From Pseudomonas eutrophicaquae (lineage in GTDB: Bacteria; Pseudomonadota; Gammaproteobacteria; Pseudomonadales; Pseudomonadaceae): a stretch of DNA of 64,000 bases. Position numbers and translations under genes: made by a program. The stretch spans positions 84,386 to 148,385 of the forward strand of contig NZ_JAMJEZ010000004.1 in assembly GCF_023544715.1 (NCBI RefSeq). The letters are read 5' to 3'. The notes below the pieces were generated by a model. It did no database searches. It was not told the origin of the DNA and was given only the letters and a program-made list of their open reading frames with translations. Below, piece by piece: positions 1-64,000 of the stretch; positions within the stretch are counted from its first letter, which is position 1; every line of letters starts with the position of its first letter.

Positions 1-1106
1 CAGAACAGCAGCGGGATCATCTCAAGACGTCCCTTGCGTACCGCCAGCTGGATATAGTTATAGGTGAGAATAAAGCCCTTGAGGTAGGAGAGGTCCTTGG
101 TAAAGGGCAACCCCTGGGGCGTCGAGCCACGAAACGCCCGGATGCTGTTGGAATAGCTGTCCTCGGCGCTATAGCCCTGATCACGGTAGAAGCCGAACAC
201 CTGCAGGAAGTCCGCACCCTCCTCGGCCATATGAATAGCCCGGGTACGGTTGGTCAGCTTGCGCAGGCGGGTCGGATAAGAGGTGAAGGCGATCACCTCC
301 ATGAGGATCGCCAGCCCCTCCTGGGTGATGGTCGAGGACGGCGGCCCCTTGGCCAGAAAGGTGCAGATCGGCTGGTTCTTGCCATTCAGGGTGGTGGCCA
401 CATGCACCAGCCCCTCGTGCACCTCCAGCGCGCGCAAATCCCGCTCGCTGAAGCGGGCATCAGCGCGAATCTTAATGTAATCGGCGCCAGCCGCCGCATC
501 CGCCAGGATCCCGTCGGACTCAAAGACCCGCACCACCGGCTCATCCGCCTCACCGAACACGCCATTCAGGCGCGCCTGCAGCAACGCCACCGCCTCGCTG
601 GCCGACAGATTGCGCGCCTCTTCACGCAGATCCCCACGCCCAGCGATGTTGTCGAGGAAGGTCGAGAACATCAGGCCAAGATCCGCTAGCGTCGGGTCAC
701 CGGCATGGAAGGCGTCCGAGGCCGAGCCGTACAACTCCTGGGAGATCAAGCCGAAATCCGCCGTCCCGCGCGCTTCCAGCATACGGATCACCATGCGGTA
801 TTCCCGGCACATGCGCCGCATGATCTGCCCGACCGGACTGAATTGCCCCAGCTGACGGGTGATGTCACGCTCGATCTGCTGGAAGCGCTGCTTGCGCTCG
901 TCGGCATCAAAGGACAGGGGCCGGCGCTGATAATACTCGCGGCCCACCTCCGGCAAGGCCCGACCACCTGCGGCGAGAAAGCGCAGACGCACCCCCTCAT
1001 CCCACTTGATGGCATCCAGCACGCGGATGGGCGTCTGTGCCTCGACCAGGCGGTCGGACAGCGCACGGATGGTCTGCTGATACTGGCGATCCGCCTTGCG
1101 GCTCAT
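1..1106 (-). CDS. DUF1704 / TIGR02421 'QEGLA motif' putative metallopeptidase (C-terminus cut by window edge)
   Basis: I translated this from the reverse strand; 368 codons are visible and the frame runs off the left edge without a stop, so the C-terminus is missing. The start chosen is the ATG at 1106, beginning MSRKADRQYQ. Two hallmarks of the family annotated as 'flavohemoglobin expression-modulating QEGLA motif protein' are visible: an HEGLVH (HExxxH) motif near residue 230 and TQEGLAIL near residue 265. HExxxH resembles the zinc site of the MATCAP-type tyrosine carboxypeptidase group, so a metallopeptidase role is plausible but the bacterial substrate is unknown. It lies 74 bases downstream of lysS on the same strand and may be cotranscribed with it. 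Confidence 0.75.
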   Translation of the reverse strand, partial: MSRKADRQYQQTIRALSDRLVEAQTPIRVLDAIKWDEGVRLRFLAAGGRALPEVGREYYQRRPLSFDADERKQRFQQIERDITRQLGQFSPVGQIMRRMCREYRMVIRMLEARGTADFGLISQELYGSASDAFHAGDPTLADLGLMFSTFLDNIAGRGDLREEARNLSASEAVALLQARLNGVFGEADEPVVRVFESDGILADAAAGADYIKIRADARFSERDLRALEVHEGLVHVATTLNGKNQPICTFLAKGPPSSTITQEGLAILMEVIAFTSYPTRLRKLTNRTRAIHMAEEGADFLQVFGFYRDQGYSAEDSYSNSIRAFRGSTPQGLPFTKDLSYLKGFILTYNYIQLAVRKGRLEMIPLLF

Positions 1107-1180
1107 GGACGCGGCTCCTGCGGCATGGGTCGGTTGCGCAGCGACGAGCCAGGCCCGCCGCTGCGCTGGCAGTGTGACGC

Positions 1181-2683
1181 TTACTGCTCCGGACGCATGT
1201 GCGGGAACAGGATCACGTCACGGATCGACGGCGAGTTGGTCAGCAGCATCACCAGACGGTCGATGCCGATGCCCTCACCGGCGGTCGGCGGCATGCCGTA
1301 TTCCAGGGCGCGGACGAAGTCGGCATCAAAGTGCATCGCCTCATCGTCACCGGCATCCTTCTCCGCCACCTGGGCGTGGAAGCGCTCGGTCTGATCTTCC
1401 GCGTCATTCAGCTCGGAGTAGGCATTGGCAATCTCGCGCCCGCCAATGAACAGCTCGAAGCGGTCGGTGACATTCGGGTTGTGATCGTTGCGGCGGGCCA
1501 GCGGCGATACCTCGAAGGGGTACTCGGTGATGAAGTGCGGCTGCTCCAGCTGGTGCTCGACCAGCTCCTCGAAAATCATCACCTGCAGCTTGCCCAGCCC
1601 TTCGTGACCAAGCACCTTGGCACCGGCTTTCTTGGCAATCGCACGCGCCTTTTCGACGTCATTGAGGTCGTCGGCGGTGACGTCCGTGTATTTGAGGATC
1701 GAGTCATACACCGACAGACGCACGAACGGCTCACCGAAGTGGAACACCTTGTCGCCGTAGGGCACATCGGTGCTGCCGAGCACTGCCTGGGCCAGCTCGC
1801 GGAACAGCTCCTCGGTGAGGTCCATGTTGTCTTCGTAATCGGCGTAGGCCTGGTAGAACTCCAGCATGGTGAACTCGGGGTTGTGCCGGGTCGACACGCC
1901 CTCGTTGCGGAAGTTGCGGTTGATCTCGAAGACCTTCTCGAAGCCGCCGACCACCAGGCGCTTGAGGTACAGCTCCGGCGCAATACGCAGGAACATCGGC
2001 ATGTCCAGCGCGTTGTGGTGGGTCTCGAACGGCTTGGCCGCCGCGCCGCCGGGGATGGTCTGCAGCATCGGAGTTTCCACTTCAAGGAAGCCGCGCTGGT
2101 TGAGGAACTGGCGGATATGGGCGATCACCTGCGAGCGCACGCGGAAGGTGTGACGCACCTCCTCGTTCATGATCAGGTCAACGTAGCGCTGGCGGTAGCG
2201 GGTCTCGGTGTCGGTCAGGCCGTGGAACTTGTCCGGCAGCGGGCGCAGCGACTTGGTCAGCAGGCGGGTTTCCTGCATGTCCACATACAGGTCGCCCTTG
2301 CCGGAGCGCGCCAGCACGCCGGTGGTGGCGATGATGTCGCCCATGTCCCAATGTTTGATCGCTTCCAGCGTCTCGGCCGGCAGGGTCTTGCGGTTGACAT
2401 ACAGCTGGATCCGCCCGCTGCAATCTTGAATCACGATGAACGCACCGCGGTTGAGCATGATGCGCCCGGCCACGCTGACCTTGATCTGCTGGCCTTCGAG
2501 TGCTTCCTTGCTGGCCTCGGCGTACTGCTGCTGCAGGTCACCGCACAGGGCGTCGCGGCGAAAATCATTGGGGAAGGCAATCGCCTCGCGCTCGCGCACG
2601 GCAGCCAGTTTTTCCTTGCGCAGGGCGATCAGCTTGTTTTCTTCCTCGCGCAGGGCATGCTCGTTCAGCGGTTGTTCGCTCAT
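1181..2683 (-). CDS. lysS: Lysyl-tRNA synthetase, class II
   Basis: Cytoplasmic enzyme that charges tRNA-Lys with lysine using ATP. The 500-residue product has the class II layout: an N-terminal OB-fold anticodon-binding domain (about residues 55-180), then a catalytic domain with motif 2 ([15 protein letters not shown]) and a C-terminal motif 3 ([12 protein letters not shown]). I chose the ATG at 2683 ([17 protein letters not shown]), which matches the normal N-terminus; the frame stays open further upstream, but that would add an unrelated stretch of about 55 residues. It follows prfB by 88 bases on the same strand, the conserved prfB-lysS order of gammaproteobacteria. Confidence 0.97.
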
Positions 2684-2771
2684 GATCGTTGGGTTTCCAT
2701 CACTGATTCGTGGCCGCGCCGGGCGCGGATAGCAAGGGGCACCCGCCCGCAGGCGGACGGGTGGCAGGGAC

Positions 2772-3867
2772 TCAGAGTCCCTGCTTGAGGCTGGCTTCGA
2801 GGTACTCGTCCAGGTCACCGTCCAGCACGCGGTCGCAGTCACTGCGCTCAACGCCGGTGCGCAGATCCTTGATCCGCGACTGATCCAGCACGTAGGAGCG
2901 GATCTGGTGGCCCCAGCCGATGTCCGACTTGGTCTCCTCCAGCGCCTGCGAGGCCTCGCGGCGCTTCTGCACCTCCAGCTCGTACAGCTTGGCGCGCAGC
3001 ATCTTCATCGCGGTGTCGCGGTTGGCGTGCTGGGAGCGCTGGTTCTGGCAGCTGACCACCGTGTTGGTCGGCACGTGAGTGATCCGCACCGCCGAGTCGG
3101 TAGTGTTGACGTGCTGACCACCGGCACCCGAGGAGCGGTAGGTATCAACACGCAGGTCGGCCGGATTGATCTCGATCTCGATGTTGTCGTCGATTTCCGG
3201 CGAGGCGAACACCGCGCAGAACGAGGTATGGCGACGGTTGCCGGAGTCGAACGGGCTCTTGCGCACCAGGCGGTGTACACCAATCTCGGTACGCAGCCAG
3301 CCAAAGGCATACTCGCCGCGCACATGCACGGTCGCGCTCTTGATCCCGGCGACCTCGCCCTCGGAGAGTTCGACAATCTCGGCATCAAAGCCGTGCTTGT
3401 CGGCCCAGCGCAGGTACATGCGCAGCAGGATATTGGCCCAGTCCTGCGCCTCGGTGCCGCCGGAGCCGGCCTGGATATCCAGGTAGCAGTTGCTGGCATC
3501 CATGTCACCGCTGAACATGCGGCGGAACTCGAGCTTCTCGAGACTCTCACGCAGGCGGGCGACTTCAGCCTCGACATCGGCCACCGCGCCTTCGTCGCTT
3601 TCCTCGACCGCCATATCCAGCAGGTCGCCGCAGTCGGCCAGCCCACCGGTCAGCTCATCGAGGGTCTCGACAATCTGCGCCAGGGTCGAACGCTCACGCC
3701 CGAGGTTCTGCGCGTACTCCGGATTGTTCCAGACGTTCGGATCTTCCAGCTCACGGTTGACTTCGATCAGACGATCCGCTTTCAGATCGTAGTCAAAGAT
3801 ACCCCCTGATGGCCTGGGTACGTTCGGTCAGGTCCTTGATGGCGTTGAGGATCGGATTGATTTCCAT
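2772..3867 (-). CDS. prfB: Peptide chain release factor 2, made by +1 programmed frameshift
   Basis: RF2 reads UGA and UAA stop codons and triggers peptide release. Translation starts at ATG 3867 ([18 protein letters not shown]), reads 24 codons to an in-frame TGA at 3795-3793, and must shift +1 to continue in the frame ending at 2772. The joined product is 364 residues, close to the 365 of E. coli. The second frame carries the GGQ motif for peptidyl-tRNA hydrolysis (SGAGGQHVN) and the anticodon-like region. Annotators that ignore the frameshift will call a truncated protein from about 3614. It precedes lysS on the same strand, and a good promoter lies at 3908-3936. Confidence 0.97.
3792..3807 (-). 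promoter_or_regulatory. prfB +1 programmed frameshift site
   Basis: On the minus strand the sequence is AGGGGG-TAT-CTT-TGA-C. An internal Shine-Dalgarno-like AGGGGG sits just upstream of the slippery CTT followed by the in-frame UGA, the canonical RF2 autoregulation arrangement. When RF2 is scarce, termination at UGA is slow and the ribosome slips from CUU to UUU, making more RF2. The flanking codons encode RGYL before the stop and DYDLK after the shift, as in other RF2 proteins. Confidence 0.95.
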
Positions 3868-3907
3868 GGCAGGCGTCACTCGCGGAAGGACTGGAGAAAA
3901 GCCGTCG

Positions 3908-3936
3908 ATTATACGCCGCTCGCGCTGCGCTGGCAG
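3908..3936 (-). promoter_or_regulatory. Likely sigma-70 promoter of prfB-lysS
   Basis: On the minus strand there is a -35-like CTGCCA (3936-3931), a 17-base spacer and a perfect TATAAT -10 (3913-3908). Transcription would begin about 35 bases before the prfB ATG. The -35 matches consensus at 4 of 6 positions. Confidence 0.6.
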
Positions 3937-4031
3937 CAGGTTACGCATGGCAGACGCCTGCGCATCCGACTCACCCAAGAGCGCAGCACCGCGGCGCAGG
4001 CGCGCGGTGCGTACCCTTGGCGGCCGCTCAC

Positions 4032-6482
<2,451 letters not shown>

Positions 6483-7571
6483 TCAGCGCCGGTTCATCCG
6501 CGCTCGTCGCTCATAATCGGCGATGCGCTGGCGGTAGTGCTCGATGGTCTGGCCGGTCAGCACGCTGCGCTGCTCATCCTTGAGGTCGCCCTGCAGACCC
6601 TCGGCTAGCCGGCGGGCTGCCTCCAGCATCATGTTGAAGGCTTCCTTGGGATGACGCGGCCCCGGCAGGGTGAGGTAGAAGGTCACGGCACGGGTACTGA
6701 AGGTTTCCAGATTGTCCATGTCGAAGGTGCCGGGTTTCAGCGCATTGACCATCGAGAACAGCGGCGTGGTACCACCCAAGCTCTCATAGCGATGGAAAAC
6801 ATCACGCTCACCCAGCGGATCACCGGCACGCAGGCCACTGGCAACGATGTTATCCAGCAGCTGCGGCCCCTTGAAGCCTGTGCTGTCGCGGGAGACCACC
6901 GTGATCACCAGCACATCGTCCGGGACCGGAGCTGGTGCTGCCTCACTGCGTGGGGTGCGCTCCTGACACCGCTCGGCCGCTGCAGGCGCATCGCTGCGCA
7001 AAGCACTGCTACGACTGGGCAAATCACTGCCAAGCGGTTGCGGACGCCCCTCTTCTGTCCGTGCGCGCTCGAGCTCGGGAGCGGACACATCGGCAGCGGG
7101 ACGCAGCGGCAGCATCGGCGCGGTGGGCGCCTGGGGTGCCGGCTCGGTCACCGGGCGGGCCGAGACCGGCGCAGGAGAGGCCACCGCAGCCTCGGCCGGT
7201 GGCACAGCCAGCGCAGGCTCTGGCGGGCGAGCCGCGCCGCTGAGCGGCGCGGCAGCGCTCGGTGCGTCATCCTCGAGCGCCGGCTCAGCCGGCACCAGCG
7301 GCTCGCGGCGCACCGGCGCTTCACGGCGAGGGGCTGGCTCGATCCGTGGCTCATGCTTTTCTGCAGCTTTTTCGCGGCCACGCTCAACCACGCGAGACGG
7401 GCCCAGCAGCTCAGGCTCGGCGCTGCTCTCCGAGAGCTTCGTGGCCGAGCGGTCAACCCGCAGCGTGAGCCGATTGCGACTGCCGCGCATGCGGCGCCAT
7501 CCATCGATAAGGATGCCGCAGATCACGATGATACCGGCGACAATCAGCCATTCGCGCAAACCGAAGTCCAT
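6483..7571 (-). CDS. zipA: Cell division protein ZipA
   Basis: Anchors FtsZ filaments to the inner membrane at the division site. The 362-residue protein starts at ATG 7571 with MDFGLREWLIV; one N-terminal transmembrane helix (about residues 5-25, VAGIIVICGILI) is followed by a basic patch. A long Pro/Ala/Glu-rich linker covers about residues 60-220. The C-terminal ZipA FtsZ-binding domain follows (about 225-355, starting DDVLVITVVSRD). It is flanked by smc and ligA, the typical Pseudomonas order. The 151-base gap to smc is AT-rich with TATATA stretches and may hold a promoter, though I could not assign -35/-10 boxes. Confidence 0.95.
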   Translation of the reverse strand: MDFGLREWLIVAGIIVICGILIDGWRRMRGSRNRLTLRVDRSATKLSESSAEPELLGPSRVVERGREKAAEKHEPRIEPAPRREAPVRREPLVPAEPALEDDAPSAAAPLSGAARPPEPALAVPPAEAAVASPAPVSARPVTEPAPQAPTAPMLPLRPAADVSAPELERARTEEGRPQPLGSDLPSRSSALRSDAPAAAERCQERTPRSEAAPAPVPDDVLVITVVSRDSTGFKGPQLLDNIVASGLRAGDPLGERDVFHRYESLGGTTPLFSMVNALKPGTFDMDNLETFSTRAVTFYLTLPGPRHPKEAFNMMLEAARRLAEGLQGDLKDEQRSVLTGQTIEHYRQRIADYERRARMNRR

Positions 7572-7722
7572 GAAAGACACTTTCCCCCAACTCAGCAATG
7601 GGTTGAAACGCGGGCAGCCCCGACTCATTGGTCAAGGGTTATATACCCGGATGCTTCTTTTGCGGCATAAATTAACACGCCGTCACAAATCTATATACGG
7701 CCGGCCCTGCATGGTCGTTACG

Positions 7723-10700
7723 TCAGCTTTCCGCCAATGCCACGGCGGCCTCGACGTCCACCGCCACCAGCCGTGAACAGCCCGGCTCATGCATGGTGAC
7801 CCCCATCAACTGATCGGCCATCTCCATGGCGATCTTGTTGTGGGTGATATAGATGAACTGCACGGTCTGCGACATCTCCTTGACCAGCCGCGCATAGCGG
7901 CCGACGTTGGCATCGTCGAGTGGAGCGTCCACTTCATCGAGCATACAGAAGGGAGCCGGGTTGAGCTGGAAGATCGCAAACACCAGCGCGATCGCGGTCA
8001 GCGCCTTTTCGCCACCGGAGAGTAGGTGGATGGTGCTGTTCTTCTTGCCCGGCGGGCGCGCCATGATCGCCACCCCGGTATCCAGAAGATCCTCACCGGT
8101 CAGCTCCAGCCAGGCCTGGCCACCGCCGAACACTTTGGGGAACAGCGTACGCAGCCCCTCGTCGATCCGCTCGAAGGTGTCCTTGAAGCGGCTGCGGGTT
8201 TCCCGGTCGATCTTGCGGATCACGTTTTCCAGCGTCTCCAGCGCCTCGACCAGATCCTCATTCTGCGCATCCAGATAACGCTTGCGCTCGGACTGCTGCT
8301 GATACTCCTCGATGGCCGCCAGGTTGATCGGCCCGAGGCGCTGGATGCGCGTGGCCAGCTGCTCCAGACGCTGCGCCCATTCTGCCTCGTGCGCCTCCTC
8401 CGCCAGCCCGGCTAGCAGCTCGGCGAGCTCAGCGCCTTCCTCCTGCAACTGATCCTCCAGCGCCGTGCGCCGGACGCTCAGGCCCTGCCAGTCCAGCCGC
8501 TGGGCCTCGAGCTGCCCACGCAGCAGCTGGGCCTGTTGTTCGGCACTGCTGCGGCGCTTCTCGGCATCACGCAGTTCGCGGTCCGCGTCATCAAGGGCCA
8601 GACGCGCCAGACGCATCTCCTCATCCACGGCCAGACGCCGCTCCAGCAGCTCCTCAAGGCGCAGCCGCAGCTCCTGTAGCGGCTCATCGCCCTCCTCCAG
8701 GTTGAGGCTGAGCTGCTCGCAGCGCTCTACCAGCCGCGCTTCCTGCAGCGCCAGCCGCTCCAGCGCCTGGCGGGTCGAGGCGTGCTGGGCCTGTACCGCA
8801 CCAAGGCGCACCGCGCGCTGCTGCGCCTGCTCTTGAGCGTGACGCACCTCGGCCCGCCGGTGTTCCAGCTGCTCGCGCAGTCCCTCACGGCGCGCCAAGA
8901 GTCCCTCACGTCGCTCGCTGTCACTGGCCATCGCCTCCAGCGCTTCCTGCAGCGTCAGGCGGGCTTCGCCCAGCAGCTCACGCTCGAGCGCATGCTGCTC
9001 GCTCAGCTCGGCCAGCTCCTGCGCGAGTCGCTGGCGACGCAGCGCCTGCTGTTCATGACGGGCCTGCAGGGCGGAAAGCCGGGCGCGCTGCTCCCCCTGC
9101 AAACGGGAGACGTCCTGAATCTCGCGGCGCAGCTGGTCACGCTGCTGCTCGGCGTGACGCTGGCGCTCCTGCAAGGCGGCCAGCTGCTGCTCGCTCGCGG
9201 CCAGCTGCGCCTGCAGGGCCTCACGCTCATCCTGCAGACGGGCCAGCTCCTCGGCACGCGCCAGCACGCCATCATTGGCCTCACGGCCACGGCGCACCCG
9301 CAAAAAATGCCGGCCTACCCAGTACCCGTCACGACTGACCAGACTCTCGCCCCCGGCCAGCTCCACGCGCCGCGCCAGCGCTTCATCAAGCGACTCGACC
9401 GTGCGTACCCGGCCCAGCCAGGCCGACAGATCCCGCGGTGCCTGCACCTTGTCCAGCAGACTGCCCGGCACGACGGCGCTGCCCGCAGCAGAGCCCAAAC
9501 GCAGCTCACCCTGGGCGAAGGTGGCCAGATCCTGCGCGGCAAAATCCTCCAGCCATACCGCCTGCAGATCGCTGCCCAGCACGGTTTCCAGCGCCAGCTC
9601 CCAGCCAGGCTCCACCCGCAGCCCCTCGGCCAGCCGGGGGCGTTCCAGCAGCCCCTGCGCCCCCAGCCAGTCGGCCACCCCGCTGCCGGGGTCAAGTGCT
9701 GCCTGCTGCAGCGCGTGCAGCGAGGCGGCGCGACCATCGAGGCGCTGCAGCTCGCCCTGGATCTGCTGCTGCGCCCGGCTCGCCTGCTGCAGCGCTTCAC
9801 GCAGCTGCTGCAGATCCTCGATCTGCTGCTCGGCCTCCTGCAGGGCTTCCAGCTGCACCCCCGTCTCGGCCAGCAGCTCGCGCAGCTCATCCATCTGCAG
9901 GGCGGCCGGATCATCGCTGAGCTGGCGCTGCTCATCCTCCAGCCGGCGCTGCCGCTCCAACAGCCGCTCCAGCGCCTGCTCAAGCTGCTGGATGCGCGCC
10001 TGCTGCACCTCAGCCTCGCGGCGCGGCGCGGCGCTGTGCTGATTGAACGCCTCCCACTGTTCCTGCCAGGCCTGCATCGTTGCCTCGGCCTCCTCAAGCG
10101 CGGCATGGCCCTCCTCGGCCGCGGCCTGGGCCAGCGCCTGCTCCGGCTCGAGCAGCGCCAGCTCCTCATCCAATTGAGCCAGCAGTTCATGGTCGTGACG
10201 AAGGTCTGCTCCGGTGGCTTGACGGGCCTGTTCGGCCTCGCGCAGATCCTCCTGCCACTGGCGCAGACGCTGCTGGCCATGCTGGATGGCCTGCTCTAGG
10301 CGGGCGATATCGCCGCCGACGCCATAAAAGCGCGCCTGCACCTGATGGAACGCCTCAGCGCGCTCATGATGACCGTCGCGCAGCCGCTCGATGTGCGCAT
10401 CGGCACTGCGCTGCTCGGCCACCAGCGCTTCCAGCGCGACCTCCTGATCGCCGATCACCGCCTGACGCGCCAGCACCTGGGCATCCAGCACCCGCCAGCG
10501 CAGAGCCGTCAGCTCGACACGCAGCTGACGCTCCTCGGCGCGGTATTCACGGTATTTTTCCGCCGCCTGCGCCTGACGCTGCAGGCGCTCGAGCTGGCGC
10601 TCCAGCTCCTGACGCAGATCGGTGAGCCGCGCCAGATTCTCCTGGGTGCGGCGGATGCGGTTCTCGGTCTCGCGGCGGCGCTCCTTGTACTTGGAGATAC

Positions 10701-11205
10701 CCGCCGCTTCCTCAATGAAATGCCGCAACTCCTCCGGCTTGGCCTCGATTAGCCGGGAAATCATCCCCTGTTCGATGATCGAGTAGCTGCGCGGACCGAG
10801 CCCGGTACCAAGAAAGATGTCGGTGATGTCGCGGCGCCGGCACTTGGTGCCGTTGAGAAAATAGGTGTTCTGCCCATCACGGGTGACCCGGCGGCGGATG
10901 GAAATCTCGCTCCAGGCGGCGTATTCACCGCCCAGGCTGGCGTCGCTGTTATCGAACACCAGCTCGATGGAAGCCTGACCGACCGGCTTACGGCTGCTTG
11001 AGCCGTTGAAGATCACATCGGTCATCGACTCGCCACGCAGGTTCTTCGCCGAACTCTCGCCCATCACCCAGCGCACCGCATCGATGATGTTGGATTTGCC
11101 GCAGCCGTTCGGGCCGACCACCGCCGCCATGTTGCTCGGAAAGCTCACCGTGGTCGGATCGACGAACGACTTAAAGCCGGCCAGACGGATGCATTTCAGG
11201 CGCAC
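7723..11205 (-). CDS. smc: Chromosome partition protein Smc
   Basis: ABC-type ATPase that organises and segregates chromosomes with ScpA and ScpB. The 1160-residue length is normal for Pseudomonas Smc. N-terminal Walker A is GPNGCGKSN (about residues 32-40). Two long Gln/Glu/Arg-rich coiled coils (about 165-490 and 640-990) flank a hinge (about 500-640, beginning DWLGAQGLLERP). The C-terminal head has the signature LLSGGEKALTAIAL and Walker B MLDEVDAPLDDAN (about 1060-1105). It is transcribed away from the chromate transporter gene and towards zipA. Confidence 0.97.
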   Translation of the reverse strand: MRLKCIRLAGFKSFVDPTTVSFPSNMAAVVGPNGCGKSNIIDAVRWVMGESSAKNLRGESMTDVIFNGSSSRKPVGQASIELVFDNSDASLGGEYAAWSEISIRRRVTRDGQNTYFLNGTKCRRRDITDIFLGTGLGPRSYSIIEQGMISRLIEAKPEELRHFIEEAAGISKYKERRRETENRIRRTQENLARLTDLRQELERQLERLQRQAQAAEKYREYRAEERQLRVELTALRWRVLDAQVLARQAVIGDQEVALEALVAEQRSADAHIERLRDGHHERAEAFHQVQARFYGVGGDIARLEQAIQHGQQRLRQWQEDLREAEQARQATGADLRHDHELLAQLDEELALLEPEQALAQAAAEEGHAALEEAEATMQAWQEQWEAFNQHSAAPRREAEVQQARIQQLEQALERLLERQRRLEDEQRQLSDDPAALQMDELRELLAETGVQLEALQEAEQQIEDLQQLREALQQASRAQQQIQGELQRLDGRAASLHALQQAALDPGSGVADWLGAQGLLERPRLAEGLRVEPGWELALETVLGSDLQAVWLEDFAAQDLATFAQGELRLGSAAGSAVVPGSLLDKVQAPRDLSAWLGRVRTVESLDEALARRVELAGGESLVSRDGYWVGRHFLRVRRGREANDGVLARAEELARLQDEREALQAQLAASEQQLAALQERQRHAEQQRDQLRREIQDVSRLQGEQRARLSALQARHEQQALRRQRLAQELAELSEQHALERELLGEARLTLQEALEAMASDSERREGLLARREGLREQLEHRRAEVRHAQEQAQQRAVRLGAVQAQHASTRQALERLALQEARLVERCEQLSLNLEEGDEPLQELRLRLEELLERRLAVDEEMRLARLALDDADRELRDAEKRRSSAEQQAQLLRGQLEAQRLDWQGLSVRRTALEDQLQEEGAELAELLAGLAEEAHEAEWAQRLEQLATRIQRLGPINLAAIEEYQQQSERKRYLDAQNEDLVEALETLENVIRKIDRETRSRFKDTFERIDEGLRTLFPKVFGGGQAWLELTGEDLLDTGVAIMARPPGKKNSTIHLLSGGEKALTAIALVFAIFQLNPAPFCMLDEVDAPLDDANVGRYARLVKEMSQTVQFIYITHNKIAMEMADQLMGVTMHEPGCSRLVAVDVEAAVALAES

Positions 11206-11310
11206 GCAAACTCCCTAGCCGCAGGGCAGCAACAAGGCGACAGGGACAGCGCAGCGGCAGAAACGGAGGGCGAAAGCATCGGGCCAGAGGGGTCGAATCG
11301 GCGGGCGTTG

Positions 11311-11391
11311 CAGTCTAGCACAGCGCCCGAGGCGCCAAGTGCCTGCGCGCAGGCCGGCCGATTTAGACTGTCATCGACGCTGCCTAGACTG
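11311..11391. repeat. Three copies of TAGACTG upstream of chrA
   Basis: The heptamer TAGACTG occurs inverted at 11311-11317 and direct at 11364-11370 and 11385-11391. The two direct copies are exactly 21 bases apart, two helical turns, and each is followed within a few bases by a CG-x-CGCTGCC-like stretch. This is the smc/chrA divergent intergenic region (219 bases, no gene), so the repeats may be an operator. Confidence 0.45.
11362..11390 (+). promoter_or_regulatory. Possible chrA promoter built from the repeats
   Basis: TTTAGA (11362-11367) as -35, a 17-base spacer and TAGACT (11385-11390) as -10. Both boxes overlap the direct TAGACTG repeats. A start near 11397 would leave a leader of about 28 bases with an AGGAG ribosome site before ATG 11425. 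Confidence 0.4.
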
Positions 11392-11424
11392 TGTCGCTGC
11401 CCGTGATTTCAGGAGCCTGCCCGC

Positions 11425-12621
11425 ATGTCAACGCCCTCCTCTTCGGCCACCCGTGCGTGGCCGGTCTTTCTGATTTTCCTGCGTCTTGGACTCACTTCCT
11501 TTGGCGGCCCGGTGGCGCATCTGGGCTATTTTCGCGAGGAATTTGTCCAGCGCCGCCGCTGGTTCAATGAGCGCAGCTATGCCGATCTGCTCGCCCTCTG
11601 CCAGTTTCTGCCGGGTCCGGCCAGCAGTCAGGTGGGGATGGCCATTGGGCTGTCGCGGGCCGGGCAGGCCGGGGCGCTGGCGGCTTGGCTCGGCTTCACC
11701 CTGCCTTCGGCGCTGCTGCTGATCGCCTTTGCCGAGGGGCTGGCGCTGTGGGGCGACCTGCTGCCCGCCGGGCTGGTGCAGGGCCTCAAGGTGGTCGCGG
11801 TGGCCGTGGTGGCGCAGGCGGTCTGGGGCATGGGGCGCAGCCTGTGCCCGGATGCACCGCGCCTGTCGCTGATGGCGATGGCCTGCTGCGCGGCGCTGTT
11901 CTGGCCGCATGCCGGCGGGCAGATCGCCATTATCCTCGCCGCCGCACTTGTCGGCCTACTGCTGCCGCGCAGCGATCGGGACGGCTTCCATGAGCCGCTG
12001 CCGATCCGTCTGGGCCGGCGCAATGCGCTGTTCAATTTGCTGCTGTTTTTCGCCCTGTTGCTCGGTCTGCCGTTGCTGGCCGCGAGTAGTGACAGCGCGG
12101 CATTGCAGCTCGCCGACACCTTCTACCGCGCCGGTTCGCTGGTGTTTGGCGGCGGGCATGTGGTGCTGCCGCTGCTGCAGGCCGAGGTGGTGCCCAGTGG
12201 ACAGGTAGCGGCTGAAACCTTCCTCGCCGGCTACGGCGCCGCACAGGCGGTGCCCGGCCCGCTGTTCACCTTTGCCGCTTTCCTTGGCGCGGTGCTCGAG
12301 GGTGAGGTCGGTGGCTGGCGCGGCGCGCTGCTGTGTCTGGTGGCGATCTTTCTGCCGGGCTTTTTGCTGGTCAACGCCGCGCTGCCGTTCTGGGAAGGGC
12401 TGCGCCGCCATGCCCGGATGCAGGCGGCGCTGTCCGGGATCAACGCGGCGGTGGTCGGCCTGCTGCTGGCCGCCCTCTATCAGCCGGTCTGGACCGGCAG
12501 CATCCGGGAGGCCCACGATTTTGCGCTGTGTCTCGCGGCGTTCATGGCGCTGACGGTATGGAAGCTGCCGGCCTGGCTGGTGGTGGGCCTCACGGCGCTG
12601 GGCGGTGTGCTGCTCGGCTGA
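11425..12621 (+). CDS. chrA: Chromate transporter, long-chain ChrA type
   Basis: Inner-membrane CHR-superfamily transporter; characterised members export chromate and confer chromate tolerance. The 398-residue protein has two homologous halves, each with the family signature: FGGPVAHLGYFREEFV near residue 27 and FGGGHVVLPLLQAEVV near residue 240, plus the PGP motifs LPGPASSQVG and VPGPLFTFAAF. Many hydrophobic segments suggest 10 or more membrane helices. A strong AGGAG site precedes ATG 11425. Transported substrate cannot be proved from sequence; sulfate or other oxyanions are alternatives. Confidence 0.9.
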   Translation: MSTPSSSATRAWPVFLIFLRLGLTSFGGPVAHLGYFREEFVQRRRWFNERSYADLLALCQFLPGPASSQVGMAIGLSRAGQAGALAAWLGFTLPSALLLIAFAEGLALWGDLLPAGLVQGLKVVAVAVVAQAVWGMGRSLCPDAPRLSLMAMACCAALFWPHAGGQIAIILAAALVGLLLPRSDRDGFHEPLPIRLGRRNALFNLLLFFALLLGLPLLAASSDSAALQLADTFYRAGSLVFGGGHVVLPLLQAEVVPSGQVAAETFLAGYGAAQAVPGPLFTFAAFLGAVLEGEVGGWRGALLCLVAIFLPGFLLVNAALPFWEGLRRHARMQAALSGINAAVVGLLLAALYQPVWTGSIREAHDFALCLAAFMALTVWKLPAWLVVGLTALGGVLLG

Positions 12622-12636
12622 GTCCGCACGCCGGAT

Positions 12637-12660
12637 GGGCGGCATCACGGACTGCCGCCC
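12637..12660. terminator. Hairpin between convergent chrA and lipoprotein genes
   Basis: Perfect 8-bp stem GGGCGGCA / TGCCGCCC with an 8-base loop lies between the chrA stop and the convergent lipoprotein stop. There is no T-run on either strand, so it is at best a weak bidirectional terminator. Confidence 0.35.
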
Positions 12661-12689
12661 GGCTCGCCCCGCCGAGCGTTATGGACTGT

Positions 12690-13409
12690 TCAGTCGCGGC
12701 GCCACTCCCCGCGACGCTCCTCGCGGCCTTCGTGATGCGGCATCTCATCGCGCTGGCGCCGCTCACGGTAGGCCTCGCGGCGAGCCTCCCGAGCTTCACG
12801 GCGGGCCTCCCGGTCCGTGTGTTGTGCACGCCAGCGTTCGGACTCCTGATGCTGCACCTGACGCAGCTGGCGCTGACGCTCCTCCAGACGCTGGCGCTCG
12901 CGCTGCATCTCAAGGCGCTGCTGGTGAACCTGTCGGCGCTGATGCTCCAACTGACGCCGTTCGGCATCCTGCTGTTGACGCTGCCATTCCCGCTCACGAT
13001 GCAGACGCTGGCGCTCATGCTGCAGGCCGTGCAGCGAGCGGCGCTCGGCTTCGCGGTACTGGCCATGCCGGTGGCGCAGCGGCGCGGGCAGGTGCCGGGC
13101 ATCGAGACTGCGCCACGGTCCCTGCATCCGCGGTGCCTGCCCCCAGCGGCCGTTGCTCCAGCGCAGGAACAGGCCATCGTCGCGGTAATAAAGGCTTGGC
13201 TCGCGGGCACTGGTATACAGACGCAGATCCGGCTGCCAGATCCAGCGCCCGCTCGGCGGCGGCGGATAGTAGCCGGCGTAGCTGCGGCGCAGCTCGCTCG
13301 AATAGACACCGTCATCACCGTAATGCATGCGGTAATCGGCGGCCGGCACAGTGCACGCGGTCAGCGGCAGGACCAGCGCCAGCAGGCAGGAAAGGGCTAG
13401 GGGCTTCAC
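12690..13409 (-). CDS. Putative lipoprotein with long charged helical tail
   Basis: I do not recognise a named family. I chose the GTG at 13409, which has GGAG 8 bases upstream and starts a textbook lipoprotein signal peptide ending LPLTAC, with the lipid-modified cysteine at residue 19. A short Tyr/Trp-rich region follows (about residues 20-110, YYPPPPSGRWIW, SLYYRDDGLFLRWSNGRW). The last 120 or so residues are almost entirely Arg, Gln, Glu and His, with no proline until near the end, and look like a continuous charged alpha-helix or coiled coil. The product is 239 residues and likely periplasmic, membrane-anchored. It diverges from guaD and converges on chrA. Confidence 0.7.
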   Translation of the reverse strand: MKPLALSCLLALVLPLTACTVPAADYRMHYGDDGVYSSELRRSYAGYYPPPPSGRWIWQPDLRLYTSAREPSLYYRDDGLFLRWSNGRWGQAPRMQGPWRSLDARHLPAPLRHRHGQYREAERRSLHGLQHERQRLHREREWQRQQQDAERRQLEHQRRQVHQQRLEMQRERQRLEERQRQLRQVQHQESERWRAQHTDREARREAREARREAYRERRQRDEMPHHEGREERRGEWRRD

Positions 13410-13581
13410 GAATCCGGCTCCATGGCAGGTTGCCCTGCCTGATGCGTTGAAAGGGGCATCCGCCACGGCCGTGGCCCTGACGATGCTGGACGATTCGACC
13501 ACGCCGGCTGCAACAGGTTGCAGTGCCACCGCGGGCAATGGAGACTGCGACCCTCTGCACTCAAGCCCCGAGGAGCCCCGC

Positions 13582-14883
13582 ATGCCCACGGCCTATCGCA
13601 GCGCCCTGCTCTACAGCCTGGAGGATCCGGCCAAGGTCGGGCGGGCAGCCAGCTACCGCTACCTGGAGGACGGTCTGCTGCTGGTCGAGGACGGCCTGAT
13701 CCACGCCTGCGGCCCGGCCGATGAGCTGCTGGCCAGTCTGCCGCCCGGCACCCTGGTCCAGCACTGGCCGGAGGGGCTGATCGTGCCCGGCTTCATCGAC
13801 ACCCACATCCATTACCCGCAGACCGGGATGATCGGCGCCGCCGGCGAGCAGCTCCTTGACTGGCTGACCCGTTACACCTACCCCGCCGAGCAGCGTTTTG
13901 CCGACTATGCCTACGCCGAGCGGGTGGCGCGGCTCTTTATCGCCGAGCTGCTGCGCAACGGCACCACCACGGCCCAGGTGTTCGCCAGTGTGCATCCCGA
14001 GTCGGTAGAGGCCTTTTTTACCGTCGCCGCCGAACTGAACCTGCGCATGCTCTGCGGCAAGGTGCTGATGGACCGCAACGCACCGCCCGAGCTGTGTGAC
14101 AGCGCCGACAGCGGCTACGCGCAGAGCCGTGCGCTGATCGAGCGCTGGCACGGTCATGGTCGCCTGGGTTACGCCGTCACCCCGCGCTTTGCCGGCAGCT
14201 GCAGCAGCGAACAGCTGCGCCGCGCCGCGCAGTTGCTCGAGGAATTTCCCAGCGTGCGCCTGCACACCCATCTGGCAGAAAATCGCGCAGAAATTGCCTG
14301 GATCGAAAGCCTGTTCCCCGACTGCGACAGCTACCTGGACATCTACGCCCGCCACGGCCTGCTTGGCCCGCGTTCACTGTTCGCCCACGCCATCCACCTC
14401 GACGAGCATGACTGCCAACGCCTCGGCCAATGCGGGGCGGCCGTGGCCTTCTGCCCGACCTCCAATCTGTTCCTTGGCAGCGGCCTGTTTGATCTGGCGC
14501 GGGCCGAACGTCTGCAGCTCAAGGTCGGCATCGGCAGTGATATCGGCGCGGGCACCAGCTTCTCGCTGCTGCACACGCTGGGCGAGGCCTACAAGGTCGA
14601 GCAGCTGCAGGGCCGTAGCCTCGATCCGTTCAAGGCCCTGTACCTGGCTACCCTGGGCGGTGCTCGCGCGCTGGGCATGGAGGGCCAGGTGGGCAGCCTG
14701 GCGCCCGGTCACGAGGCGGACTTTGTGGTGCTGGATGTGCAGGCCACACCGCTGCTGCGTTTTCGGCTGGAGGAGTGCCAGGATCTGGCCGAGCGTCTTG
14801 CGGTGTTACTGACCCTGGGCGATGACCGGGTGGTGCAGGAAACCTTTGTGGCCGGGGTATCCCGGCATCGGCGCGAGGGCTGA
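13582..14883 (+). CDS. guaD: Guanine deaminase
   Basis: Zinc amidohydrolase converting guanine to xanthine plus ammonia in purine salvage and catabolism. The 433-residue protein has the metal ligands of the amidohydrolase fold: DTHIHYPQ near residue 75, LHTHLAEN near 230, a histidine in AHAIHLDEHD, and aspartate in GIGSDIGAG near 320. ATG 13582 was chosen because AGGAG sits 6 bases upstream; the frame is open about 77 codons further upstream but without a ribosome site and into the divergent lipoprotein region. It converges on rlmE with only 6 bases between stops. Confidence 0.93.
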   Translation: MPTAYRSALLYSLEDPAKVGRAASYRYLEDGLLLVEDGLIHACGPADELLASLPPGTLVQHWPEGLIVPGFIDTHIHYPQTGMIGAAGEQLLDWLTRYTYPAEQRFADYAYAERVARLFIAELLRNGTTTAQVFASVHPESVEAFFTVAAELNLRMLCGKVLMDRNAPPELCDSADSGYAQSRALIERWHGHGRLGYAVTPRFAGSCSSEQLRRAAQLLEEFPSVRLHTHLAENRAEIAWIESLFPDCDSYLDIYARHGLLGPRSLFAHAIHLDEHDCQRLGQCGAAVAFCPTSNLFLGSGLFDLARAERLQLKVGIGSDIGAGTSFSLLHTLGEAYKVEQLQGRSLDPFKALYLATLGGARALGMEGQVGSLAPGHEADFVVLDVQATPLLRFRLEECQDLAERLAVLLTLGDDRVVQETFVAGVSRHRREG

Positions 14884-14889
14884 GGCCCG

Positions 14890-15510
14890 TCAGCCCTTGA
14901 AGCCCTTGGCGACGAAGTACACCTCGCTGGAGCGCGAGCGCGAGGCATCGGGCTTGCGCACCACGACTTTCTCAAAGGAGCTGCGCACGTCTTTCAGGTA
15001 GGCATCCGAGCCTTCGCCCTGGAACACCTTGACCGCGAAGTTGCCGCCCGGCTTGAGCACCCGGCGCACCATGTCGAGCACCAGCTCGACCAGATACATC
15101 GAGGCGGCCTGATCGGCAGCGGCCACGCCACTGATGTTCGGCGCGATATCGGAGATGATCAGGTCCGGCTGGCGGCCATCGAGCTTGTCGAGCAGCTGCT
15201 GGAAGACCTTGTCATCGGTGAAGTCGCCCTGGATGAAATCGACGTTCTCCAGCGAGTCCATCGGCAGGATATCGCTGGCCAGCACCCGGCCCTTGTCGCC
15301 GACGACGCGCCCCGCCACCTGCGACCAGCCGCCGGGCGCCGAGCCCAGATCCATGACCAGCATGCCGGGGCGGATCAGCTTGTCCTTCTCGCTCAGCTCG
15401 AGCAGCTTGTAGGCGGCACGCGAGCGGTAGCCGTCCTTCTGCGCCTGTTTGACGTAGGGATCGTTGACGTGTTCTTTCAGCCAGCGGCTACTGCTTTTGG
15501 AGCGTTTCAT
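14890..15510 (-). CDS. rlmE: 23S rRNA 2'-O-ribose U2552 methyltransferase
   Basis: SAM-dependent RrmJ/FtsJ family enzyme that methylates U2552 in the ribosomal A loop late in 50S assembly. The 206 residues match the family length. Visible motifs are the SAM-binding [12 protein letters not shown] near residue 55 and the K-D-K-E catalytic set, with aspartate in ISDIAPN, lysine in NFAVKVFQG and glutamate in [17 protein letters not shown] -10-like box lies at 15588-15583. It is not next to ftsH here, although ftsJ-ftsH is the common arrangement. Confidence 0.93.
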
Positions 15511-15630
15511 GAGGGGATCAACCAGAAAAATCGGGTGAGAAGCCGGCCAGCGCCTCAGGCAGCGGACCGCAAAATGGCTGCAAGTATACGCCGAGCGGAC
15601 GGTGCGAGGCAGCGCCCGCTGCCGCGCGGC

Positions 15631-15659
15631 CTGACAGGGGCAGCGGCGATCGCTACAAT
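15631..15659 (+). promoter_or_regulatory. Promoter of the COG2509 flavoprotein gene
   Basis: CTGACA (-35, 5 of 6 consensus) at 15631-15636, a 17-base spacer, and TACAAT (-10, 5 of 6) at 15654-15659. Expected start is near 15666, about 50 bases before ATG 15716. Confidence 0.65.
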
Positions 15660-15715
15660 CCGCGCCTCACCCCGCCCCTCTTCCTTTGCCGGAGTCACCG
15701 GCCAGGCCTACCGTC

Positions 15716-17353
15716 ATGATCCGCATCACCGAACTGTCCCTGCCCCTCGATCACTCACCCGAGGCGCTGCGCCAGGCCATTGTCAAGCGTCTGGGCATCC
15801 CGGATGCCGACCTGCTGAACTTCAGCGTCTTCAAACGCAGCTACGATGCGCGCAAGAAGAACAGCGTCATCCTGTTCATCTACATCATCGACCTTGAAGC
15901 CCGCGACGAGGCATCGATCCTCGCGCGCCTCGCCGATGACCGAAACATCCGCCCGGCCCCGGACACCCACTACTACCCGGTGGCCCAGGCCCCGGACGGT
16001 TTGAGCGAGCGGCCGCTGGTGGTGGGCTTTGGTCCCTGCGGCCTGTTTGCCGCCCTGCTGCTGGCGCAGATGGGCTTCAAGCCGATCGTGCTGGAGCGCG
16101 GCAAGGACGTGCGCCGGCGCACCAAGGACACCTGGGCGCTGTGGCGCAAGAAGACCCTGACCGCCGAATCCAACGTGCAATTCGGCGAGGGCGGTGCCGG
16201 CCTGTTCTCCGACGGCAAGCTCTACAGCCAGATCAAGGACCCGAAGTTCTACGGCCGCAAGGTGATGCACGAATTCGTCCGTGCCGGGGCGCCGGAAGAG
16301 ATCATGTATGTCAGCAAGCCGCACATCGGCACCTTCCGCCTGACCGGTGTGGTGTCCACCATGCGCGAGGAGATCATCGCCCTGGGCGGCGAGGTGCGCT
16401 TCGAGAGCAAGGTAAGCGACCTGCTGATCGAGGATGGCCAGCTTGAGGGCGTGGTGCTGGAAAGCGGCGAGCAGCTGCACAGCCGCCATGTGGTGCTGGC
16501 GCTCGGCCACAGCTCGCGCGACACCTTCCGCATGCTGCACCGCCAGGGCGTGTTCCTCGAAGCCAAGCCGTTTGCCGTGGGCTTCCGCATCGAGCACCCG
16601 CAGTCGATGATCGATCAGGCGCGGCTGGGCAAGTACGCCGGTCATCCGGGGCTCGGTGCCGCCGACTACAAGCTGGTGCACCAGGCCAGCAATGGCCGCG
16701 CGGTATACAGCTTCTGCATGTGCCCGGGCGGCACCGTGGTGGCCGCCACCTCCGAGCCGGAGCGCGTGGTGACCAACGGCATGAGCCAGTACTCGCGCAA
16801 CGAGCGCAATGCCAACGCGGGCATCGTCGTCGGCATCAACCCCGAGCAGGACTTCCCGGGCGGCCCGCTGGCCGGCGTGGAATTCCAGGAGCACCTGGAG
16901 TCGCGCGCCTACGAGCTGGGCGGGCGTGACTACTGCGCACCCGCACAGCTGGTCGGCGACTTTATCCGCGGCGTGCCGTCGCGCGAGTTCGGCGAGGTCG
17001 AGCCCTCCTACAAGCCCGGCGTGCGCCTCGGTGATCTGGCGCCCTCACTGCCGGACTACGCGATCGAGGCGATCCGTGAAGCCCTGCCGGTATTTGGCAA
17101 GCAGATCCGCGGCTTTGACTGTGACGATGCGGTCCTGACCGGCATTGAGACCCGCACCAGCTCGCCGGTGCGCATCACCCGCGACCCGGAAACCCTGCAG
17201 AGCCTCAACCTGCGCGGCCTGTACCCGGCCGGCGAAGGGGCCGGTTACGCAGGCGGCATCCTCTCGGCAGGGGTAGACGGCATCAAGGTCGCCGAAGCGG
17301 TCGCCCGCTCGATGCTGGCCGCGCTCGAAGCAGCCCCCGTGCAGAGCCATTGA
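15716..17353 (+). CDS. NAD(P)/FAD-dependent protein, COG2509 family
   Basis: Conserved bacterial flavoprotein of unknown reaction. The 545-residue protein has a small N-terminal domain (about 1-95) and then an FAD-binding dinucleotide fold beginning PLVVGFGPCGLFAALLLAQ near residue 100. The hallmark NVQFGEGGAGLFSDGKL lies near 160 and a C-terminal FAD contact is GLYPAGEGAGYAGGI near 510. ATG 15716 was chosen over one 10 codons upstream because MIRITELSLPL matches the family N-terminus. The next gene starts within 12 bases of the stop, so the two are probably cotranscribed. Confidence 0.88.
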   Translation: MIRITELSLPLDHSPEALRQAIVKRLGIPDADLLNFSVFKRSYDARKKNSVILFIYIIDLEARDEASILARLADDRNIRPAPDTHYYPVAQAPDGLSERPLVVGFGPCGLFAALLLAQMGFKPIVLERGKDVRRRTKDTWALWRKKTLTAESNVQFGEGGAGLFSDGKLYSQIKDPKFYGRKVMHEFVRAGAPEEIMYVSKPHIGTFRLTGVVSTMREEIIALGGEVRFESKVSDLLIEDGQLEGVVLESGEQLHSRHVVLALGHSSRDTFRMLHRQGVFLEAKPFAVGFRIEHPQSMIDQARLGKYAGHPGLGAADYKLVHQASNGRAVYSFCMCPGGTVVAATSEPERVVTNGMSQYSRNERNANAGIVVGINPEQDFPGGPLAGVEFQEHLESRAYELGGRDYCAPAQLVGDFIRGVPSREFGEVEPSYKPGVRLGDLAPSLPDYAIEAIREALPVFGKQIRGFDCDDAVLTGIETRTSSPVRITRDPETLQSLNLRGLYPAGEGAGYAGGILSAGVDGIKVAEAVARSMLAALEAAPVQSH

Positions 17354-17364
17354 GTGCCGATCTG

Positions 17365-18096
17365 ATGAAACTCGACGACATCAAGAAGCTACAGCAGAAG
17401 AAGTACCGGAGCGAGTTCGGGCATTTTCTGGTCGAAGGCGAGCACCTGCTGCTGGAGTTGTACAAGGCCGCAGCGCACGACCCACGCCTGCTGCGCAGCC
17501 AGTTGTACGTGACCGCTGCGTATGAGCATTGGCCCAGCCCGCTGCGCCGTCACCTGATCACTGATCGGCAGATGGCGCAGATTGCAGGCACCCAGACCCC
17601 GCAAGGGATTCTGGCCGTGGTGCCGCTGCCGGATGCCGGCACGCCAGCCGGCGCCCCGGCGGCAGGTGAGCGCGCCATCTACCTGCATGAAATCCAGGAC
17701 CCCGGCAACCTTGGCACCATCCTGCGTAGCCTGGCCTGGTTCGGCGGTTTTCGCTGCCTGCTGAGCCCGGGCAGTGTCGATCCATACAACCCCAAGGTAG
17801 TGCGCGCCAGCATGGGCGCGATCTTCCACACCCCGCTGGAGCTGGAGGTGACGCTGGAGGCACTGCACGCGCGCTTCCCACGGATTGCCTGCCTGGACAT
17901 GCAGGGTGAGCCTGTGCAGTCCGCGGCATTTCGCGACTTTGATTGCTACCTGTTCGGTAACGAAGCCCGCGGCGTGCCCCGCGAGCAGCTCGCTGCACTC
18001 GGCGCCCGGCCCTTCACGATTGGCGGCTGCGGCAGCATCGAGTCACTGAACCTGGCCTCGACGGTCAGCCTGTGTGCGTATGAGTTGAGTCGCTAA
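17365..18096 (+). CDS. SpoU/TrmH-family RNA 2'-O-methyltransferase
   Basis: SPOUT-class methyltransferase acting on rRNA or tRNA; exact target unknown. The 243-residue product has an N-terminal substrate-binding part (KKYRSEFGHFLVEGEHL, residues 13-29) and the three SpoU motifs: DPGNLGTILRSLAWFG, YLFGNEARGV and SIESLNLASTVSLCAYE, which form the knotted SAM site. I prefer ATG 17365 (MKLDDIKKLQQKK); a TTG at 17350 overlapping the upstream TGA is possible and would add 5 residues. Its TAA overlaps the stop codon of the convergent mntA. Confidence 0.85.
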   Translation: MKLDDIKKLQQKKYRSEFGHFLVEGEHLLLELYKAAAHDPRLLRSQLYVTAAYEHWPSPLRRHLITDRQMAQIAGTQTPQGILAVVPLPDAGTPAGAPAAGERAIYLHEIQDPGNLGTILRSLAWFGGFRCLLSPGSVDPYNPKVVRASMGAIFHTPLELEVTLEALHARFPRIACLDMQGEPVQSAAFRDFDCYLFGNEARGVPREQLAALGARPFTIGGCGSIESLNLASTVSLCAYELSR

Positions 18097-18422
18097 GGCG
18101 TTCGTTGCACCACCACATACCCCGCTTCGACCTCGCGGCGGAAAGCCTCAGGAATCTGCGCCCAGTCGACCACCTGGACAATGATCGGCAGGTTGCTGTC
18201 GGAGAAGGCTTCACGAAGTGCGCCGAGGCGGGTATCTGGCTGATCGGGCGCCGCAGGATGGCTCAGCACCAGATCAAGGTCACTGGCTTCGTAGCTGCCG
18301 CCGTTCACCCGGCTGCCATAGGCCCAGACCTCAGCATCAGCCACATGCTGGCGCAGAATCTGCTGCACCATCGCCAAATAGCGCGGTGGCAGTTCTAGCT
18401 GCTTGCGATCAAGCCTGGGCAT
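18093..18422 (-). CDS. mntA: MntA-type nucleotidyltransferase antitoxin
   Basis: Minimal nucleotidyltransferase of the HepT/MntA (type VII) toxin-antitoxin family; characterised members neutralise HepT by AMPylating a tyrosine near its active site. The 109-residue protein shows the nucleotidyltransferase signature YGSRVNGGSYEASDLDLVL, giving GSR-x9-SDLDL with two catalytic aspartates. A third acidic residue may be the D in VVDWAQ. ATG 18422 was chosen; it overlaps the 3' end of hepT by 14 bases, which implies translational coupling. Its TAG overlaps the TAA of the convergent SpoU gene. Confidence 0.85.
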   Translation of the reverse strand: MPRLDRKQLELPPRYLAMVQQILRQHVADAEVWAYGSRVNGGSYEASDLDLVLSHPAAPDQPDTRLGALREAFSDSNLPIIVQVVDWAQIPEAFRREVEAGYVVVQRTP

Positions 18423-18855
18423 GCTCGCTGTCCTTACCGAGCCGGTCATCTAGCACCGCGGCCAGTTCGCTGACATCGTCGAGAAAGGCCGGTAGCAGTA
18501 CCAGTGTTTCCTTGGCGAAGCCCTCGCCATAGTCGTGGGCGGTATTGTTGCGATTGTCGCGGTAGGCAAACCAGCGCTCCACCGCCTCAACACCCATCAG
18601 CCCGTGGCTGGCAGCCAGCCGCAAGACATCCTTGATCGGCAAGTCATTGAGCTTGCGCGCGCCATGACCAAATTCGCGTAATGCCTTGCGCAACAGCTTG
18701 AAGGCTGTTTCCTGAACCAGCTCGTAACCCTTGACAATGGCATTGCGGAAAACCTCCTGCTCGATGCTGCCAGGTTCAGCACGGGCATACAGGTCGAGGG
18801 AGGAGCGCAAGGTGCGGATACAGCGCTCAAGGTGCTCGGTATTCAGATAGATCAC
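18409..18855 (-). CDS. hepT: HepT-type HEPN RNase toxin
   Basis: HEPN-domain toxin; characterised HepT proteins are RNases active as dimers. The 148-residue product contains the R-x4-H-x-Y motif as RNNTAHDY near residue 115, where the Arg and His are catalytic and the Tyr is the AMPylation target. I chose the GTG at 18855, giving MIYLNTEHLERC, because GGAGGAG lies 7 bases upstream and the family starts this way. A longer open frame to 18930 runs through a strong hairpin and lacks a ribosome site. hepT precedes mntA and lies 120 bases downstream of ccmI. Confidence 0.85.
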   Translation of the reverse strand: MIYLNTEHLERCIRTLRSSLDLYARAEPGSIEQEVFRNAIVKGYELVQETAFKLLRKALREFGHGARKLNDLPIKDVLRLAASHGLMGVEAVERWFAYRDNRNNTAHDYGEGFAKETLVLLPAFLDDVSELAAVLDDRLGKDSEHAQA

Positions 18856-18914
18856 CGCTGGACTCCTCCGAAAAAGCCTATGCAGGGCATGAGTGGTTGC
18901 CATGACGACCACGC

Positions 18915-18941
18915 CAGGTCGCTCGCCCACAGAGCGACCTG
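18915..18941. terminator. Strong hairpin between ccmI and hepT
   Basis: Perfect 10-bp stem CAGGTCGCTC / GAGCGACCTG with a 7-base loop, just after the ccmI stop (18976) and before the hepT GTG. No T-run follows on the minus strand. It may act as a 3' stabiliser or weak terminator for the ccm mRNA and partly isolate hepT-mntA. Confidence 0.4.
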
Positions 18942-18975
18942 ACGTTGTGCCGGGACATTACCCGCTGCCGTAAAC

Positions 18976-20181
18976 CTACCGCACCTCAGGCGTATCAATC
19001 ACCAGCACCTGGGTGCTGCTCTCAGCGGTCTTGACCGGTGGCAGGTCGCCGAACCACTCCCCTTCAGTCGGGCTGCCGGCGCGGGAGATGCGCGCGACCA
19101 GCTGCACTTCGGGGAAGCCGGAGAGCTTGAGCTGCGGCATCATCGCATCACTGTCGGAGAGGCTGACCTCCGCCGGCAGGTCCGCCACCGTCAGGCGCTT
19201 GGCTGCCAGCGGCATCGGCGGGCCGGAGGCGGCGCGGGCAAAGACGAACACCGTATCGCCCGGCTGCACCTTGTCAGCCAGCTCAGCAGCCAGGCTGACC
19301 TTGACCTTCAGTTCCACCGCTGGCACCGCCGCCGCAGGCTCCGGTACAGACTCACCACGGGCAATCAGCTCCTCGCGGGCGCGGGCGATGCCGCCCTCGA
19401 TGGCGGCGCGGGATGGATCATTGGCCGCCAGCAGCGCCGCCAGCCGCCCCCAGTATTCGATGGCCTCGGCAAAGCGCTGCTCCTCAAAGGCAGCCACGCC
19501 GAACAGGCCGAGCACGGTCACATCCTGAGGGTCCTGCGCGAGCACTTCCTCACCCAGCTGACGGATTTCCGCGGTCAGGCGCTGGTTGCCGGCAAAGTAC
19601 AGCGCCTGCGCCCACTGGGCGAGCAGCTCAGGATGCCGGCCAGCCTTGTCAACGGCCTGGGCAAAGGCACCCGCGGCCTGCTGTGGACGCTGCTGGCTCA
19701 TGTAACTGCGCCCAAGGAAGTACCAGGCCTCAGCGTTATCCGGCTGCGCCTTGACCGTTGCCTCCAGGCGCGCCACCGCCTCTTCCAGGGTCTGCGGCGC
19801 CTGGGCCATCTCCTGACGCAGCGTGAGCGCAGCGCTGGCCCCCCACTGCAGATAAAGGCCGGCGGCCACCACCGGCAATAGCAGGCTCAGTGCCAGCGGC
19901 AGCCAGCGCCCGAGCGGGCTGCGCACCTGCAAACCGCCCTTTTCGGTATCAGCCAGCAGCTCGCGGGCCGCCTCGCTGCGGCCCTGCTCCAGCTGGGTGC
20001 TGTCCAGCGCGCCAGCCGCATACTGGGCATCCAGCTCGGTAATGCGCTCCTGATAGAGCGCTACATTGAGGGCAGTGCGGTCTTCTTCAGCCTGCGCGCG
20101 TTGGCCGCGCAGTACAGGAATCAGCAACAGGGCGAGGGCCGCCAGTAGCAGAACGGCGGCAGCCAGCCAGAACGTGGTCAT
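18976..20181 (-). CDS. ccmI: Cytochrome c maturation protein CcmI (CycH)
   Basis: Apocytochrome c chaperone working with CcmF and CcmH in haem ligation at the outer face of the inner membrane. The 401-residue protein has an N-terminal transmembrane helix (residues 4-24), a cytoplasmic leucine/glutamate-rich segment, and a second helix near 95-112. The periplasmic part holds TPR repeats (about 120-240, e.g. PDNAEAWYFLGRSYMSQ) and a C-terminal beta-rich domain. The start overlaps the ccmH stop (TGATG). It is the last gene of the ccm operon. Confidence 0.93.
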   Translation of the reverse strand: MTTFWLAAAVLLLAALALLLIPVLRGQRAQAEEDRTALNVALYQERITELDAQYAAGALDSTQLEQGRSEAARELLADTEKGGLQVRSPLGRWLPLALSLLLPVVAAGLYLQWGASAALTLRQEMAQAPQTLEEAVARLEATVKAQPDNAEAWYFLGRSYMSQQRPQQAAGAFAQAVDKAGRHPELLAQWAQALYFAGNQRLTAEIRQLGEEVLAQDPQDVTVLGLFGVAAFEEQRFAEAIEYWGRLAALLAANDPSRAAIEGGIARAREELIARGESVPEPAAAVPAVELKVKVSLAAELADKVQPGDTVFVFARAASGPPMPLAAKRLTVADLPAEVSLSDSDAMMPQLKLSGFPEVQLVARISRAGSPTEGEWFGDLPPVKTAESSTQVLVIDTPEVR

Positions 20182-20669
20182 CAGCGATCAGCCTTGTGGT
20201 TGAGCAGGTGGTCGAGGCGCGCACGCTCCTCGGCGGAAAGATCATGGGCTGCCGGCGCTGCGGCCCCCGCGGCACTGGCGCGGCGCCGACGTAGGACGAT
20301 GCCGCCCAGCACCAGCAGGCCACCGCCCAGCATCAGCCAGGGCCCGTACCAGAGCAGCCAGGTGCGCGCATTGACCGGCGGGCGATAGCGCACGAAGTCA
20401 CCGTAGCGATCGACCAGGTAATCGACGATCTGCTCGTTGCTCTGCCCCTCGCCGAGCATGCGGAAGATCTCGCGGCGCAGATCCATGGCGATCGGCGCAT
20501 CCGAATCAGCAATGTTCTGGTTCTGGCATTTCGGGCAGCGCAGCTCCTCGACCAGCGTGCGATAGCGGGCGCGCTCGGCGTCATCCCGAAACTCGTAGGT
20601 ATCCACTGCCGCCTGGGCGCTGAGCAGCACGCCCAGCCCCAGACTGGCAGCCAGCAGGATGTGCTTCAT
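20181..20669 (-). CDS. ccmH: Cytochrome c-type biogenesis protein CcmH (CcmL/CycL)
   Basis: Membrane-anchored thioredoxin-like component that reduces the apocytochrome CxxCH disulfide. The 162-residue protein has a signal sequence (about 1-20), the LRCPKC motif with cysteines 45 and 48, the family stretch DLRREIFRMLGEGQSN, and one C-terminal transmembrane helix (about 108-128) followed by an Arg-rich tail. It overlaps dsbE by 4 bases (ATGA) and ccmI at its stop. Confidence 0.96.
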   Translation of the reverse strand: MKHILLAASLGLGVLLSAQAAVDTYEFRDDAERARYRTLVEELRCPKCQNQNIADSDAPIAMDLRREIFRMLGEGQSNEQIVDYLVDRYGDFVRYRPPVNARTWLLWYGPWLMLGGGLLVLGGIVLRRRRASAAGAAAPAAHDLSAEERARLDHLLNHKADR

Positions 20670-21208
20670 TGGCCAGCCTCATCGAGCAATGCGCGGTACA
20701 GCGGCGCCAGTTGTTCACGCCAGACGCGCTCATCGATGGCCCCGACGTACTTGTGACGGACGATGCCGTCCTTGTCGAGCAGGAAGGTTTCCGGCGCGCC
20801 ATAGACACCCAGGTTGATGCCGAGGCTGCCTTGCGGATCCGCAACGTTCAGGCGATACGGATTGCCCAGCTGGGCCAGCCAGCGCCGCGCCAGCTCGCTG
20901 TCATCCTTGTAGTTGACGCCATACACCAGCACGCCTTGAGCGGCCAGACGGTTGAGCATTTCGTGCTCGTCGCGGCAGGTCGGGCACCAGGTGGCCCAGA
21001 CATTGAGCAGCGCCGGCTGGCCCCGCAGATCCTCGGCACGCACAGTGCGCTGCGGGTCTTCCAGTGAGGGCAGCGCAAAGCTCGGCAGCGGCTTGCCGAT
21101 CATCGTCGAGCCGATGTCACGGGGATCCAAAAACAGCCCCTTGTAGAGCAGGCCCGCCAGCACCAGAAAGCCCAGCAGCGGCAGGATCAGCAGCAGGCGA
21201 CGGTTCAT
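20666..21208 (-). CDS. dsbE: Thiol:disulfide interchange protein DsbE (CcmG)
   Basis: Periplasmic, membrane-tethered thioredoxin that keeps apocytochrome or CcmH cysteines reduced. The 180-residue protein has an N-terminal anchor helix (about 5-25), then a thioredoxin fold with WATWCPTCRDEH carrying the CxxC at about residues 81-84, and the cis-proline loop GVYGAPETFL. ATG 21208 was chosen; it overlaps the ccmF stop (ATGA), and the longer upstream frame lies inside ccmF. Confidence 0.96.
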   Translation of the reverse strand: MNRRLLLILPLLGFLVLAGLLYKGLFLDPRDIGSTMIGKPLPSFALPSLEDPQRTVRAEDLRGQPALLNVWATWCPTCRDEHEMLNRLAAQGVLVYGVNYKDDSELARRWLAQLGNPYRLNVADPQGSLGINLGVYGAPETFLLDKDGIVRHKYVGAIDERVWREQLAPLYRALLDEAGQ

Positions 21209-23175
21209 GCGCGCACCTCGCCGCCCAGCGCTTCGCTGACCCGCGTGCGGACCTTGACCCGGTAGCGGCGATCCAGCGCGGCCAGCAGACCACCGAAGGC
21301 CATCATCAGCCCGCCCAGCCAGATCCAGCGCACATAGGGTTTGACGTGCAGGCGCACGGCCCACGCCCCCTCATCCAGCGGCTCGCCCAGCGCAACATAC
21401 AGGTCACGCCAGAAACCGGCATCGATGCCCGCCTCGGTCATCGGCATCTGCTGCACGGTGTACAGACGCTTCTCGGGATAGAGCACGGCAATCTCGCGGC
21501 CCGCCTCGATCACCCGCACGGTGGCCTTGTCAGCGGTGTAGTTGGGGCCTTGATGAGGACGGGCACCCTCGAAGACGAACTGATAGCCACCCAGCTCCGC
21601 CGATTCGCCCGGCGCCATGCGCAGGTCACGTTCGACGGTGTACTGGCTGGACAGCACCACCCCCAGCGCACAGACCGCGATTCCGACATGCGCCATCTGC
21701 ATGCCCCAGTAACTGCGCGACAGAACCGGCAGGCCCTTGAGCAGCCCCTTGTGGCGGGTCTTGTCGAGGATGTCACGCACACCGGTCAGCACCACCCAGG
21801 CACTCAGCAGCGTGGTGGCCAGGACGGCCCAGTGGAAGTCGCCCAGCAGCCAGGCGGCGACAAAGCCGAGCACAGCAGCCAGTACCAGCACCGGACGGAG
21901 CATGCCGCCCAGCCAGCGCACCGGGGTGTCCTTCCAGCGCACCAGCACGCCGATGCCAAGGGTCAGCATCAGCAAGGCCATCAGTGGCAGGAACAGCGCA
22001 TTGAAGTACGGCGGGCCGACCGAGAGCTTGGCGCCGGTCAGGGCATCGAGTGCCAGCGGATAGAGGGTGCCGAGCAGGATGGTCGCGCAGGACACCACCA
22101 GGATCAGGTTGTTGGCCAGCAGCAGCGTCTCCCGCGACCACAGGGCAAAGCCCACCTGACTCTTGACCACCGGCGCGCGCAGGGCAAACAGCGCCAGCGA
22201 GCTGCCGACCACGCAGAGCAGGAAGATCAGGATGAAGGTGCCACGCTCAGGGTCATTGGCAAAGGCATGCACCGAAGTCAGCACGCCGGAGCGCACCAGG
22301 AAGGTGCCGAGCAGGCTCAGCGAGAAGGCGGCAATCGCCAGCAGCACGGTCCAGCTCTTGAACACGCCGCGCTTCTCCGTCACCGCCAGCGAGTGGATCA
22401 GCGCAGTGGCCACCAGCCAGGGCATGAACGAGGCATTCTCGACCGGGTCCCAGAACCACCAGCCACCCCAGCCCAGCTCGTAATAGGCCCACCAGGAACC
22501 GAGCACGATGCCGATGCCGAGGAACGACCAAGCCACGATGGTCCACGGCCGCGACCAGCGCGCCCAGGCAGCGTCCAGACGCCCACCCAGCAGCGCCGCG
22601 ATGGCGAAGGCAAATGCCACCGACAACCCGACATAACCCATGTAGAGCATCGGCGGATGCACGATCAGGCCGAAGTCCTGCAGCAGCGGGTTGAGGTCCC
22701 GACCATCGGCCGGGGCATTGGGCAGCAGGCGCTCGAACGGGTTGGAGGTGATGATCATGAACAGCAGGAAGCCGACACTGATCAGGCCCATCACGCCCAG
22801 CACCCGGGCCAGCATCTCCTCCGGCAATTGGCGCGACAGCACCGCCACGGCAAAGGTCCAGCCAGCCATGATCAACGCCCAGAGCAGCAGCGAGCCCTCA
22901 TGCGCGCCCCAAACCGCACTGATCTTGTAGAACCAGGGCAGCGCCGAGTTGGAGTTGCTGGCCACATAGGCCACCGAGAAATCATCGATCAGGAAGGCAT
23001 GGGTCAGGCAGATGAAAGCAAACAGCAGGAAGCCGAACTGCCCCCAAGCCGCCGGCTGGGCCAGCCCCATCCACAGGCGGTCACCGCGCCAGGCACCGAT
23101 CAGCGGCAGGGTGCCCTGCACCACCGCCAGGCACAGGGCGAGAATCATGGCCAGATGGCCGAGCTCGGGGATCAT
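21205..23175 (-). CDS. ccmF: Haem lyase subunit CcmF
   Basis: Large inner-membrane protein of the cytochrome c haem lyase; takes haem from holo-CcmE and attaches it to apocytochrome. The 656-residue protein is strongly hydrophobic with roughly 15 membrane segments and carries the tryptophan-rich WWD haem-handling motif ([16 protein letters not shown], near residue 230). Conserved histidines include that of [12 protein letters not shown]. Overlaps ccmE upstream and dsbE downstream by 4 bases each. Confidence 0.97.
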
Positions 23176-23735
23176 TGCTCATCTCCTTGCGAGGAGGACG
23201 GTTGCTGGGCCGCATCCTGCACCTTTGTACCGGTGGCGTCCTGCCCGGCTGCAGACGGTTTGCTGGCACCGTAGTTGCCGTAGGCGCTGCCCGCAGCGGC
23301 CCCGCCTTGCTGGCTGGCTTTCTCCAGGGCCTGGGTGACTTCCGGCGGCATGTAGTTCTCGTCGTGCTTGGCCAGCACCTCGTCGGCAATCAGCACGCCG
23401 TCCGCGTTCAGCCGACCGAGGGCGACGATGCCCTGCCCTTCACGGAACAGGTCCGGGAGGATGCCGCTATAGCGGATGGTCACATCGGCGGCGTAGTCGG
23501 TGACCACAAAGTCCACCTCCAGCGAATCACGGGAGCGGCTCACCGAGCCCTCCTTGACCATGCCGCCGGCGCGGATCCGCGCACCGTCCGGCACCTCGCC
23601 AGCCGCGATCTGGGTGGGCGTGTAAAACAGGTTGATGTTCTGCTGCAGGGCGCTGAGCGCCAGCCCCACGGCCACGGCCAGGCCTGTGAGCAGGCCGAGG
23701 ATGATGAACAGGCGCTTCTTGCGCTGCGGATTCAT
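23172..23735 (-). CDS. ccmE: Haem chaperone CcmE
   Basis: Periplasmic haem chaperone that binds haem covalently through a histidine and passes it to CcmF. The 187-residue protein has an N-terminal anchor helix (about 8-28), an OB-fold, and the haem site [12 protein letters not shown] with histidine 124. The C-terminus after residue 140 is a flexible Gly/Ser/Ala/Gln-rich tail, longer than in E. coli. ATG 23735 overlaps the ccmD stop. Confidence 0.97.
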
Positions 23736-23908
23736 TGCTTGCCCTCCCGGCGCAGACGACGCGCCTCTTGCTGCAGGTAGCGGCGGCGTGCCAGAAGCGG
23801 CAGCACCACATTGAGTGCCAGGACCGCCAGGCTGACGGCAAAGCAGGTCCATACGTACACGCCATGCTTGCCCATGGCGAGAAAATCGCTAAAGGATTCA
23901 AAACTCAC
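23732..23908 (-). CDS. ccmD: Haem exporter protein CcmD
   Basis: Small inner-membrane protein that helps release holo-CcmE from the CcmABC complex. Only 58 codons, found by reading the strand: GTG 23908 starts [20 protein letters not shown], the usual CcmD N-terminus. One transmembrane helix follows (about 18-38), then a basic tail ([18 protein letters not shown]). The GTG overlaps the ccmC stop (GTGA) and its TGA overlaps the ccmE ATG, so translation is coupled on both sides. Confidence 0.92.
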
Positions 23909-24660
23909 AGATGGCGCTCCACTTCGGCTTTGACCCAGCTGGCTCGTGCCTCGCGGCGCAGCACCTCAAGGCGCATGCGCAGCAGCAGGCTGACGGCAAA
24001 GAAGGCATAGAACCCCAGCACCATGATCAGCAGCGGAATCCACATCTCCGGCGGCATGGCGGGCTTTTCGGTGATGGTGAAGGTGGCCGGCTGGTGCAGG
24101 GTGTTCCACCACTCCACCGAGTACTTGATGATCGGGATATTGATCACCCCAACAATCGACAGCACCGCACAGGCCTTGGCGGCGCTGTCACGATTGCTGA
24201 TCGACTGGCCGAGGGCAATCACCCCGAAGTACAGAAACAGCAGGATCAGCATCGACGTCAGGCGGGCATCCCAGACCCAGTACGAGCCCCAAGTCGGCTT
24301 GCCCCAGATCGCGCCGGTGAACAGGGCGATGAAGGTCATCCAGGCGCCGATCGGTGCGGCGCACTGCAGGGCCACATCCGCCAGCTTCATCTTCCACACT
24401 AGGCCAACGATGCCGGCCACCGCCAGCATGATGTAGCAGGACTGGGCAAGGAAGGCTGCCGGGACGTGGATATAGATGATGCGGAAACTGTTGCCCTGCT
24501 GGTAATCCGGCGGTGCAAAAGCCAGTCCCCAGACCAGCCCCACCGCCAGCAGCAGCACGGTCGCCACCGACAGCCAGGGCAGCCAGCGACCGCTGATGTC
24601 GTAGAACCACTTGGGCGAACCCAGCTTGTGAAACCATGTCCAGTTCATGGGAATGCTCAC
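23905..24660 (-). CDS. ccmC: Haem ABC transporter permease CcmC
   Basis: Inner-membrane protein that presents haem to CcmE. The 251-residue protein has six predicted membrane helices and the WWD motif [13 protein letters not shown] near residue 125, with flanking conserved histidines in IYIHVPAAF and [11 protein letters not shown] 24660 gives [16 protein letters not shown]; the internal ATG 4 codons later is an alternative. One base separates it from the ccmB stop. Confidence 0.97.
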
Positions 24661-24661
24661 T

Positions 24662-25333
24662 TCATTCGCCGACGCTGATCTTCAGGCCGGCTGCGATGGC
24701 AAGGGGAGTCAGGGTCACGGCCAGCGCCGTCAGGCTGGCCAGCCAGAGCAGGTGGCCTGCGGCCGGCAGGCCTTGCAGGGCTGCCTGCAGCGCGCCGCTG
24801 CCAAGGATCAGCACCGGGATGTACAGCGGCAGGATCAGCAGCGCCAGCAGCAGACCACCGCGCTTGAGGCCCACGGTCAGCGCCGCACCGACCGCGCCCA
24901 GCAGGCTCAGGATCGGCGTGCCAAGGAGCAGCGTGGCCAGCAGCACCGGCAGGCAGCGTCCGGGCAGGCCCAGCATCAATGCCAAAAGCGGCGCCAGCAG
25001 TACCAGGCTCAGGCCACAGAGCAGCCAGTGTGCCAGCACCTTGGCCAGAACCAGAAGAGGCAGCGGGTGCGGCGAAAGGACCCACTGCTCAAGCGAGCCG
25101 TCCTCAAAATCACTGCGAAACAGTCCATCCAACGACAGCAAGACTGCCAGAAGCGCCGCAACCCAGAGCAGCCCTGGCGAGAGGGTCTGCAGCTGCTGGC
25201 TCTCGGGGCCGACGGCCAGCGGGAACAGGGCAATGACGATGGCGAAGAACACCAGCGGGTTGAGTAGCTCGGCCGGACGGCGAAACAGCAGGCGCGTCTC
25301 GCGCACCAGCAGCTGTGTGAAGACGTTACTCAC
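24662..25333 (-). CDS. ccmB: Haem exporter permease CcmB
   Basis: ABC-2 type permease of the CcmAB complex, whose ATP hydrolysis drives holo-CcmE release. The 223-residue protein begins at a GTG (25333) with [23 protein letters not shown], matching family N-termini, and has six hydrophobic segments. It overlaps the end of ccmA by 8 bases. Confidence 0.95.
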
Positions 25334-25970
25334 AGGCCATCCCCCGCCGCGACAGATCCAGCTCGCGATAACCGGACGGGCGCTGCCCGAGGGTGTGGTG
25401 AGTGGTCAGCACCACCATGCCGCCGGCTTCGCAGTGCCGGGCGAGGTGGGCTTCGAGCTGGGCCACGCCCTGCTTGTCGAGGGCGGTGAAGGGCTCATCG
25501 AGGATCCACAGCGGCGGCGGATCCAGATAGAGACGCGCCAGCGCCACGCGGCGCTGCTGACCGGCCGACAGAGTGTGGCAGGGCACATCCTCAAAGCCCC
25601 GCAGCCCTACGGCAGCCAGCGCTTGCCAGATGGCGGTACGGCTGGCCGGCACCTGCAGGGCGCACAGCCAGGCGAGGTTTTCCTCGGGGCTCAGCAGTCC
25701 CTTGATGCCGGCCGCATGGCCGATCCACAACAGATTGCGGGCCAGGGTATCGCACTGCTGCTCCAGCGCCTGCCCGCTCAGGCGGATTTCGCCGGCGCTC
25801 GGCTGCATCAGCCCGGCCAGCAGGCGCAAGAGGCTGGTCTTGCCGCTGCCATTGGGGCCGGCAATCTGCACCATTTCGCCCGGGCGCAAAGTCATGTCGA
25901 GCTGCTCGAACAGCAGCCGCTGGTCACGCTCGCAGGCAAGCTCGCAGGCTTCAAGGAAGGGACTGGTCAC
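25326..25970 (-). CDS. ccmA: Haem exporter ATPase CcmA
   Basis: Cytoplasmic ABC ATPase of the CcmABCD complex. The 214-residue protein shows Walker [10 protein letters not shown], the signature [14 protein letters not shown], Walker [13 protein letters not shown] and the switch histidine in VVLTTHH. I chose GTG 25970 ([17 protein letters not shown]), which aligns with other CcmA starts; the open frame continues 25 codons upstream through the leader hairpin. It is the first gene of the ccm operon and has its own -10 box at 26036-26031. Confidence 0.95.
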
Positions 25971-26030
25971 AGCATGGCTATCCGTCGGCGCTCCGGGGAG
26001 GCCGGCCGTCTGCCGGCCGGGTCGGCGCGC

Positions 26031-26036
26031 ATTATA
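26031..26036 (-). promoter_or_regulatory. Perfect TATAAT -10 box upstream of ccmA
   Basis: TATAAT on the minus strand, 61 bases before the ccmA GTG; no good -35 at 17 bases. Between it and ccmA lies a GC-rich inverted repeat (GCCGGC copies around 26001-26018) that would fold in the leader RNA. This suggests the ccm operon is transcribed independently of the fleN-like gene. Confidence 0.5.
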
Positions 26037-26106
26037 CATAGCCACCCAACGGCCCGATGCGCGGATTTTTCAACAGTGTGTGACCGGCGCTGCGGGCCGA
26101 ATCGGC

Positions 26107-26937
26107 TCAGGCCGGCCGTGGACGCGGCTGGTATTGGGCCGCCACCAGATGCTCGATGAAAAACTCCAGGTGCCCGCGCGGATTGGCCGGCAGCGGCCAG
26201 CCATCGATGGTCTCGGCCAGCCGGGCATAGGTCTGGGCGATGCGGCTGCGCGGCTGCAGCTCGCAGACCGCCCCCTGGCGCTGCACGGCGCGGCGCAGGG
26301 TGTCGTCCTGGGGCACTGCGCCGAGGTAATCCAGCGCGATGCCGTCCAGGTCATCGATCTGCTGCAGCAGGCGCTCATGCAGCGCCCGGCCCTCGGCAGC
26401 GTTCTGCGTCATGCTGGCCAGCAGGCGCACCCGGCGCAGCCCCTGAGCGCTGTTCAGGCGGCGCAACAAGGCCAGCGCAGCGGCCCGGGCTGCCGGCTCA
26501 TCACTGACCACCAGCAGCACCTCGCTGGCCGCGCGCAGCAGGCAGCGCACATCCGCCCCGAGCCCCGGCGAGCAGTCGATCAGCAAGACCTGCGGGGGCT
26601 GCGCCAGCGTGCTGAAGGCCTGAATCAGCCCGGCCAGCTGGCGGGCGTCGGGCAGCGGGTCCAGGCTGCTGCCGGCCAGAAGCTGCAGCTCGCCAACCGG
26701 CTGGATTGCCTCGGCCAGCGTGCAGTCACCGGCCAGCACTTGCGCCAGGGTGCGCGGCGGCGCCAGGCCCAGACTGACGGCCACCTCCGGCAGGGCAAAG
26801 GCGGCATCGACCAGCATCACCCGCCGGCCACGGGCGGCCAGCGAGAAGGCCAAGTTGATCGCCGCCTGGGTCTTGCCGACGCCGCCCTTGCCACTGGCCA
26901 GCGCAATCACCTGGACCGGGCTCAGTGGCTTGCTCAT
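26107..26937 (-). CDS. FleN-like MinD/ParA-family ATPase, degenerate DxD motif
   Basis: FleN sets flagellar number in Pseudomonas by binding FleQ and inhibiting its ATPase. This 276-residue protein has the deviant Walker A KGGVGKTQ (residues 17-24), a Walker B-like LLIDCSPGLG near 120, and a C-terminal GWPLPANPRGHLEFFIEHL almost identical to FleN as I remember it. The Walker A' motif, normally DAD, reads VDAAFAL (D44, A46), so the second aspartate needed for catalysis in MinD is missing. It begins inside the FleQ-like stop (ATGA), implying coupled translation. No flagellar gene is nearby. It is closer to FleN than to the chemotaxis ParA homolog. Confidence 0.8.
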   Translation of the reverse strand: MSKPLSPVQVIALASGKGGVGKTQAAINLAFSLAARGRRVMLVDAAFALPEVAVSLGLAPPRTLAQVLAGDCTLAEAIQPVGELQLLAGSSLDPLPDARQLAGLIQAFSTLAQPPQVLLIDCSPGLGADVRCLLRAASEVLLVVSDEPAARAAALALLRRLNSAQGLRRVRLLASMTQNAAEGRALHERLLQQIDDLDGIALDYLGAVPQDDTLRRAVQRQGAVCELQPRSRIAQTYARLAETIDGWPLPANPRGHLEFFIEHLVAAQYQPRPRPA

Positions 26938-28376
26938 GCCTCGTCCTCCTCGTCACGGCGCTGCATGCCGTATTTGCGCATCTTTTCCACCAGCGTGGTA
27001 CGCCGCAGGCGCAGCCGCTCGGCCGCCCGGGCCACGACCCCACCGGCATCGTCCATCGCCTGCTGGATCAGCACCTGTTCAAGGTTGCCCAGATAGGCCT
27101 TGAGGTCCAGCCCGCCCACCGGCAGCAAAACCGGCGAATCCAGCCCCGGCAGGCTGGCCTGACTGCTGGCCGCCACCGGAAGCGCCGTGTCCAGCTCCTC
27201 GGACAGGTAGCGATACTTCTTCGGCAGCTCGCCCACCCCGACCACTCCATAGGGATGCATGATGGCCAGACGCTCGACCAGATTGGCCAGCTCGCGCACG
27301 TTGCCGCGCCAGTCGTGCTGGCACAGCGAGAGCAGCGCTGCGGAGTTGAAGCGAATCGAGCCGCGCTTTTCATGCTCCAGACGGGCGGTCAGCTCGTTGA
27401 TCAGCAGCGGAATATCCTCGACCCGCTCACGCAGCGGCGGCAGCTCGATGGTGAAGCGGCTCAGCCGGTAATAGAGATCACTGGAGAACTGTCCGACAGC
27501 AATCCGCGGCTCAAGCCCGGGTTGCGAGGCAGCGACAATGCGGACATTCAGGGGCCGCGGCTGGCTGTCGCCTAGGCGCTCGAAGCAGTCCTCCTGCAGC
27601 AGACGCTGCAGACGTCCCTGCGCCGAGGGCGGCAGGCAGCCGATCTCGTCCAGGAACAGCGTGCCCCCGGCGGCCATTTCCAACCGCCCGGGCCGCTCAT
27701 GCAGGGCGCCCGCAAATGCACCCTGCTGATAACCGAACAACTCGCCCTCCAGCACCGCTGGATCAACCGCCGCACAGTTGAACGGCACGAAGGGCTGCTC
27801 ACGGCGCGGCGAGTGGTAGTGCAGGTTGCGCGCCACCACCTCCTTGCCACTGCCCGGCTCGCCCAGCAGCAGCACGCTGCACTCGGTCTGTGCCACCTGC
27901 TGCAGCTGCTCGCGCACCTCCTGAATGGCGCGGCTGGTACCGACCAGGCTGCGGAACAGGTTCGGCTCGCGCAGCAGGCCGCGGTCACGGTCCCGGTCAT
28001 AGACCTGCCGGTACACCTGCACGCGGTGCAGGGCATCGGTCAGCTGGCTGTAGCTGGGCGGCATGTCCAGCTGGGCCAGCACCCGGCGGCGCAGCTCATC
28101 GGGCCAGCTGGCGTACTCCTGCGCTCCAAATAGCAGGATCGGCAGGTGCTCGACCGTCCCGCCGAGCTGGCGCAGCAGCCGCAGCCGGTGACTGGCCTGC
28201 CGCGGCCCGAGCAGCAGGCAGGAAAGCACCGGCGCGCCCTGGGCCTGCCATTCCGCCAGCACGTCCTCGCCCTGGCAGATCAGGAAGGGCTCGCCGAGAA
28301 ACTCGAGGATCACCGCCAGGTCATGGCAGCGCTGGGGGTCATCATCTATCAGCAGCAAACGGGCATCACGCAGCAT
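26934..28376 (-). CDS. FleQ-like enhancer-binding protein with altered sigma-54 motifs
   Basis: FleQ is the master regulator of flagella and cyclic di-GMP-controlled exopolysaccharide genes in Pseudomonas. This 480-residue protein has the FleQ layout: an N-terminal receiver-like domain without phosphoacceptor (1-115), an AAA+ domain (about 138-375) and a C-terminal Fis-type HTH (about 441-470, AAERLRLRRTTLVEKMRKYG). Walker A (GEPGSGKE, 172-179) and Walker B (LFLDEIG) remain. Residues that contact cyclic di-GMP in FleQ are kept: LFRS (140-143), RN (183-184) and LRERVED (315-321). GAFTGA is GAFAGA (219-224), and the first arginine finger of FREDL is Ser298 (FSSDLYYR). Start ATG 28376 aligns with FleQ. 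It heads an operon with the FleN-like gene and diverges from moxR. Confidence 0.85.
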   Translation of the reverse strand: MLRDARLLLIDDDPQRCHDLAVILEFLGEPFLICQGEDVLAEWQAQGAPVLSCLLLGPRQASHRLRLLRQLGGTVEHLPILLFGAQEYASWPDELRRRVLAQLDMPPSYSQLTDALHRVQVYRQVYDRDRDRGLLREPNLFRSLVGTSRAIQEVREQLQQVAQTECSVLLLGEPGSGKEVVARNLHYHSPRREQPFVPFNCAAVDPAVLEGELFGYQQGAFAGALHERPGRLEMAAGGTLFLDEIGCLPPSAQGRLQRLLQEDCFERLGDSQPRPLNVRIVAASQPGLEPRIAVGQFSSDLYYRLSRFTIELPPLRERVEDIPLLINELTARLEHEKRGSIRFNSAALLSLCQHDWRGNVRELANLVERLAIMHPYGVVGVGELPKKYRYLSEELDTALPVAASSQASLPGLDSPVLLPVGGLDLKAYLGNLEQVLIQQAMDDAGGVVARAAERLRLRRTTLVEKMRKYGMQRRDEEDEA

Positions 28377-28592
28377 GATCGGTCGCACCTGGGGCAGAAA
28401 GGGGGCAAGACGACACGCCAAGGCGACCCGTCCCGTATCGGCGGCAGTTAAGCCAAAACCCCGCCAGCAGTCAAATAGATGACGCTTGCCAGGGCGTGTG
28501 CCAACAACTCATCACCCAGACAGCGGGCTGCCCGCCGCGCGCGCGAATCGATTAAAGTGCGCACCTGCCTTTGCGAACCCGTCGAGTCCGCC

Positions 28593-29552
28593 ATGTCCCA
28601 CCGTGACGCCCTGCTTGCCCTGCGCCAGTACCTTGCCAGCCAGATCCTCGGCCAGGAGCGGCTGCTCGATCGCCTGCTGATTGCCCTGCTCGCCGATGGT
28701 CACCTGCTGGTCGAAGGCGCGCCGGGGCTGGCCAAGACCAAGGCGATCAAGGATCTGGCCGCCGGTCTGGAAGCAGAGTTTCACCGCATCCAGTTCACCC
28801 CGGATCTGCTGCCGGCCGACATCACCGGCACCGAGATCTACCGCCCTGAGGATGGCAGTTTCGTATTCCAGCGCGGGCCGATCTTCCACAACCTGGTGCT
28901 GGCCGATGAGATCAACCGCGCGCCAGCCAAGGTGCAGTCAGCGCTGCTGGAGGCCATGGCCGAGCGGCAGGTGAGCATTGGCCGCACCACCTGGGCCCTG
29001 CCGCCGCTGTTTCTGGTGATGGCCACCCAGAACCCCCTCGAGCAGGAAGGCACCTATCCGCTGCCCGAAGCGCAGCTCGATCGCTTCCTGATGCACGTCA
29101 AGCTCGGCTACCCGGATGCCTCGGTGGAGCGGCGCATCCTGCAGCAGGCACGCGGCGAGGCCCTGTGCGGCGAGACCCAGCCCGAGCAGCGCCTGAGCCA
29201 GGAAGCGATCATGGCGGCCCGCCACGAGATCCTCGGCCTGTACATGGCCGATGCGGTGGAGGAGTACCTGGTGCAGCTGGTGATGGCCACCCGCACCCCG
29301 GCACGCTTTGACGCCGAGCTGGCCGAGTGGATCGCCTGGGGCGCCAGCCCGCGCGGCTCGATTGCGCTGGATCGCTGCGCACGGGCACATGCCTGGCTGG
29401 CCGGGCGCGATTTTGTCAGCCCCGAGGACATCCAGAACGTGCTGTTCGATGTGCTGCGTCACCGCATCATCCTGTCCTTTGAGGCCGAGGCGGCCGGCAT
29501 CGATCAGGATCGGGTGATCCAGCGCCTGCTCGATGTGGTCGCGGTGGCCTGA
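28593..29552 (+). CDS. MoxR-family AAA+ ATPase
   Basis: MoxR ATPases act as chaperones with VWA-domain partners, often in envelope stress or metal insertion. The 319-residue protein has Walker A VEGAPGLAKTK (about residues 38-48), Walker B LVLADEINRAP, the sensor region ATQNPLEQEGTYPLPEAQLDRF, and a lid domain. ATG 28593 (MSHRDALLALRQYL) was chosen; the frame opens 38 codons upstream but those residues are unlike the family. It heads a six-gene block with overlapping or nearly overlapping stops and starts. Confidence 0.93.
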   Translation: MSHRDALLALRQYLASQILGQERLLDRLLIALLADGHLLVEGAPGLAKTKAIKDLAAGLEAEFHRIQFTPDLLPADITGTEIYRPEDGSFVFQRGPIFHNLVLADEINRAPAKVQSALLEAMAERQVSIGRTTWALPPLFLVMATQNPLEQEGTYPLPEAQLDRFLMHVKLGYPDASVERRILQQARGEALCGETQPEQRLSQEAIMAARHEILGLYMADAVEEYLVQLVMATRTPARFDAELAEWIAWGASPRGSIALDRCARAHAWLAGRDFVSPEDIQNVLFDVLRHRIILSFEAEAAGIDQDRVIQRLLDVVAVA

Positions 29553-29558
29553 CGCGCC

Positions 29559-30506
29559 ATGCACGCCTCCCCCGCGATCCCCGGCGTGACGATCGGGCTG
29601 GCTGAGCTCCTGGAGATCCGCCATCACCTGCGCCAGATCCAGCTGTTTTCCAAGGATGAGCGGCGCAGCCCGCTGATCGGCCTGCACCAGTCACGCCTGC
29701 GCGGACGCGGTGTGGATTTCGACCAGGTGCGGGTCTATCAGCCGGGTGACGATGTGCGCACCATCGACTGGCGGGTCACCGCCCGCACCCGCGAACCCCA
29801 CACCAAGCTGTTCCATGAGGAGCGCGAGCGGCCGGTCCTGCTGCTGGTCGAGCAGAGTCCGGCGCTGTTTTTCGGCAGCGTGCGCGGCTTCAAGTCGGTG
29901 CTGGCGGCTGAAGTGGCGGCGCTGTTTGGCTGGGCGGCCCTGCAGCATAACGACCGGATCGGCGGACTGGTCTTCGATGGCCAGCAGTGCAGCGAAGTGC
30001 GCCCGCGACGCAGCAAGCAGAGCCTGCTGCAACTGCTCGGCCGCCTGGTGCGCGCCAATCAGGCACTGGCCAGCGCGCCGCCCGCTGCCTCCCCGGGACA
30101 TGGCCTGCCCCGGGCCCTGCGCCGGGCCCGCGAGATCCTGCGTCCGGGCAGTCTGGCGCTGCTGATCGCGGACGAGCGCAGCCTGGACCACGCCGCCGAG
30201 CAGCAGATCGACCTGCTGGCGCAGCACTGTGATTTGATTCTGGTGCCGATCAGCGACCCGCTCGAACACCATTTGCCGGCGGCTGGTCTACTGCGCTTTG
30301 CCGATGCGCAGTGCAGCCTGGTGCTGGACAGCAACGATCCTCGGGTGCGCGAGGCCTGGCAGCAGCAGGCCCGCGAGCGCCAGGCGCGCTGGCAGCGGCT
30401 GGCGCAAAAATCCGGCCTGGCGCTGCTGCCCCTCAGCACCGGCCGCCCGCTACTCGAGCAACTGCAGGCGCAGCTGCAAGCCCCGCAACGGAGTCGTCAG
30501 GCATGA
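29559..30506 (+). CDS. DUF58 domain protein
   Basis: Partner of MoxR in the MoxR-VWA ('Bat') operons; molecular role not established. The 315-residue protein carries the DUF58 signature GRGVDFDQVRVYQPGDDVRTIDW (here split: GRGVDFDQVRVYQPG near residue 48, DDVRTIDWRVTARTRE after it) and ends in a variable region. Unlike longer DUF58 proteins it lacks N-terminal membrane helices and is probably cytosolic. It starts 6 bases after moxR, and its TGA overlaps the next ATG. Confidence 0.9.
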   Translation: MHASPAIPGVTIGLAELLEIRHHLRQIQLFSKDERRSPLIGLHQSRLRGRGVDFDQVRVYQPGDDVRTIDWRVTARTREPHTKLFHEERERPVLLLVEQSPALFFGSVRGFKSVLAAEVAALFGWAALQHNDRIGGLVFDGQQCSEVRPRRSKQSLLQLLGRLVRANQALASAPPAASPGHGLPRALRRAREILRPGSLALLIADERSLDHAAEQQIDLLAQHCDLILVPISDPLEHHLPAAGLLRFADAQCSLVLDSNDPRVREAWQQQARERQARWQRLAQKSGLALLPLSTGRPLLEQLQAQLQAPQRSRQA

Positions 30507-31009
30507 CGGATCGGGAAGCCCTGCTTGCCCAACTGGCCCCCCTGCACCTGCCGGCCGCGCCCTCGCTCTGGCCCCCGGCGCCCGGCTGGTGGCTGCTGGC
30601 GGCCATGCTGCTGGGCCTGACCGCCGCCGCGCTGTATCGCTACCGCCTGCGCACGCCCAGCGCCCCGCCCGCTCCGCCCACGATCGATCTGGAGCCTTAT
30701 CGACAGAGCGCCCTGGAAGCCCTGCAGCAACTGCCGCGCCCCTATGACGGCGCGCCCGCCGGCCCCTGGCTGCAGGCCCTCAATGCCCTGCTCAAACGGC
30801 TGTGCCGGGCCCGCTATCCGGACAGCGCCAGCCATACCCTGAGCGGCCGTGCCTGGCTGGCCTTTCTCGACAACCGCTGCCCAGCCGCCGGGCTGACACG
30901 CTGGATGATTCTGGTCGAGGGCGGCTACCGTGCGGACTGTCGCCTGGATGACAAGGCCATCGAGGGCCTGCAGCAGGCCGTGGCCACCTGGATCCAAAAA
31001 CATGCCTGA
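30503..31009 (+). CDS. DUF4381 membrane protein
   Basis: Small protein typical of MoxR/VWA operons in gammaproteobacteria, function unknown. The 168-residue product has one transmembrane helix near residues 28-48 (WWLLAAMLLGLTAAALYRY), consistent with an N-out anchor, then a cytoplasmic helical domain containing the DUF4381-like LSGRAWLAFLD. ATG 30503 overlaps the DUF58 stop, and its 3' end overlaps the VWA gene by 8 bases. Confidence 0.85.
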   Translation: MTDREALLAQLAPLHLPAAPSLWPPAPGWWLLAAMLLGLTAAALYRYRLRTPSAPPAPPTIDLEPYRQSALEALQQLPRPYDGAPAGPWLQALNALLKRLCRARYPDSASHTLSGRAWLAFLDNRCPAAGLTRWMILVEGGYRADCRLDDKAIEGLQQAVATWIQKHA

Positions 31010-32003
31010 GTTTGCCTGGCCCTGGGTGTTCGCCCTGCTACCGCTGCCCTGGCTGCTGCGCCGCCTGCTACCGGATGCACAGCGGGACGAGCCGGCCCTG
31101 CAGGTCAGCGCGCTGGACGAGCTGGCGCCACCCACCGAACCCCGGCGCACGCCCCTGCTCGGCCCGCCCGTCCGCCAGCTGCCTTATCTGCTGATCTGGC
31201 TGCTGCTGGTCATCGCGGCCGCCCGTCCGCAGTGGCTGGGCGAGCCGCTGCCGGTACCCTCCAGCGGGCGCGATCTGCTGCTGGCGGTGGATGTCTCAGG
31301 CTCCATGGAGCAGTTCGACATGCGCCATGCCGAGCGCTCGATCAGCCGACTGCAGCTGGTACAGGCGCTATTCGGCCCGTTCATCGAGCAGCGTCAGGGC
31401 GACCGGATTGGCCTGATCCTGTTCGGCAGCCGGCCTTACCTGCAGGCACCGCTGACCTTTGATCGCAGCACAGTGCACACCTGGCTGCGCCAGGCACAGG
31501 TCGGGATTGCCGGATCACAAACCGCGCTGGGCGATGCGATAGGGCTGGCGATCAAGCGCCTGCGCCAGCGCCCGGCCAACAGCCGGGTGCTGATCCTGGT
31601 CACCGATGGCGCCAACACCGCCGGCTACCTGCCGCCGCTGACCGCCGCCCGCCTGGCGGCTGCTGAAGGCATCCGGCTGTACACCATCGGCATCGGCGCA
31701 AGCCCCGACGATCTGGAGCAGCTCGGGCCAGACCAGCTGATTCAGGGCCTGGATCTGGATGAGCCCCTGCTGCGCGAAATCGCCGATATTGGCCGCGGCG
31801 CTTATTTTCGCGCCCGCAGCGGTCAGGAGCTTAAGGCCATCACCCACACGCTGGATCAGCTCGAACCGGTCGCCCAGGCGCCGCGCCGCGCTTTTCAGAT
31901 CCACCCGCTGCACCACTGGCCGCTGGCGGCCGCCCTGCTGCTGAGCGTCGGGCTGGCGGTGCAGCGGCACGGTTTGCGCAGGCGCCCGAGGGACTGTTCA
32001 TGA
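31002..32003 (+). CDS. VWA-domain membrane protein (BatA-like)
   Basis: Inner-membrane von Willebrand factor A protein, a predicted MoxR client. The 333-residue protein has two N-terminal hydrophobic segments (about 5-20 and 58-75) and a terminal one (about 305-322). Between them is a VWA domain with an intact metal-ion site: DVSGSM near residue 98, a threonine in SQTALGDAIG, and an aspartate in LVTDGANTAG. The start overlaps DUF4381 and the stop overlaps the next gene (ATGA). Confidence 0.92.
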   Translation: MPEFAWPWVFALLPLPWLLRRLLPDAQRDEPALQVSALDELAPPTEPRRTPLLGPPVRQLPYLLIWLLLVIAAARPQWLGEPLPVPSSGRDLLLAVDVSGSMEQFDMRHAERSISRLQLVQALFGPFIEQRQGDRIGLILFGSRPYLQAPLTFDRSTVHTWLRQAQVGIAGSQTALGDAIGLAIKRLRQRPANSRVLILVTDGANTAGYLPPLTAARLAAAEGIRLYTIGIGASPDDLEQLGPDQLIQGLDLDEPLLREIADIGRGAYFRARSGQELKAITHTLDQLEPVAQAPRRAFQIHPLHHWPLAAALLLSVGLAVQRHGLRRRPRDCS

Positions 32004-33730
32004 GCTGGCTGCCCCACCTGAGCCGCCCCCTCTGGCTGCTCGCCCTGCCCCTGCTGGCCTTGCTGCTGTGGCTGCTGTGGCGGCGGCGTCCGCGCCAGAG
32101 CAGCTGGCAACGCCTGCTGCCCCCGCCGCTGCAACCCTGGCTGCTGCGCGAGGGGGCCAGCGCGCGGCAGCGCCTGAGCCCCTGGTGGCTGCTCGGCATC
32201 GGCTGGCTGCTGGCCGTGCTGGTGCTGGCCGGCCCCGGCTGGCAGCGGCTGGCGCAGCCACTGTCCGGGCGCAGCGAAGCGCTGGTGGTGATGATTGAGC
32301 TGACCCCGGATCTGCTGGCGACCGACCTTGCCCCCAGCCGTCTCGAGCAGGTGCGCCGCAAGCTGCGGGACCTGCTGGACGCGCGCGCCGACGCACCCAC
32401 TGCCCTCATCGTCTACGCCGGCAGCGCCCATGTGCTGATGCCGCTGGCCGAGGATCCGCTCACCGCCCACAACCTGCTAAGCGCCCTGCATCCGCGCCTG
32501 ATGCCGCTGCCGGGCCGGCGGGCTGATCTGGCCGTCGAACGGGCCCTGGCACTGCTTGAGCAGAGCGCCAACGGTCACGGCCAGCTGCTGCTGCTGACCG
32601 GCCAGCTGAGTGCTGAAGAGCGCGAGGGCCTGCGCCGTCAGCGGGCCGCACACCCGCAGCGCCTGTCGATCCTCGGTGTCGGCACGCTGCAGGGCGCGCC
32701 CATCAGCGACCCGCAAGGCGGCCTGCTACGTGATCAGGACGGCGCCATCCGCCTGCCTCGCCTGCAGGAAGCAGCATTGATTGCCAGCGCCGACGCCTAT
32801 CAGCGCCTGAGTCTTGATGAGCGCGACCTGCAGGCGCTGGGCCTGCTGACGCCCTCCCCGCTCGGCCAGTCCAGCACAGGCCACCCGCCGCAGACCAGGC
32901 AGGTCTGGGCCGATCAGGGGCACTGGCTGCTGCTGGCCCTGTTGCTGCTGGCCGCCTGTGGCGCGCGGCGCGGCTGGCTGCTGGTGCTGCCGCTGCTGGT
33001 GCTGCCGCCGGGCGCCGAGGCCGCTGACCTTGAGGCCCTCTGGCGGCGTGCTGACCAGCGTGGCCTGCGTCTGCTGGAAGCCGGGCAGCCCGAACATGCG
33101 GCCCGGCAGTTCCGCGACCCGCACTGGCAGGGCATCGCGCACTTTCGCGCCGGCGACTACGAGGCCGCAGCCGACGCCTTCGCCAGCGCCGCGGGTGCCG
33201 TGGCCCATTACAACCGCGGCACTGCCCTGACCTTTGCCGGCGACTACGAGGCCGCGCGCCAGGCGTATCGCCAGGCGCTGCGCGACGATCCACAGTTTGA
33301 GGATGCCCGCCATAATCTGCAGCATCTGGAGCGCTGGCTCAGCGAGCAGCCCACCCCTGCCCCGCCGCCCCCAGCGCAGACAACGCCGAGCACGGCGGCG
33401 GAGCAGCCTGCCGCCAGCCTGCCTGAGCGCCCACCCGCGCATACGCCAGCCGCAGCACAGCCCCTCCCACACCCGCCGCCCACGCCGGCCCCGCGTGCCA
33501 CCGACATTGCGCCGGCAACCCCCGCGCAAGGCGCGAACGAGGCGCCGCAATCAGCGCCGCTGCACAAGACGACCGAGCCTCCAGCGCTGCCCCGCCCCCT
33601 TGAGCGGCCGCTCGATGAGCAGCAGCAGGCGCTCGAGCACTGGCTGCGGCAGATCCCCGATGACCCCGCCGAATTGCTGCAGCGCACCTTCTGGCAGGAC
33701 CTGCAACAGCAGCAGGAGCGCACCCAATGA
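32000..33730 (+). CDS. VWA-TPR membrane protein (BatB/BatC-like fusion), metal site degenerate
   Basis: A 576-residue protein combining a BatB-like VWA part and a BatC-like TPR part. N-terminal hydrophobic segments (about 10-28 and 62-79) precede a VWA domain in which the DxSxS metal motif is replaced by ELTPD (residues 100-104), so metal binding is doubtful. A third hydrophobic stretch (about 310-345) leads to TPR repeats (about 350-450, e.g. FRAGDYEAAADAFASA). A Pro/Ala-rich linker and an acidic tail (about 455-576) follow. Probably an envelope scaffold working with the MoxR/BatA proteins. Confidence 0.85.
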   Translation: MSWLPHLSRPLWLLALPLLALLLWLLWRRRPRQSSWQRLLPPPLQPWLLREGASARQRLSPWWLLGIGWLLAVLVLAGPGWQRLAQPLSGRSEALVVMIELTPDLLATDLAPSRLEQVRRKLRDLLDARADAPTALIVYAGSAHVLMPLAEDPLTAHNLLSALHPRLMPLPGRRADLAVERALALLEQSANGHGQLLLLTGQLSAEEREGLRRQRAAHPQRLSILGVGTLQGAPISDPQGGLLRDQDGAIRLPRLQEAALIASADAYQRLSLDERDLQALGLLTPSPLGQSSTGHPPQTRQVWADQGHWLLLALLLLAACGARRGWLLVLPLLVLPPGAEAADLEALWRRADQRGLRLLEAGQPEHAARQFRDPHWQGIAHFRAGDYEAAADAFASAAGAVAHYNRGTALTFAGDYEAARQAYRQALRDDPQFEDARHNLQHLERWLSEQPTPAPPPPAQTTPSTAAEQPAASLPERPPAHTPAAAQPLPHPPPTPAPRATDIAPATPAQGANEAPQSAPLHKTTEPPALPRPLERPLDEQQQALEHWLRQIPDDPAELLQRTFWQDLQQQQERTQ

Positions 33731-35355
33731 GTACCCGCCCCATGAACCCTTGGATACTGCTGATCGTCTGGCTGGCCAGCAGCCTGGTCGAAGCCAGCGG
33801 CCTGACCGCCAGCGTGGACCGGCGCAGCCTGACGCTGGGCGAGATCGTCGAACTGCGTCTGGAGGCCGATACAGCCTTGCTGGATGGGCGCCCCGATCTG
33901 CAGGCGCTCAGCGCCCAGTTCGAGATCCTGGAAACCCGCCTGCTCGGCCGGGACAGCAAGGACGGCGACGGCCGCCACCGCGAGCAGCTGCTGATCACCC
34001 TGCAGCCACGCCTGAGCGGTGAGTTGCGGATTCCGGCGCTGCAGATCGGCGACAAGCGCTCGCAGCCGATTCGCCTGCAGGTCATGGCCGCCCGCCCGCT
34101 ACAGGCGCCGAGTGAGCTGGCGGCGGTGTTCATCGACGCCCAGCTCGATCAGCCGCGTGTCTATGTGCAGGCGCAGAGCCTGCTGACCCTGCGCATCTTT
34201 CACTCGGTGGCCCTGTACGATGACAGCCAGCTCAGTCCGCTGGAAATCGAGGATGTCCACGTGGTCCCGCTGGGGCGCGCTCGCACCTATGAGCAGCAGA
34301 TCAATGGAGTGCGTCACGGGGTGATCGAGGTGCGCTATGCCCTGTTCCCGCAGCGCAGTGGCACGCTGCAGATTCCGCCACTGCTGTTCAGCGCCACGGC
34401 GCTGGAGGAAAGCGGCAGTGTGCCGGGGCTGCGCAGTGGGCGGCCGCTGCAGGTGCGCTCGCCCAGCCTGCGCCTTGAGGTACGGCCGCGCCCGGCCGAC
34501 TATCCGGCCGACCAGCCGTGGCTGCCGGCACGCTCTCTGCAACTGGAAGAAATCTGGCGCGGCGCCGAGGGCGAAATCCGCGTCGGCGATTCGCTGACCC
34601 GCACCCTGCGTCTGCGCGCCGAAGGCCTGCCGCCCGCCCAGCTGCCAGAGGTCGCACAAGGCCCGCTCCCGGAAGGTCTGCGCCGTTATCCTGACCAGCC
34701 CCGCCAGCGCGAGCAGTCCGCCAGCGGTGGTCTGATCGGTATCCAGGAGCAGGCCAGCGCACTGGTGCCCACCGGCGCCGGTGACTTCCTGCTGCCGGCG
34801 ATCGAGGTGTTTTGGTGGAATACCGAAGAGGATCGCCTGGTCAGCAGCCGTCTGCCGGAGCGTCCGCTGCAGGTGCTGGCCAGCCGCTTGCCTGCCGCCC
34901 CCAGCGTTACCCCCAGCAGCGTCGAGACAGCGCCCGCAGCCCGGCTCTGGCCCTGGCAGCTGGCCAGCCTGCTGCTGCTGTGCGCCAACCTGCTAACCCT
35001 GGCGCTGTGGTGGCGGGCGCGCCGCCAGCCGGCCATCCTGCGCAGCAGTACCCCCAGCGCGCCCAGCACCCGCATCCTGCTGGAGGATCTGCGCCGCGCC
35101 TGCCAGCACAATGATGCACAGGCCGCCCGTCAGGCACTGGATGCCTGGGCACGTCAGCAGCCGCATACCTTGGCCGAACTGGCCGCACGCCACAGTGCGC
35201 TCAATGTCGCGCTCGATGGCCTGAACGGCGCGCTGTACAGCGAAAGCGGCCCGCGCTGGCAGGGGGAATCGCTCTGGCAGGCCGTGGTCCGGCTGCCTGC
35301 AGGCGTTGGGGATGGCGAGCACAACGGGGAGCTACCACCGCTCTATCCACGCTGA
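33727..35355 (+). CDS. BatD-family envelope protein
   Basis: BatD ('oxygen tolerance') proteins are periplasmic beta-rich proteins anchored by one C-terminal helix, found in Bacteroides aerotolerance operons and in many proteobacteria. The 542-residue product has a signal peptide (MNPWILLIVWLASSLVEA from the second methionine), repeated beta domains, and one transmembrane segment near 405-425 (LASLLLLCANLLTLALWW). A cytoplasmic helical tail follows. It ends the moxR operon and converges on pepN. Confidence 0.88.
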   Translation: MSTRPMNPWILLIVWLASSLVEASGLTASVDRRSLTLGEIVELRLEADTALLDGRPDLQALSAQFEILETRLLGRDSKDGDGRHREQLLITLQPRLSGELRIPALQIGDKRSQPIRLQVMAARPLQAPSELAAVFIDAQLDQPRVYVQAQSLLTLRIFHSVALYDDSQLSPLEIEDVHVVPLGRARTYEQQINGVRHGVIEVRYALFPQRSGTLQIPPLLFSATALEESGSVPGLRSGRPLQVRSPSLRLEVRPRPADYPADQPWLPARSLQLEEIWRGAEGEIRVGDSLTRTLRLRAEGLPPAQLPEVAQGPLPEGLRRYPDQPRQREQSASGGLIGIQEQASALVPTGAGDFLLPAIEVFWWNTEEDRLVSSRLPERPLQVLASRLPAAPSVTPSSVETAPAARLWPWQLASLLLLCANLLTLALWWRARRQPAILRSSTPSAPSTRILLEDLRRACQHNDAQAARQALDAWARQQPHTLAELAARHSALNVALDGLNGALYSESGPRWQGESLWQAVVRLPAGVGDGEHNGELPPLYPR

Positions 35356-35375
35356 ACGGTGGTGCCTGGCTGGAG

Positions 35376-35400
35376 CGGGCGGCGTGATGCCACCCGCCCG
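35376..35400. terminator. Hairpin between convergent batD and pepN
   Basis: Seven-bp GC stem CGGGCGG / CCGCCCG with an 11-base loop in the 50-base gap between the two convergent stops. No clear T-run, so a weak candidate. Confidence 0.3.
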
Positions 35401-35405
35401 TCCCC

Positions 35406-38063
35406 TCAGGCCAGGCTCTTGCTGAGCACCTCGAACACATCGCTGGACAGCTCGCCGCTGTCGCGGATGCGCTCCAGCTCGCCACGCATCAGCGCCTGAC
35501 GGGCGCTGTCGTACTTGCGCCAGCGGGTCAGCGGGGTCAGCTGGCGGGCGGCGATCTGCGGGTTCAGGGCATTCAGGGCGATCACCTGATCGGCGAGGAA
35601 GCGATACCCCGCCCCGTCCAGACGGTGGAAGTTCACCAGGTTCTGGTTGGCGAAGGCACCGATCAGCGCGCGTACCTTGTTGGGGTTCTTCAGGGTGAAG
35701 GCGTGGTGGTGCATCAGCGCCTGTACCCGTTCCAAACCACCCGGCAGCGAACAGCCCGCCTGCACGGCGAACCACTGATCCATCACCAGCGGATCGTCCT
35801 TGAAGTGCTCGGCGAACTTGGCCAGCACCTGGGCCTTTTCGGCATCAAACGGCGAGTTGACCAGCACGGCCAGCGCGGCGAGGCGCTCGGTCATGTTGTC
35901 GGCATGCTCGAACTGCTCGACAGCCGCGGCCAGGGTCTCGTCGTTGTGCGCCAGCAGCAGGTAGGACAGCGCGATGTTCTGCAGGCTACGGCGGGCAATC
36001 TGCGCGGCATCGGCGGCATACAGCGTGCGGCGCGAGGCGTCACGGCAGGCCTGGTAGCGTGCCCACAGCAGGTCGTACAGCTCGCAGGAGATCGCCTCGC
36101 GGGCGAACTCGCGGGCGATGTGGATGGCCTCCACGTCAGCCACTTCGCTGAGCTCGGCGAGATAAGCCTCGGCCGGCAGGGCGAGCATCTCGGCGACCAT
36201 TGCCTGGTCCAGCGTCTCGTCGGCCAGCACCGCGCGCAGCGCCTCGATCAGACGGCCGTCGAGGTGCAGCGGCTCGCCGCGCTGCTGCTGCTCGACCAGC
36301 GCCTGCAGCACCTGCACGGCGAGCTGCTGGCCGGCCTCCCAGCGGTTGAAGCCGTCGCTGTCGTGCTGCATGAGGAACATCAGCTGGTCGCGGCCGTAGG
36401 GGTAATGCAGCTTCACCGGCGCGCTGAAGCCGCGCAGCAGCGACGGCAGCGGCTGGACCGGCACCTCGACGAAGGTGAAGCTCTGTACCGCCTCGGTCAC
36501 CGCCAGCACCCGCGAGGTGCCGGCCGCTTCGGCCTCGCCGGCCAGACGCAGCGGCAGTTCGCGGCCGTGGCTGTCGAGCAGGCCCATGGCCACCGGAATG
36601 ACGAAGGGCTCCTTGCGCTCCTGGCCGGGAGTGGCCGGGCAGCTCTGGCGGAAGGTCAGGGTGTAGGTCTTGGCGTGGGCGTCGTAGCAGTCCTCGACGG
36701 CCAGACGCGGGGTGCCGGACTGGGTGTACCAGCGCTTGAACTGGGCAAGATCCTGGCCGCTGGCATCCTCCATGGCCTGGACGAAGTCGTCGCAGGTCAC
36801 CGCCTGGCCGTCGTGGCGCTCGAAGTACAGATCCGAACCCTTGCGGAACGCCTCGGCGCCGAGCAGGGTGTGGATCATGCGCAGCACTTCCGCGCCCTTC
36901 TCGTAGATGGTCAGGGTGTAGAAGTTGGAGATTTCCATGTAGGAATCCGGGCGCACCGGATGGGCCATGGGGCCGGCGTCCTCGGCGAACTGGTGGGTGC
37001 GCAGGAAGGCCACGTCCTCGATGCGCTTGACCGTGCGCGAGTTCATGTCGGCGCTGAACTCGGCGTCGCGGAACACGGTGAAGCCTTCCTTCAGCGACAG
37101 CTGGAACCAGTCGCGGCAGGTGACGCGGTTGCCCGACCAGTTGTGGAAGTACTCGTGGGCGACCACCGCCTCGACGCGCTGGTGGGCGGCGTCGGTGGCG
37201 GTGTCCGGGTGGGCCAGCACGCAGCTGGAGTTGAAGATGTTGAGGCCCTTGTTCTCCATGGCGCCCATGTTGAAGTCGTTGACCGCGACGATCATGAAGA
37301 TGTCCAGGTCGTATTCGCGCCCGTACACCTCCTCGTCCCACTTCATCGACTTCTTCAGGCTGTCCATGGCGTGCTGCAGCTTGCCGATGTTCTCCGGCTC
37401 GACGTAGATGCGCAGCGCCACGTCGCAGCCGCTCAGGGTGCGGAAGCTGTCCTCGATGCACCACAGATCGCCGGCGACCAGGGCGAACAGGTAGGCCGGC
37501 TTCATGAACGGATCCTGCCAGGTGGCCCAGTGCCGGCCACCCTCCTCCTCGCCGCTGGCGATCGGGTTGCCGTTGGACAGCAGGATCGGATAGGCCTGCT
37601 TGTCCGCACTCAGCGTGGTAGTGAACTTGCTCATCACGTCCGGGCGGTCGAGGTAGAAGGTGATCTTGCGAAAGCCCTCGGCCTCACACTGGGTACAGAA
37701 CATGCCGCTGGACTTGTACAGGCCTTCCAGCGCGGTGTTGCGCTCCGGGTGGATGCGCACCGTGCTGTCGATGACAAAGCTCGGCTGACTGGGCTGCAGG
37801 CTCAGGTGGCTGTCGGTGAGCTGGTAGTCGCCTGTGCCCAGCGGCACGTCATCAAGGTGCAGGGCGAGCAGTTCGAGCTGCTGGCCATCGAGCACCAGCA
37901 TTGGCAAGCCTTCACCGGCCTCGGGGTTGCGGCGCATGACCAGTTGCGCGTGAACCAGGGTGTGGTCCTCGAACAGCTCGAAGGTCAGGTGGGTCTCATC
38001 GATCAGGTAGTCGGGAGCCCGGTAATCCTTGAGATAGACGGTGTTCGGTTGTTCGCTACGCAT
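35406..38063 (-). CDS. pepN: Aminopeptidase N
   Basis: Broad-specificity M1 zinc aminopeptidase for final peptide degradation in the cytoplasm. The 885-residue protein is the usual length and has the exopeptidase motif GAMEN (NMGAMENKGLN, near residue 265) and the zinc motif HEYFHNW with downstream glutamate in SLKEGFTVFRD. The C-terminal half is the helical PepN domain. Codon use between about 36.1 and 37.5 kb seems even more GC-rich than elsewhere, but the frame is continuous. It heads a run of minus-strand genes conserved in Pseudomonas only by proximity; the genes upstream are transcribed into it. Confidence 0.96.
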   Translation of the reverse strand: MRSEQPNTVYLKDYRAPDYLIDETHLTFELFEDHTLVHAQLVMRRNPEAGEGLPMLVLDGQQLELLALHLDDVPLGTGDYQLTDSHLSLQPSQPSFVIDSTVRIHPERNTALEGLYKSSGMFCTQCEAEGFRKITFYLDRPDVMSKFTTTLSADKQAYPILLSNGNPIASGEEEGGRHWATWQDPFMKPAYLFALVAGDLWCIEDSFRTLSGCDVALRIYVEPENIGKLQHAMDSLKKSMKWDEEVYGREYDLDIFMIVAVNDFNMGAMENKGLNIFNSSCVLAHPDTATDAAHQRVEAVVAHEYFHNWSGNRVTCRDWFQLSLKEGFTVFRDAEFSADMNSRTVKRIEDVAFLRTHQFAEDAGPMAHPVRPDSYMEISNFYTLTIYEKGAEVLRMIHTLLGAEAFRKGSDLYFERHDGQAVTCDDFVQAMEDASGQDLAQFKRWYTQSGTPRLAVEDCYDAHAKTYTLTFRQSCPATPGQERKEPFVIPVAMGLLDSHGRELPLRLAGEAEAAGTSRVLAVTEAVQSFTFVEVPVQPLPSLLRGFSAPVKLHYPYGRDQLMFLMQHDSDGFNRWEAGQQLAVQVLQALVEQQQRGEPLHLDGRLIEALRAVLADETLDQAMVAEMLALPAEAYLAELSEVADVEAIHIAREFAREAISCELYDLLWARYQACRDASRRTLYAADAAQIARRSLQNIALSYLLLAHNDETLAAAVEQFEHADNMTERLAALAVLVNSPFDAEKAQVLAKFAEHFKDDPLVMDQWFAVQAGCSLPGGLERVQALMHHHAFTLKNPNKVRALIGAFANQNLVNFHRLDGAGYRFLADQVIALNALNPQIAARQLTPLTRWRKYDSARQALMRGELERIRDSGELSSDVFEVLSKSLA

Positions 38064-38074
38064 GGCGGGCTTCC

Positions 38075-38905
38075 TTAGAGTGGCTGCACGGCCACCTGAT
38101 AGGCGGTGTATTTGCGGATATTGATCACCCCGGTATCGAGGATCAGGTACTGGCCCTTGATCCCCAGCAGGGTGCCTTCGATGACCGGGGTCTTGTCCAG
38201 GTCGAGGCTGACAATCTTTGCCGGGTACTCGGTCACCGGATAGCGGATATCGACCACCTCAGCGTCGGCCAGCGGCTGGATCGCCTGCAGGCCAAAGCGC
38301 TGCTGCAGGGCCTCAAGGCCCTCGCGGCAGGTCTCGAACAGCTGCGCGCGCACCGCCGGCAGATCCACCGGTGCGGCATCGCCCTTGAGCAGCGCGCGCC
38401 AGTTGGTGCGATCCGCCACCTGGCTGCGCAAGAGATCCTCGACCAGCCCGGACTGCTGGCGGGTGGCCACGCGCAGGATCGGCAGCGCCTGACAGGCGCC
38501 CTGATCGAGCCAGCGGGTCGGCAGCTGGGTGGCGCGGGTGATGCCGACCTTCACGCCGCTGGAGTTGGCCAGATAGACCACATGGTCGGTCATGCAGAAC
38601 TGCTCGCCCCAGGCGGGGTCGCGGCAGGTGCCGGCGTCAAAGTGGCACTTTTCCGGGCTCATGATGCAGCTGTCGCACTGCGCCAGCGTGGTCATGCACG
38701 GGTAGCAGTAGCCCTGGGCGTAGCTCTTTTTCGTCTTGCGCCCGCAGTGGCTGCAGTGGATGGCGCCAAGAAATTCAAGGCGCAGACGCTGGCCGAGCAG
38801 CGGGTTGAGGGGCAGCTGGCGATCATCGAGGCGCAGGGCATATTGCACCGGCGCCTCGAGGCGCGCTGCCATCTTGGTCAGCGCACCACGTTCGATGACG
38901 CCCAT
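38075..38905 (-). CDS. DUF2797 family protein
   Basis: Conserved protein of unknown function. The 276 residues contain a cysteine-rich metal-binding-like region: CSHCGRKTKKSYAQGYCYPC near residue 50, CDSCIMSPEKCHF and a CRDPAWGEQFC after it. A GIY-YIG-like VYLANSSGVKVGITR follows near 110, and a C-terminal beta-rich domain contains LLGIKGQYLILDTGVINIRKY. ATG 38905 shares its A with the yeaC stop (TGATG). It lies 11 bases upstream of pepN and is probably cotranscribed. Confidence 0.85.
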   Translation of the reverse strand: MGVIERGALTKMAARLEAPVQYALRLDDRQLPLNPLLGQRLRLEFLGAIHCSHCGRKTKKSYAQGYCYPCMTTLAQCDSCIMSPEKCHFDAGTCRDPAWGEQFCMTDHVVYLANSSGVKVGITRATQLPTRWLDQGACQALPILRVATRQQSGLVEDLLRSQVADRTNWRALLKGDAAPVDLPAVRAQLFETCREGLEALQQRFGLQAIQPLADAEVVDIRYPVTEYPAKIVSLDLDKTPVIEGTLLGIKGQYLILDTGVINIRKYTAYQVAVQPL

Positions 38906-39177
38906 CAGTGCAGGGTGTCGGAGCTGGTCGAGGTCTTGAACAGGATGTTCGGCACCTGAATGGCCTTGGACTGGCATTCCTGCGGGCCCATGTAGCCGGT
39001 GCGCTCCTCCTCCGGCAGGTTCTGCATTTCCCAGGCGATCATCGCCTGCAGGCACAGCTCCTTCTGCTCCTGGCTGAGCTTGCGGCCATCCGGCCACTTG
39101 CCGATTTCCACTGCCAGCTTGAGGTTCTGGTAGATGTCGGCGGTGATGTTCTCGATCATGTCGATGAAGGACGTCAT
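38905..39177 (-). CDS. YeaC-like DUF1315 protein
   Basis: Small conserved gammaproteobacterial protein, function unknown. The 90-residue product shows the family pattern MIENITADIYQNLKLAVEIGKW... WPDGRKLS... near its N-terminus and EERTGYM near residue 58. Start ATG 39177. Its stop overlaps the DUF2797 start, so the two are translationally coupled. Confidence 0.85.
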   Translation of the reverse strand: MTSFIDMIENITADIYQNLKLAVEIGKWPDGRKLSQEQKELCLQAMIAWEMQNLPEEERTGYMGPQECQSKAIQVPNILFKTSTSSDTLH

Positions 39178-39211
39178 GGCATAAACCTCCGGGGGGCAAG
39201 AGTGGGCGATT

Positions 39212-39847
39212 CTACCCTGAACGGCGGGCCAGCAGGCCAGCCAGCAGACCGGTCAGGCAACCACTGATCAGACCGCCCAGGTGTGCCGCATTGGCGATCT
39301 CGCCAAAGCCGAGCCAGGCGGTGACGCCACTCAGGCAGATCAGCAGCCAGACCAGCATCAGGGTGATCACCCCGGAAGGCAGCGCCAGGCGCGGATCGGG
39401 CGCCAGACGCTGACGCAGCCAGCAATGCCCGAGCAGCCCGTACAGCACGCCAGAGAGCCCGCCGAACAGGACCGGCCCGCTGTAGAGAAACTCGGCCAGG
39501 TTGGAAATCAGGCTGTAAAGCAGCACCAGCGCCAGCAGCCACAGGCTACCGTGTACGCGCTCCAGCCGGCGACCCAGCTCCCAGAACCACAGCCCGTTCA
39601 TCGCCAGATGTAGCACGCCAAAGTGAATCAGCATCGGCGTGAACAGCCGCCACCACTGCCCCGCGGCCCAGGTCTCAGCCTGCGGCAGCATGTACAGGTA
39701 CTCACCGGAGAGGCGAAACGCGCTGAAGGTCAGCGGCTGCAGAACCGGCAGAAAGTCGCCGAACCGGCTGAGCAGCGCCACCAGCACGCTGGCCGAAAGG
39801 ATCAGCAAGGTCACCGGCAGACGCAGGGCGAGCAGGCGGGCGATCAT
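39212..39847 (-). CDS. Rhomboid-family intramembrane serine protease (rhombosortase-like)
   Basis: Membrane serine protease with six hydrophobic helices in 211 residues. The catalytic serine is in FGGLSGVLYGLLG (about residue 130) and the catalytic histidine in ANAAHLGGLISG (about 190); HFGVLHLAMN near 85 is the conserved second-helix motif. It resembles the rrtA/rhombosortase group, which processes GlyGly-CTERM proteins, but no such substrate is in the window. I chose ATG 39847, which overlaps the stop of the phosphatase gene (ATGA). Confidence 0.82.
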   Translation of the reverse strand: MIARLLALRLPVTLLILSASVLVALLSRFGDFLPVLQPLTFSAFRLSGEYLYMLPQAETWAAGQWWRLFTPMLIHFGVLHLAMNGLWFWELGRRLERVHGSLWLLALVLLYSLISNLAEFLYSGPVLFGGLSGVLYGLLGHCWLRQRLAPDPRLALPSGVITLMLVWLLICLSGVTAWLGFGEIANAAHLGGLISGCLTGLLAGLLARRSG

Positions 39848-40821
39848 GTATCCAGCGCCATCCCGCCGCCGACCTCGGCCCAGAAGAAGCGCTGCGGCTC
39901 GAGCACGCTTTCCTGATCGAGGCGATAAGCCACCAGCTTGCCGCGGCGCACCGCGCTGTAATCCAGGCACGCCAGATTGCGCTGCAGCGGGCGCGGGGTG
40001 CCGCGGCACCAGTAATGACCGACGAACAGCAGCGGCTCGTCCTCACCGTAGTGCAGCAGCGCAGCCTTTTGCGCATTGGAGAGTGGCAGGTTGGCCACCT
40101 CATCCGGCAGCGCATCGGGCTGGAAGACCAGATCGCCATAGGTCTCGGGCCGCTCGCCCCAGAACTTGGTCCGGAACACCCCGCGGGTGAAACCGTCCCG
40201 GCTGGTCAGGGTCATGCCGCCCGGCAGCGGCATGTCGATGCCGCGCAGCAGGCGCTGGATGCATTGGGCGGCAAAGCTGTTCCAGTCAGTGGCCTGCTGC
40301 AGAAAGGCCCGATCGACGGTGGCATCCGGGCATTCGCAGCGCAGGCGCTCGATCATCGCGGCGTCCCAGCAGGCATGCACCAGCCGGAAGCGTCCGGCAT
40401 CCATGCACAGCGGCAGGGTCTGGAACCAGCTGATGAAGTCACGCAGATCCCCCGGATGGCCCTCGAGCTGTTCGAGGGTTTCGCGGATCAGCCGGGCATT
40501 GTGCGGGCTATGCTCGCGCACATAACGCCGGCCACTGCCGAGCGGCGCCGGGGTGTGCCAGGCCAGCGCGTACCACTCGTGATTGCCCATCAGGCACAGC
40601 GCCTGCCCGGCAGCCACCATGTCATGCACCAGATGCAGGGTCTCGCGGATATGCGGGCCGCGATCGACCAGATCACCGAGAAAGATCGCCATGCGCTCAG
40701 GGTGCCGCCACACGCCGCCCTGACGCCGGTAGCCCAGCCCGGCCAGCAGACGCTCGAGCGCCCGCGCACAGCCATGCACATCGCCGATCAGGTCATAACC
40801 GCGCGCCGGATCGAGGAACAC
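39844..40821 (-). CDS. Metallophosphoesterase (calcineurin-like, PrpA/ApaH superfamily)
   Basis: Predicted di-metal phosphatase. The 325-residue protein has the superfamily motifs DLIGDVHG, LGDLVDRGP and LMGNHEWYAL, a histidine in RLVHACWD and a late one in LFVGHYWC. Translation starts at GTG 40821, overlapping the nadK TAG. Substrate unknown; diadenosine-polyphosphate or protein phosphatase activity are possible. Confidence 0.85.
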   Translation of the reverse strand: MFLDPARGYDLIGDVHGCARALERLLAGLGYRRQGGVWRHPERMAIFLGDLVDRGPHIRETLHLVHDMVAAGQALCLMGNHEWYALAWHTPAPLGSGRRYVREHSPHNARLIRETLEQLEGHPGDLRDFISWFQTLPLCMDAGRFRLVHACWDAAMIERLRCECPDATVDRAFLQQATDWNSFAAQCIQRLLRGIDMPLPGGMTLTSRDGFTRGVFRTKFWGERPETYGDLVFQPDALPDEVANLPLSNAQKAALLHYGEDEPLLFVGHYWCRGTPRPLQRNLACLDYSAVRRGKLVAYRLDQESVLEPQRFFWAEVGGGMALDT

Positions 40822-41708
40822 TATTCTTGCACTCCCAGACGGCTGCCCCAGCCCAGCTTGGTGCGGCAGATCTCGTAGTAGTTGTGCTCGACCGGATGGA
40901 TCAGCTGCAGCTTCTGGGCTTTCTTGCGGATCGACAGGGTGTCGCCCGGCGCACAGGTGAAGTGGTTCTGCCCGTCACAGGAAATCTGCGGATAGATCTG
41001 CAGCTCCGGCGAAACCACTACCTTCAGCTCACTGTTGCCATCCACCACGATCGGCCGGCTGGACAGCGTATGCGGGTACATCGGCACGATGACGATGGCA
41101 TCGAGCTTGGGGTGCATGATCGGCCCACCGGCCGACAGCGAATAGGCGGTGGAGCCGGTAGGGGTGGCGACGATCAGGCCATCGGCCTTCTGGCTGCAGA
41201 CGAAGTGGCCGTCGATGTAGAGCTCGAACTCCAGCATGCGCATCGACTTGCCCGGATGAAGCACCACATCATTGAGGGCATCGCTCTGCCCGATCGACTC
41301 CATGCCACGCCGCACCTCGGCCTCGAGCAGGAAGCGGCTTTCCATCAAATAGCGGCCTTCCAGCACCTCACTAACCCGTGCTTCCAGCTCATCAGGGCGG
41401 ATATCGGTCAGAAAGCCCAGGCTGCCGCGGTTGATGCCCAGCACCGGCGTGCCATGCCGCGCCATGGCGCGGGCGGCACCGAGCAGGCTGCCATCGCCAC
41501 CGACCACGATGACCAGATCACAGATCTCGCCCATCAGCTTGCGGGTACAGGTCTGCATGCCGTGCCCTGGGAGCATCTCGGCGATGCTGTCCTCGAGGAT
41601 CACATGCAGGTGGCGCTCCAGCAGGAAGCGCTTGAGGCGACGGATGGTATCGAGCACCCGCGAGCTGCCCAGACGCCCGATGATGCCGATGTTGCGAAAT
41701 TGATCCAT
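40821..41708 (-). CDS. nadK: NAD kinase
   Basis: Phosphorylates NAD to NADP. The 295-residue protein has GGDGS (VIVVGGDGSLLG, near residue 70), the NAD-contact loop RGSLGFLTD and the ATPTGSTAYSLSAGGP motif near 175. It is followed without gap by the phosphatase and rhomboid genes and has its own promoter at 41744-41772. Confidence 0.96.
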   Translation of the reverse strand: MDQFRNIGIIGRLGSSRVLDTIRRLKRFLLERHLHVILEDSIAEMLPGHGMQTCTRKLMGEICDLVIVVGGDGSLLGAARAMARHGTPVLGINRGSLGFLTDIRPDELEARVSEVLEGRYLMESRFLLEAEVRRGMESIGQSDALNDVVLHPGKSMRMLEFELYIDGHFVCSQKADGLIVATPTGSTAYSLSAGGPIMHPKLDAIVIVPMYPHTLSSRPIVVDGNSELKVVVSPELQIYPQISCDGQNHFTCAPGDTLSIRKKAQKLQLIHPVEHNYYEICRTKLGWGSRLGVQE

Positions 41709-41743
41709 GGAGATCCTGCCGGCTTGTCTGTGTAAGTGCGGCG

Positions 41744-41772
41744 ATTATGGGTGATGCTCGCCATGGCGGCAA
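41744..41772 (-). promoter_or_regulatory. Likely nadK promoter
   Basis: On the minus strand TTGCCG (41772-41767), 17-base spacer, CATAAT (41749-41744), 36 bases before the nadK ATG. The -10 matches 5 of 6 and the -35 matches 4 of 6 consensus positions. The upstream box overlaps no coding sequence. Confidence 0.55.
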
Positions 41773-41778
41773 ACCACC

Positions 41779-42744
41779 TCAGGCACGGGCCAGGTGCTGC
41801 AAACGCGCTTGCAGGGCACGTCGCCCCTGCAAACCGCCGCTGTGTACAGCGACGATCCGGGTGCCTGGCCGGATCTCCCCGCGCTGTAGCGCATCACGCA
41901 GTGCCAGCAGCAGCTTGCCGGTGTACAGCGGCTCCAGCGCTACGCCGGTTTCCTGCTCGAACGCCTGCATGAAGCGCGCCAGCTCAGCATCAATCCTTGC
42001 AAAGCCGCCACGGCTGGCATCGATCAGGCGCGGGAATGTGGCGTGCGGGCCGCCCGCCGCCTGCAGCAGGCGCTGCAGCTGCGCCGATACGCCATGATCG
42101 GGCGGTACTGCCAGGGCGCCGACCACCTGCTGCCCTGACGCTGCGCCCAGTGCCAGGCCGGCCAGCGTGGTACCAGTGCCGGCTGCAGCCCAGATCTGGT
42201 CTACCCGTGACCAGCCCAGCAGGGCCTTTTGCTGCTCGATCATCGTCACCAGACGGGCACAGCTATGTGCGGCGGCAAGGTTGCTCCCGCCCTCCTCCAG
42301 AATCAGAAAGCCCGGATAACGGGCCTGCCAGGGTGCCCAGAAGTCGGCCTGATGGCGCTGACGGTAGCCGCCATAGCCCAGCCAATGCAGCTGCATGCCG
42401 TAGCGCGCAAGATCTCGTACGGTCGGGGTGTCCTGTGGATGGCCGCGCAGCAGTCCGACCGTCAGCAGCCCCAGATGCTGGCCGGCCGCCGCCAGGGCGT
42501 GCAGATGATTGGAGTGCGCCCCACCCAGACTGATCAGCCCCGGCGCTGCACCGCGCTGCGCCTCGGCCAGGATCGGCGCCAGCTTGAAGGCCTTGTTGCC
42601 TCCCCAGCGGGGGTCCAGAAGATCCAGGCGCAGCAGCGCCAGCTCCACCGCAGCCTGCTCTAGCCAGGCACAATCCAGCCGCTGCAGCGGTGCCGGCTGG
42701 TCACAACCGGGCAGCAGCGGTGGCAGGGATAACGTAGGAAACAT
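41779..42744 (-). CDS. ACC deaminase / D-cysteine desulfhydrase family PLP enzyme
   Basis: Fold-type II PLP enzyme. The 321-residue protein has the PLP-lysine region RWGGNKAFKL near residue 45, SLGGAHSNHLHALA near 70 and the phosphate-binding AAGTGTTLAGLALG near 180. D-cysteine desulfhydrase (pyruvate, sulfide and ammonia from D-cysteine) is more likely than true ACC deaminase given ordinary genomic occurrence, but sequence alone does not decide. I chose ATG 42744 (MFPTLSLPPLLPG); the frame is open 72 codons further upstream. Confidence 0.8.
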   Translation of the reverse strand: MFPTLSLPPLLPGCDQPAPLQRLDCAWLEQAAVELALLRLDLLDPRWGGNKAFKLAPILAEAQRGAAPGLISLGGAHSNHLHALAAAGQHLGLLTVGLLRGHPQDTPTVRDLARYGMQLHWLGYGGYRQRHQADFWAPWQARYPGFLILEEGGSNLAAAHSCARLVTMIEQQKALLGWSRVDQIWAAAGTGTTLAGLALGAASGQQVVGALAVPPDHGVSAQLQRLLQAAGGPHATFPRLIDASRGGFARIDAELARFMQAFEQETGVALEPLYTGKLLLALRDALQRGEIRPGTRIVAVHSGGLQGRRALQARLQHLARA

Positions 42745-42969
42745 CAGCGCGCCGTCATGCAATCGATGGCGGTGACCATAGGCGGCAACACGCACCAGGG
42801 CAAGGGGCTCAGCAATAGCCGGGGGCAGGCGAGGAAGGGATATGGAGCGGCGCCAAAGCAGGCAGGGGAATGGTCTGGCGCAAGAAGCGGAGGAATACTT
42901 GGTTGGTACGGGTTCAGCGCAGATGAGGCGCGCGGCATGGACTGCCGCGGCCTGCATCAAGGAAGGGAT

Positions 42970-43056
42970 TCATAGCTCGGTTGCATCCTCTACCACGTCC
43001 GGGCAGTCACGCTCGGCTTCGCGCAGGGCCAGCAGTTCTTCTTGATAGTCATCCAT
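42970..43056 (-). CDS. 28-residue acidic small protein
   Basis: Short frame on the minus strand starting MDDYQEELLALREAERD and ending in an acidic CPDVVEDATEL-like tail. ATG 43056 has GAGGA 6 bases upstream, an excellent ribosome site for so short a frame. The composition (9 Asp/Glu in the first 20) and codon use look protein-like. It lies between the tRNA operon terminator and the PLP enzyme gene, in a stretch otherwise without genes (42745-43191). I believe similar tiny acidic proteins are annotated in Pseudomonas, but I cannot confirm the family. Confidence 0.55.
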   Translation of the reverse strand: MDDYQEELLALREAERDCPDVVEDATEL

Positions 43057-43154
43057 GGAAAATCCTCTTGTGGCTGGATGGGTTTCGTCGTGCTTCGACA
43101 ACGAGTATCAGCCTAAAGATCCGGGATGACGAAAAAGTGACTGTTGCAGAAAGT

Positions 43155-43188
43155 AAAAAACCCTTCGAGATTGCTCTCAAAGGGTTTT
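43155..43188 (-). terminator. Terminator of the tRNA-Val-Asp-Asp operon
   Basis: On the minus strand a 14-bp stem (AAAACCCTTTGAGA / TCTCGAAGGGTTTT, one G-U pair, GCAA tetraloop) with T-rich 3' arm followed by TT. It begins 4 bases after the last tRNA-Asp. Confidence 0.9.
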
Positions 43189-43191
43189 ATA

Positions 43192-43268
43192 TGGCGCAGC
43201 GGACGGGACTCGAACCCGCGACCCCCGGCGTGACAGGCCGGTATTCTAACCGACTGAACTACCGCTGC
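43192..43268 (-). tRNA. tRNA-Asp (GTC), downstream copy
   Basis: 77 nt including encoded CCA. Acceptor GCAGCGG pairs with CCGCTGC, discriminator G; anticodon stem CCGGC/GCCGG with loop CTGTCAC gives anticodon GTC. T-loop TTCGAGT. Third tRNA of the operon. Confidence 0.97.
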
Positions 43269-43357
43269 GTGTCGGTTGGACTTGCGTCCATGGAACTCTG
43301 TTTCACATCTCTGCCTTGGCAGAAATTTTGGGAACACACTTTGTATCTTCCCGAATA

Positions 43358-43434
43358 TGGCGCAGTGGACGGGACTCGAACCCGCGACCCCCGGCGTGAC
43401 AGGCCGGTATTCTAACCGACTGAACTACCACTGC
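43358..43434 (-). tRNA. tRNA-Asp (GTC), upstream copy
   Basis: 77 nt including CCA. Identical to the other tRNA-Asp except that acceptor pair 5-68 is U-A rather than C-G (GCAGTGG/CCACTGC), a compensated change. The bases just upstream of both copies share a TGGACTTGCGTCC stretch, suggesting tandem duplication of the gene with its spacer. Confidence 0.97.
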
Positions 43435-43479
43435 GCGTCGGCTGGACTTGCGTCCGGTACTACTGTTTTGTGCAAGTTC

Positions 43480-43555
43480 TGGTGGCTGATGACGGGATCG
43501 AACCGCCGACCCCCTGCGTGTGATGCAGGTGCTCTCCCAGCTGAGCTAATCAGCC
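43480..43555 (-). tRNA. tRNA-Val (CAC)
   Basis: 76 nt including CCA. Acceptor GGCTGAT pairs with ATCAGCC; anticodon stem CCTGC/GCAGG with loop ATCACAC gives anticodon CAC, which reads GTG valine codons. First tRNA of the operon, directly after the promoter. Confidence 0.95.
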
Positions 43556-43576
43556 AGTGCCTTGCGACAGGCGCGA

Positions 43577-43605
43577 ACTTTACGCATGAGCCAACGCTAA
43601 GTCAA
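43577..43605 (-). promoter_or_regulatory. Stable-RNA promoter of the tRNA operon
   Basis: On the minus strand TTGACT (43605-43600), 17-base spacer, TAAAGT (43582-43577), then a GC-rich discriminator TCGCGCC, typical of stringently controlled tRNA promoters. Start is about 15 bases before tRNA-Val. Confidence 0.75.
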
Positions 43606-43663
43606 CAGCACATAAGGATTTTTTCGTTTTACCGGGTGGGCGCAGAATCCACTGCGCAGCCGC

Positions 43664-44434
43664 TCACTCGGCGTAGATCATCCGCCGGGTCATGCCGCCG
43701 TCGATGATGAACTCCTGGCCTGTGACAAAACTGCTGTCAGCCGACAACAGCCAAGCCACCAGTGATGCCACATCCTCGACCTGCCCTACCCGGCCCACCG
43801 GATGCTGGGCGTGATCGGCCACCGACCAGGGCGCTGCCTGCTGCTGGGCGGGGTCTCGCGCATCGATCCAGCCGGGACTGACCGCATTGACCCGCACATG
43901 AGGCCCCAGACTCACCGCCAGCGCATGGGTCAGTGCCAGCAGGCCACCCTTGCTGGCGGCATAAGCCTCGCAGTGCGCTTCAGATTGATGTGCACGGGTC
44001 GAGGTCAGGTTGACGATGGCACCGCGCACCGCCCGCAGATGAGGCGCACAGGCCCTCGCTAGCAGCAGCGGCCCGGTCAAATTGATCGCAAGGACCGCCT
44101 GCCAGTCATCCAGCGCCAGTTGATCGAGCGGCACACCATGGGCACGGGTCTGCGCCGCATTGTTGACCAGCGCATCCAGACGCCCGAAGCGCTCGATCAG
44201 CGCATCCACCACCGCACTGACCTGCGCCTCGTCCGCCACATCCAGCGCCATGAAGTGCGCCTGATCCCCTAGGGCCTCGGCCACTTGCCTTCCCCGCGAT
44301 ACATCGCGGTCAGCCAGCACCACCTGCCAACCCTCGACCAGCAGCCAGGCAGCAATCCCCAGACCAATCCCGCGGACAGCACCAGTCACCAGCGCAACCG
44401 GCCGCGGCGGAAGCTCCAAGGGGAGTTCGATCAC
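43664..44434 (-). CDS. Short-chain dehydrogenase/reductase
   Basis: Classical SDR, NAD(P)-dependent oxidoreductase of unknown substrate. The 256-residue protein shows the nucleotide motif TGAVRGIG (about 17-24), NNAA near 88, catalytic serine region [13 protein letters not shown] near 155 and PGWID. Aspartate in LADRDVS at the end of beta-2 suggests NAD preference. It starts at a GTG that overlaps the metZ stop (GTGA), so it is translated with metZ. Confidence 0.88.
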
Positions 44435-45642
44435 AGGGCTGCCAGACCGCGTGCCAGATCGGCCTTGAGGTCCTCCAGATCCTCAAGCCCCACCGCCAGA
44501 CGGATCAGGCTGTCACTGATACCCGCAGCCGCCCGCGCCTCGGGGCTCAGGCGACCGTGCGAGGTGCTGGCCGGGTGGGCGATGGTGGTCTTGGTATCCC
44601 CGAGGTTGGTGGTGATCGAGATCATCCGCGTGTTGTCGATCACCCGCCAGGCGGCGGCCTTGTCACCCTTGACCTCGAAGCTGACCACCGCACCAAAACC
44701 GGTCTGCTGCTGGCAGGCCAGCGCATGCTGCGGGTGGCTGGACAGCCCGGCGTAGTAGACGCGCGCCACCTGCGGCTGCTGCTCCAGCCACTCGGCCAGC
44801 GCCTGGGCACTGGCGCAGTGGGCCAGCATGCGCACCTTGAGGGTTTCCAGCCCCTTGAGGAACAACCAGGCATTGAAGGGGCTCAAGGTCGGCCCGGCGG
44901 TGCGCAAGAAGCCCACCATCTCCTGCATTTCCTTGGCCCGTCCGGCTACCACACCGCCCAGGCAGCGGCCCTGACCGTCGATGTATTTGGTGGCCGAATG
45001 GATGACGATGTCCGCCCCGAGCTTGAGGGGCTGCTGCAGCACCGGCGTGCAGAAGCAGTTATCCACCGCCAGCAGCGCGCCGTGCGCATGCGCGACCTCG
45101 GCCAGCGCCGCGATGTCGACCAGCTCGGCCAGCGGATTGGAGGGCGACTCGACAATGAACAGTTTGGTATTGGGCTTGCAGGCGGCAGCCCAGGCGTCGA
45201 GATCGGCCAGCGGCGGGTAATCCACCTCGATGCCAAAGCGCTTGAAGTACTTGTCGAACAGGCTGATGGTCGAGCCGAACACGCTGCGCGAGACCAGCAC
45301 ATGGTCACCGGCGCTGCACAGGCTCATCACCATTGCCAGCATCGCGCCCATCCCCGAGGCCGTCGCCACGGCCTGCTCGGCACACTCCAGCGCGGCAATG
45401 CGCTCCTCGAAGGTGCGCACGGTGGGGTTGGTGTAGCGCGAATAGACGTTACCCGGCTGCTCGCCGCCAAAGCGTGCGGCGGCATCAGCGGCGCTGCGGA
45501 ACACGTAGCTGGAAGTCATGAACAGGGCTTCACCGTGCTCACCCTCGGGGCTGCGCCGCTGACCGGCACGCACCGCCAGGGTATCGAAAGCCGCCTCGCT
45601 GAGGTCACTGTCCAGCCGTCCGGCCTGCCATTCTTGAGTCAT
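44431..45642 (-). CDS. metZ: O-succinylhomoserine sulfhydrylase
   Basis: PLP enzyme making homocysteine directly from O-succinylhomoserine and sulfide, the Pseudomonas methionine route. The 403-residue protein has the Cys/Met-metabolism features: [20 protein letters not shown] near residue 68, ASGMGAMLA, and the PLP lysine in [12 protein letters not shown] near 210. Gene order purF-metZ supports MetZ rather than cystathionine gamma-lyase. Confidence 0.94.
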
Positions 45643-45700
45643 CTTGCTCTCCTCTGGCGGCAGGCCCGGGCCTTGCGCGGCCGGTGCCGCCGCCGGTTGA

Positions 45701-45719
45701 GGGCGCCCAACAGGCGCCC
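45701..45719. other. Hairpin in purF-metZ gap
   Basis: Perfect 7-bp stem GGGCGCC / GGCGCCC with a 5-base loop just after the purF stop. There is no T-run, so it may stabilise or attenuate the transcript rather than terminate it. Confidence 0.3.
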
Positions 45720-45725
45720 CTCGGC

Positions 45726-47231
45726 TCAGTTGTTGTGCAGATCGATGATCGCGTTGACCGGGCCGGGGCCGGCCTTGGCCTGATCATTACGAGCCGCGTC
45801 GATGCGCTGCAGGTACGCCTCATTGACGTCACCGGTGACGTAGTTGCCATCGAAGACTGCACTGTCGAAGTCGGCAATCTTGATCTTGCCGCCACCGACC
45901 GCCTCCTTGAGATCTTCCAGATCCTGGTAGACCAGCCAGTCGGTGCCGATCAGCTCACCTACCTCTTCAGTGGTGCGGCCGTGGGCGATCAGCTCATGGG
46001 CGCTGGGCATGTCGATGCCGTAGACATTCGGGTAGCGTACCGCCGGCGCCGCCGAGCAGAAGTAGACCTTGCGGGCCCCGGCATCGCGGGCCATCTGGAT
46101 GATCTGCTTGCAGGTGGTGCCGCGCACGATCGAGTCATCGACCAGCATCACGTTCTTGCCACGGAACTCCAGATCGATGGCGTTGAGCTTCTGGCGCACC
46201 GATTTCTTGCGCGCCGCCTGGCCGGGCATGATGAAAGTGCGGCCGATGTAGCGGTTCTTGACGAAGCCCTCGCGGAACTTCACGCCCAGACGGTTGGCCA
46301 GCTCCAGCGCCGAGGTACGGCTGGTGTCGGGGATCGGAATGATCACGTCGATATCGTGATCCGGGCGCTCGCGCAGGATCTTCTCGGCCAGCTTCTCACC
46401 CATGCGCAGGCGCGCCTTGTAGACCGAGACGCCATCCATAATCGAATCCGGACGCGCCAGGTAGACGTACTCGAAGATGCACGGCGAGAGGTTGGGGTTC
46501 TCCGCGCACTGGCAGGTGTGCAGCTGGCCTTCGGGGGTGATGTACACCGCCTCGCCCGGGGCGAGGTCACGAATCACGGTGAAGCCGAGCACATCCAGTG
46601 CCACGCTTTCCGAGGCGATCATGTACTCCACGCCTTCATCGGTATGCCGCTGCCCGAACACGATCGGGCGGATGCCATGCGGATCGCGGAAACCGACGAT
46701 GCCGTAACCGGTGATCATCGCCACCACCGCATAACCGCCACGGCAGCGCTGATGCACACCCGCCACCGCGGCAAAGATATCGTCAGCGGTCGGCTGCAGC
46801 TGGTTGCGCACCGCCAGCTCGTGGGCGAACACGTTGAGCAGCACTTCCGAGTCGGAATTGGTGTTGATGTGGCGCAGGTCCGAGGCGTAGATCTCGCGCG
46901 ACAGCTGATCGACGTTGGTCAGGTTGCCGTTATGCGCCAGGGTGATGCCATAGGGCGAGTTGACGTAGAACGGCTGCGCCTCGGCCGAGCTGGAGCTACC
47001 GGCGGTCGGGTAGCGCACATGGCCGATGCCGATGTTGCCGATCAGCCGCTGCATGTGCCGCGTGTGGAACACGTCACGCACCAAGCCGTTGTCCTTGCGC
47101 AGGAAGAGGCGACCGTCATGACTGGTCACGATGCCGGCAGCGTCCTGGCCGCGGTGCTGAAGAACCGTAAGGGCATCATAGAGCGACTGGTTGACGCTCG
47201 ACTTACCCACCATACCAACGATGCCACACAT
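45726..47231 (-). CDS. purF: Amidophosphoribosyltransferase
   Basis: First committed step of purine synthesis, making 5-phosphoribosylamine from PRPP and glutamine. The 501-residue protein begins [10 protein letters not shown] at ATG 47231, so the catalytic cysteine becomes the N-terminus after Met removal; an ATG 3 codons upstream would not allow this. The PRPP-binding signature is [14 protein letters not shown] near residue 360. It lies 25 bases after cvpA, the classic cvpA-purF pair. Confidence 0.97.
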
Positions 47232-47256
47232 GCGACGCAACCCCTAGAAAGTCAGG

Positions 47257-47784
47257 CTAAAGCGGGAAAGCCGCACGCCCCGGAAGGTGTGCGGCGGCGG
47301 CCGAGGGATCGAAGAAGCCCATCAACTGGGTCTTCGCCCACTCGGCGATCATCAGAAATTCGGGCAGCAGCACCGATTGCTGCCACCAGGGATCCTGCTG
47401 GACGGGCGCAAGATTCAGCAGCCCGACCAGCACCACCACGATCAGCGCCCCGCGGGCCAGGCCGAACAGCGTGCCCAGCAGGCGATCGATGCCGCTCAAC
47501 CCCGTGGCATGCACCAGCATGCCGAGCAGGTGAGTCACCAGCGCACCGATCATCAGGGTCAGGACGAACAGGATCGAGCGGGCGGCAATCGCGCGGGCCG
47601 AGGGCAGTTCGATATAGGGCGTCAGGTACTCGGCCAGCGCCGCCCCGTACACCCAGGAAATCGCCCCGGCCGCCACCCAGACACACAACGACAGGGCTTC
47701 CCTGACGAATCCACGGCTCAGGCTGAGCAGCGCGGAGACGCCAATCAGCGCCAGGATCACCCAGTCGGTCCAGTTGAATGCCAC
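47257..47784 (-). CDS. cvpA: CvpA family membrane protein
   Basis: Inner-membrane protein needed for colicin V production in E. coli and linked to envelope integrity. The 175 residues include four hydrophobic helices (about 5-22, 28-46, 64-84, 102-122) and the family motif GFVREALSL. Sits directly upstream of purF. Confidence 0.93.
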   Translation of the reverse strand: MAFNWTDWVILALIGVSALLSLSRGFVREALSLCVWVAAGAISWVYGAALAEYLTPYIELPSARAIAARSILFVLTLMIGALVTHLLGMLVHATGLSGIDRLLGTLFGLARGALIVVVLVGLLNLAPVQQDPWWQQSVLLPEFLMIAEWAKTQLMGFFDPSAAAAHLPGRAAFPL

Positions 47785-47859
47785 GATCCGCGCTACCTGC
47801 CAGCAGGAAAATGAGCGCGGATTCTAGCAGAGCGCAGCCCGGCGAGTCAGCCCGGACGC

Positions 47860-48342
47860 TCAGCGCGCCTCCGGCTGAAAACGCACGATCATCGGCTGCA
47901 CCTTGAGCTTCTTGCCGAGGATGGCTGCCATCCGCTCAGCCTCCGCGCGCTGGATCAGCGGCCCGACCAGCACCCGGTGCAGACCGCCAGCCGAGCGCAG
48001 GTAAGCGTTGTAACCTTGGCGGCGCAGGGTCTGCTGCAGCTCGCGGGCCCGCTCAAGATTGGACAAACCCGCCAGCTGCACCGACCAGCTGACCGGCAGC
48101 CCCGCCGTATCGAGCGCACTGCCGGGCACTGTGGCGGCGTCAGCCGGAGCCGGCGCCGCAGTGGGCGCAGCCGGTGTGGCCGCACCGATCGATGGTGGCG
48201 CCGGCGGTGCCGGCACCTGTACCTCGACGGCACGCGGGCGATCCTCGCGGCTGAACAGCATGGGCAGGAAGATCGCGGCCAGAGCCAACAGGACCACAGC
48301 GCCCACGATGCGTTGTTTCAGGCGCTCATCCAGCAGAGCCAT
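47860..48342 (-). CDS. SPOR-domain protein (DedD-like)
   Basis: Single-pass protein probably localised to the division septum. The 160 residues comprise a short cytoplasmic N-terminus, one transmembrane helix (about 11-28, IVGAVVLLALAAIFLPMLF), a Pro/Ala linker (45-80) and a C-terminal SPOR domain (about 83-158, SWSVQLAGLSNLERARELQ). SPOR domains bind denuded septal glycan. Position between folC and cvpA is that of dedD in gammaproteobacteria. Confidence 0.9.
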   Translation of the reverse strand: MALLDERLKQRIVGAVVLLALAAIFLPMLFSREDRPRAVEVQVPAPPAPPSIGAATPAAPTAAPAPADAATVPGSALDTAGLPVSWSVQLAGLSNLERARELQQTLRRQGYNAYLRSAGGLHRVLVGPLIQRAEAERMAAILGKKLKVQPMIVRFQPEAR

Positions 48343-48370
48343 CCGATGTCCTCTTTAACATTGAAGGCGC

Positions 48371-49645
48371 TCAGGCGCGCCCATTGAGCCAGCTCAGCGC
48401 CTCGGCGACGGCATAGAAAGAGCCGAAGACCAGAATCTCGTCCGCCTCGCTCGCCTTGGCGCATTGCGCCTCCAGCGCCTCAGGCAGCGACGGCCAGGCA
48501 CTGACCGACGCACCCGCAGACTGCAGGGCCGCCTGCAGCGCTTCAGCACTGCAGCTGCGCGAAGTCGGCAGCGGCGCCACCGCCCAGCACGCGATCAGCG
48601 GCAGCAGCGGCGTGATGACTCCGGGCAGATCCTTGTCGGCCAGCAGACCGAAGACCGCCAGCCGCCGGCCACGCGGCGGACGCTGCTGCAGGCGCTTGGC
48701 CAGGTACGCGGCGGCGTGCGGGTTATGCCCGACATCCAGCAACAACTGCAGGGGACGCCCCTGCCAGTCGATGACGCGCCGCTCCAGGCGCCCACTGACG
48801 CGCGCCGCCTGCAGCGCCTGGGCAATCTGCTGGCGCTCCCAGGGCAGATCCAGCAAGGCATAAGCCTGCAAGGCCAGCGCAGCATTTTCCTGCGGCAGAT
48901 CCAGTGGCGGCAGATCGACCAGCTGCAGCGGCTGACCCGCCGCATCCTGCCCCTGCCAGGACCAGTTCAGTGCCGCTTCGTGCAGATCAAAGGCCAGACC
49001 ACGCCGGTACAGCGGACAGCCAAGCTGCGCCGCCTGCTCCAAGAGCGGCGCGGGCGGATCCAGATCACCGCACAGGGCCGGACAACCGGCGCGGAAGATC
49101 CCCGCCTTCTCGAAAGCGACACTGTCGCGGCTATTGCCAAGAAACTCGACATGATCGATGCCGATGCTGGTGACGATCGCCAGATCCGCATCGATCAGGT
49201 TGACGGTATCCAGCCGCCCACCGAGCCCCACTTCCAGCACCACGGCATCCAGTGCGTCACGGGCAAACAGCCAGAAGGCGGCCAGGGTGCCCATTTCAAA
49301 GTAGGTCAGCGAGATATCGCCGCGCGCGGCCTCGACGGCTGCAAAGGCCTCACACAACGCTTCGTCACTTGCCTCGCCCTCGGCCAGCTGCACGCGCTCG
49401 TTGTAGCGCAGCAGGTGCGGCGAGCTGTAGACACCGACCCGCAGACCGGCGTGGCGCAGCAGGCTGGCGAGCAGCGCGCAGGTCGAGCCCTTGCCGTTGG
49501 TGCCGGTCACGGTGATCACCCGCGGTGCCAGCCGGCCCAGCGCCAGGCGCTCGAGCGCCTGGCGCGAGCGCTCAAGGCCCATGTCGATGGCGACCGGGTG
49601 CAGCTGCTCCAGATAGCTCAGCCAGTCGGTGAGCGAGCGTTTCAT
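48371..49645 (-). CDS. folC: Bifunctional dihydrofolate/folylpolyglutamate synthase
   Basis: Adds glutamate to dihydropteroate and folates. The 424-residue protein has the P-loop [14 protein letters not shown] near residue 48 and the Mur-ligase motif [13 protein letters not shown] near 145. ATG 49645 overlaps the accD stop (ATGA), the conserved accD-folC coupling. Confidence 0.95.
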
Positions 49646-50535
49646 GCCTCGGCGGATTCGACGCTGCACACCAGCGGGCTCGGCTGATGGGTCAGCTGGG
49701 CCAGCAGGGTTGCCAGACGCGCGCGCAGCTCGCTGCGCGGAATGATCATGTCGATGGCGCCATGCTCCAGCAGGAACTCACTGCGCTGGAAGCCTTCCGG
49801 CAGCTTCTCGCGCACGGTCTGCTCGATCACCCGCGGCCCGGCAAAGCCGATCAGCGCGCGCGGCTCCGCCACGTTGACATCGCCCAGCATCGCCAGACTG
49901 GCCGACACACCCCCGTAGACCGGGTCGGTCAGCACGGAGACAAAGGGAATGCCCTCCTCGCGCAGACGGGCAATCACCGCCGAGGTCTTGGCCATCTGCA
50001 TCAGCGAAATCAGCGCTTCCTGCATGCGCGCACCGCCCGAGGCGGAGAAGCAGATCAGCGGGCAGTTGCGCTCCAGCGCCACATTGGCCGCGCGCACAAA
50101 ACGCTCACCGACGATCGCACCCATCGAGCCGCCCATGAAGGAGAACTCGAACGCCGCAGCCACCACCGGCATGTCCAGCAGGCGGCCACTCATGGCCACC
50201 AGGGCATCCTTTTCGCCGGTGTCCTTCTGCGCAGCGCTCAGGCGGTCTTTGTACTTCTTGCTGTCACGGAACTTCAGGCGATCGACCGGCTCAAGCTCAG
50301 CGCCGATTTCCTCGCGGCCTTCCGCATCCAGGAAGTAATCGAGGCGGGTACGGGCGCCGATACGCATGTGATGGTCGCACTTGGGGCAGACATCGAGGGT
50401 CTTTTCCAGCTCCGGACGGTAGAGCACGGCATCACAGGAGGGGCATTTGTGCCAGAGGCCTTCCGGGATCGTGCTCTTTTTCACCTCGGAACGCATGATC
50501 GAGGGGATCAGTTTGTCTACCAGCCAGTTGCTCAT
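49642..50535 (-). CDS. accD: Acetyl-CoA carboxylase carboxyltransferase beta subunit
   Basis: Transfers carboxyl from carboxybiotin to acetyl-CoA with AccA, giving malonyl-CoA. The 297-residue protein starts at ATG 50535 ([12 protein letters not shown]) with GGAGAAC upstream. An N-terminal zinc ribbon has CPSC and CPKC (about 30-52). The carboxyltransferase core includes [21 protein letters not shown]. Longer open frame upstream rejected for lack of homology. Confidence 0.96.
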
Positions 50536-50637
50536 GCTCTTGTTCTCCGTGGGCCCGCGAAGGCCTGTGCCATCCGCGCGCAAATAAATCATTCGGATTA
50601 TGGACGGCAGGCGCTGACGCACCGTCACATGCGGTTC

Positions 50638-51282
50638 TCAGCCGGCGCGCACCGCCGACAGAAACGCGCGTACCTTGCCGGCGTCCTTGCGGCCCTTGCC
50701 CGCCTCGACCCCGCCGCTGACATCCACCGCCCAGGGGCGTACCTGCTGGATGGCCTGCGCGACGTTCTCCGGCGTCAGCCCTCCGGCAAGGATGATCGGA
50801 CACGGTGGCTGCGCCGGTACCCGTGACCAGTCGAACCGCTCACCGGTACCGCCCGGGATACCCGGCACATAGGCGTCCAGCAGAATGCCAGCGGCGCCAG
50901 GATAGCGGGCGCACTGCGCGGCGATGTCCTCATCCGGCTTGACCCGCAAGGCCTTGATATAAGGGCGGCCATGCCCTTCGCAGTCCGCGGCCTGCTCGTC
51001 GCCATGAAACTGCAACAGATCCAGCGGCACGGCTTCCAGCACCTCGCGCACTTCAGCCCGCGCGGCATTGACGAACAGCCCGACCGTGGTGACAAAGGGC
51101 GGCAAGGCCGCCACGATACGCCGTGCCTGCTCAAGATCCACCGCCCGCGGACTCGGCGCCCAGAACACCAGACCAATGGCATCGGCGCCGGCCTCGGCGG
51201 CGACCAGGGCATCCTCGATACGGGTAATCCCGCAGATCTTGCTGCGCACTACGGCCAACGGAGCATCCCTCGATACGGACAA
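50638..51282 (-). CDS. trpF: Phosphoribosylanthranilate isomerase
   Basis: Amadori rearrangement in tryptophan synthesis. The 214-residue TIM barrel starts near [12 protein letters not shown] (catalytic cysteine) and has LLQFHGDE near 90, ILLDAYVPG and [14 protein letters not shown] near the end. About 8 extra N-terminal residues precede the usual start. Its position between truA and accD matches Pseudomonas; other trp genes are elsewhere. Confidence 0.95.
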
Positions 51283-51333
51283 AGCCGCGATGGTAGCAAA
51301 AGCGCCTGAGCGTCAGCCAGATCGCGGCGCCCT

Positions 51334-52176
51334 TCAATCGTCGAGGGTCGACAGAAAATGCGGCCCAAGGTAACGCTCCGGCAGCACGAACTGCGGCGGA
51401 TACTCGACCCGCACCAGGTAGAGCCCGTAAGGATGCGCCGTGACCCCACCGGCCCGCCGGTCACGCGCCGCCAGCACCTCACCGGCCCACTGCGGGGGCC
51501 GCTCGCCGGCGCCGATGGTCATCAGCACACCGGCAAAATTGCGCACCATGTGATGCAGGAAGGCATTGGCGCGCACATCCAGCACGATGAAGCGTCCATG
51601 CTCGATGACCCGCAGGTGATGCACGGTCTTGATCGGTGACTTGGCCTGGCACTGCACGGCGCGGAACGAGGTGAAATCGTGACTGCCGACCAGCTGCGCC
51701 GCCGCCTCACGCATCGGCTCGATGGCCAGTGGCCGGTGATTCCAGGTGACCTCTTCGGCCAGATGTGCCGGGCGCACCGGATCGGTGTAGATCACATAAC
51801 GATAGCGGCGCGCCACCGCGGAGAAGCGCGCATGGAAGTCCTCGGGCATCGGCTGCGCCCAGGTCACGCTGATGTCGGGCGGCAGATTGGCATTGGCGCC
51901 CATCACCCAGGCCTTGAGCGGACGCACGGCCGCGGTATCGAAATGCACCACCTGCCCGCTGCCGTGTACCCCGGCATCGGTACGCCCGGCGCAGACCACG
52001 CTGACCGGAGCGGCAGCCACCTGGCTCAGCGCCCGCTCCAGCGCCTCCTGCACCGAGGGCACGCCAGCCTGCTGACGCTGCCAGCCGCGATAACGCGCGC
52101 CCTTGTACTCGACCCCAAGGGCAATACGGGTCAGGCCGCCCGCGTGCGGCTCGACCTGCAGCAGCGATTCAGTCAC
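51334..52176 (-). CDS. truA: tRNA pseudouridine(38-40) synthase
   Basis: Makes pseudouridine at positions 38-40 of tRNA anticodon arms. The 280-residue protein has VEYKGARYRGWQRQ at the N-terminus, the catalytic aspartate in CAGRTDAGVHGSGQVVHF and FTSFRAVQC. I chose GTG 52176 (MTESLLQVEPHAGG), which overlaps the upstream gene's stop by 8 bases; the further-upstream ATG lies well inside that gene. fimV, expected upstream in Pseudomonas, is absent. Confidence 0.95.
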   Translation of the reverse strand: MTESLLQVEPHAGGLTRIALGVEYKGARYRGWQRQQAGVPSVQEALERALSQVAAAPVSVVCAGRTDAGVHGSGQVVHFDTAAVRPLKAWVMGANANLPPDISVTWAQPMPEDFHARFSAVARRYRYVIYTDPVRPAHLAEEVTWNHRPLAIEPMREAAAQLVGSHDFTSFRAVQCQAKSPIKTVHHLRVIEHGRFIVLDVRANAFLHHMVRNFAGVLMTIGAGERPPQWAGEVLAARDRRAGGVTAHPYGLYLVRVEYPPQFVLPERYLGPHFLSTLDD

Positions 52177-53143
52177 GCGGCGCCTCCAGCAGACGCTCGG
52201 CCAGACGAATGGCATGCGCTGCGCCGATGCGCACGCTGTCGGCGGTGATCCACAGCGAGAACTGGCAAGGATCGCTCAAGCCCCGGCGCAAGCGTCCGAC
52301 ATAGGCCAGGTCCTGCCCGGTGGCATCCTCCACGGCGCTGGGCCATGGCTCTGCGTCGAGGTACTCCAGCCCCGGTGCAGCCTCAAGAATTGCCGCCAGC
52401 GCCGGCAGATCGACCGGCTGCGCGCACTGCACGCTGAGCACCAGACTGTCGGCAAAGAACACCGGCGCCTGCAGGCAGGTGACTGCCACTGGCACTTCGG
52501 CCAGGCCCGGCAGACCGGCCAGCTCGCTCACCAGACGCTGCTCGTCCTGATTGCGCCCCCCCTGCTCGGGGCTGCTGGAGGCCAGCAGATTGAAGGCCAG
52601 CTGCTGCGCGAACACCGCAGGCTCCACCGGGCGCGCATTGAGCAGTTGCGCGGTCTGGCGGGCCAGCTCCTCGACCCCTTCGCGGCCACGCTGCGCGGCG
52701 GCCAGGGCGGCGGTAACATGCAGATAGCGGATCTCCAGCAAGCCCTGCAGCGGCGCCAGCACCTCGGCCAGCGCGATCACCGCCGGCAGCGGACTGCGCA
52801 CCGCCGCCGGCAGCGGCGCCGCGGCAACCGCCAAGGCGCAGGGCAGCGGGCTCTGCGCCGGCCATTCGATCAGCCGACAGCCAGCCGCCTGAATCGCCGT
52901 GCGCTGCGCAGCAGTCAGCGCCTCCAGCGCAAACAGCAGATCAATGCCCTGCAGATCGACCCGCGAGAGCGGCTGCACCCGCAGACTGCGTCCGCGAAAC
53001 GGCGCCACCTGCCCATGCTCCTCCTCGAAGGACAGCGCCAGCACCCGGCCCACGGCAAAGCCGCACTCCTCCAGCAGCTCAAGCAGGGCTTCACCGACCA
53101 GGTGGGTCGCACCGAGTACGGCAATGTCGAAGGTCTGACTCAT
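52169..53143 (-). CDS. Aspartate-semialdehyde dehydrogenase paralog (USG-1-like)
   Basis: A 324-residue ASADH-fold protein like the paralog next to asd in Pseudomonas. It has an N-terminal nucleotide-binding pattern (IAVLGATHLVGEALLELL). It lacks the GNCT-type catalytic cysteine that real Asd has, so dehydrogenase activity is doubtful and a structural or regulatory role is possible. ATG 53143 (MSQTFDIAVLGATH) was chosen. It is cut off from asd by a strong terminator and overlaps truA. Confidence 0.85.
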   Translation of the reverse strand: MSQTFDIAVLGATHLVGEALLELLEECGFAVGRVLALSFEEEHGQVAPFRGRSLRVQPLSRVDLQGIDLLFALEALTAAQRTAIQAAGCRLIEWPAQSPLPCALAVAAAPLPAAVRSPLPAVIALAEVLAPLQGLLEIRYLHVTAALAAAQRGREGVEELARQTAQLLNARPVEPAVFAQQLAFNLLASSSPEQGGRNQDEQRLVSELAGLPGLAEVPVAVTCLQAPVFFADSLVLSVQCAQPVDLPALAAILEAAPGLEYLDAEPWPSAVEDATGQDLAYVGRLRRGLSDPCQFSLWITADSVRIGAAHAIRLAERLLEAPRD

Positions 53144-53198
53144 CGGATGGCTCCAGAGGGGCTGGCGGCGCGTAGCGGCGGCCAGCAAAGGCTCAGGT

Positions 53199-53230
53199 AA
53201 AAAACGACGGAACCCGCCGCAGCGGGTTCC
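53199..53230 (-). terminator. Rho-independent terminator after asd
   Basis: Minus-strand 9-bp perfect stem GGAACCCGC / GCGGGTTCC with 4-base loop, followed by GTCGTTTTTT. It lies 24 bases after the asd stop. Confidence 0.9.
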
Positions 53231-53254
53231 GGTGACAACGCCCAGACGAGGCGA

Positions 53255-54367
53255 TCAGCGCTCCAGCAGGATACGCAGCATGCGGCGCAGCGGCTCGGCG
53301 GCGCCCCACAGCAACTGATCACCCACGGTGAAGGCGCCCAGATACTGCGAGCCCATATTCAGCTTGCGCAGACGACCCACCGGCACGCTCAGGGTGCCGG
53401 TGACAGCGGTCGGGCTCAGCTCACGCATGCTCGCCTCGCGCTGGTTGGGCACCAGTTTGACCCACGGATTGTGCTGGCTGATCAGGTTCTCGATGTCGGC
53501 CAGCGGCACGTCCTTGTTCAGCTTGATAGTCAGCGCCTGGCTGTGGCAACGCATCGCACCGACGCGCACGCAGATGCCATCGACCGGGATCGGGCTCTTG
53601 TTGCGGCCAAGAATCTTGTTGGTCTCGGCCTGTGCCTTCCACTCTTCGCGGCTCTGCCCGTTGGGCAGCTCCTTGTCGATGTAGGGAATCAGGCTGCCGG
53701 CCAGCGGCACGCCGAAGTTGTCCACCGGAAACTCGGCACTGCGCTGCAGCTCAGCGACCTTGCGGTCGATGTCGAGGATCGCGCTGGCCGGATTGGCCAG
53801 ATCGTCCGCCACGCCAGCATGAATGGTGCCCATCTGCTTGATCAGCTCGCGCATGTTCTGCGCACCGGCGCCGGAGGCTGCCTGATAGGTCATGGCGCTC
53901 ATCCACTCGACCAGGCCGGCTTCGTACAGGCCGCCGAGGGCCATCAGCATCAGGCTAACGGTGCAGTTGCCGCCGATGTAGTTCTTCACCCCGGCATCCA
54001 GCGACTGGTCGATGACCTTGCGGTTGACCGGATCGAGGATGATCACCGCATCATCGGCCATGCGCAGGCTGGAGGCGGCATCGATCCAGTAGCCCTGCCA
54101 GCCGGCCTCACGCAGCTTGGGGAAGACCTCGCTGGTGTAGTCGCCACCCTGGCAGGTGAGAATCACGTCGAGGGTCTTCAGCTCGTCGATGCTGTAGGCA
54201 TCCTTGAGCGGGGCAATGTCCTTGCCAATGGCAGGGCCCTGGCCACCTACGTTGGAGGTGGTGAAGAACACCGGCTCGATCAGGTCGAAATCACGCTCTT
54301 CCAGCATCCGCTGCATGAGCACGGAACCGACCATACCGCGCCAACCGACAAGACCAACACGCTTCAT
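53255..54367 (-). CDS. asd: Aspartate-semialdehyde dehydrogenase
   Basis: Reduces aspartyl phosphate to aspartate semialdehyde for lysine, threonine, methionine and diaminopimelate. The 370-residue protein has [14 protein letters not shown] at the N-terminus and catalytic cysteine in [13 protein letters not shown] near residue 135; the catalytic histidine lies in [11 protein letters not shown]. Bounded on both sides by terminators, so it is its own transcription unit. Confidence 0.97.
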
Positions 54368-54386
54368 CGCAACTACACCTTTGTTG

Positions 54387-54420
54387 AAAAAGTGGGGCCG
54401 CTACCCGGCGGCAGCGGCCC
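54387..54420 (-). terminator. Terminator after leuB
   Basis: Minus-strand 8-bp stem GGGCCGCT / AGCGGCCC with a 10-base loop followed by CACTTTTTC, 7 bases past the leuB stop. Confidence 0.8.
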
Positions 54421-54426
54421 GACAGA

Positions 54427-55509
54427 TTACAGATTCCGCAGCGCGGCGACTACCGCATCGCCCATCTCGCGGGTACCGACCTTCTGGCAGCCTTCCGACC
54501 AGATATCCCCGGTGCGCAGGCCCTGATCCAGCACCTTGCCGACTGCATGCTCGATGGCATCCGCCGCCACGACTTCACCGAAGCTGTAGCGCAGCATCAT
54601 CGACACCGAGAGGATGGTCGCCAGCGGGTTGGCGATGCCCTGGCCGGCGATGTCCGGGGCCGAGCCGTGGCACGGCTCGTACATGCCCTTGTTGTTGGCG
54701 TCCAGCGAGGCCGACGGCAGCATGCCGATCGAGCCGGTGAGCATCGAGGCCTCGTCGGAGAGGATGTCGCCGAACATGTTATCGGTGACGATCACATCGA
54801 ACTGCTTGGGCGCGCGGACCAACTGCATGGCAGCGTTGTCGACGTACATGTGGCTCAGCTCGACTTCCGGGTAATCCTTGGCCACTTCTTCGACCACGGC
54901 GCGCCACAGGCGGCTGGACTCCAGCACGTTGGCCTTGTCCACCGAGCAGAGCTTCTTGTTGCGCAGCATGGCCATGTCGAAGCCGACCTTGGCGATACGG
55001 CGGATCTCGCTCTCGCTGTACGGCAGGGTGTCGAAGGCCATGCGCTCGCCGTTCTCCAGTACGCGGCTCTCGCGCGGGCTGCCGAAGTAGATGCCGCCAG
55101 TCAGCTCGCGGACGATCAGGATGTCCAGGCCAGCAACGATTTCCGGCTTGAGAGTCGAGGCACCGGCCAGCTGCGGGTAGAGCAGCGCCGGGCGCAGGTT
55201 ACCGAACAGACCCAGCTGCGAGCGGATTTTCAAGAGGCCCATTTCCGGACGCAGCGGACGGTCGAGGTTGTCCCACTGCGGGCCACCGACGGCGCCGAGC
55301 AGGATGGCGTCGGCGGTGCGGGCACGCGCCAGGGTCTCGTCGGCCAGCGGGCTACCGTATTTCTCATAGGCCGCGCCGCCCAGCTCGTCGTAGCTCAGCT
55401 CGACATTCAGGCTGTACTTGTCGTTGGCGACTTCCAGCACCTTGACCGCTTCGGCGACGATTTCCGGACCGATACCGTCGCCCGGGAGAACCAGAATTTG
55501 CTTGCTCAT
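54427..55509 (-). CDS. leuB: 3-isopropylmalate dehydrogenase
   Basis: NAD-dependent oxidative decarboxylation in leucine synthesis. The 360-residue protein has [12 protein letters not shown] at the N-terminus, the substrate-specific ELTGGIYFG, and the metal/NAD motif [14 protein letters not shown] near residue 240. AAGGACA ribosome site precedes ATG 55509. Third gene of leuC-leuD-leuB. Confidence 0.97.
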
Positions 55510-55569
55510 TGCTTGTCCTTGAAGGTGGTAGCCGGGGCGCGGACGCTGCCCGCCCCGGCGAAAAAGGGA

Positions 55570-56217
55570 TTACTTGATCGCGCCGAACAGCCAGGGGCTG
55601 CTCTGCTGGTGCTTGGCCTCGAAGGCGCGGATCGCCTCGGCGTCCTGCAGGGTCAGGCCGATGTCGTCCAGACCGTTGAGCAGGCAGTGCTTGCGGAACG
55701 GGTCGATCTCAAAATTCAGCACCTTGCCGTCCGGACGGGTCACGGTCTGCGCGGCGAGATCCACGGTCAGCTGGTAGCCTTCGGCCGCCTCGCACTGCTT
55801 GAACAGCTCATCGACTTCCGCTTCCGCCAGGATGATCGGCAGCAGGCCGTTCTTGAAGCTGTTGTTGAAGAAGATGTCGGCGTAGCTCGGTGCGATGATG
55901 GTACGGAAGCCGTACTCTTCCAGCGCCCAGGGGGCGTGCTCGCGGGAGGAACCGCAGCCAAAGTTCTCGCGGGCCAGCAGCACGCTGGCGCCCTGGTAGC
56001 GCGGAAAGTTCAGTACGAAGTCCTGATTCACCGGACGCTGGGAGCAGTCCTGGTTCGGCTGGCCGACGTCCAGATAGCGCCACTCATCGAACAGGTTCGG
56101 GCCGAAGCCGGTGCGCTTGATCGATTTCAGGAACTGCTTGGGAATGATCTGGTCGGTGTCGACGTTGGCGCGATCCAGCGGGCAGACCAGGCCGGTGTGT
56201 TGGGTAAAGGCTTTCAT
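55570..56217 (-). CDS. leuD: 3-isopropylmalate dehydratase small subunit
   Basis: Swivel subunit of isopropylmalate isomerase. The 215-residue protein starts [20 protein letters not shown] at ATG 56217, contains [17 protein letters not shown] and [14 protein letters not shown]. It follows leuC by 11 bases. Confidence 0.97.
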
Positions 56218-56228
56218 TCGCTCGTTCC

Positions 56229-57653
56229 TCAGTTCAGCAGCTCGCGCACATCGACGAAGTGGCCGGTCACCGCCGCGGCGGCAGCCATGGCCGGGCTGAC
56301 CAGATGGGTACGCCCGCCGGCGCCCTGACGGCCTTCGAAGTTGCGGTTGGAGGTGGAGGCGCAGTGCTCGCCGCTCTCCAGGCGGTCCGGGTTCATCGCC
56401 AGACACATGGAGCAGCCCGGCTCGCGCCACTCGAAGCCCGCCTCGATGAAGATCTTGTCCAGCCCCTCGGCCTCGGCTTGCGCCTTGACCAGGCCGGAGC
56501 CCGGCACCACCAGCGCCTGCTTGACGGTGGCGGCGACCTTGCGGCCCTTGGCCACCTCGGCGGCAGAGCGCAGGTCCTCGATCCGCGAGTTGGTGCAGGA
56601 GCCGATGAACACGCGATCCAGCTTGATCTCGGTGATCGGCTGGTCGGCGGAGAGGCCCATGTACTTGAGGGCGCGGACGATGGAGTCGCGCTTGACCGGA
56701 TCGGCTTCGTTGGCCGGATTCGGCACCCTGGCGTCGACCGGCAGCACCATCTCCGGCGAGGTGCCCCAGCTGACCTGCGGCTTGATCTCTTCGGCCTTCA
56801 GCTCGACCACGGTGTCGAACACCGCATCGGCGTCGGAGACCAGACCCTGCCACTGCGCGACGGCCTTGTCCCAGTCGGCGCCCTTGGGCGCGAAGGTGCG
56901 GCCTTCGACGTAGGCGATGGTCTTCTCGTCCACGGCGACCAGACCGACGCGGGCGCCGGCCTCGATGGCCATGTTGCAGAGGGTCATGCGGCCTTCCATC
57001 GACAGATCGCGGATCGCGCTGCCGGCGAACTCCAGGGCATGGCCGTTGCCGCCGGCGGTGCCGATCTTGCCGATGATCGCCAGCACGATGTCCTTGGCGG
57101 TGACGCCGGCGGGCGGCTGGCCCTCGACGCGCACCTGCATGTTCTTCATCTTCTTCGCCACCAGGCACTGGGTCGCCAACACATGCTCGACCTCGGAGGT
57201 GCCGATGCCGTGGGCCAGCGCGCCGAAGGCACCGTGGGTGGAGGTGTGCGAGTCACCGCAGACCACGGTCATCCCCGGCAGGGTGGCGCCCTGCTCCGGG
57301 CCGACCACGTGGACGATGCCCTGGCGCACGTCGTTCATCTTGAACTCGAGGATGCCGAAGTCGTCGCAGTTCTCGTCGAGGGTCTGCACCTGCAGGCGCG
57401 ACACCTCGTCGTGGATCGACTCCAGGCCGCCCTGGCGCTCGGCCTTGGTGGTCGGCACGTTGTGGTCCGGGGTGGCGATGTTGGCGTCGACGCGCCACGG
57501 CTTGCGGCCGGCCAGGCGCAGGCCCTCGAAGGCCTGCGGCGAGGTCACTTCGTGGAGGATCTGGCGGTCGATGTAGATCAGCGCCGAACCATCGTCGCGC
57601 TGCTTGACCAGGTGCATGTCCCAGAGCTTGTCGTAAAGCGTCTTGCCGGCCAC
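56229..57653 (-). CDS. leuC: 3-isopropylmalate dehydratase large subunit
   Basis: Fe-S aconitase-family subunit that isomerises 2- to 3-isopropylmalate. The 474-residue protein has the three cluster cysteines in [15 protein letters not shown]-type context (position 147 region carries DSHTST), [13 protein letters not shown] near 350 and GCSMCLAMN near 410. First gene of leuCDB and divergent from the LysR regulator, with a 25-base inverted repeat between them. Confidence 0.96.
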
Positions 57654-57768
57654 GGGGTATTCCTCATCGGTGGTTTCGCGTATGCGGATGTGCAGTGCGG
57701 TCGAGACCTGCCTGCCACCCTATGCCCACAGGGCTTGTGCGGTCGATCCTAGGGACTTGCCACCGATG

Positions 57769-57793
57769 AAGCAAATTCATATTTTTCATGCTT
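57769..57793. promoter_or_regulatory. Inverted repeat in leuC/lysR divergent promoter region
   Basis: AAGCA and TGCTT half-sites separated by 15 AT-rich bases, 24 bases before the lysR ATG. An AT-rich interrupted dyad is what LysR-type regulators usually bind. It is the likely autoregulatory/operator site. Confidence 0.45.
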
Positions 57794-57817
57794 TGGATAA
57801 CCCGATGGAATCCGAAC

Positions 57818-58705
57818 ATGGATCTGGCCAGCCTCGACACCTTCATCGCCATCGCCGAGACCGGTAGCTTCTCGGCCGCCGGCGAGCGCCTGCATCTGAC
57901 CCAGCCGGCGGTCAGCAAGCGCATCGCCGCGCTGGAGCAGCAGCTCGACGCCCGGCTGTTCGACCGCATCGGCCGCGAGGTCAGCCTGACCGAGGCCGGC
58001 CGCGCCCTGCTGCCGCGCGCCCGCCAGGTCCGCAGCGTGCTGGACGACACCCGCCGCGCGCTGAGCAACCTGAGCGGCGCCGTCGGCGGCCAGCTGACGC
58101 TGGCGACCAGCCACCATATCGGTCTGCATCGCCTACCGCCGCTGCTGCGCGCCTTTACCCGCGCCCACCCGCAGGTGGCGCTGGATATCCGCTTTCTCGA
58201 TTCCGAAGTGGCTTATGAGGAGGTGCTGCACGGGCGCACTGAACTGGCGGTGATCACCCTCGCCCCACAGACCGCCGCACCGGTGCGCGCGTTGCCGGTG
58301 TGGGAGGACCCGCTGGATTTTGTCGCCGCGCCCGAGCACCCGCTGGCCCACGGCGGCGCGCTGAATCTCGCCGAGGTGGCGCAGCATGCCGCGGTGTTCC
58401 CCGGCGAAAACACCTTCACCCACCATATCGTCCAGCAGTTGTTCGAGCAGGCCGGGCTCAGGCCCAACGTGAGCATGAGCACTAACTACCTGGAGACCAT
58501 CAAGATGCTGGTATCGATCGGCATCGCCTGGAGCGTGCTGCCGCGCACCATGCTCGACGAGCAGGTGACGCGCCTGCCGCTCTCGGGCATCCAGCTGAGC
58601 CGCCAGCTCGGCTACATCGTGCACACTGAGCGCACGCTGTCGAATGCGGCGCAGGCGTTCATGCAGTTGCTGGATGCCGCCGGCACTGCAGCCTCCGCCG
58701 CGTGA
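57818..58705 (+). CDS. LysR-family transcriptional regulator
   Basis: Divergent from leuC and probably its regulator. The 295-residue protein has an N-terminal winged HTH (residues 2-60, FSAAGERLHLTQPAVSKRIA) and a periplasmic-binding-like effector domain (about 90-290). ATG 57818 (MDLASLDTFIAIAETG) was chosen; an ATG 10 codons upstream gives a non-homologous extension. Effector unknown, possibly an isopropylmalate as in LeuO/IlvY-like systems. Confidence 0.92.
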   Translation: MDLASLDTFIAIAETGSFSAAGERLHLTQPAVSKRIAALEQQLDARLFDRIGREVSLTEAGRALLPRARQVRSVLDDTRRALSNLSGAVGGQLTLATSHHIGLHRLPPLLRAFTRAHPQVALDIRFLDSEVAYEEVLHGRTELAVITLAPQTAAPVRALPVWEDPLDFVAAPEHPLAHGGALNLAEVAQHAAVFPGENTFTHHIVQQLFEQAGLRPNVSMSTNYLETIKMLVSIGIAWSVLPRTMLDEQVTRLPLSGIQLSRQLGYIVHTERTLSNAAQAFMQLLDAAGTAASAA

Positions 58706-58726
58706 GGCGGATCAGCGCGGCGCCGG

Positions 58727-59677
58727 CTACGGCGCCGGCACACCGAACAACGCATCCAGCCGCTCGCAGTCATTGTCGCGGCGGATGCTGTCGAACAGCA
58801 CTTGGGCCTCGGGATAGCTGCGGGTCAGCATCGCCAGCCACTGCTTGAGCCGCCCCGGAGCGTAGCGCGGCGCCAGCTTATCGCGCGCCCTGGCCCAGAA
58901 GCGCCGCAGCAGCGGCTGCAATTCGGCCCAGCCGAGCGGCTCGAGGGTGTGCCCCGCCGCAGCGGCGGCGATCTGCCGGGCGAGGTCCGGGCGTGAGACC
59001 AGCCCGCGGCCGAGCATGATGTGCTCGGCGCCACTTACCGCACGGCAGCGCTGCCAGTCCTCGACCGTCCAGATCTCGCCGTTGGCATACACGGGGATGT
59101 CGACCACCTCCTGCACCCGCGCCACCCACTCCCAGTGCGCCGGCGGCTTGTAGCCATCCTGCTTGGTGCGCGCATGCACCACCAGCATCGCCGCACCGCC
59201 TGCGGCCAGGGCGCGGGCGCAATCCAACGCGGCGTCCGGGCTGTCGTAACCCAGGCGCATCTTGGCGGTCACCGGTACGTTGTGCGGGGTGCTACGGCGT
59301 ACTTCGCGGACGATGGCGTGCAGCAGCTCCGGCTCCTTGAGCAGCACCGCACCGCCGCGCGACTTGTTGACCGTCTTGGCCGGGCAGCCGAAGTTGAGGT
59401 CGATCACCGGCGCGCCGAGGCTTGCGGCCAGCGCGGCGTTGTCGCCCAGACAGACCGGATCGGAACCCAGCAATTGCAGGCGCATCGGCGTACCGCACGC
59501 GGTGCGCCAGCCCTGCTCCAGCTCAGGCGCCAGCTTGCGAAAACTGGCGCGCGGCAACAGGCGATCACTGACCCGCACGAACTCACTGACGCACCAGTCG
59601 ACACCACCGACCTCGGTGAGCAGTTCGCGGAGGATGTCATCGACAAGCCCCTCCATGGGGGCCAGGGCAATCTGCAC
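58727..59677 (-). CDS. dusC: tRNA-dihydrouridine(16) synthase
   Basis: FMN enzyme that reduces U16 of tRNA. The 316-residue TIM-barrel protein starts at GTG 59677 ([19 protein letters not shown]), which has GGAG 7 bases upstream and matches DusC. An in-frame ATG at 59744 would add 22 residues unlike the family. [16 protein letters not shown] near 100 carries the catalytic cysteine; [11 protein letters not shown] and [12 protein letters not shown] contact FMN. Confidence 0.93.
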
Positions 59678-59844
59678 GGGAGCACTCCGATCAGGATCAA
59701 AGAATCGCCCGGGGGCGACGGCGCGGCATTCTAGCAGCGCCATCACCCGACGAGGGGGTGGCTGGTCGCGCGGGCGCAGCGGCCGGTAAAGTATGGCGCG
59801 ACAGCCGCTTCTATCCGCCGCCCCTCTCGTCTCAGGAAATCGCC

Positions 59845-60648
59845 ATGTCCCGACAGCCCGATATTCTCTACCTCTCCCACGGCGGTGGCCCGCTGCCGCT
59901 GCTGGGTGAGCCCGGCCACCAGAAGCTGGTCGAGTACCTGCAGCAACTGGCCGCACAGCTGCCGCGCCCCAAAGCCATTCTGGTGATCAGCGCCCACTGG
60001 GAAGCGCCCTGCGCCACCGTGGGCGCCGCCTGCACGCCGGGGCTGATCTACGACTACTACGGCTTTGCCCCCGAGGCTTATCAGCTCGAATACCCCTGCC
60101 CCGGTGAGCCAGCGCTGGCCGGGCGAGTGCACGCGGCGCTCGCGGCGGCGGGCCTGCCAGTGGCGCAGGATGAACAGCGCGGCCTCGATCATGGGGTGTT
60201 TGTGCCGCTGATGCTGATGTACCCGCAGGCCGACATTCCCTGCCTGCAGCTGTCGCTGGTCGACACCCTGGAGGCCGATCTGCACCTGCGCCTCGGCGAG
60301 GCGCTGCGGGCGCTGGATGAAGAGGCGCTGCTGGTGATCGGCTCGGGCTTCTCCTTCCACAACATGCGCGCCTTTTTCAGTGACCGCAGCGACACGGCGC
60401 ACAGCGCCAATCTCGCCTTTGACGCCTGGCTGCACGAGACTTGTACCAGCCAAAATCTGGATGAGCCCCAGCGCCGCACGCGCCTGCAGCACTGGGAGCA
60501 AGCCCCCCATGCGCGCTTCTGCCACCCGCGTGAGGAGCATCTGCTGCCGCTGCAGGTCTGCTATGGCCTGGCCGGACGGGCCTGCGATGAGGCGCACAGC
60601 CTGACGGTACTCGGCCGCAAAGCGGCGATGTTTCTGTGGCGCGGCTGA
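59845..60648 (+). CDS. Extradiol ring-cleavage dioxygenase (LigB/DODA family)
   Basis: Class III extradiol dioxygenase fold, similar to E. coli YgiD and 4,5-DOPA dioxygenases. The 267-residue protein has metal-ligand histidines in [13 protein letters not shown] (about 12), SAHWEAP (about 52) and LDHGVFVPL (about 115). ATG 59845 has a nearby TCAGGAAAT ribosome site. Natural substrate unknown. It ends 13 bases before the convergent eda. Confidence 0.87.
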
Positions 60649-60660
60649 CCGGCAGAGCGA

Positions 60661-61311
60661 TCAGGCCTCAAGGCTGGCCGACAGCAGGCAGGCCTCGGCA
60701 GCCAGCTGGGTGATCTGATCCCAGGCCCGGGCGCGCACCAGGCTGGGCGGCGCCACCCAAGTGCCACCGACGCAGGCCACATTCGGCAGGCGCAGAAAAT
60801 TCATCAGGTTATCGGCATGGATGCCGCCGGTCGGGCAGAAACGGATCCCGCTGAACGGCTCCTTGAAGCTCTTGAGCAGCTTGACGCTGGTTTCGCCGTT
60901 GGCCGGAAACAGCTTCAGCGAGCGGTAGCCCTTTTCCAGGGCGAACAGCACCTCGGAGGGGGTCATGACCCCCGGCAGATACGGCAGACCAATACGATCG
61001 GCCGCCGCGGCCAGCTGCTCGGTACATCCCGGGCTGACCATGAACTGCGCACCGGCATCGCGGGCCTCGGCAAACTGCGCAGCATGGATGAGCGTGCCGG
61101 CACCGACCAGCAGCTCGGGCAGCTCGCGGCGGATGGCACTCAGCGCCTCCAGCGCACGCGGGGTGCGCAGGGTGACTTCCAGCACCTCAATCCCCCCGGC
61201 CGCCAGCGCCCGGGCCAGATCGACCGCCAGATTCGCATCTTCGATGACCAGTACCGGCAACACCGGCCGGGCGCGGTCGAGTACTTCATCCATGGTCAGG
61301 CCCATGTTCAA
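60661..61311 (-). CDS. eda: 2-dehydro-3-deoxyphosphogluconate (KDPG) aldolase
   Basis: Cleaves KDPG to pyruvate and glyceraldehyde 3-phosphate, the last Entner-Doudoroff step. The 216-residue TIM barrel has the base glutamate in EVLEVTLRTPRAL, the Schiff-base lysine in SLKLFPANGE near 130 and CPTGGIHADN for phosphate binding. ATG 61311 overlaps the edd stop (ATGA). Confidence 0.96.
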   Translation of the reverse strand: MNMGLTMDEVLDRARPVLPVLVIEDANLAVDLARALAAGGIEVLEVTLRTPRALEALSAIRRELPELLVGAGTLIHAAQFAEARDAGAQFMVSPGCTEQLAAAADRIGLPYLPGVMTPSEVLFALEKGYRSLKLFPANGETSVKLLKSFKEPFSGIRFCPTGGIHADNLMNFLRLPNVACVGGTWVAPPSLVRARAWDQITQLAAEACLLSASLEA

Positions 61312-63122
61312 TGCTCTCCAGTGAGGATCGAGCCACCCTGATCGGCAGGGCTGGCCAGGCGGCGCTGCAGGCTGAACAGCTCAAGACCAAAACCTGCCGC
61401 CAGCGGCTCATGGTGGGTGACCGGCTCGCGGGCCGACCATTCTTCTGCCGCAAGCTGCACCGCCAGGGTGCCGCGCCGGACATCGAGCTCGACGATATCA
61501 CCGTCGCGCAGTTTTGCCAGTGCCCCGCCGCAGGCCGCCTCGGGGGTGACATGCAGCGCAGCGGCGACCTGCCCGGAGGCCCCCGACAGGCGCCCATCGG
61601 TGACCAGCGCCACCCGCTGCCCCGCCGCCTGCAGATTGGCCAGCAGGGGCATCAGCTTGTGCAACTCGGGCATACCGTTGGCGCGCGGCCCCTGAAAACG
61701 TACCACCAGCACCAGATCACCCTGCAACAGACCGGCCTGATAGGCGTGCTGCACGCTGGCTTCGTCACGGAAAATCCGTGCCGGCGCGCGAATATGCCAG
61801 AACGCCGGATCCAGCGCCGAAGTCTTGAGCTGGGCCCGCCCGAGGTTACCCTGCAGCAGCACCAGGCCGCCCTCAGCGGCAAATGGCTGGCTATAGGTGC
61901 GCACGATATCGGGGGCGGGGCTGTCCGGCGGCAGCGCGCGCCAGGCCAGCTCGCCCGCCTCAAGGCAGGCCTCGCGGGTGTACGCGGCCAGTCCTTCGCC
62001 GGCCACGGTCGCTACCTCAGCATGCAAAAGCCCGGCCTGCAGCAGCTCACGCAGGACCCACGCCGGCCCACCGGCAGCCTGGAACTGGTTCACATCGGCC
62101 TGACCATTGGGGTAGACCCGCGCCAGCAGCGGCACCACGCGAGACAACGCGGCGAAATCCTCCCAGGTCAGCTCGAACCCGGCTGCGCGGGCAATCGCGG
62201 GCAGGTGCAGGCCATGGTTGGTCGAGCCGCCACTGGCCAGCAGGGCCACCACGGCATTGACCAACACCCGCGCGTCGATCTGTTGCCCCAGTGGCAACCA
62301 GCGCTCGCCCTGACGGCTGTTGCGAGCCACCAGCCGCGCCGCTTCACGGGTCAACAGCGGGCGCAGCGGCGAGTCGGGGGGCACAAAGGCACTGCCCGGC
62401 ACATGCAGGCCCATGGCCTCCATCAGCAGCTGATTGGTATTGGCGGTGCCGTAGAAGGTGCAGGTACCGGCGCCGTGATAGGCGCCCAGTTCAGCCGCCA
62501 GCAGCTCCTCGCGAGTGGCCTCGCCGCGGGCATAACGCTGGCGCACCGCAGCCTTTTCCCCGTTCGAAAGCCCCGAAGCCATCGGCCCGGACGGCACAAA
62601 CACCGCCGGCAGATGCCCAAAGCTCAGCGCGCCGATCAACAGCCCCGGGACGATCTTGTCGCAGACGCCCAAGTACAGCCCGCCGTCGAAGATGCCATGC
62701 GTCAGGCCGATGGCCGTGGCCTGGGCGATCAGATCGCGGGAAAACAGCGACAGCTGCATGCCGGGCTCACCCTGGGTGATGCCGTCGCACATGGCCGGAA
62801 CGCCCGCCGCAAACTGCGCCGTGGCGCCGACTTCAGCCAGCGCCTGACGCAGCTGTACCGGGTAGTGCTGCAGGGGGGCGTGGGCGGACAGCAGATCGTT
62901 GTAGCTGGAGAGGATGGCGATGTGCGGGGCACCGCCCTGGCGCAGGATCAATCGTGCATCGGATGCCTGCGCGGCCAATGCATGGGCCAGATTCGAGCAC
63001 CCCAGTTGCTGGCGAGGTTCGCGCTGCAGAGCAGACTCCAGGCGCTGCAGGTAGCGGGTGCGGCGCTCGCGGGAGCGCTCGATAAGCCGGGCAGTGACCG
63101 ACTCGACGACAGGATGCAGCAT
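61308..63122 (-). CDS. edd: Phosphogluconate dehydratase
   Basis: Dehydrates 6-phosphogluconate to KDPG, the committed Entner-Doudoroff step. The 604-residue IlvD/Edd protein has the Fe-S cysteine motifs VPAMCDGITQGEPGM near 110, LGVCDKIVPG near 150 and GTCTFYGTANTNQ near 215. It is translated with eda. glk and zwf, often nearby in Pseudomonas, are not in this window. Confidence 0.96.
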   Translation of the reverse strand: MLHPVVESVTARLIERSRERRTRYLQRLESALQREPRQQLGCSNLAHALAAQASDARLILRQGGAPHIAILSSYNDLLSAHAPLQHYPVQLRQALAEVGATAQFAAGVPAMCDGITQGEPGMQLSLFSRDLIAQATAIGLTHGIFDGGLYLGVCDKIVPGLLIGALSFGHLPAVFVPSGPMASGLSNGEKAAVRQRYARGEATREELLAAELGAYHGAGTCTFYGTANTNQLLMEAMGLHVPGSAFVPPDSPLRPLLTREAARLVARNSRQGERWLPLGQQIDARVLVNAVVALLASGGSTNHGLHLPAIARAAGFELTWEDFAALSRVVPLLARVYPNGQADVNQFQAAGGPAWVLRELLQAGLLHAEVATVAGEGLAAYTREACLEAGELAWRALPPDSPAPDIVRTYSQPFAAEGGLVLLQGNLGRAQLKTSALDPAFWHIRAPARIFRDEASVQHAYQAGLLQGDLVLVVRFQGPRANGMPELHKLMPLLANLQAAGQRVALVTDGRLSGASGQVAAALHVTPEAACGGALAKLRDGDIVELDVRRGTLAVQLAAEEWSAREPVTHHEPLAAGFGLELFSLQRRLASPADQGGSILTGEH

Positions 63123-63174
63123 GGCAGTTCCTAGCAGATTCGGGACGCGGGCCAGTCTAGCAGCCGGACTGCCC

Positions 63175-63852
63175 TCAGGGTGCCCAGTAGATCTGCAGAC
63201 GCCCGGCCGCAGCGCTCATCAGCGCCGCCACAGGCAGCGACGCAGCCTCACCGCGCTGCACGGCCTCCAGCAGACGGCGCTTGGCTTCACCAAAGACCAG
63301 CAGCCCCAGCCACTGGCTGTTTAACAGCAGACTCAGATTGACGCTCAGGCGCTGACGGGGCTCGCTCGGTGCAACGCCCGGTAGCGCGCCGGGCATAGCC
63401 TGTGGATCCAGCGCCTCCGCAAGCGCTGGCATGGCCGGAAACAGCGAAGCGATGTGGCCATCCTCTCCCATGCCCAGCAGTGCACCCTGCAGTGGCAGCC
63501 AGGCCCGCAGGTGCACACACCAGCACTGCGCCGCCTCTTCGGGCGTTCTGCCTTGACGGGGATCGAGCAACTGGGCCTCGGGCAAGGCGTGCTGCAGCAG
63601 ATGCAGATTGCTGGCGGGATCTTCTGCAGTCACCCAGCGCTCGTCCGTCGGTGAGAGCTGCACCTGCGCCCAGTCGAGCGGCTGGCACGCCAGCTCTGCC
63701 AGTAACAATCCCGGCGTCTGTCCGCCGGGCAGCAGCAGGCGAGCGGGCATGCCGCTGGACAGCGCCTGTTGTAACTGTTGTGTCAGCACACCGGCCAGCT
63801 GCTGGCTGCAGTGGGTGCGATCGGCATAACAATGCCATTGCGCATCAGGCAT
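63175..63852 (-). CDS. pgl: 6-phosphogluconolactonase
   Basis: Hydrolyses 6-phosphogluconolactone to 6-phosphogluconate, feeding edd. The 225-residue NagB-fold protein shows LLLPGGQTPGLLLAEL near residue 40, LSPTDERWV and LLGMGEDGHIASLFP near 145. I chose ATG 63852 (MPDAQWHCYADRTH) with AGGATC upstream; the longer frame runs into the tRNA-Glu terminator. It lies 52 bases upstream of edd. Confidence 0.92.
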   Translation of the reverse strand: MPDAQWHCYADRTHCSQQLAGVLTQQLQQALSSGMPARLLLPGGQTPGLLLAELACQPLDWAQVQLSPTDERWVTAEDPASNLHLLQHALPEAQLLDPRQGRTPEEAAQCWCVHLRAWLPLQGALLGMGEDGHIASLFPAMPALAEALDPQAMPGALPGVAPSEPRQRLSVNLSLLLNSQWLGLLVFGEAKRRLLEAVQRGEAASLPVAALMSAAAGRLQIYWAP

Positions 63853-63871
63853 GTTCAGATCCTGCACAGAC

Positions 63872-63903
63872 AAAAAAGCCCCCGCATTGCTGCGGAGGCT
63901 TTC
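63872..63903 (-). terminator. Terminator after tRNA-Glu
   Basis: Minus-strand 12-bp stem (AAAGCCTCCGCA / TGCGGGGGCTTT, one G-U pair, GCAA loop) followed by TTT, 23 bases after tRNA-Glu. Confidence 0.88.
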
Positions 63904-63926
63904 AGGTACCACGCGAGTGGCTGATA

Positions 63927-64000
63927 TGGCGTCCCCTAGGGGACTCGAACCCCTGTTACCGCCGTGAAAGGGCGGTGTCCTAGGCCACTAGACGAAGGGG
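63927..64000 (-). tRNA. tRNA-Glu (TTC), 5' end cut by window edge
   Basis: 74 of about 76 nt visible, starting CCCCTTCGTCTAG and ending with CCA; acceptor 3' strand AGGGGAC predicts missing 5' GT. Anticodon loop CTTTCAC between CCGCC and GGCGG gives anticodon TTC. Confidence 0.95.

Follow-up and report, generated by a model that had tools for sequence, protein, structure and literature searches.

A FleQ–FleN pair lacking sigma-54-contact and ATP-hydrolysis residues is a putative cyclic di-GMP switch in a group of pseudomonads

Introduction

FleQ of pseudomonads has two jobs: it activates flagellar promoters with sigma-54 in an ATP-driven manner, and it controls sigma-70 biofilm genes in response to cyclic di-GMP. 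Sigma-54 is engaged by bEBPs via the threonine of the GAFTGA motif, and whether the control of biofilm genes needs ATP hydrolysis by FleQ or by its partner FleN has not, to our knowledge, been settled. The Pseudomonas aeruginosa proteins (PDB 8p53 and 8pb9) are orthologous to the pair described here and share its domains, cyclic di-GMP residues and helix-turn-helix (HTH). They differ in that P. aeruginosa FleQ, an activator of flagellar promoters with sigma-54, carries GAFTGA, FREDL and AATH, and in that P. aeruginosa FleN has D48 and hydrolyses ATP. In the P. aeruginosa model, FleQ and FleN occlude sigma-70 promoters at biofilm genes (PMC10723142, excerpts).

The flagella of Azotobacter vinelandii are run by FlhDC and fleQ is dispensable for them (PMC2885672); excerpts of a 2025 paper describe its FleQ as a cyclic di-GMP effector that represses algD, the fleN mutant being similar (PMC12022260). 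FlhDC-run flagella are a likeness to most of the genus studied here, and Azotobacter-like FleQs adjoin that genus in our FleQ tree (SH-aLRT 91). Three Azotobacter-like genomes differ from it, however: they read GAFSGA, have EE for the Walker B DE, keep both arginine fingers as well as the catalytic Asp of FleN, and carry fleQ and fleN far apart. Their FleQ has 501 aa with a C-terminal extension, and no FleQ box with up to 4 mismatches lies within 400 nt upstream of fleQ in these three genomes. The excerpted 2025 paper calls the RpoN-interaction motif of its FleQ conserved (PMC12022260); the Azotobacter-like loci in our set read GAFSGA.

VpsR of Vibrio cholerae and NtrC of Caulobacter and Rhodobacter capsulatus are more distant comparisons, as they are not FleQ orthologues. 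We know of no FleN partner for any of them. All are reported to be bEBPs without GAFTGA that regulate sigma-70 promoters (PMC10274813, excerpts), but in these NtrC proteins the loop is deleted, whereas in the FleQ of the genus the Thr is substituted.

Results

The window is the whole 64,000-nucleotide stretch of Pseudomonas eutrophicaquae DNA that was analysed. On its minus strand, 26934..28376 holds the intact fleQ frame of 480 aa, starting with an ATG at 28376; the coordinates of the original prediction were correct. The product matches P. aeruginosa FleQ (8p53) over residues 3-477 with E=3.8e-191 as a full-length REC-AAA+-HTH protein, against E=9e-38 for VpsR (7v2b). Judged by these matches it is a true FleQ orthologue and not an orthologue of VpsR, yet it may work like VpsR. 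With boundaries of our own choosing, it comprises REC (1-135), a linker (136-148), the AAA+ subdomains SD1 (149-310) and SD2 (311-392), a second linker (393-425) and the HTH region (426-480). The genus was sampled with nine genomes, the window genome and eight relatives, including Geopseudomonas oryzagri, and the fleQ frame is open across the full match in all of them.

LFRS, post-Walker A RN, LRERVED and HTH, all predicted to be intact, were found in the window FleQ. LFRS (residues 140-143; 27948..27959, minus strand) belongs to the cyclic di-GMP/ATP linker, and Arg183-Asn184 (27825..27830, minus strand) corresponds to R185-N186 of P. aeruginosa, of which we take N186 to be a cyclic di-GMP residue. 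The residues named in excerpts of PMC10723142 are R138, R144, R151, R185, E330 and R334. The third site is therefore E330/R334 and not LRERVED, as had been supposed; it is intact here as E328 and R332 within NELTAR (residues 327-332; 27381..27398, minus strand). All seven residues, N186 included, are retained in 9/9 genus genomes. Glu332, also named in those excerpts, was set aside, because its alignment column holds Ile even in P. aeruginosa PA7. The Fis-type HTH, ARAAERLRLRRTTLVEKMRKYGM (26964..27032, minus strand), is near-invariant. The sequences thus give good support to the view that cyclic di-GMP sensing and DNA binding are kept by the FleQ of the genus. GGDEF matches number 11 in the window genome and 24-30 in the relatives.

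The L1 loop (residues 219-224; 27705..27722, minus strand) reads GAFAGA, as first noted, with Ala222 (codon GCG) aligned to P. aeruginosa T224. This loss is common to the relatives: the Thr is replaced in all nine genomes (Pro in six, Val in two, Ala in one), which excludes a sequencing error, and F223 is Leu in three of them. Outside the genus, Thr and Arg (R300) are present in 95/95 distinct pseudomonad FleQs, that is, 100 pooled rows minus 5 duplicates, with the three Azotobacter-like FleQs (Ser at the Thr site, Arg at the finger) counted separately. The pooled rows comprise loci L041-L117, which are the best 80 of 577 matches minus 3 belonging to the genus and have GAFTGA and FREDL[YF]YR in 77/77 cases, and 23 further FleQs, all with Thr and R300.

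At the first arginine finger (R300 in P. aeruginosa) the window FleQ has Ser298 (27483..27485, minus strand; codon TCC), in FSSDLYYR. The residue had been read correctly, but the relatives do not share its loss, Arg being retained in 8/8; the loss is species-specific among the nine genomes and not a defining feature. No Arg codon is fewer than two base changes away from TCC; S298 is therefore not explained by one miscalled base, and sequencing error is unlikely. The second finger, R306, is lost in three of the eight relatives, each of which has Arg at the first, and one or other finger is gone in 4/9 genomes. GAFTGA and the first arginine finger, both features of a functional bEBP, are absent from the window FleQ. 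In PspF, T86A retains ATPase but does not engage the closed complex, and a protein that combined arginine-finger loss with E108Q was still active (PMC4132715, excerpts). Sensor I (residues 282-285; 27522..27533, minus strand) indeed reads AASQ instead of AATH, and AA[ST][QR] across the genus. Since the Walker A Lys (K178), the Walker B D243 and E244 and the sensor II R361 are all present, ATP binding and perhaps even hydrolysis may persist in the window FleQ.

The fleN orthologue (276 aa; 26107..26937, minus strand) shares its first 4 bases with the 3' end of fleQ and matches P. aeruginosa FleN (8pb9) over residues 5-266 (E=1.6e-69). The deviant Walker A GKGGVGK[ST] is present, and codon 46 (GCC; 26800..26802, minus strand) places Ala at the position of the catalytic Asp, D48 in P. 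aeruginosa. This position is Ala, Ser or Asn in 9/9 genus genomes and Asp in 17/17 outside; we know of no experimental test of Ser or Asn at this site. FleN D48A binds ATP and is hydrolysis-incompetent (PMC10723142, excerpts). We infer that the FleN of the genus is non-hydrolysing, and it may still hydrolyse ATP slowly. The genus-wide loss of this Asp, with fleN directly downstream of fleQ in 9/9 genomes, is new here. Among the open-access matches listed, no title or abstract opening announces this loss or that of GAFTGA from FleQ.

The order fleQ-fleN-ccmA is common to the window and all eight relatives. Outside the genus, 17 genomes have a FleN, and in 9 of these a single contig carries fleQ and fleN with 20-23 kb between them; the block that parts them in most other pseudomonads presumably consists of flagellar genes; P. 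aeruginosa PA7 (L116) has no fleN within the 10 kb flanks of fleQ. Downstream of fleN, 18976..26045 (minus strand) carries what we take, from their sequences, to be the ccm cytochrome c maturation genes. The neighbours of fleQ are fleN, ccm and moxR-type genes, while flagellar genes are on other contigs. Between moxR and fleQ in G004 lie genes that we read as resembling those for a large NAD-type glutamate dehydrogenase, a glutamine synthetase-like protein and a transporter, and this gene content provided no lead.

A FleQ-box-like site, GTCATCTATTTGAC (28470..28483, minus strand), lies 107 nt upstream of fleQ, with 3 mismatches to the consensus that we assumed for scoring. Such a site, with 0-3 mismatches, is found at -106 to -124 of fleQ in 9/9 genus genomes. 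It overlaps the -35 of a putative sigma-70-like promoter, TTGACT-N17-TTAACT (28446..28474, minus strand; read by eye and unscored), and its conservation partly reflects this -35 element. The promoter of fleQ itself is one probable FleQ target, and no others were identified. Sites with 3 mismatches or fewer show no genome-wide enrichment over a reversed-pattern control (130 vs 122 in the window genome, 96 vs 90 in G003), so that no regulon is visible. Thirteen of the 14 two-mismatch sites checked (of 16) fall inside an open frame of at least 150 codons on some strand, a location that says little in high-GC DNA; one two-mismatch pair near greA, which G003 also has, was dropped after inspection. 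The flagellar stretches of the window genome contain such sites only at 3 mismatches.

The erosion of FleQ in the genus is concentrated in the ATPase/sigma-54-contact subdomain. Conserved columns retained across all nine proteins make up 68/128 in SD1 compared with 125/141 elsewhere (Fisher p=7e-11), or 67/123 and 115/125 with duplicates removed; the linker keeps 11/11, SD2 52/59 and the HTH 33/36. The gene is under purifying selection: of 36 possible pairs, the 6 that were compared gave dN/dS of 0.13-0.46, and of 0-0.16 for SD2 and HTH, though for REC a dN/dS of 0.71 between the window genome and G003 reflects fast divergence and hints at relaxed constraint. These figures bear on the idea that fleQ and fleN are dying remnants in neutral drift after a flagellar switch, their lost residues being mere decay. 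Identity to relatives is lower for fleQ (65-68%) and fleN (63-69%) than for neighbours such as ccmF (85-89%) and moxR (87-92%), the window genome is small (2.55 Mb), and its FleQ branch in our tree (0.72) is longer than that of any other member, all of which would fit decay. However, ccmI (71-76%) and a DUF58-type gene (70-81%) are likewise low, fleQ is open in all nine genomes with dN/dS well below 1 in the pairs examined, the losses largely spare the linker, SD2 and HTH while SD1 erodes, the two genes stay together throughout, and the site at the fleQ promoter is retained. Decay is consequently an unlikely explanation.

Flagellin and FlhA matches are found in 8/9 genus genomes, and a non-motile lineage with a leftover FleQ was accordingly rejected for most of the genus. 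Strong FlhC occurs in 10/249 family genomes, 7 of this genus and 3 Azotobacter-like, and in no others. The window genome, which lacks flhDC inside an otherwise largely complete flagellar cluster, and G001 are the two of nine without FlhC, which means that some members have a driver other than FlhDC today or none. The likely cause of the changes in FleQ and FleN is that flagella of the FlhDC type, found in most members, no longer depend on FleQ; such independence has been shown experimentally in neighbouring Azotobacter. A strict sigma-54-type promoter pattern gave 1 match in 12 stretches of the new flagellar clusters (in G008) and none in the window genome's own flagellar stretches, both being weak evidence. 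RpoN is present in 9/9 genomes, which rules out its loss, and since three other strong sigma-54 activators of the window genome also keep GAFTGA, the sigma-54-related loss concerns FleQ.

FleQ might nevertheless activate sigma-54 promoters, possibly of non-flagellar genes, via its variant L1 loop. The presence of RpoN, the intact Walker motifs and sensor II, the first arginine finger in 8/9 genomes and the milder GAFSGA of the Azotobacter-like FleQs would agree with this; against it stand the replacement of the Thr by Pro, Val or Ala and, in three genomes, of the Phe by Leu, compared with GAFTGA in all 77 other loci (from the best 80 of 577), the failure of PspF T86A to engage (PMC4132715, excerpts), the GAFTGA of the other three activators and the missing finger in 4/9 genomes. 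Retained sigma-54 activation therefore seems unlikely.

Discussion

The residues, conservation, gene order, FlhC distribution and box position observed here point to a FleQ–FleN pair that is likely a cyclic di-GMP-controlled repressor and derepressor of sigma-70 promoters working without an ATP-driven step. As key sigma-54 and ATP parts are lost and the sensing and DNA-binding parts kept, FleQ and FleN probably act today purely as a gene switch under cyclic di-GMP control. The original prediction of a FleQ that senses cyclic di-GMP and binds DNA without sigma-54 is thus upheld in its core, at the level of sequence, by the Thr loss, the retention of the HTH and of seven cyclic di-GMP residues, the purifying selection on fleQ and the presence of FlhDC-type flagella, with which FleQ is not needed at sigma-54 flagellar promoters, while LRERVED and the arginine finger as a defining part had to be abandoned. 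The altered FleN beside it and the exchange of flagella, which would explain the change, were not part of that prediction. A farther-reaching version, to which we give about an even chance, is that both ATP engines have been stripped genus-wide, with neither sigma-54 remodelling nor FleN cycling, leaving a hydrolysis-independent cyclic di-GMP switch fixed in the FleN D48-mutant state that was used for structures. That FleQ is instead mainly a VpsR-type, cyclic di-GMP-dependent sigma-70 activator has a precedent in VpsR itself (PMC10274813, excerpts) and in the activation of pel by P. aeruginosa FleQ at high cyclic di-GMP (excerpts of PMC12022260 and PMC10723142), but is improbable, as the sole box found overlaps a -35 element, consistent with occlusion, and the closest studied orthologue, that of A. 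vinelandii, represses algD (PMC12022260, excerpts).

For a repressing and derepressing FleQ–FleN pair, we propose that an ancestor acquired an FlhDC-controlled flagellar cluster, which would have released FleQ from flagellar duty; the block between fleQ and fleN would then have vanished and the two genes been retained next to each other. Once no sigma-54 promoter was left to open, FleQ would have lost its Thr and FleN its ATP-hydrolysing Asp. We infer that FleQ has ceased to activate sigma-54 promoters and acts by repression and its relief: together with ATP-loaded, non-cycling FleN it would sit on FleQ boxes that overlap sigma-70 promoters and occlude them, until cyclic di-GMP in the conserved pocket alters FleQ assembly and repression is relieved. 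In the window species, where the first arginine finger is missing as well, the ATPase of FleQ itself should be weaker still.

These few soil pseudomonads seem to have exchanged their ancestral flagellum for one of the E. coli type. With the flagellar job passed to FlhDC, and with residues for hydrolysis-coupled work gone but those for cyclic di-GMP and DNA binding retained, the lineage is a natural separation-of-function experiment for the two jobs of FleQ, and offers ready-made proteins for it.

FleQ substitutions across the genus

The fleQ orthologue of the window (26934-28376, minus strand, ATG at 28376) encodes a protein of 480 aa; among solved structures its best match is P. aeruginosa FleQ (8p53, residues 3-477, E=3.8e-191). 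Every residue named in the original prediction is present: GAFAGA (A222) for GAFTGA, FSSDLYYR (S298) at the first arginine finger and AASQ (282-285) at sensor I, with LFRS, RN, LRERVED and the HTH retained. Its placing of a cyclic di-GMP site in LRERVED needs correcting, as P. aeruginosa E330 and R334 map to NELTAR here, where both are retained. The P. aeruginosa study gives R138, R144, R151, R185, R334, E330 and Glu332 as the binding residues (PMC10723142). Glu332 could not be placed in our alignment; the seven residues tested, the other six and N186, are all retained (7/7) in 9/9 genus genomes.

Loss of the GAFTGA Thr is a trait of the genus: in all nine genomes it is replaced, by Ala in one, Pro in six and Val in two, and in three of the nine the Phe has become Leu. 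Sensor I reads AA[ST][QR] throughout. The first arginine finger is missing in the window genome only, while three of the eight others lack the second. Outside the genus, GAFTGA is found in 77/77 fleQ loci (L041-L117, from the best 80 of 577 matches) and the Thr in 23/23 further FleQs, which partly overlap with those loci; after removal of duplicates the count is 95/95. Three Azotobacter-like genomes, with Ser at this position, were kept separate from these counts. Their FleQs (L031, L153, L154) read GAFSGA and carry the Walker B motif LFLEEID (Asp to Glu), although both motifs are called conserved in a 2025 paper on A. vinelandii FleQ. P. oryzagri has been transferred to Geopseudomonas, the Linyingensis clade, near which Azotobacter branches, and Geopseudomonas flagella are described as polar or peritrichous (PMC10797017).

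The substitutions are unevenly spread along the protein. Among columns at least 98% conserved in 100 outside FleQs (alignment n=112; genus and Azotobacter-like sequences excluded from the 100), all nine genus members keep 24/28 in REC, 11/11 in the linker, 68/128 in SD1, 52/59 in SD2, 5/7 in the second linker and 33/36 in the HTH region (SD1 versus the rest, Fisher p=7e-11, a descriptive value since columns are not independent). Without five duplicates the counts are 21/23, 11/11, 67/123, 48/53, 5/5 and 30/33, in the same order. For fleQ, dN/dS is 0.13-0.46 in the six of 36 genus pairs examined, with the minimum in SD2 and HTH; in REC it is 0.71 between the window genome and the relative G003. 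Together with the retained cyclic di-GMP residues, these values indicate that SD1, which holds the ATPase and the sigma-54 face, has eroded, yet fleQ is still under selection.

FleN beside FleQ

Directly downstream of fleQ lies fleN (26937-26107, minus strand; 8pb9, E=1.6e-69). In the window, as in each of the eight relatives, it adjoins fleQ and precedes ccmA. It was not found in the flanks (up to 10 kb, less at contig ends) of 81 other fleQ loci, namely the 77 outside loci (from the best 80 of 577), the three Azotobacter-like ones and that of G033. In 9/17 outside genomes with FleN the two genes are 20-23 kb apart on the same contig; in the others they are farther apart or on different contigs. 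In pseudomonads the intervening block consists of flagellar genes. FleN was searched for in 26 genomes and matched in 25: the position of P. aeruginosa D48 is Ala in the window, Ser in seven relatives and Asn in one, and Asp in 17/17 FleNs outside the genus, Azotobacter-like included. FleN D48A binds ATP and fails to hydrolyse it (PMC10723142). G033 (L165, L155; 3.3 Mb genome) has a divergent FleQ, 51% identical over its best match, with GAFTGA retained, Asn at the T149 position and Asp at that of E330.

A candidate FleQ box upstream of fleQ

Scanned with the FleQ-box consensus, the nine genomes gave four matches with at most one mismatch, all of them upstream of fleQ at a distance of 106-124 nt; the reversed pattern, used as a control, gave a single match. 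The candidate box is found at -106 to -124 in 9/9 genomes with 0-3 mismatches (window, 3) and overlaps a sigma-70-like -35 element, which itself makes up part of the motif match. The motif is not enriched genome-wide. A site with at most three mismatches lies within 300 nt upstream in 77/77 outside loci (from the best 80 of 577), against 91/2000 random windows of those loci and 112/1540 shuffles of those upstream stretches, the best site being at -85 to -147 in 66/77 and farther away in 11. The site is therefore ancestral, and it may be autoregulatory; the share of the -35 element in the match and the lack of genome-wide enrichment speak against this. The three Azotobacter-like genomes have no site at up to four mismatches within 400 nt upstream of fleQ.

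In the window, fleQ and the divergent moxR/DUF58/BatA-type cluster share a single short intergenic region (28377-28592; moxR start placed by eye at 28593). The distance is larger in relatives, about 1.6 kb in G003 and about 8 kb in six others. The short region is consistent with genome reduction; the assembly totals 2.55 Mb in 57 contigs.

Flagella and FlhDC

Flagellin and FlhA are matched in 8/9 genus genomes and FlhC in 7/9. Across 249 genomes of the family, a subset of a larger group, FlhC is matched in 12: the ten strong matches (E about 1e-84) comprise seven from the genus and three from the Azotobacter-like genus, and the two weak ones (1e-11; G017, G099) come from genomes whose FleQs retain GAFTGA. 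P. oryzagri MAHUQ-58 (G001, 99% complete) retains fleQ-fleN with genus-type residues; no flagellin, FlhA or FlhC match was obtained in it.

The relatives G003 and G008 carry flhDC beside motAB, exactly between the flhB-like gene and motA, in a cluster matched by E. coli proteins along its length. The window's own genome has only 281 bases there (L156:9987-10267, contig C54), so that its flagellar cluster, otherwise of the FlhDC type, lacks flhDC. Most of that cluster is retained: of 33 queries from the E. coli flagellar and chemotaxis systems, 28 match its stretches (L118, L156-L158), the unmatched being flhC, flhD, flhE, fliT and fliZ, of which fliZ is also unmatched in the G003 and G008 stretches and fliT in that of G003. 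FlhC was not found elsewhere in the assembly by a genome-wide search, FlhD having been looked for in the flagellar stretches. This is the same genome whose FleQ has additionally lost an arginine finger.

In A. vinelandii, flagella are abolished by inactivation of flhC and not of fleQ (PMC2885672). PMC12022260 describes A. vinelandii FleQ as a cyclic di-GMP effector and a repressor of algD, finds that a fleN mutant behaves similarly, and reports a C-terminal extension such as we see in the Azotobacter-like FleQs (501 aa). Since a quickly built FleQ tree places the Azotobacter-like FleQs beside the genus (SH-aLRT 91, below the starred level of 95, and without bootstrap), the flagellar switch of the two genera may be one shared event.

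Implications for FleQ-FleN function

In bacterial enhancer-binding proteins, engagement of sigma-54 depends on the GAFTGA Thr: PspF T86A keeps its ATPase activity and does not engage (PMC4132715). RpoN is present in 9/9 genus genomes, and besides FleQ the window's genome encodes three strong sigma-54 activators, all with GAFTGA; the loss therefore concerns FleQ. By analogy with mutants of other proteins, sigma-54 activation by FleQ and hydrolysis by FleN would both have been lost. GGDEF proteins are present (11 in the window's genome, 24-30 in relatives), so cyclic di-GMP is presumably made. Repression and its relief would follow the precedents of P. aeruginosa and A. vinelandii, and we infer that the FleQ-FleN pair of this genus would act as a cyclic di-GMP-controlled occluder of sigma-70 promoters that works without a hydrolysis step.
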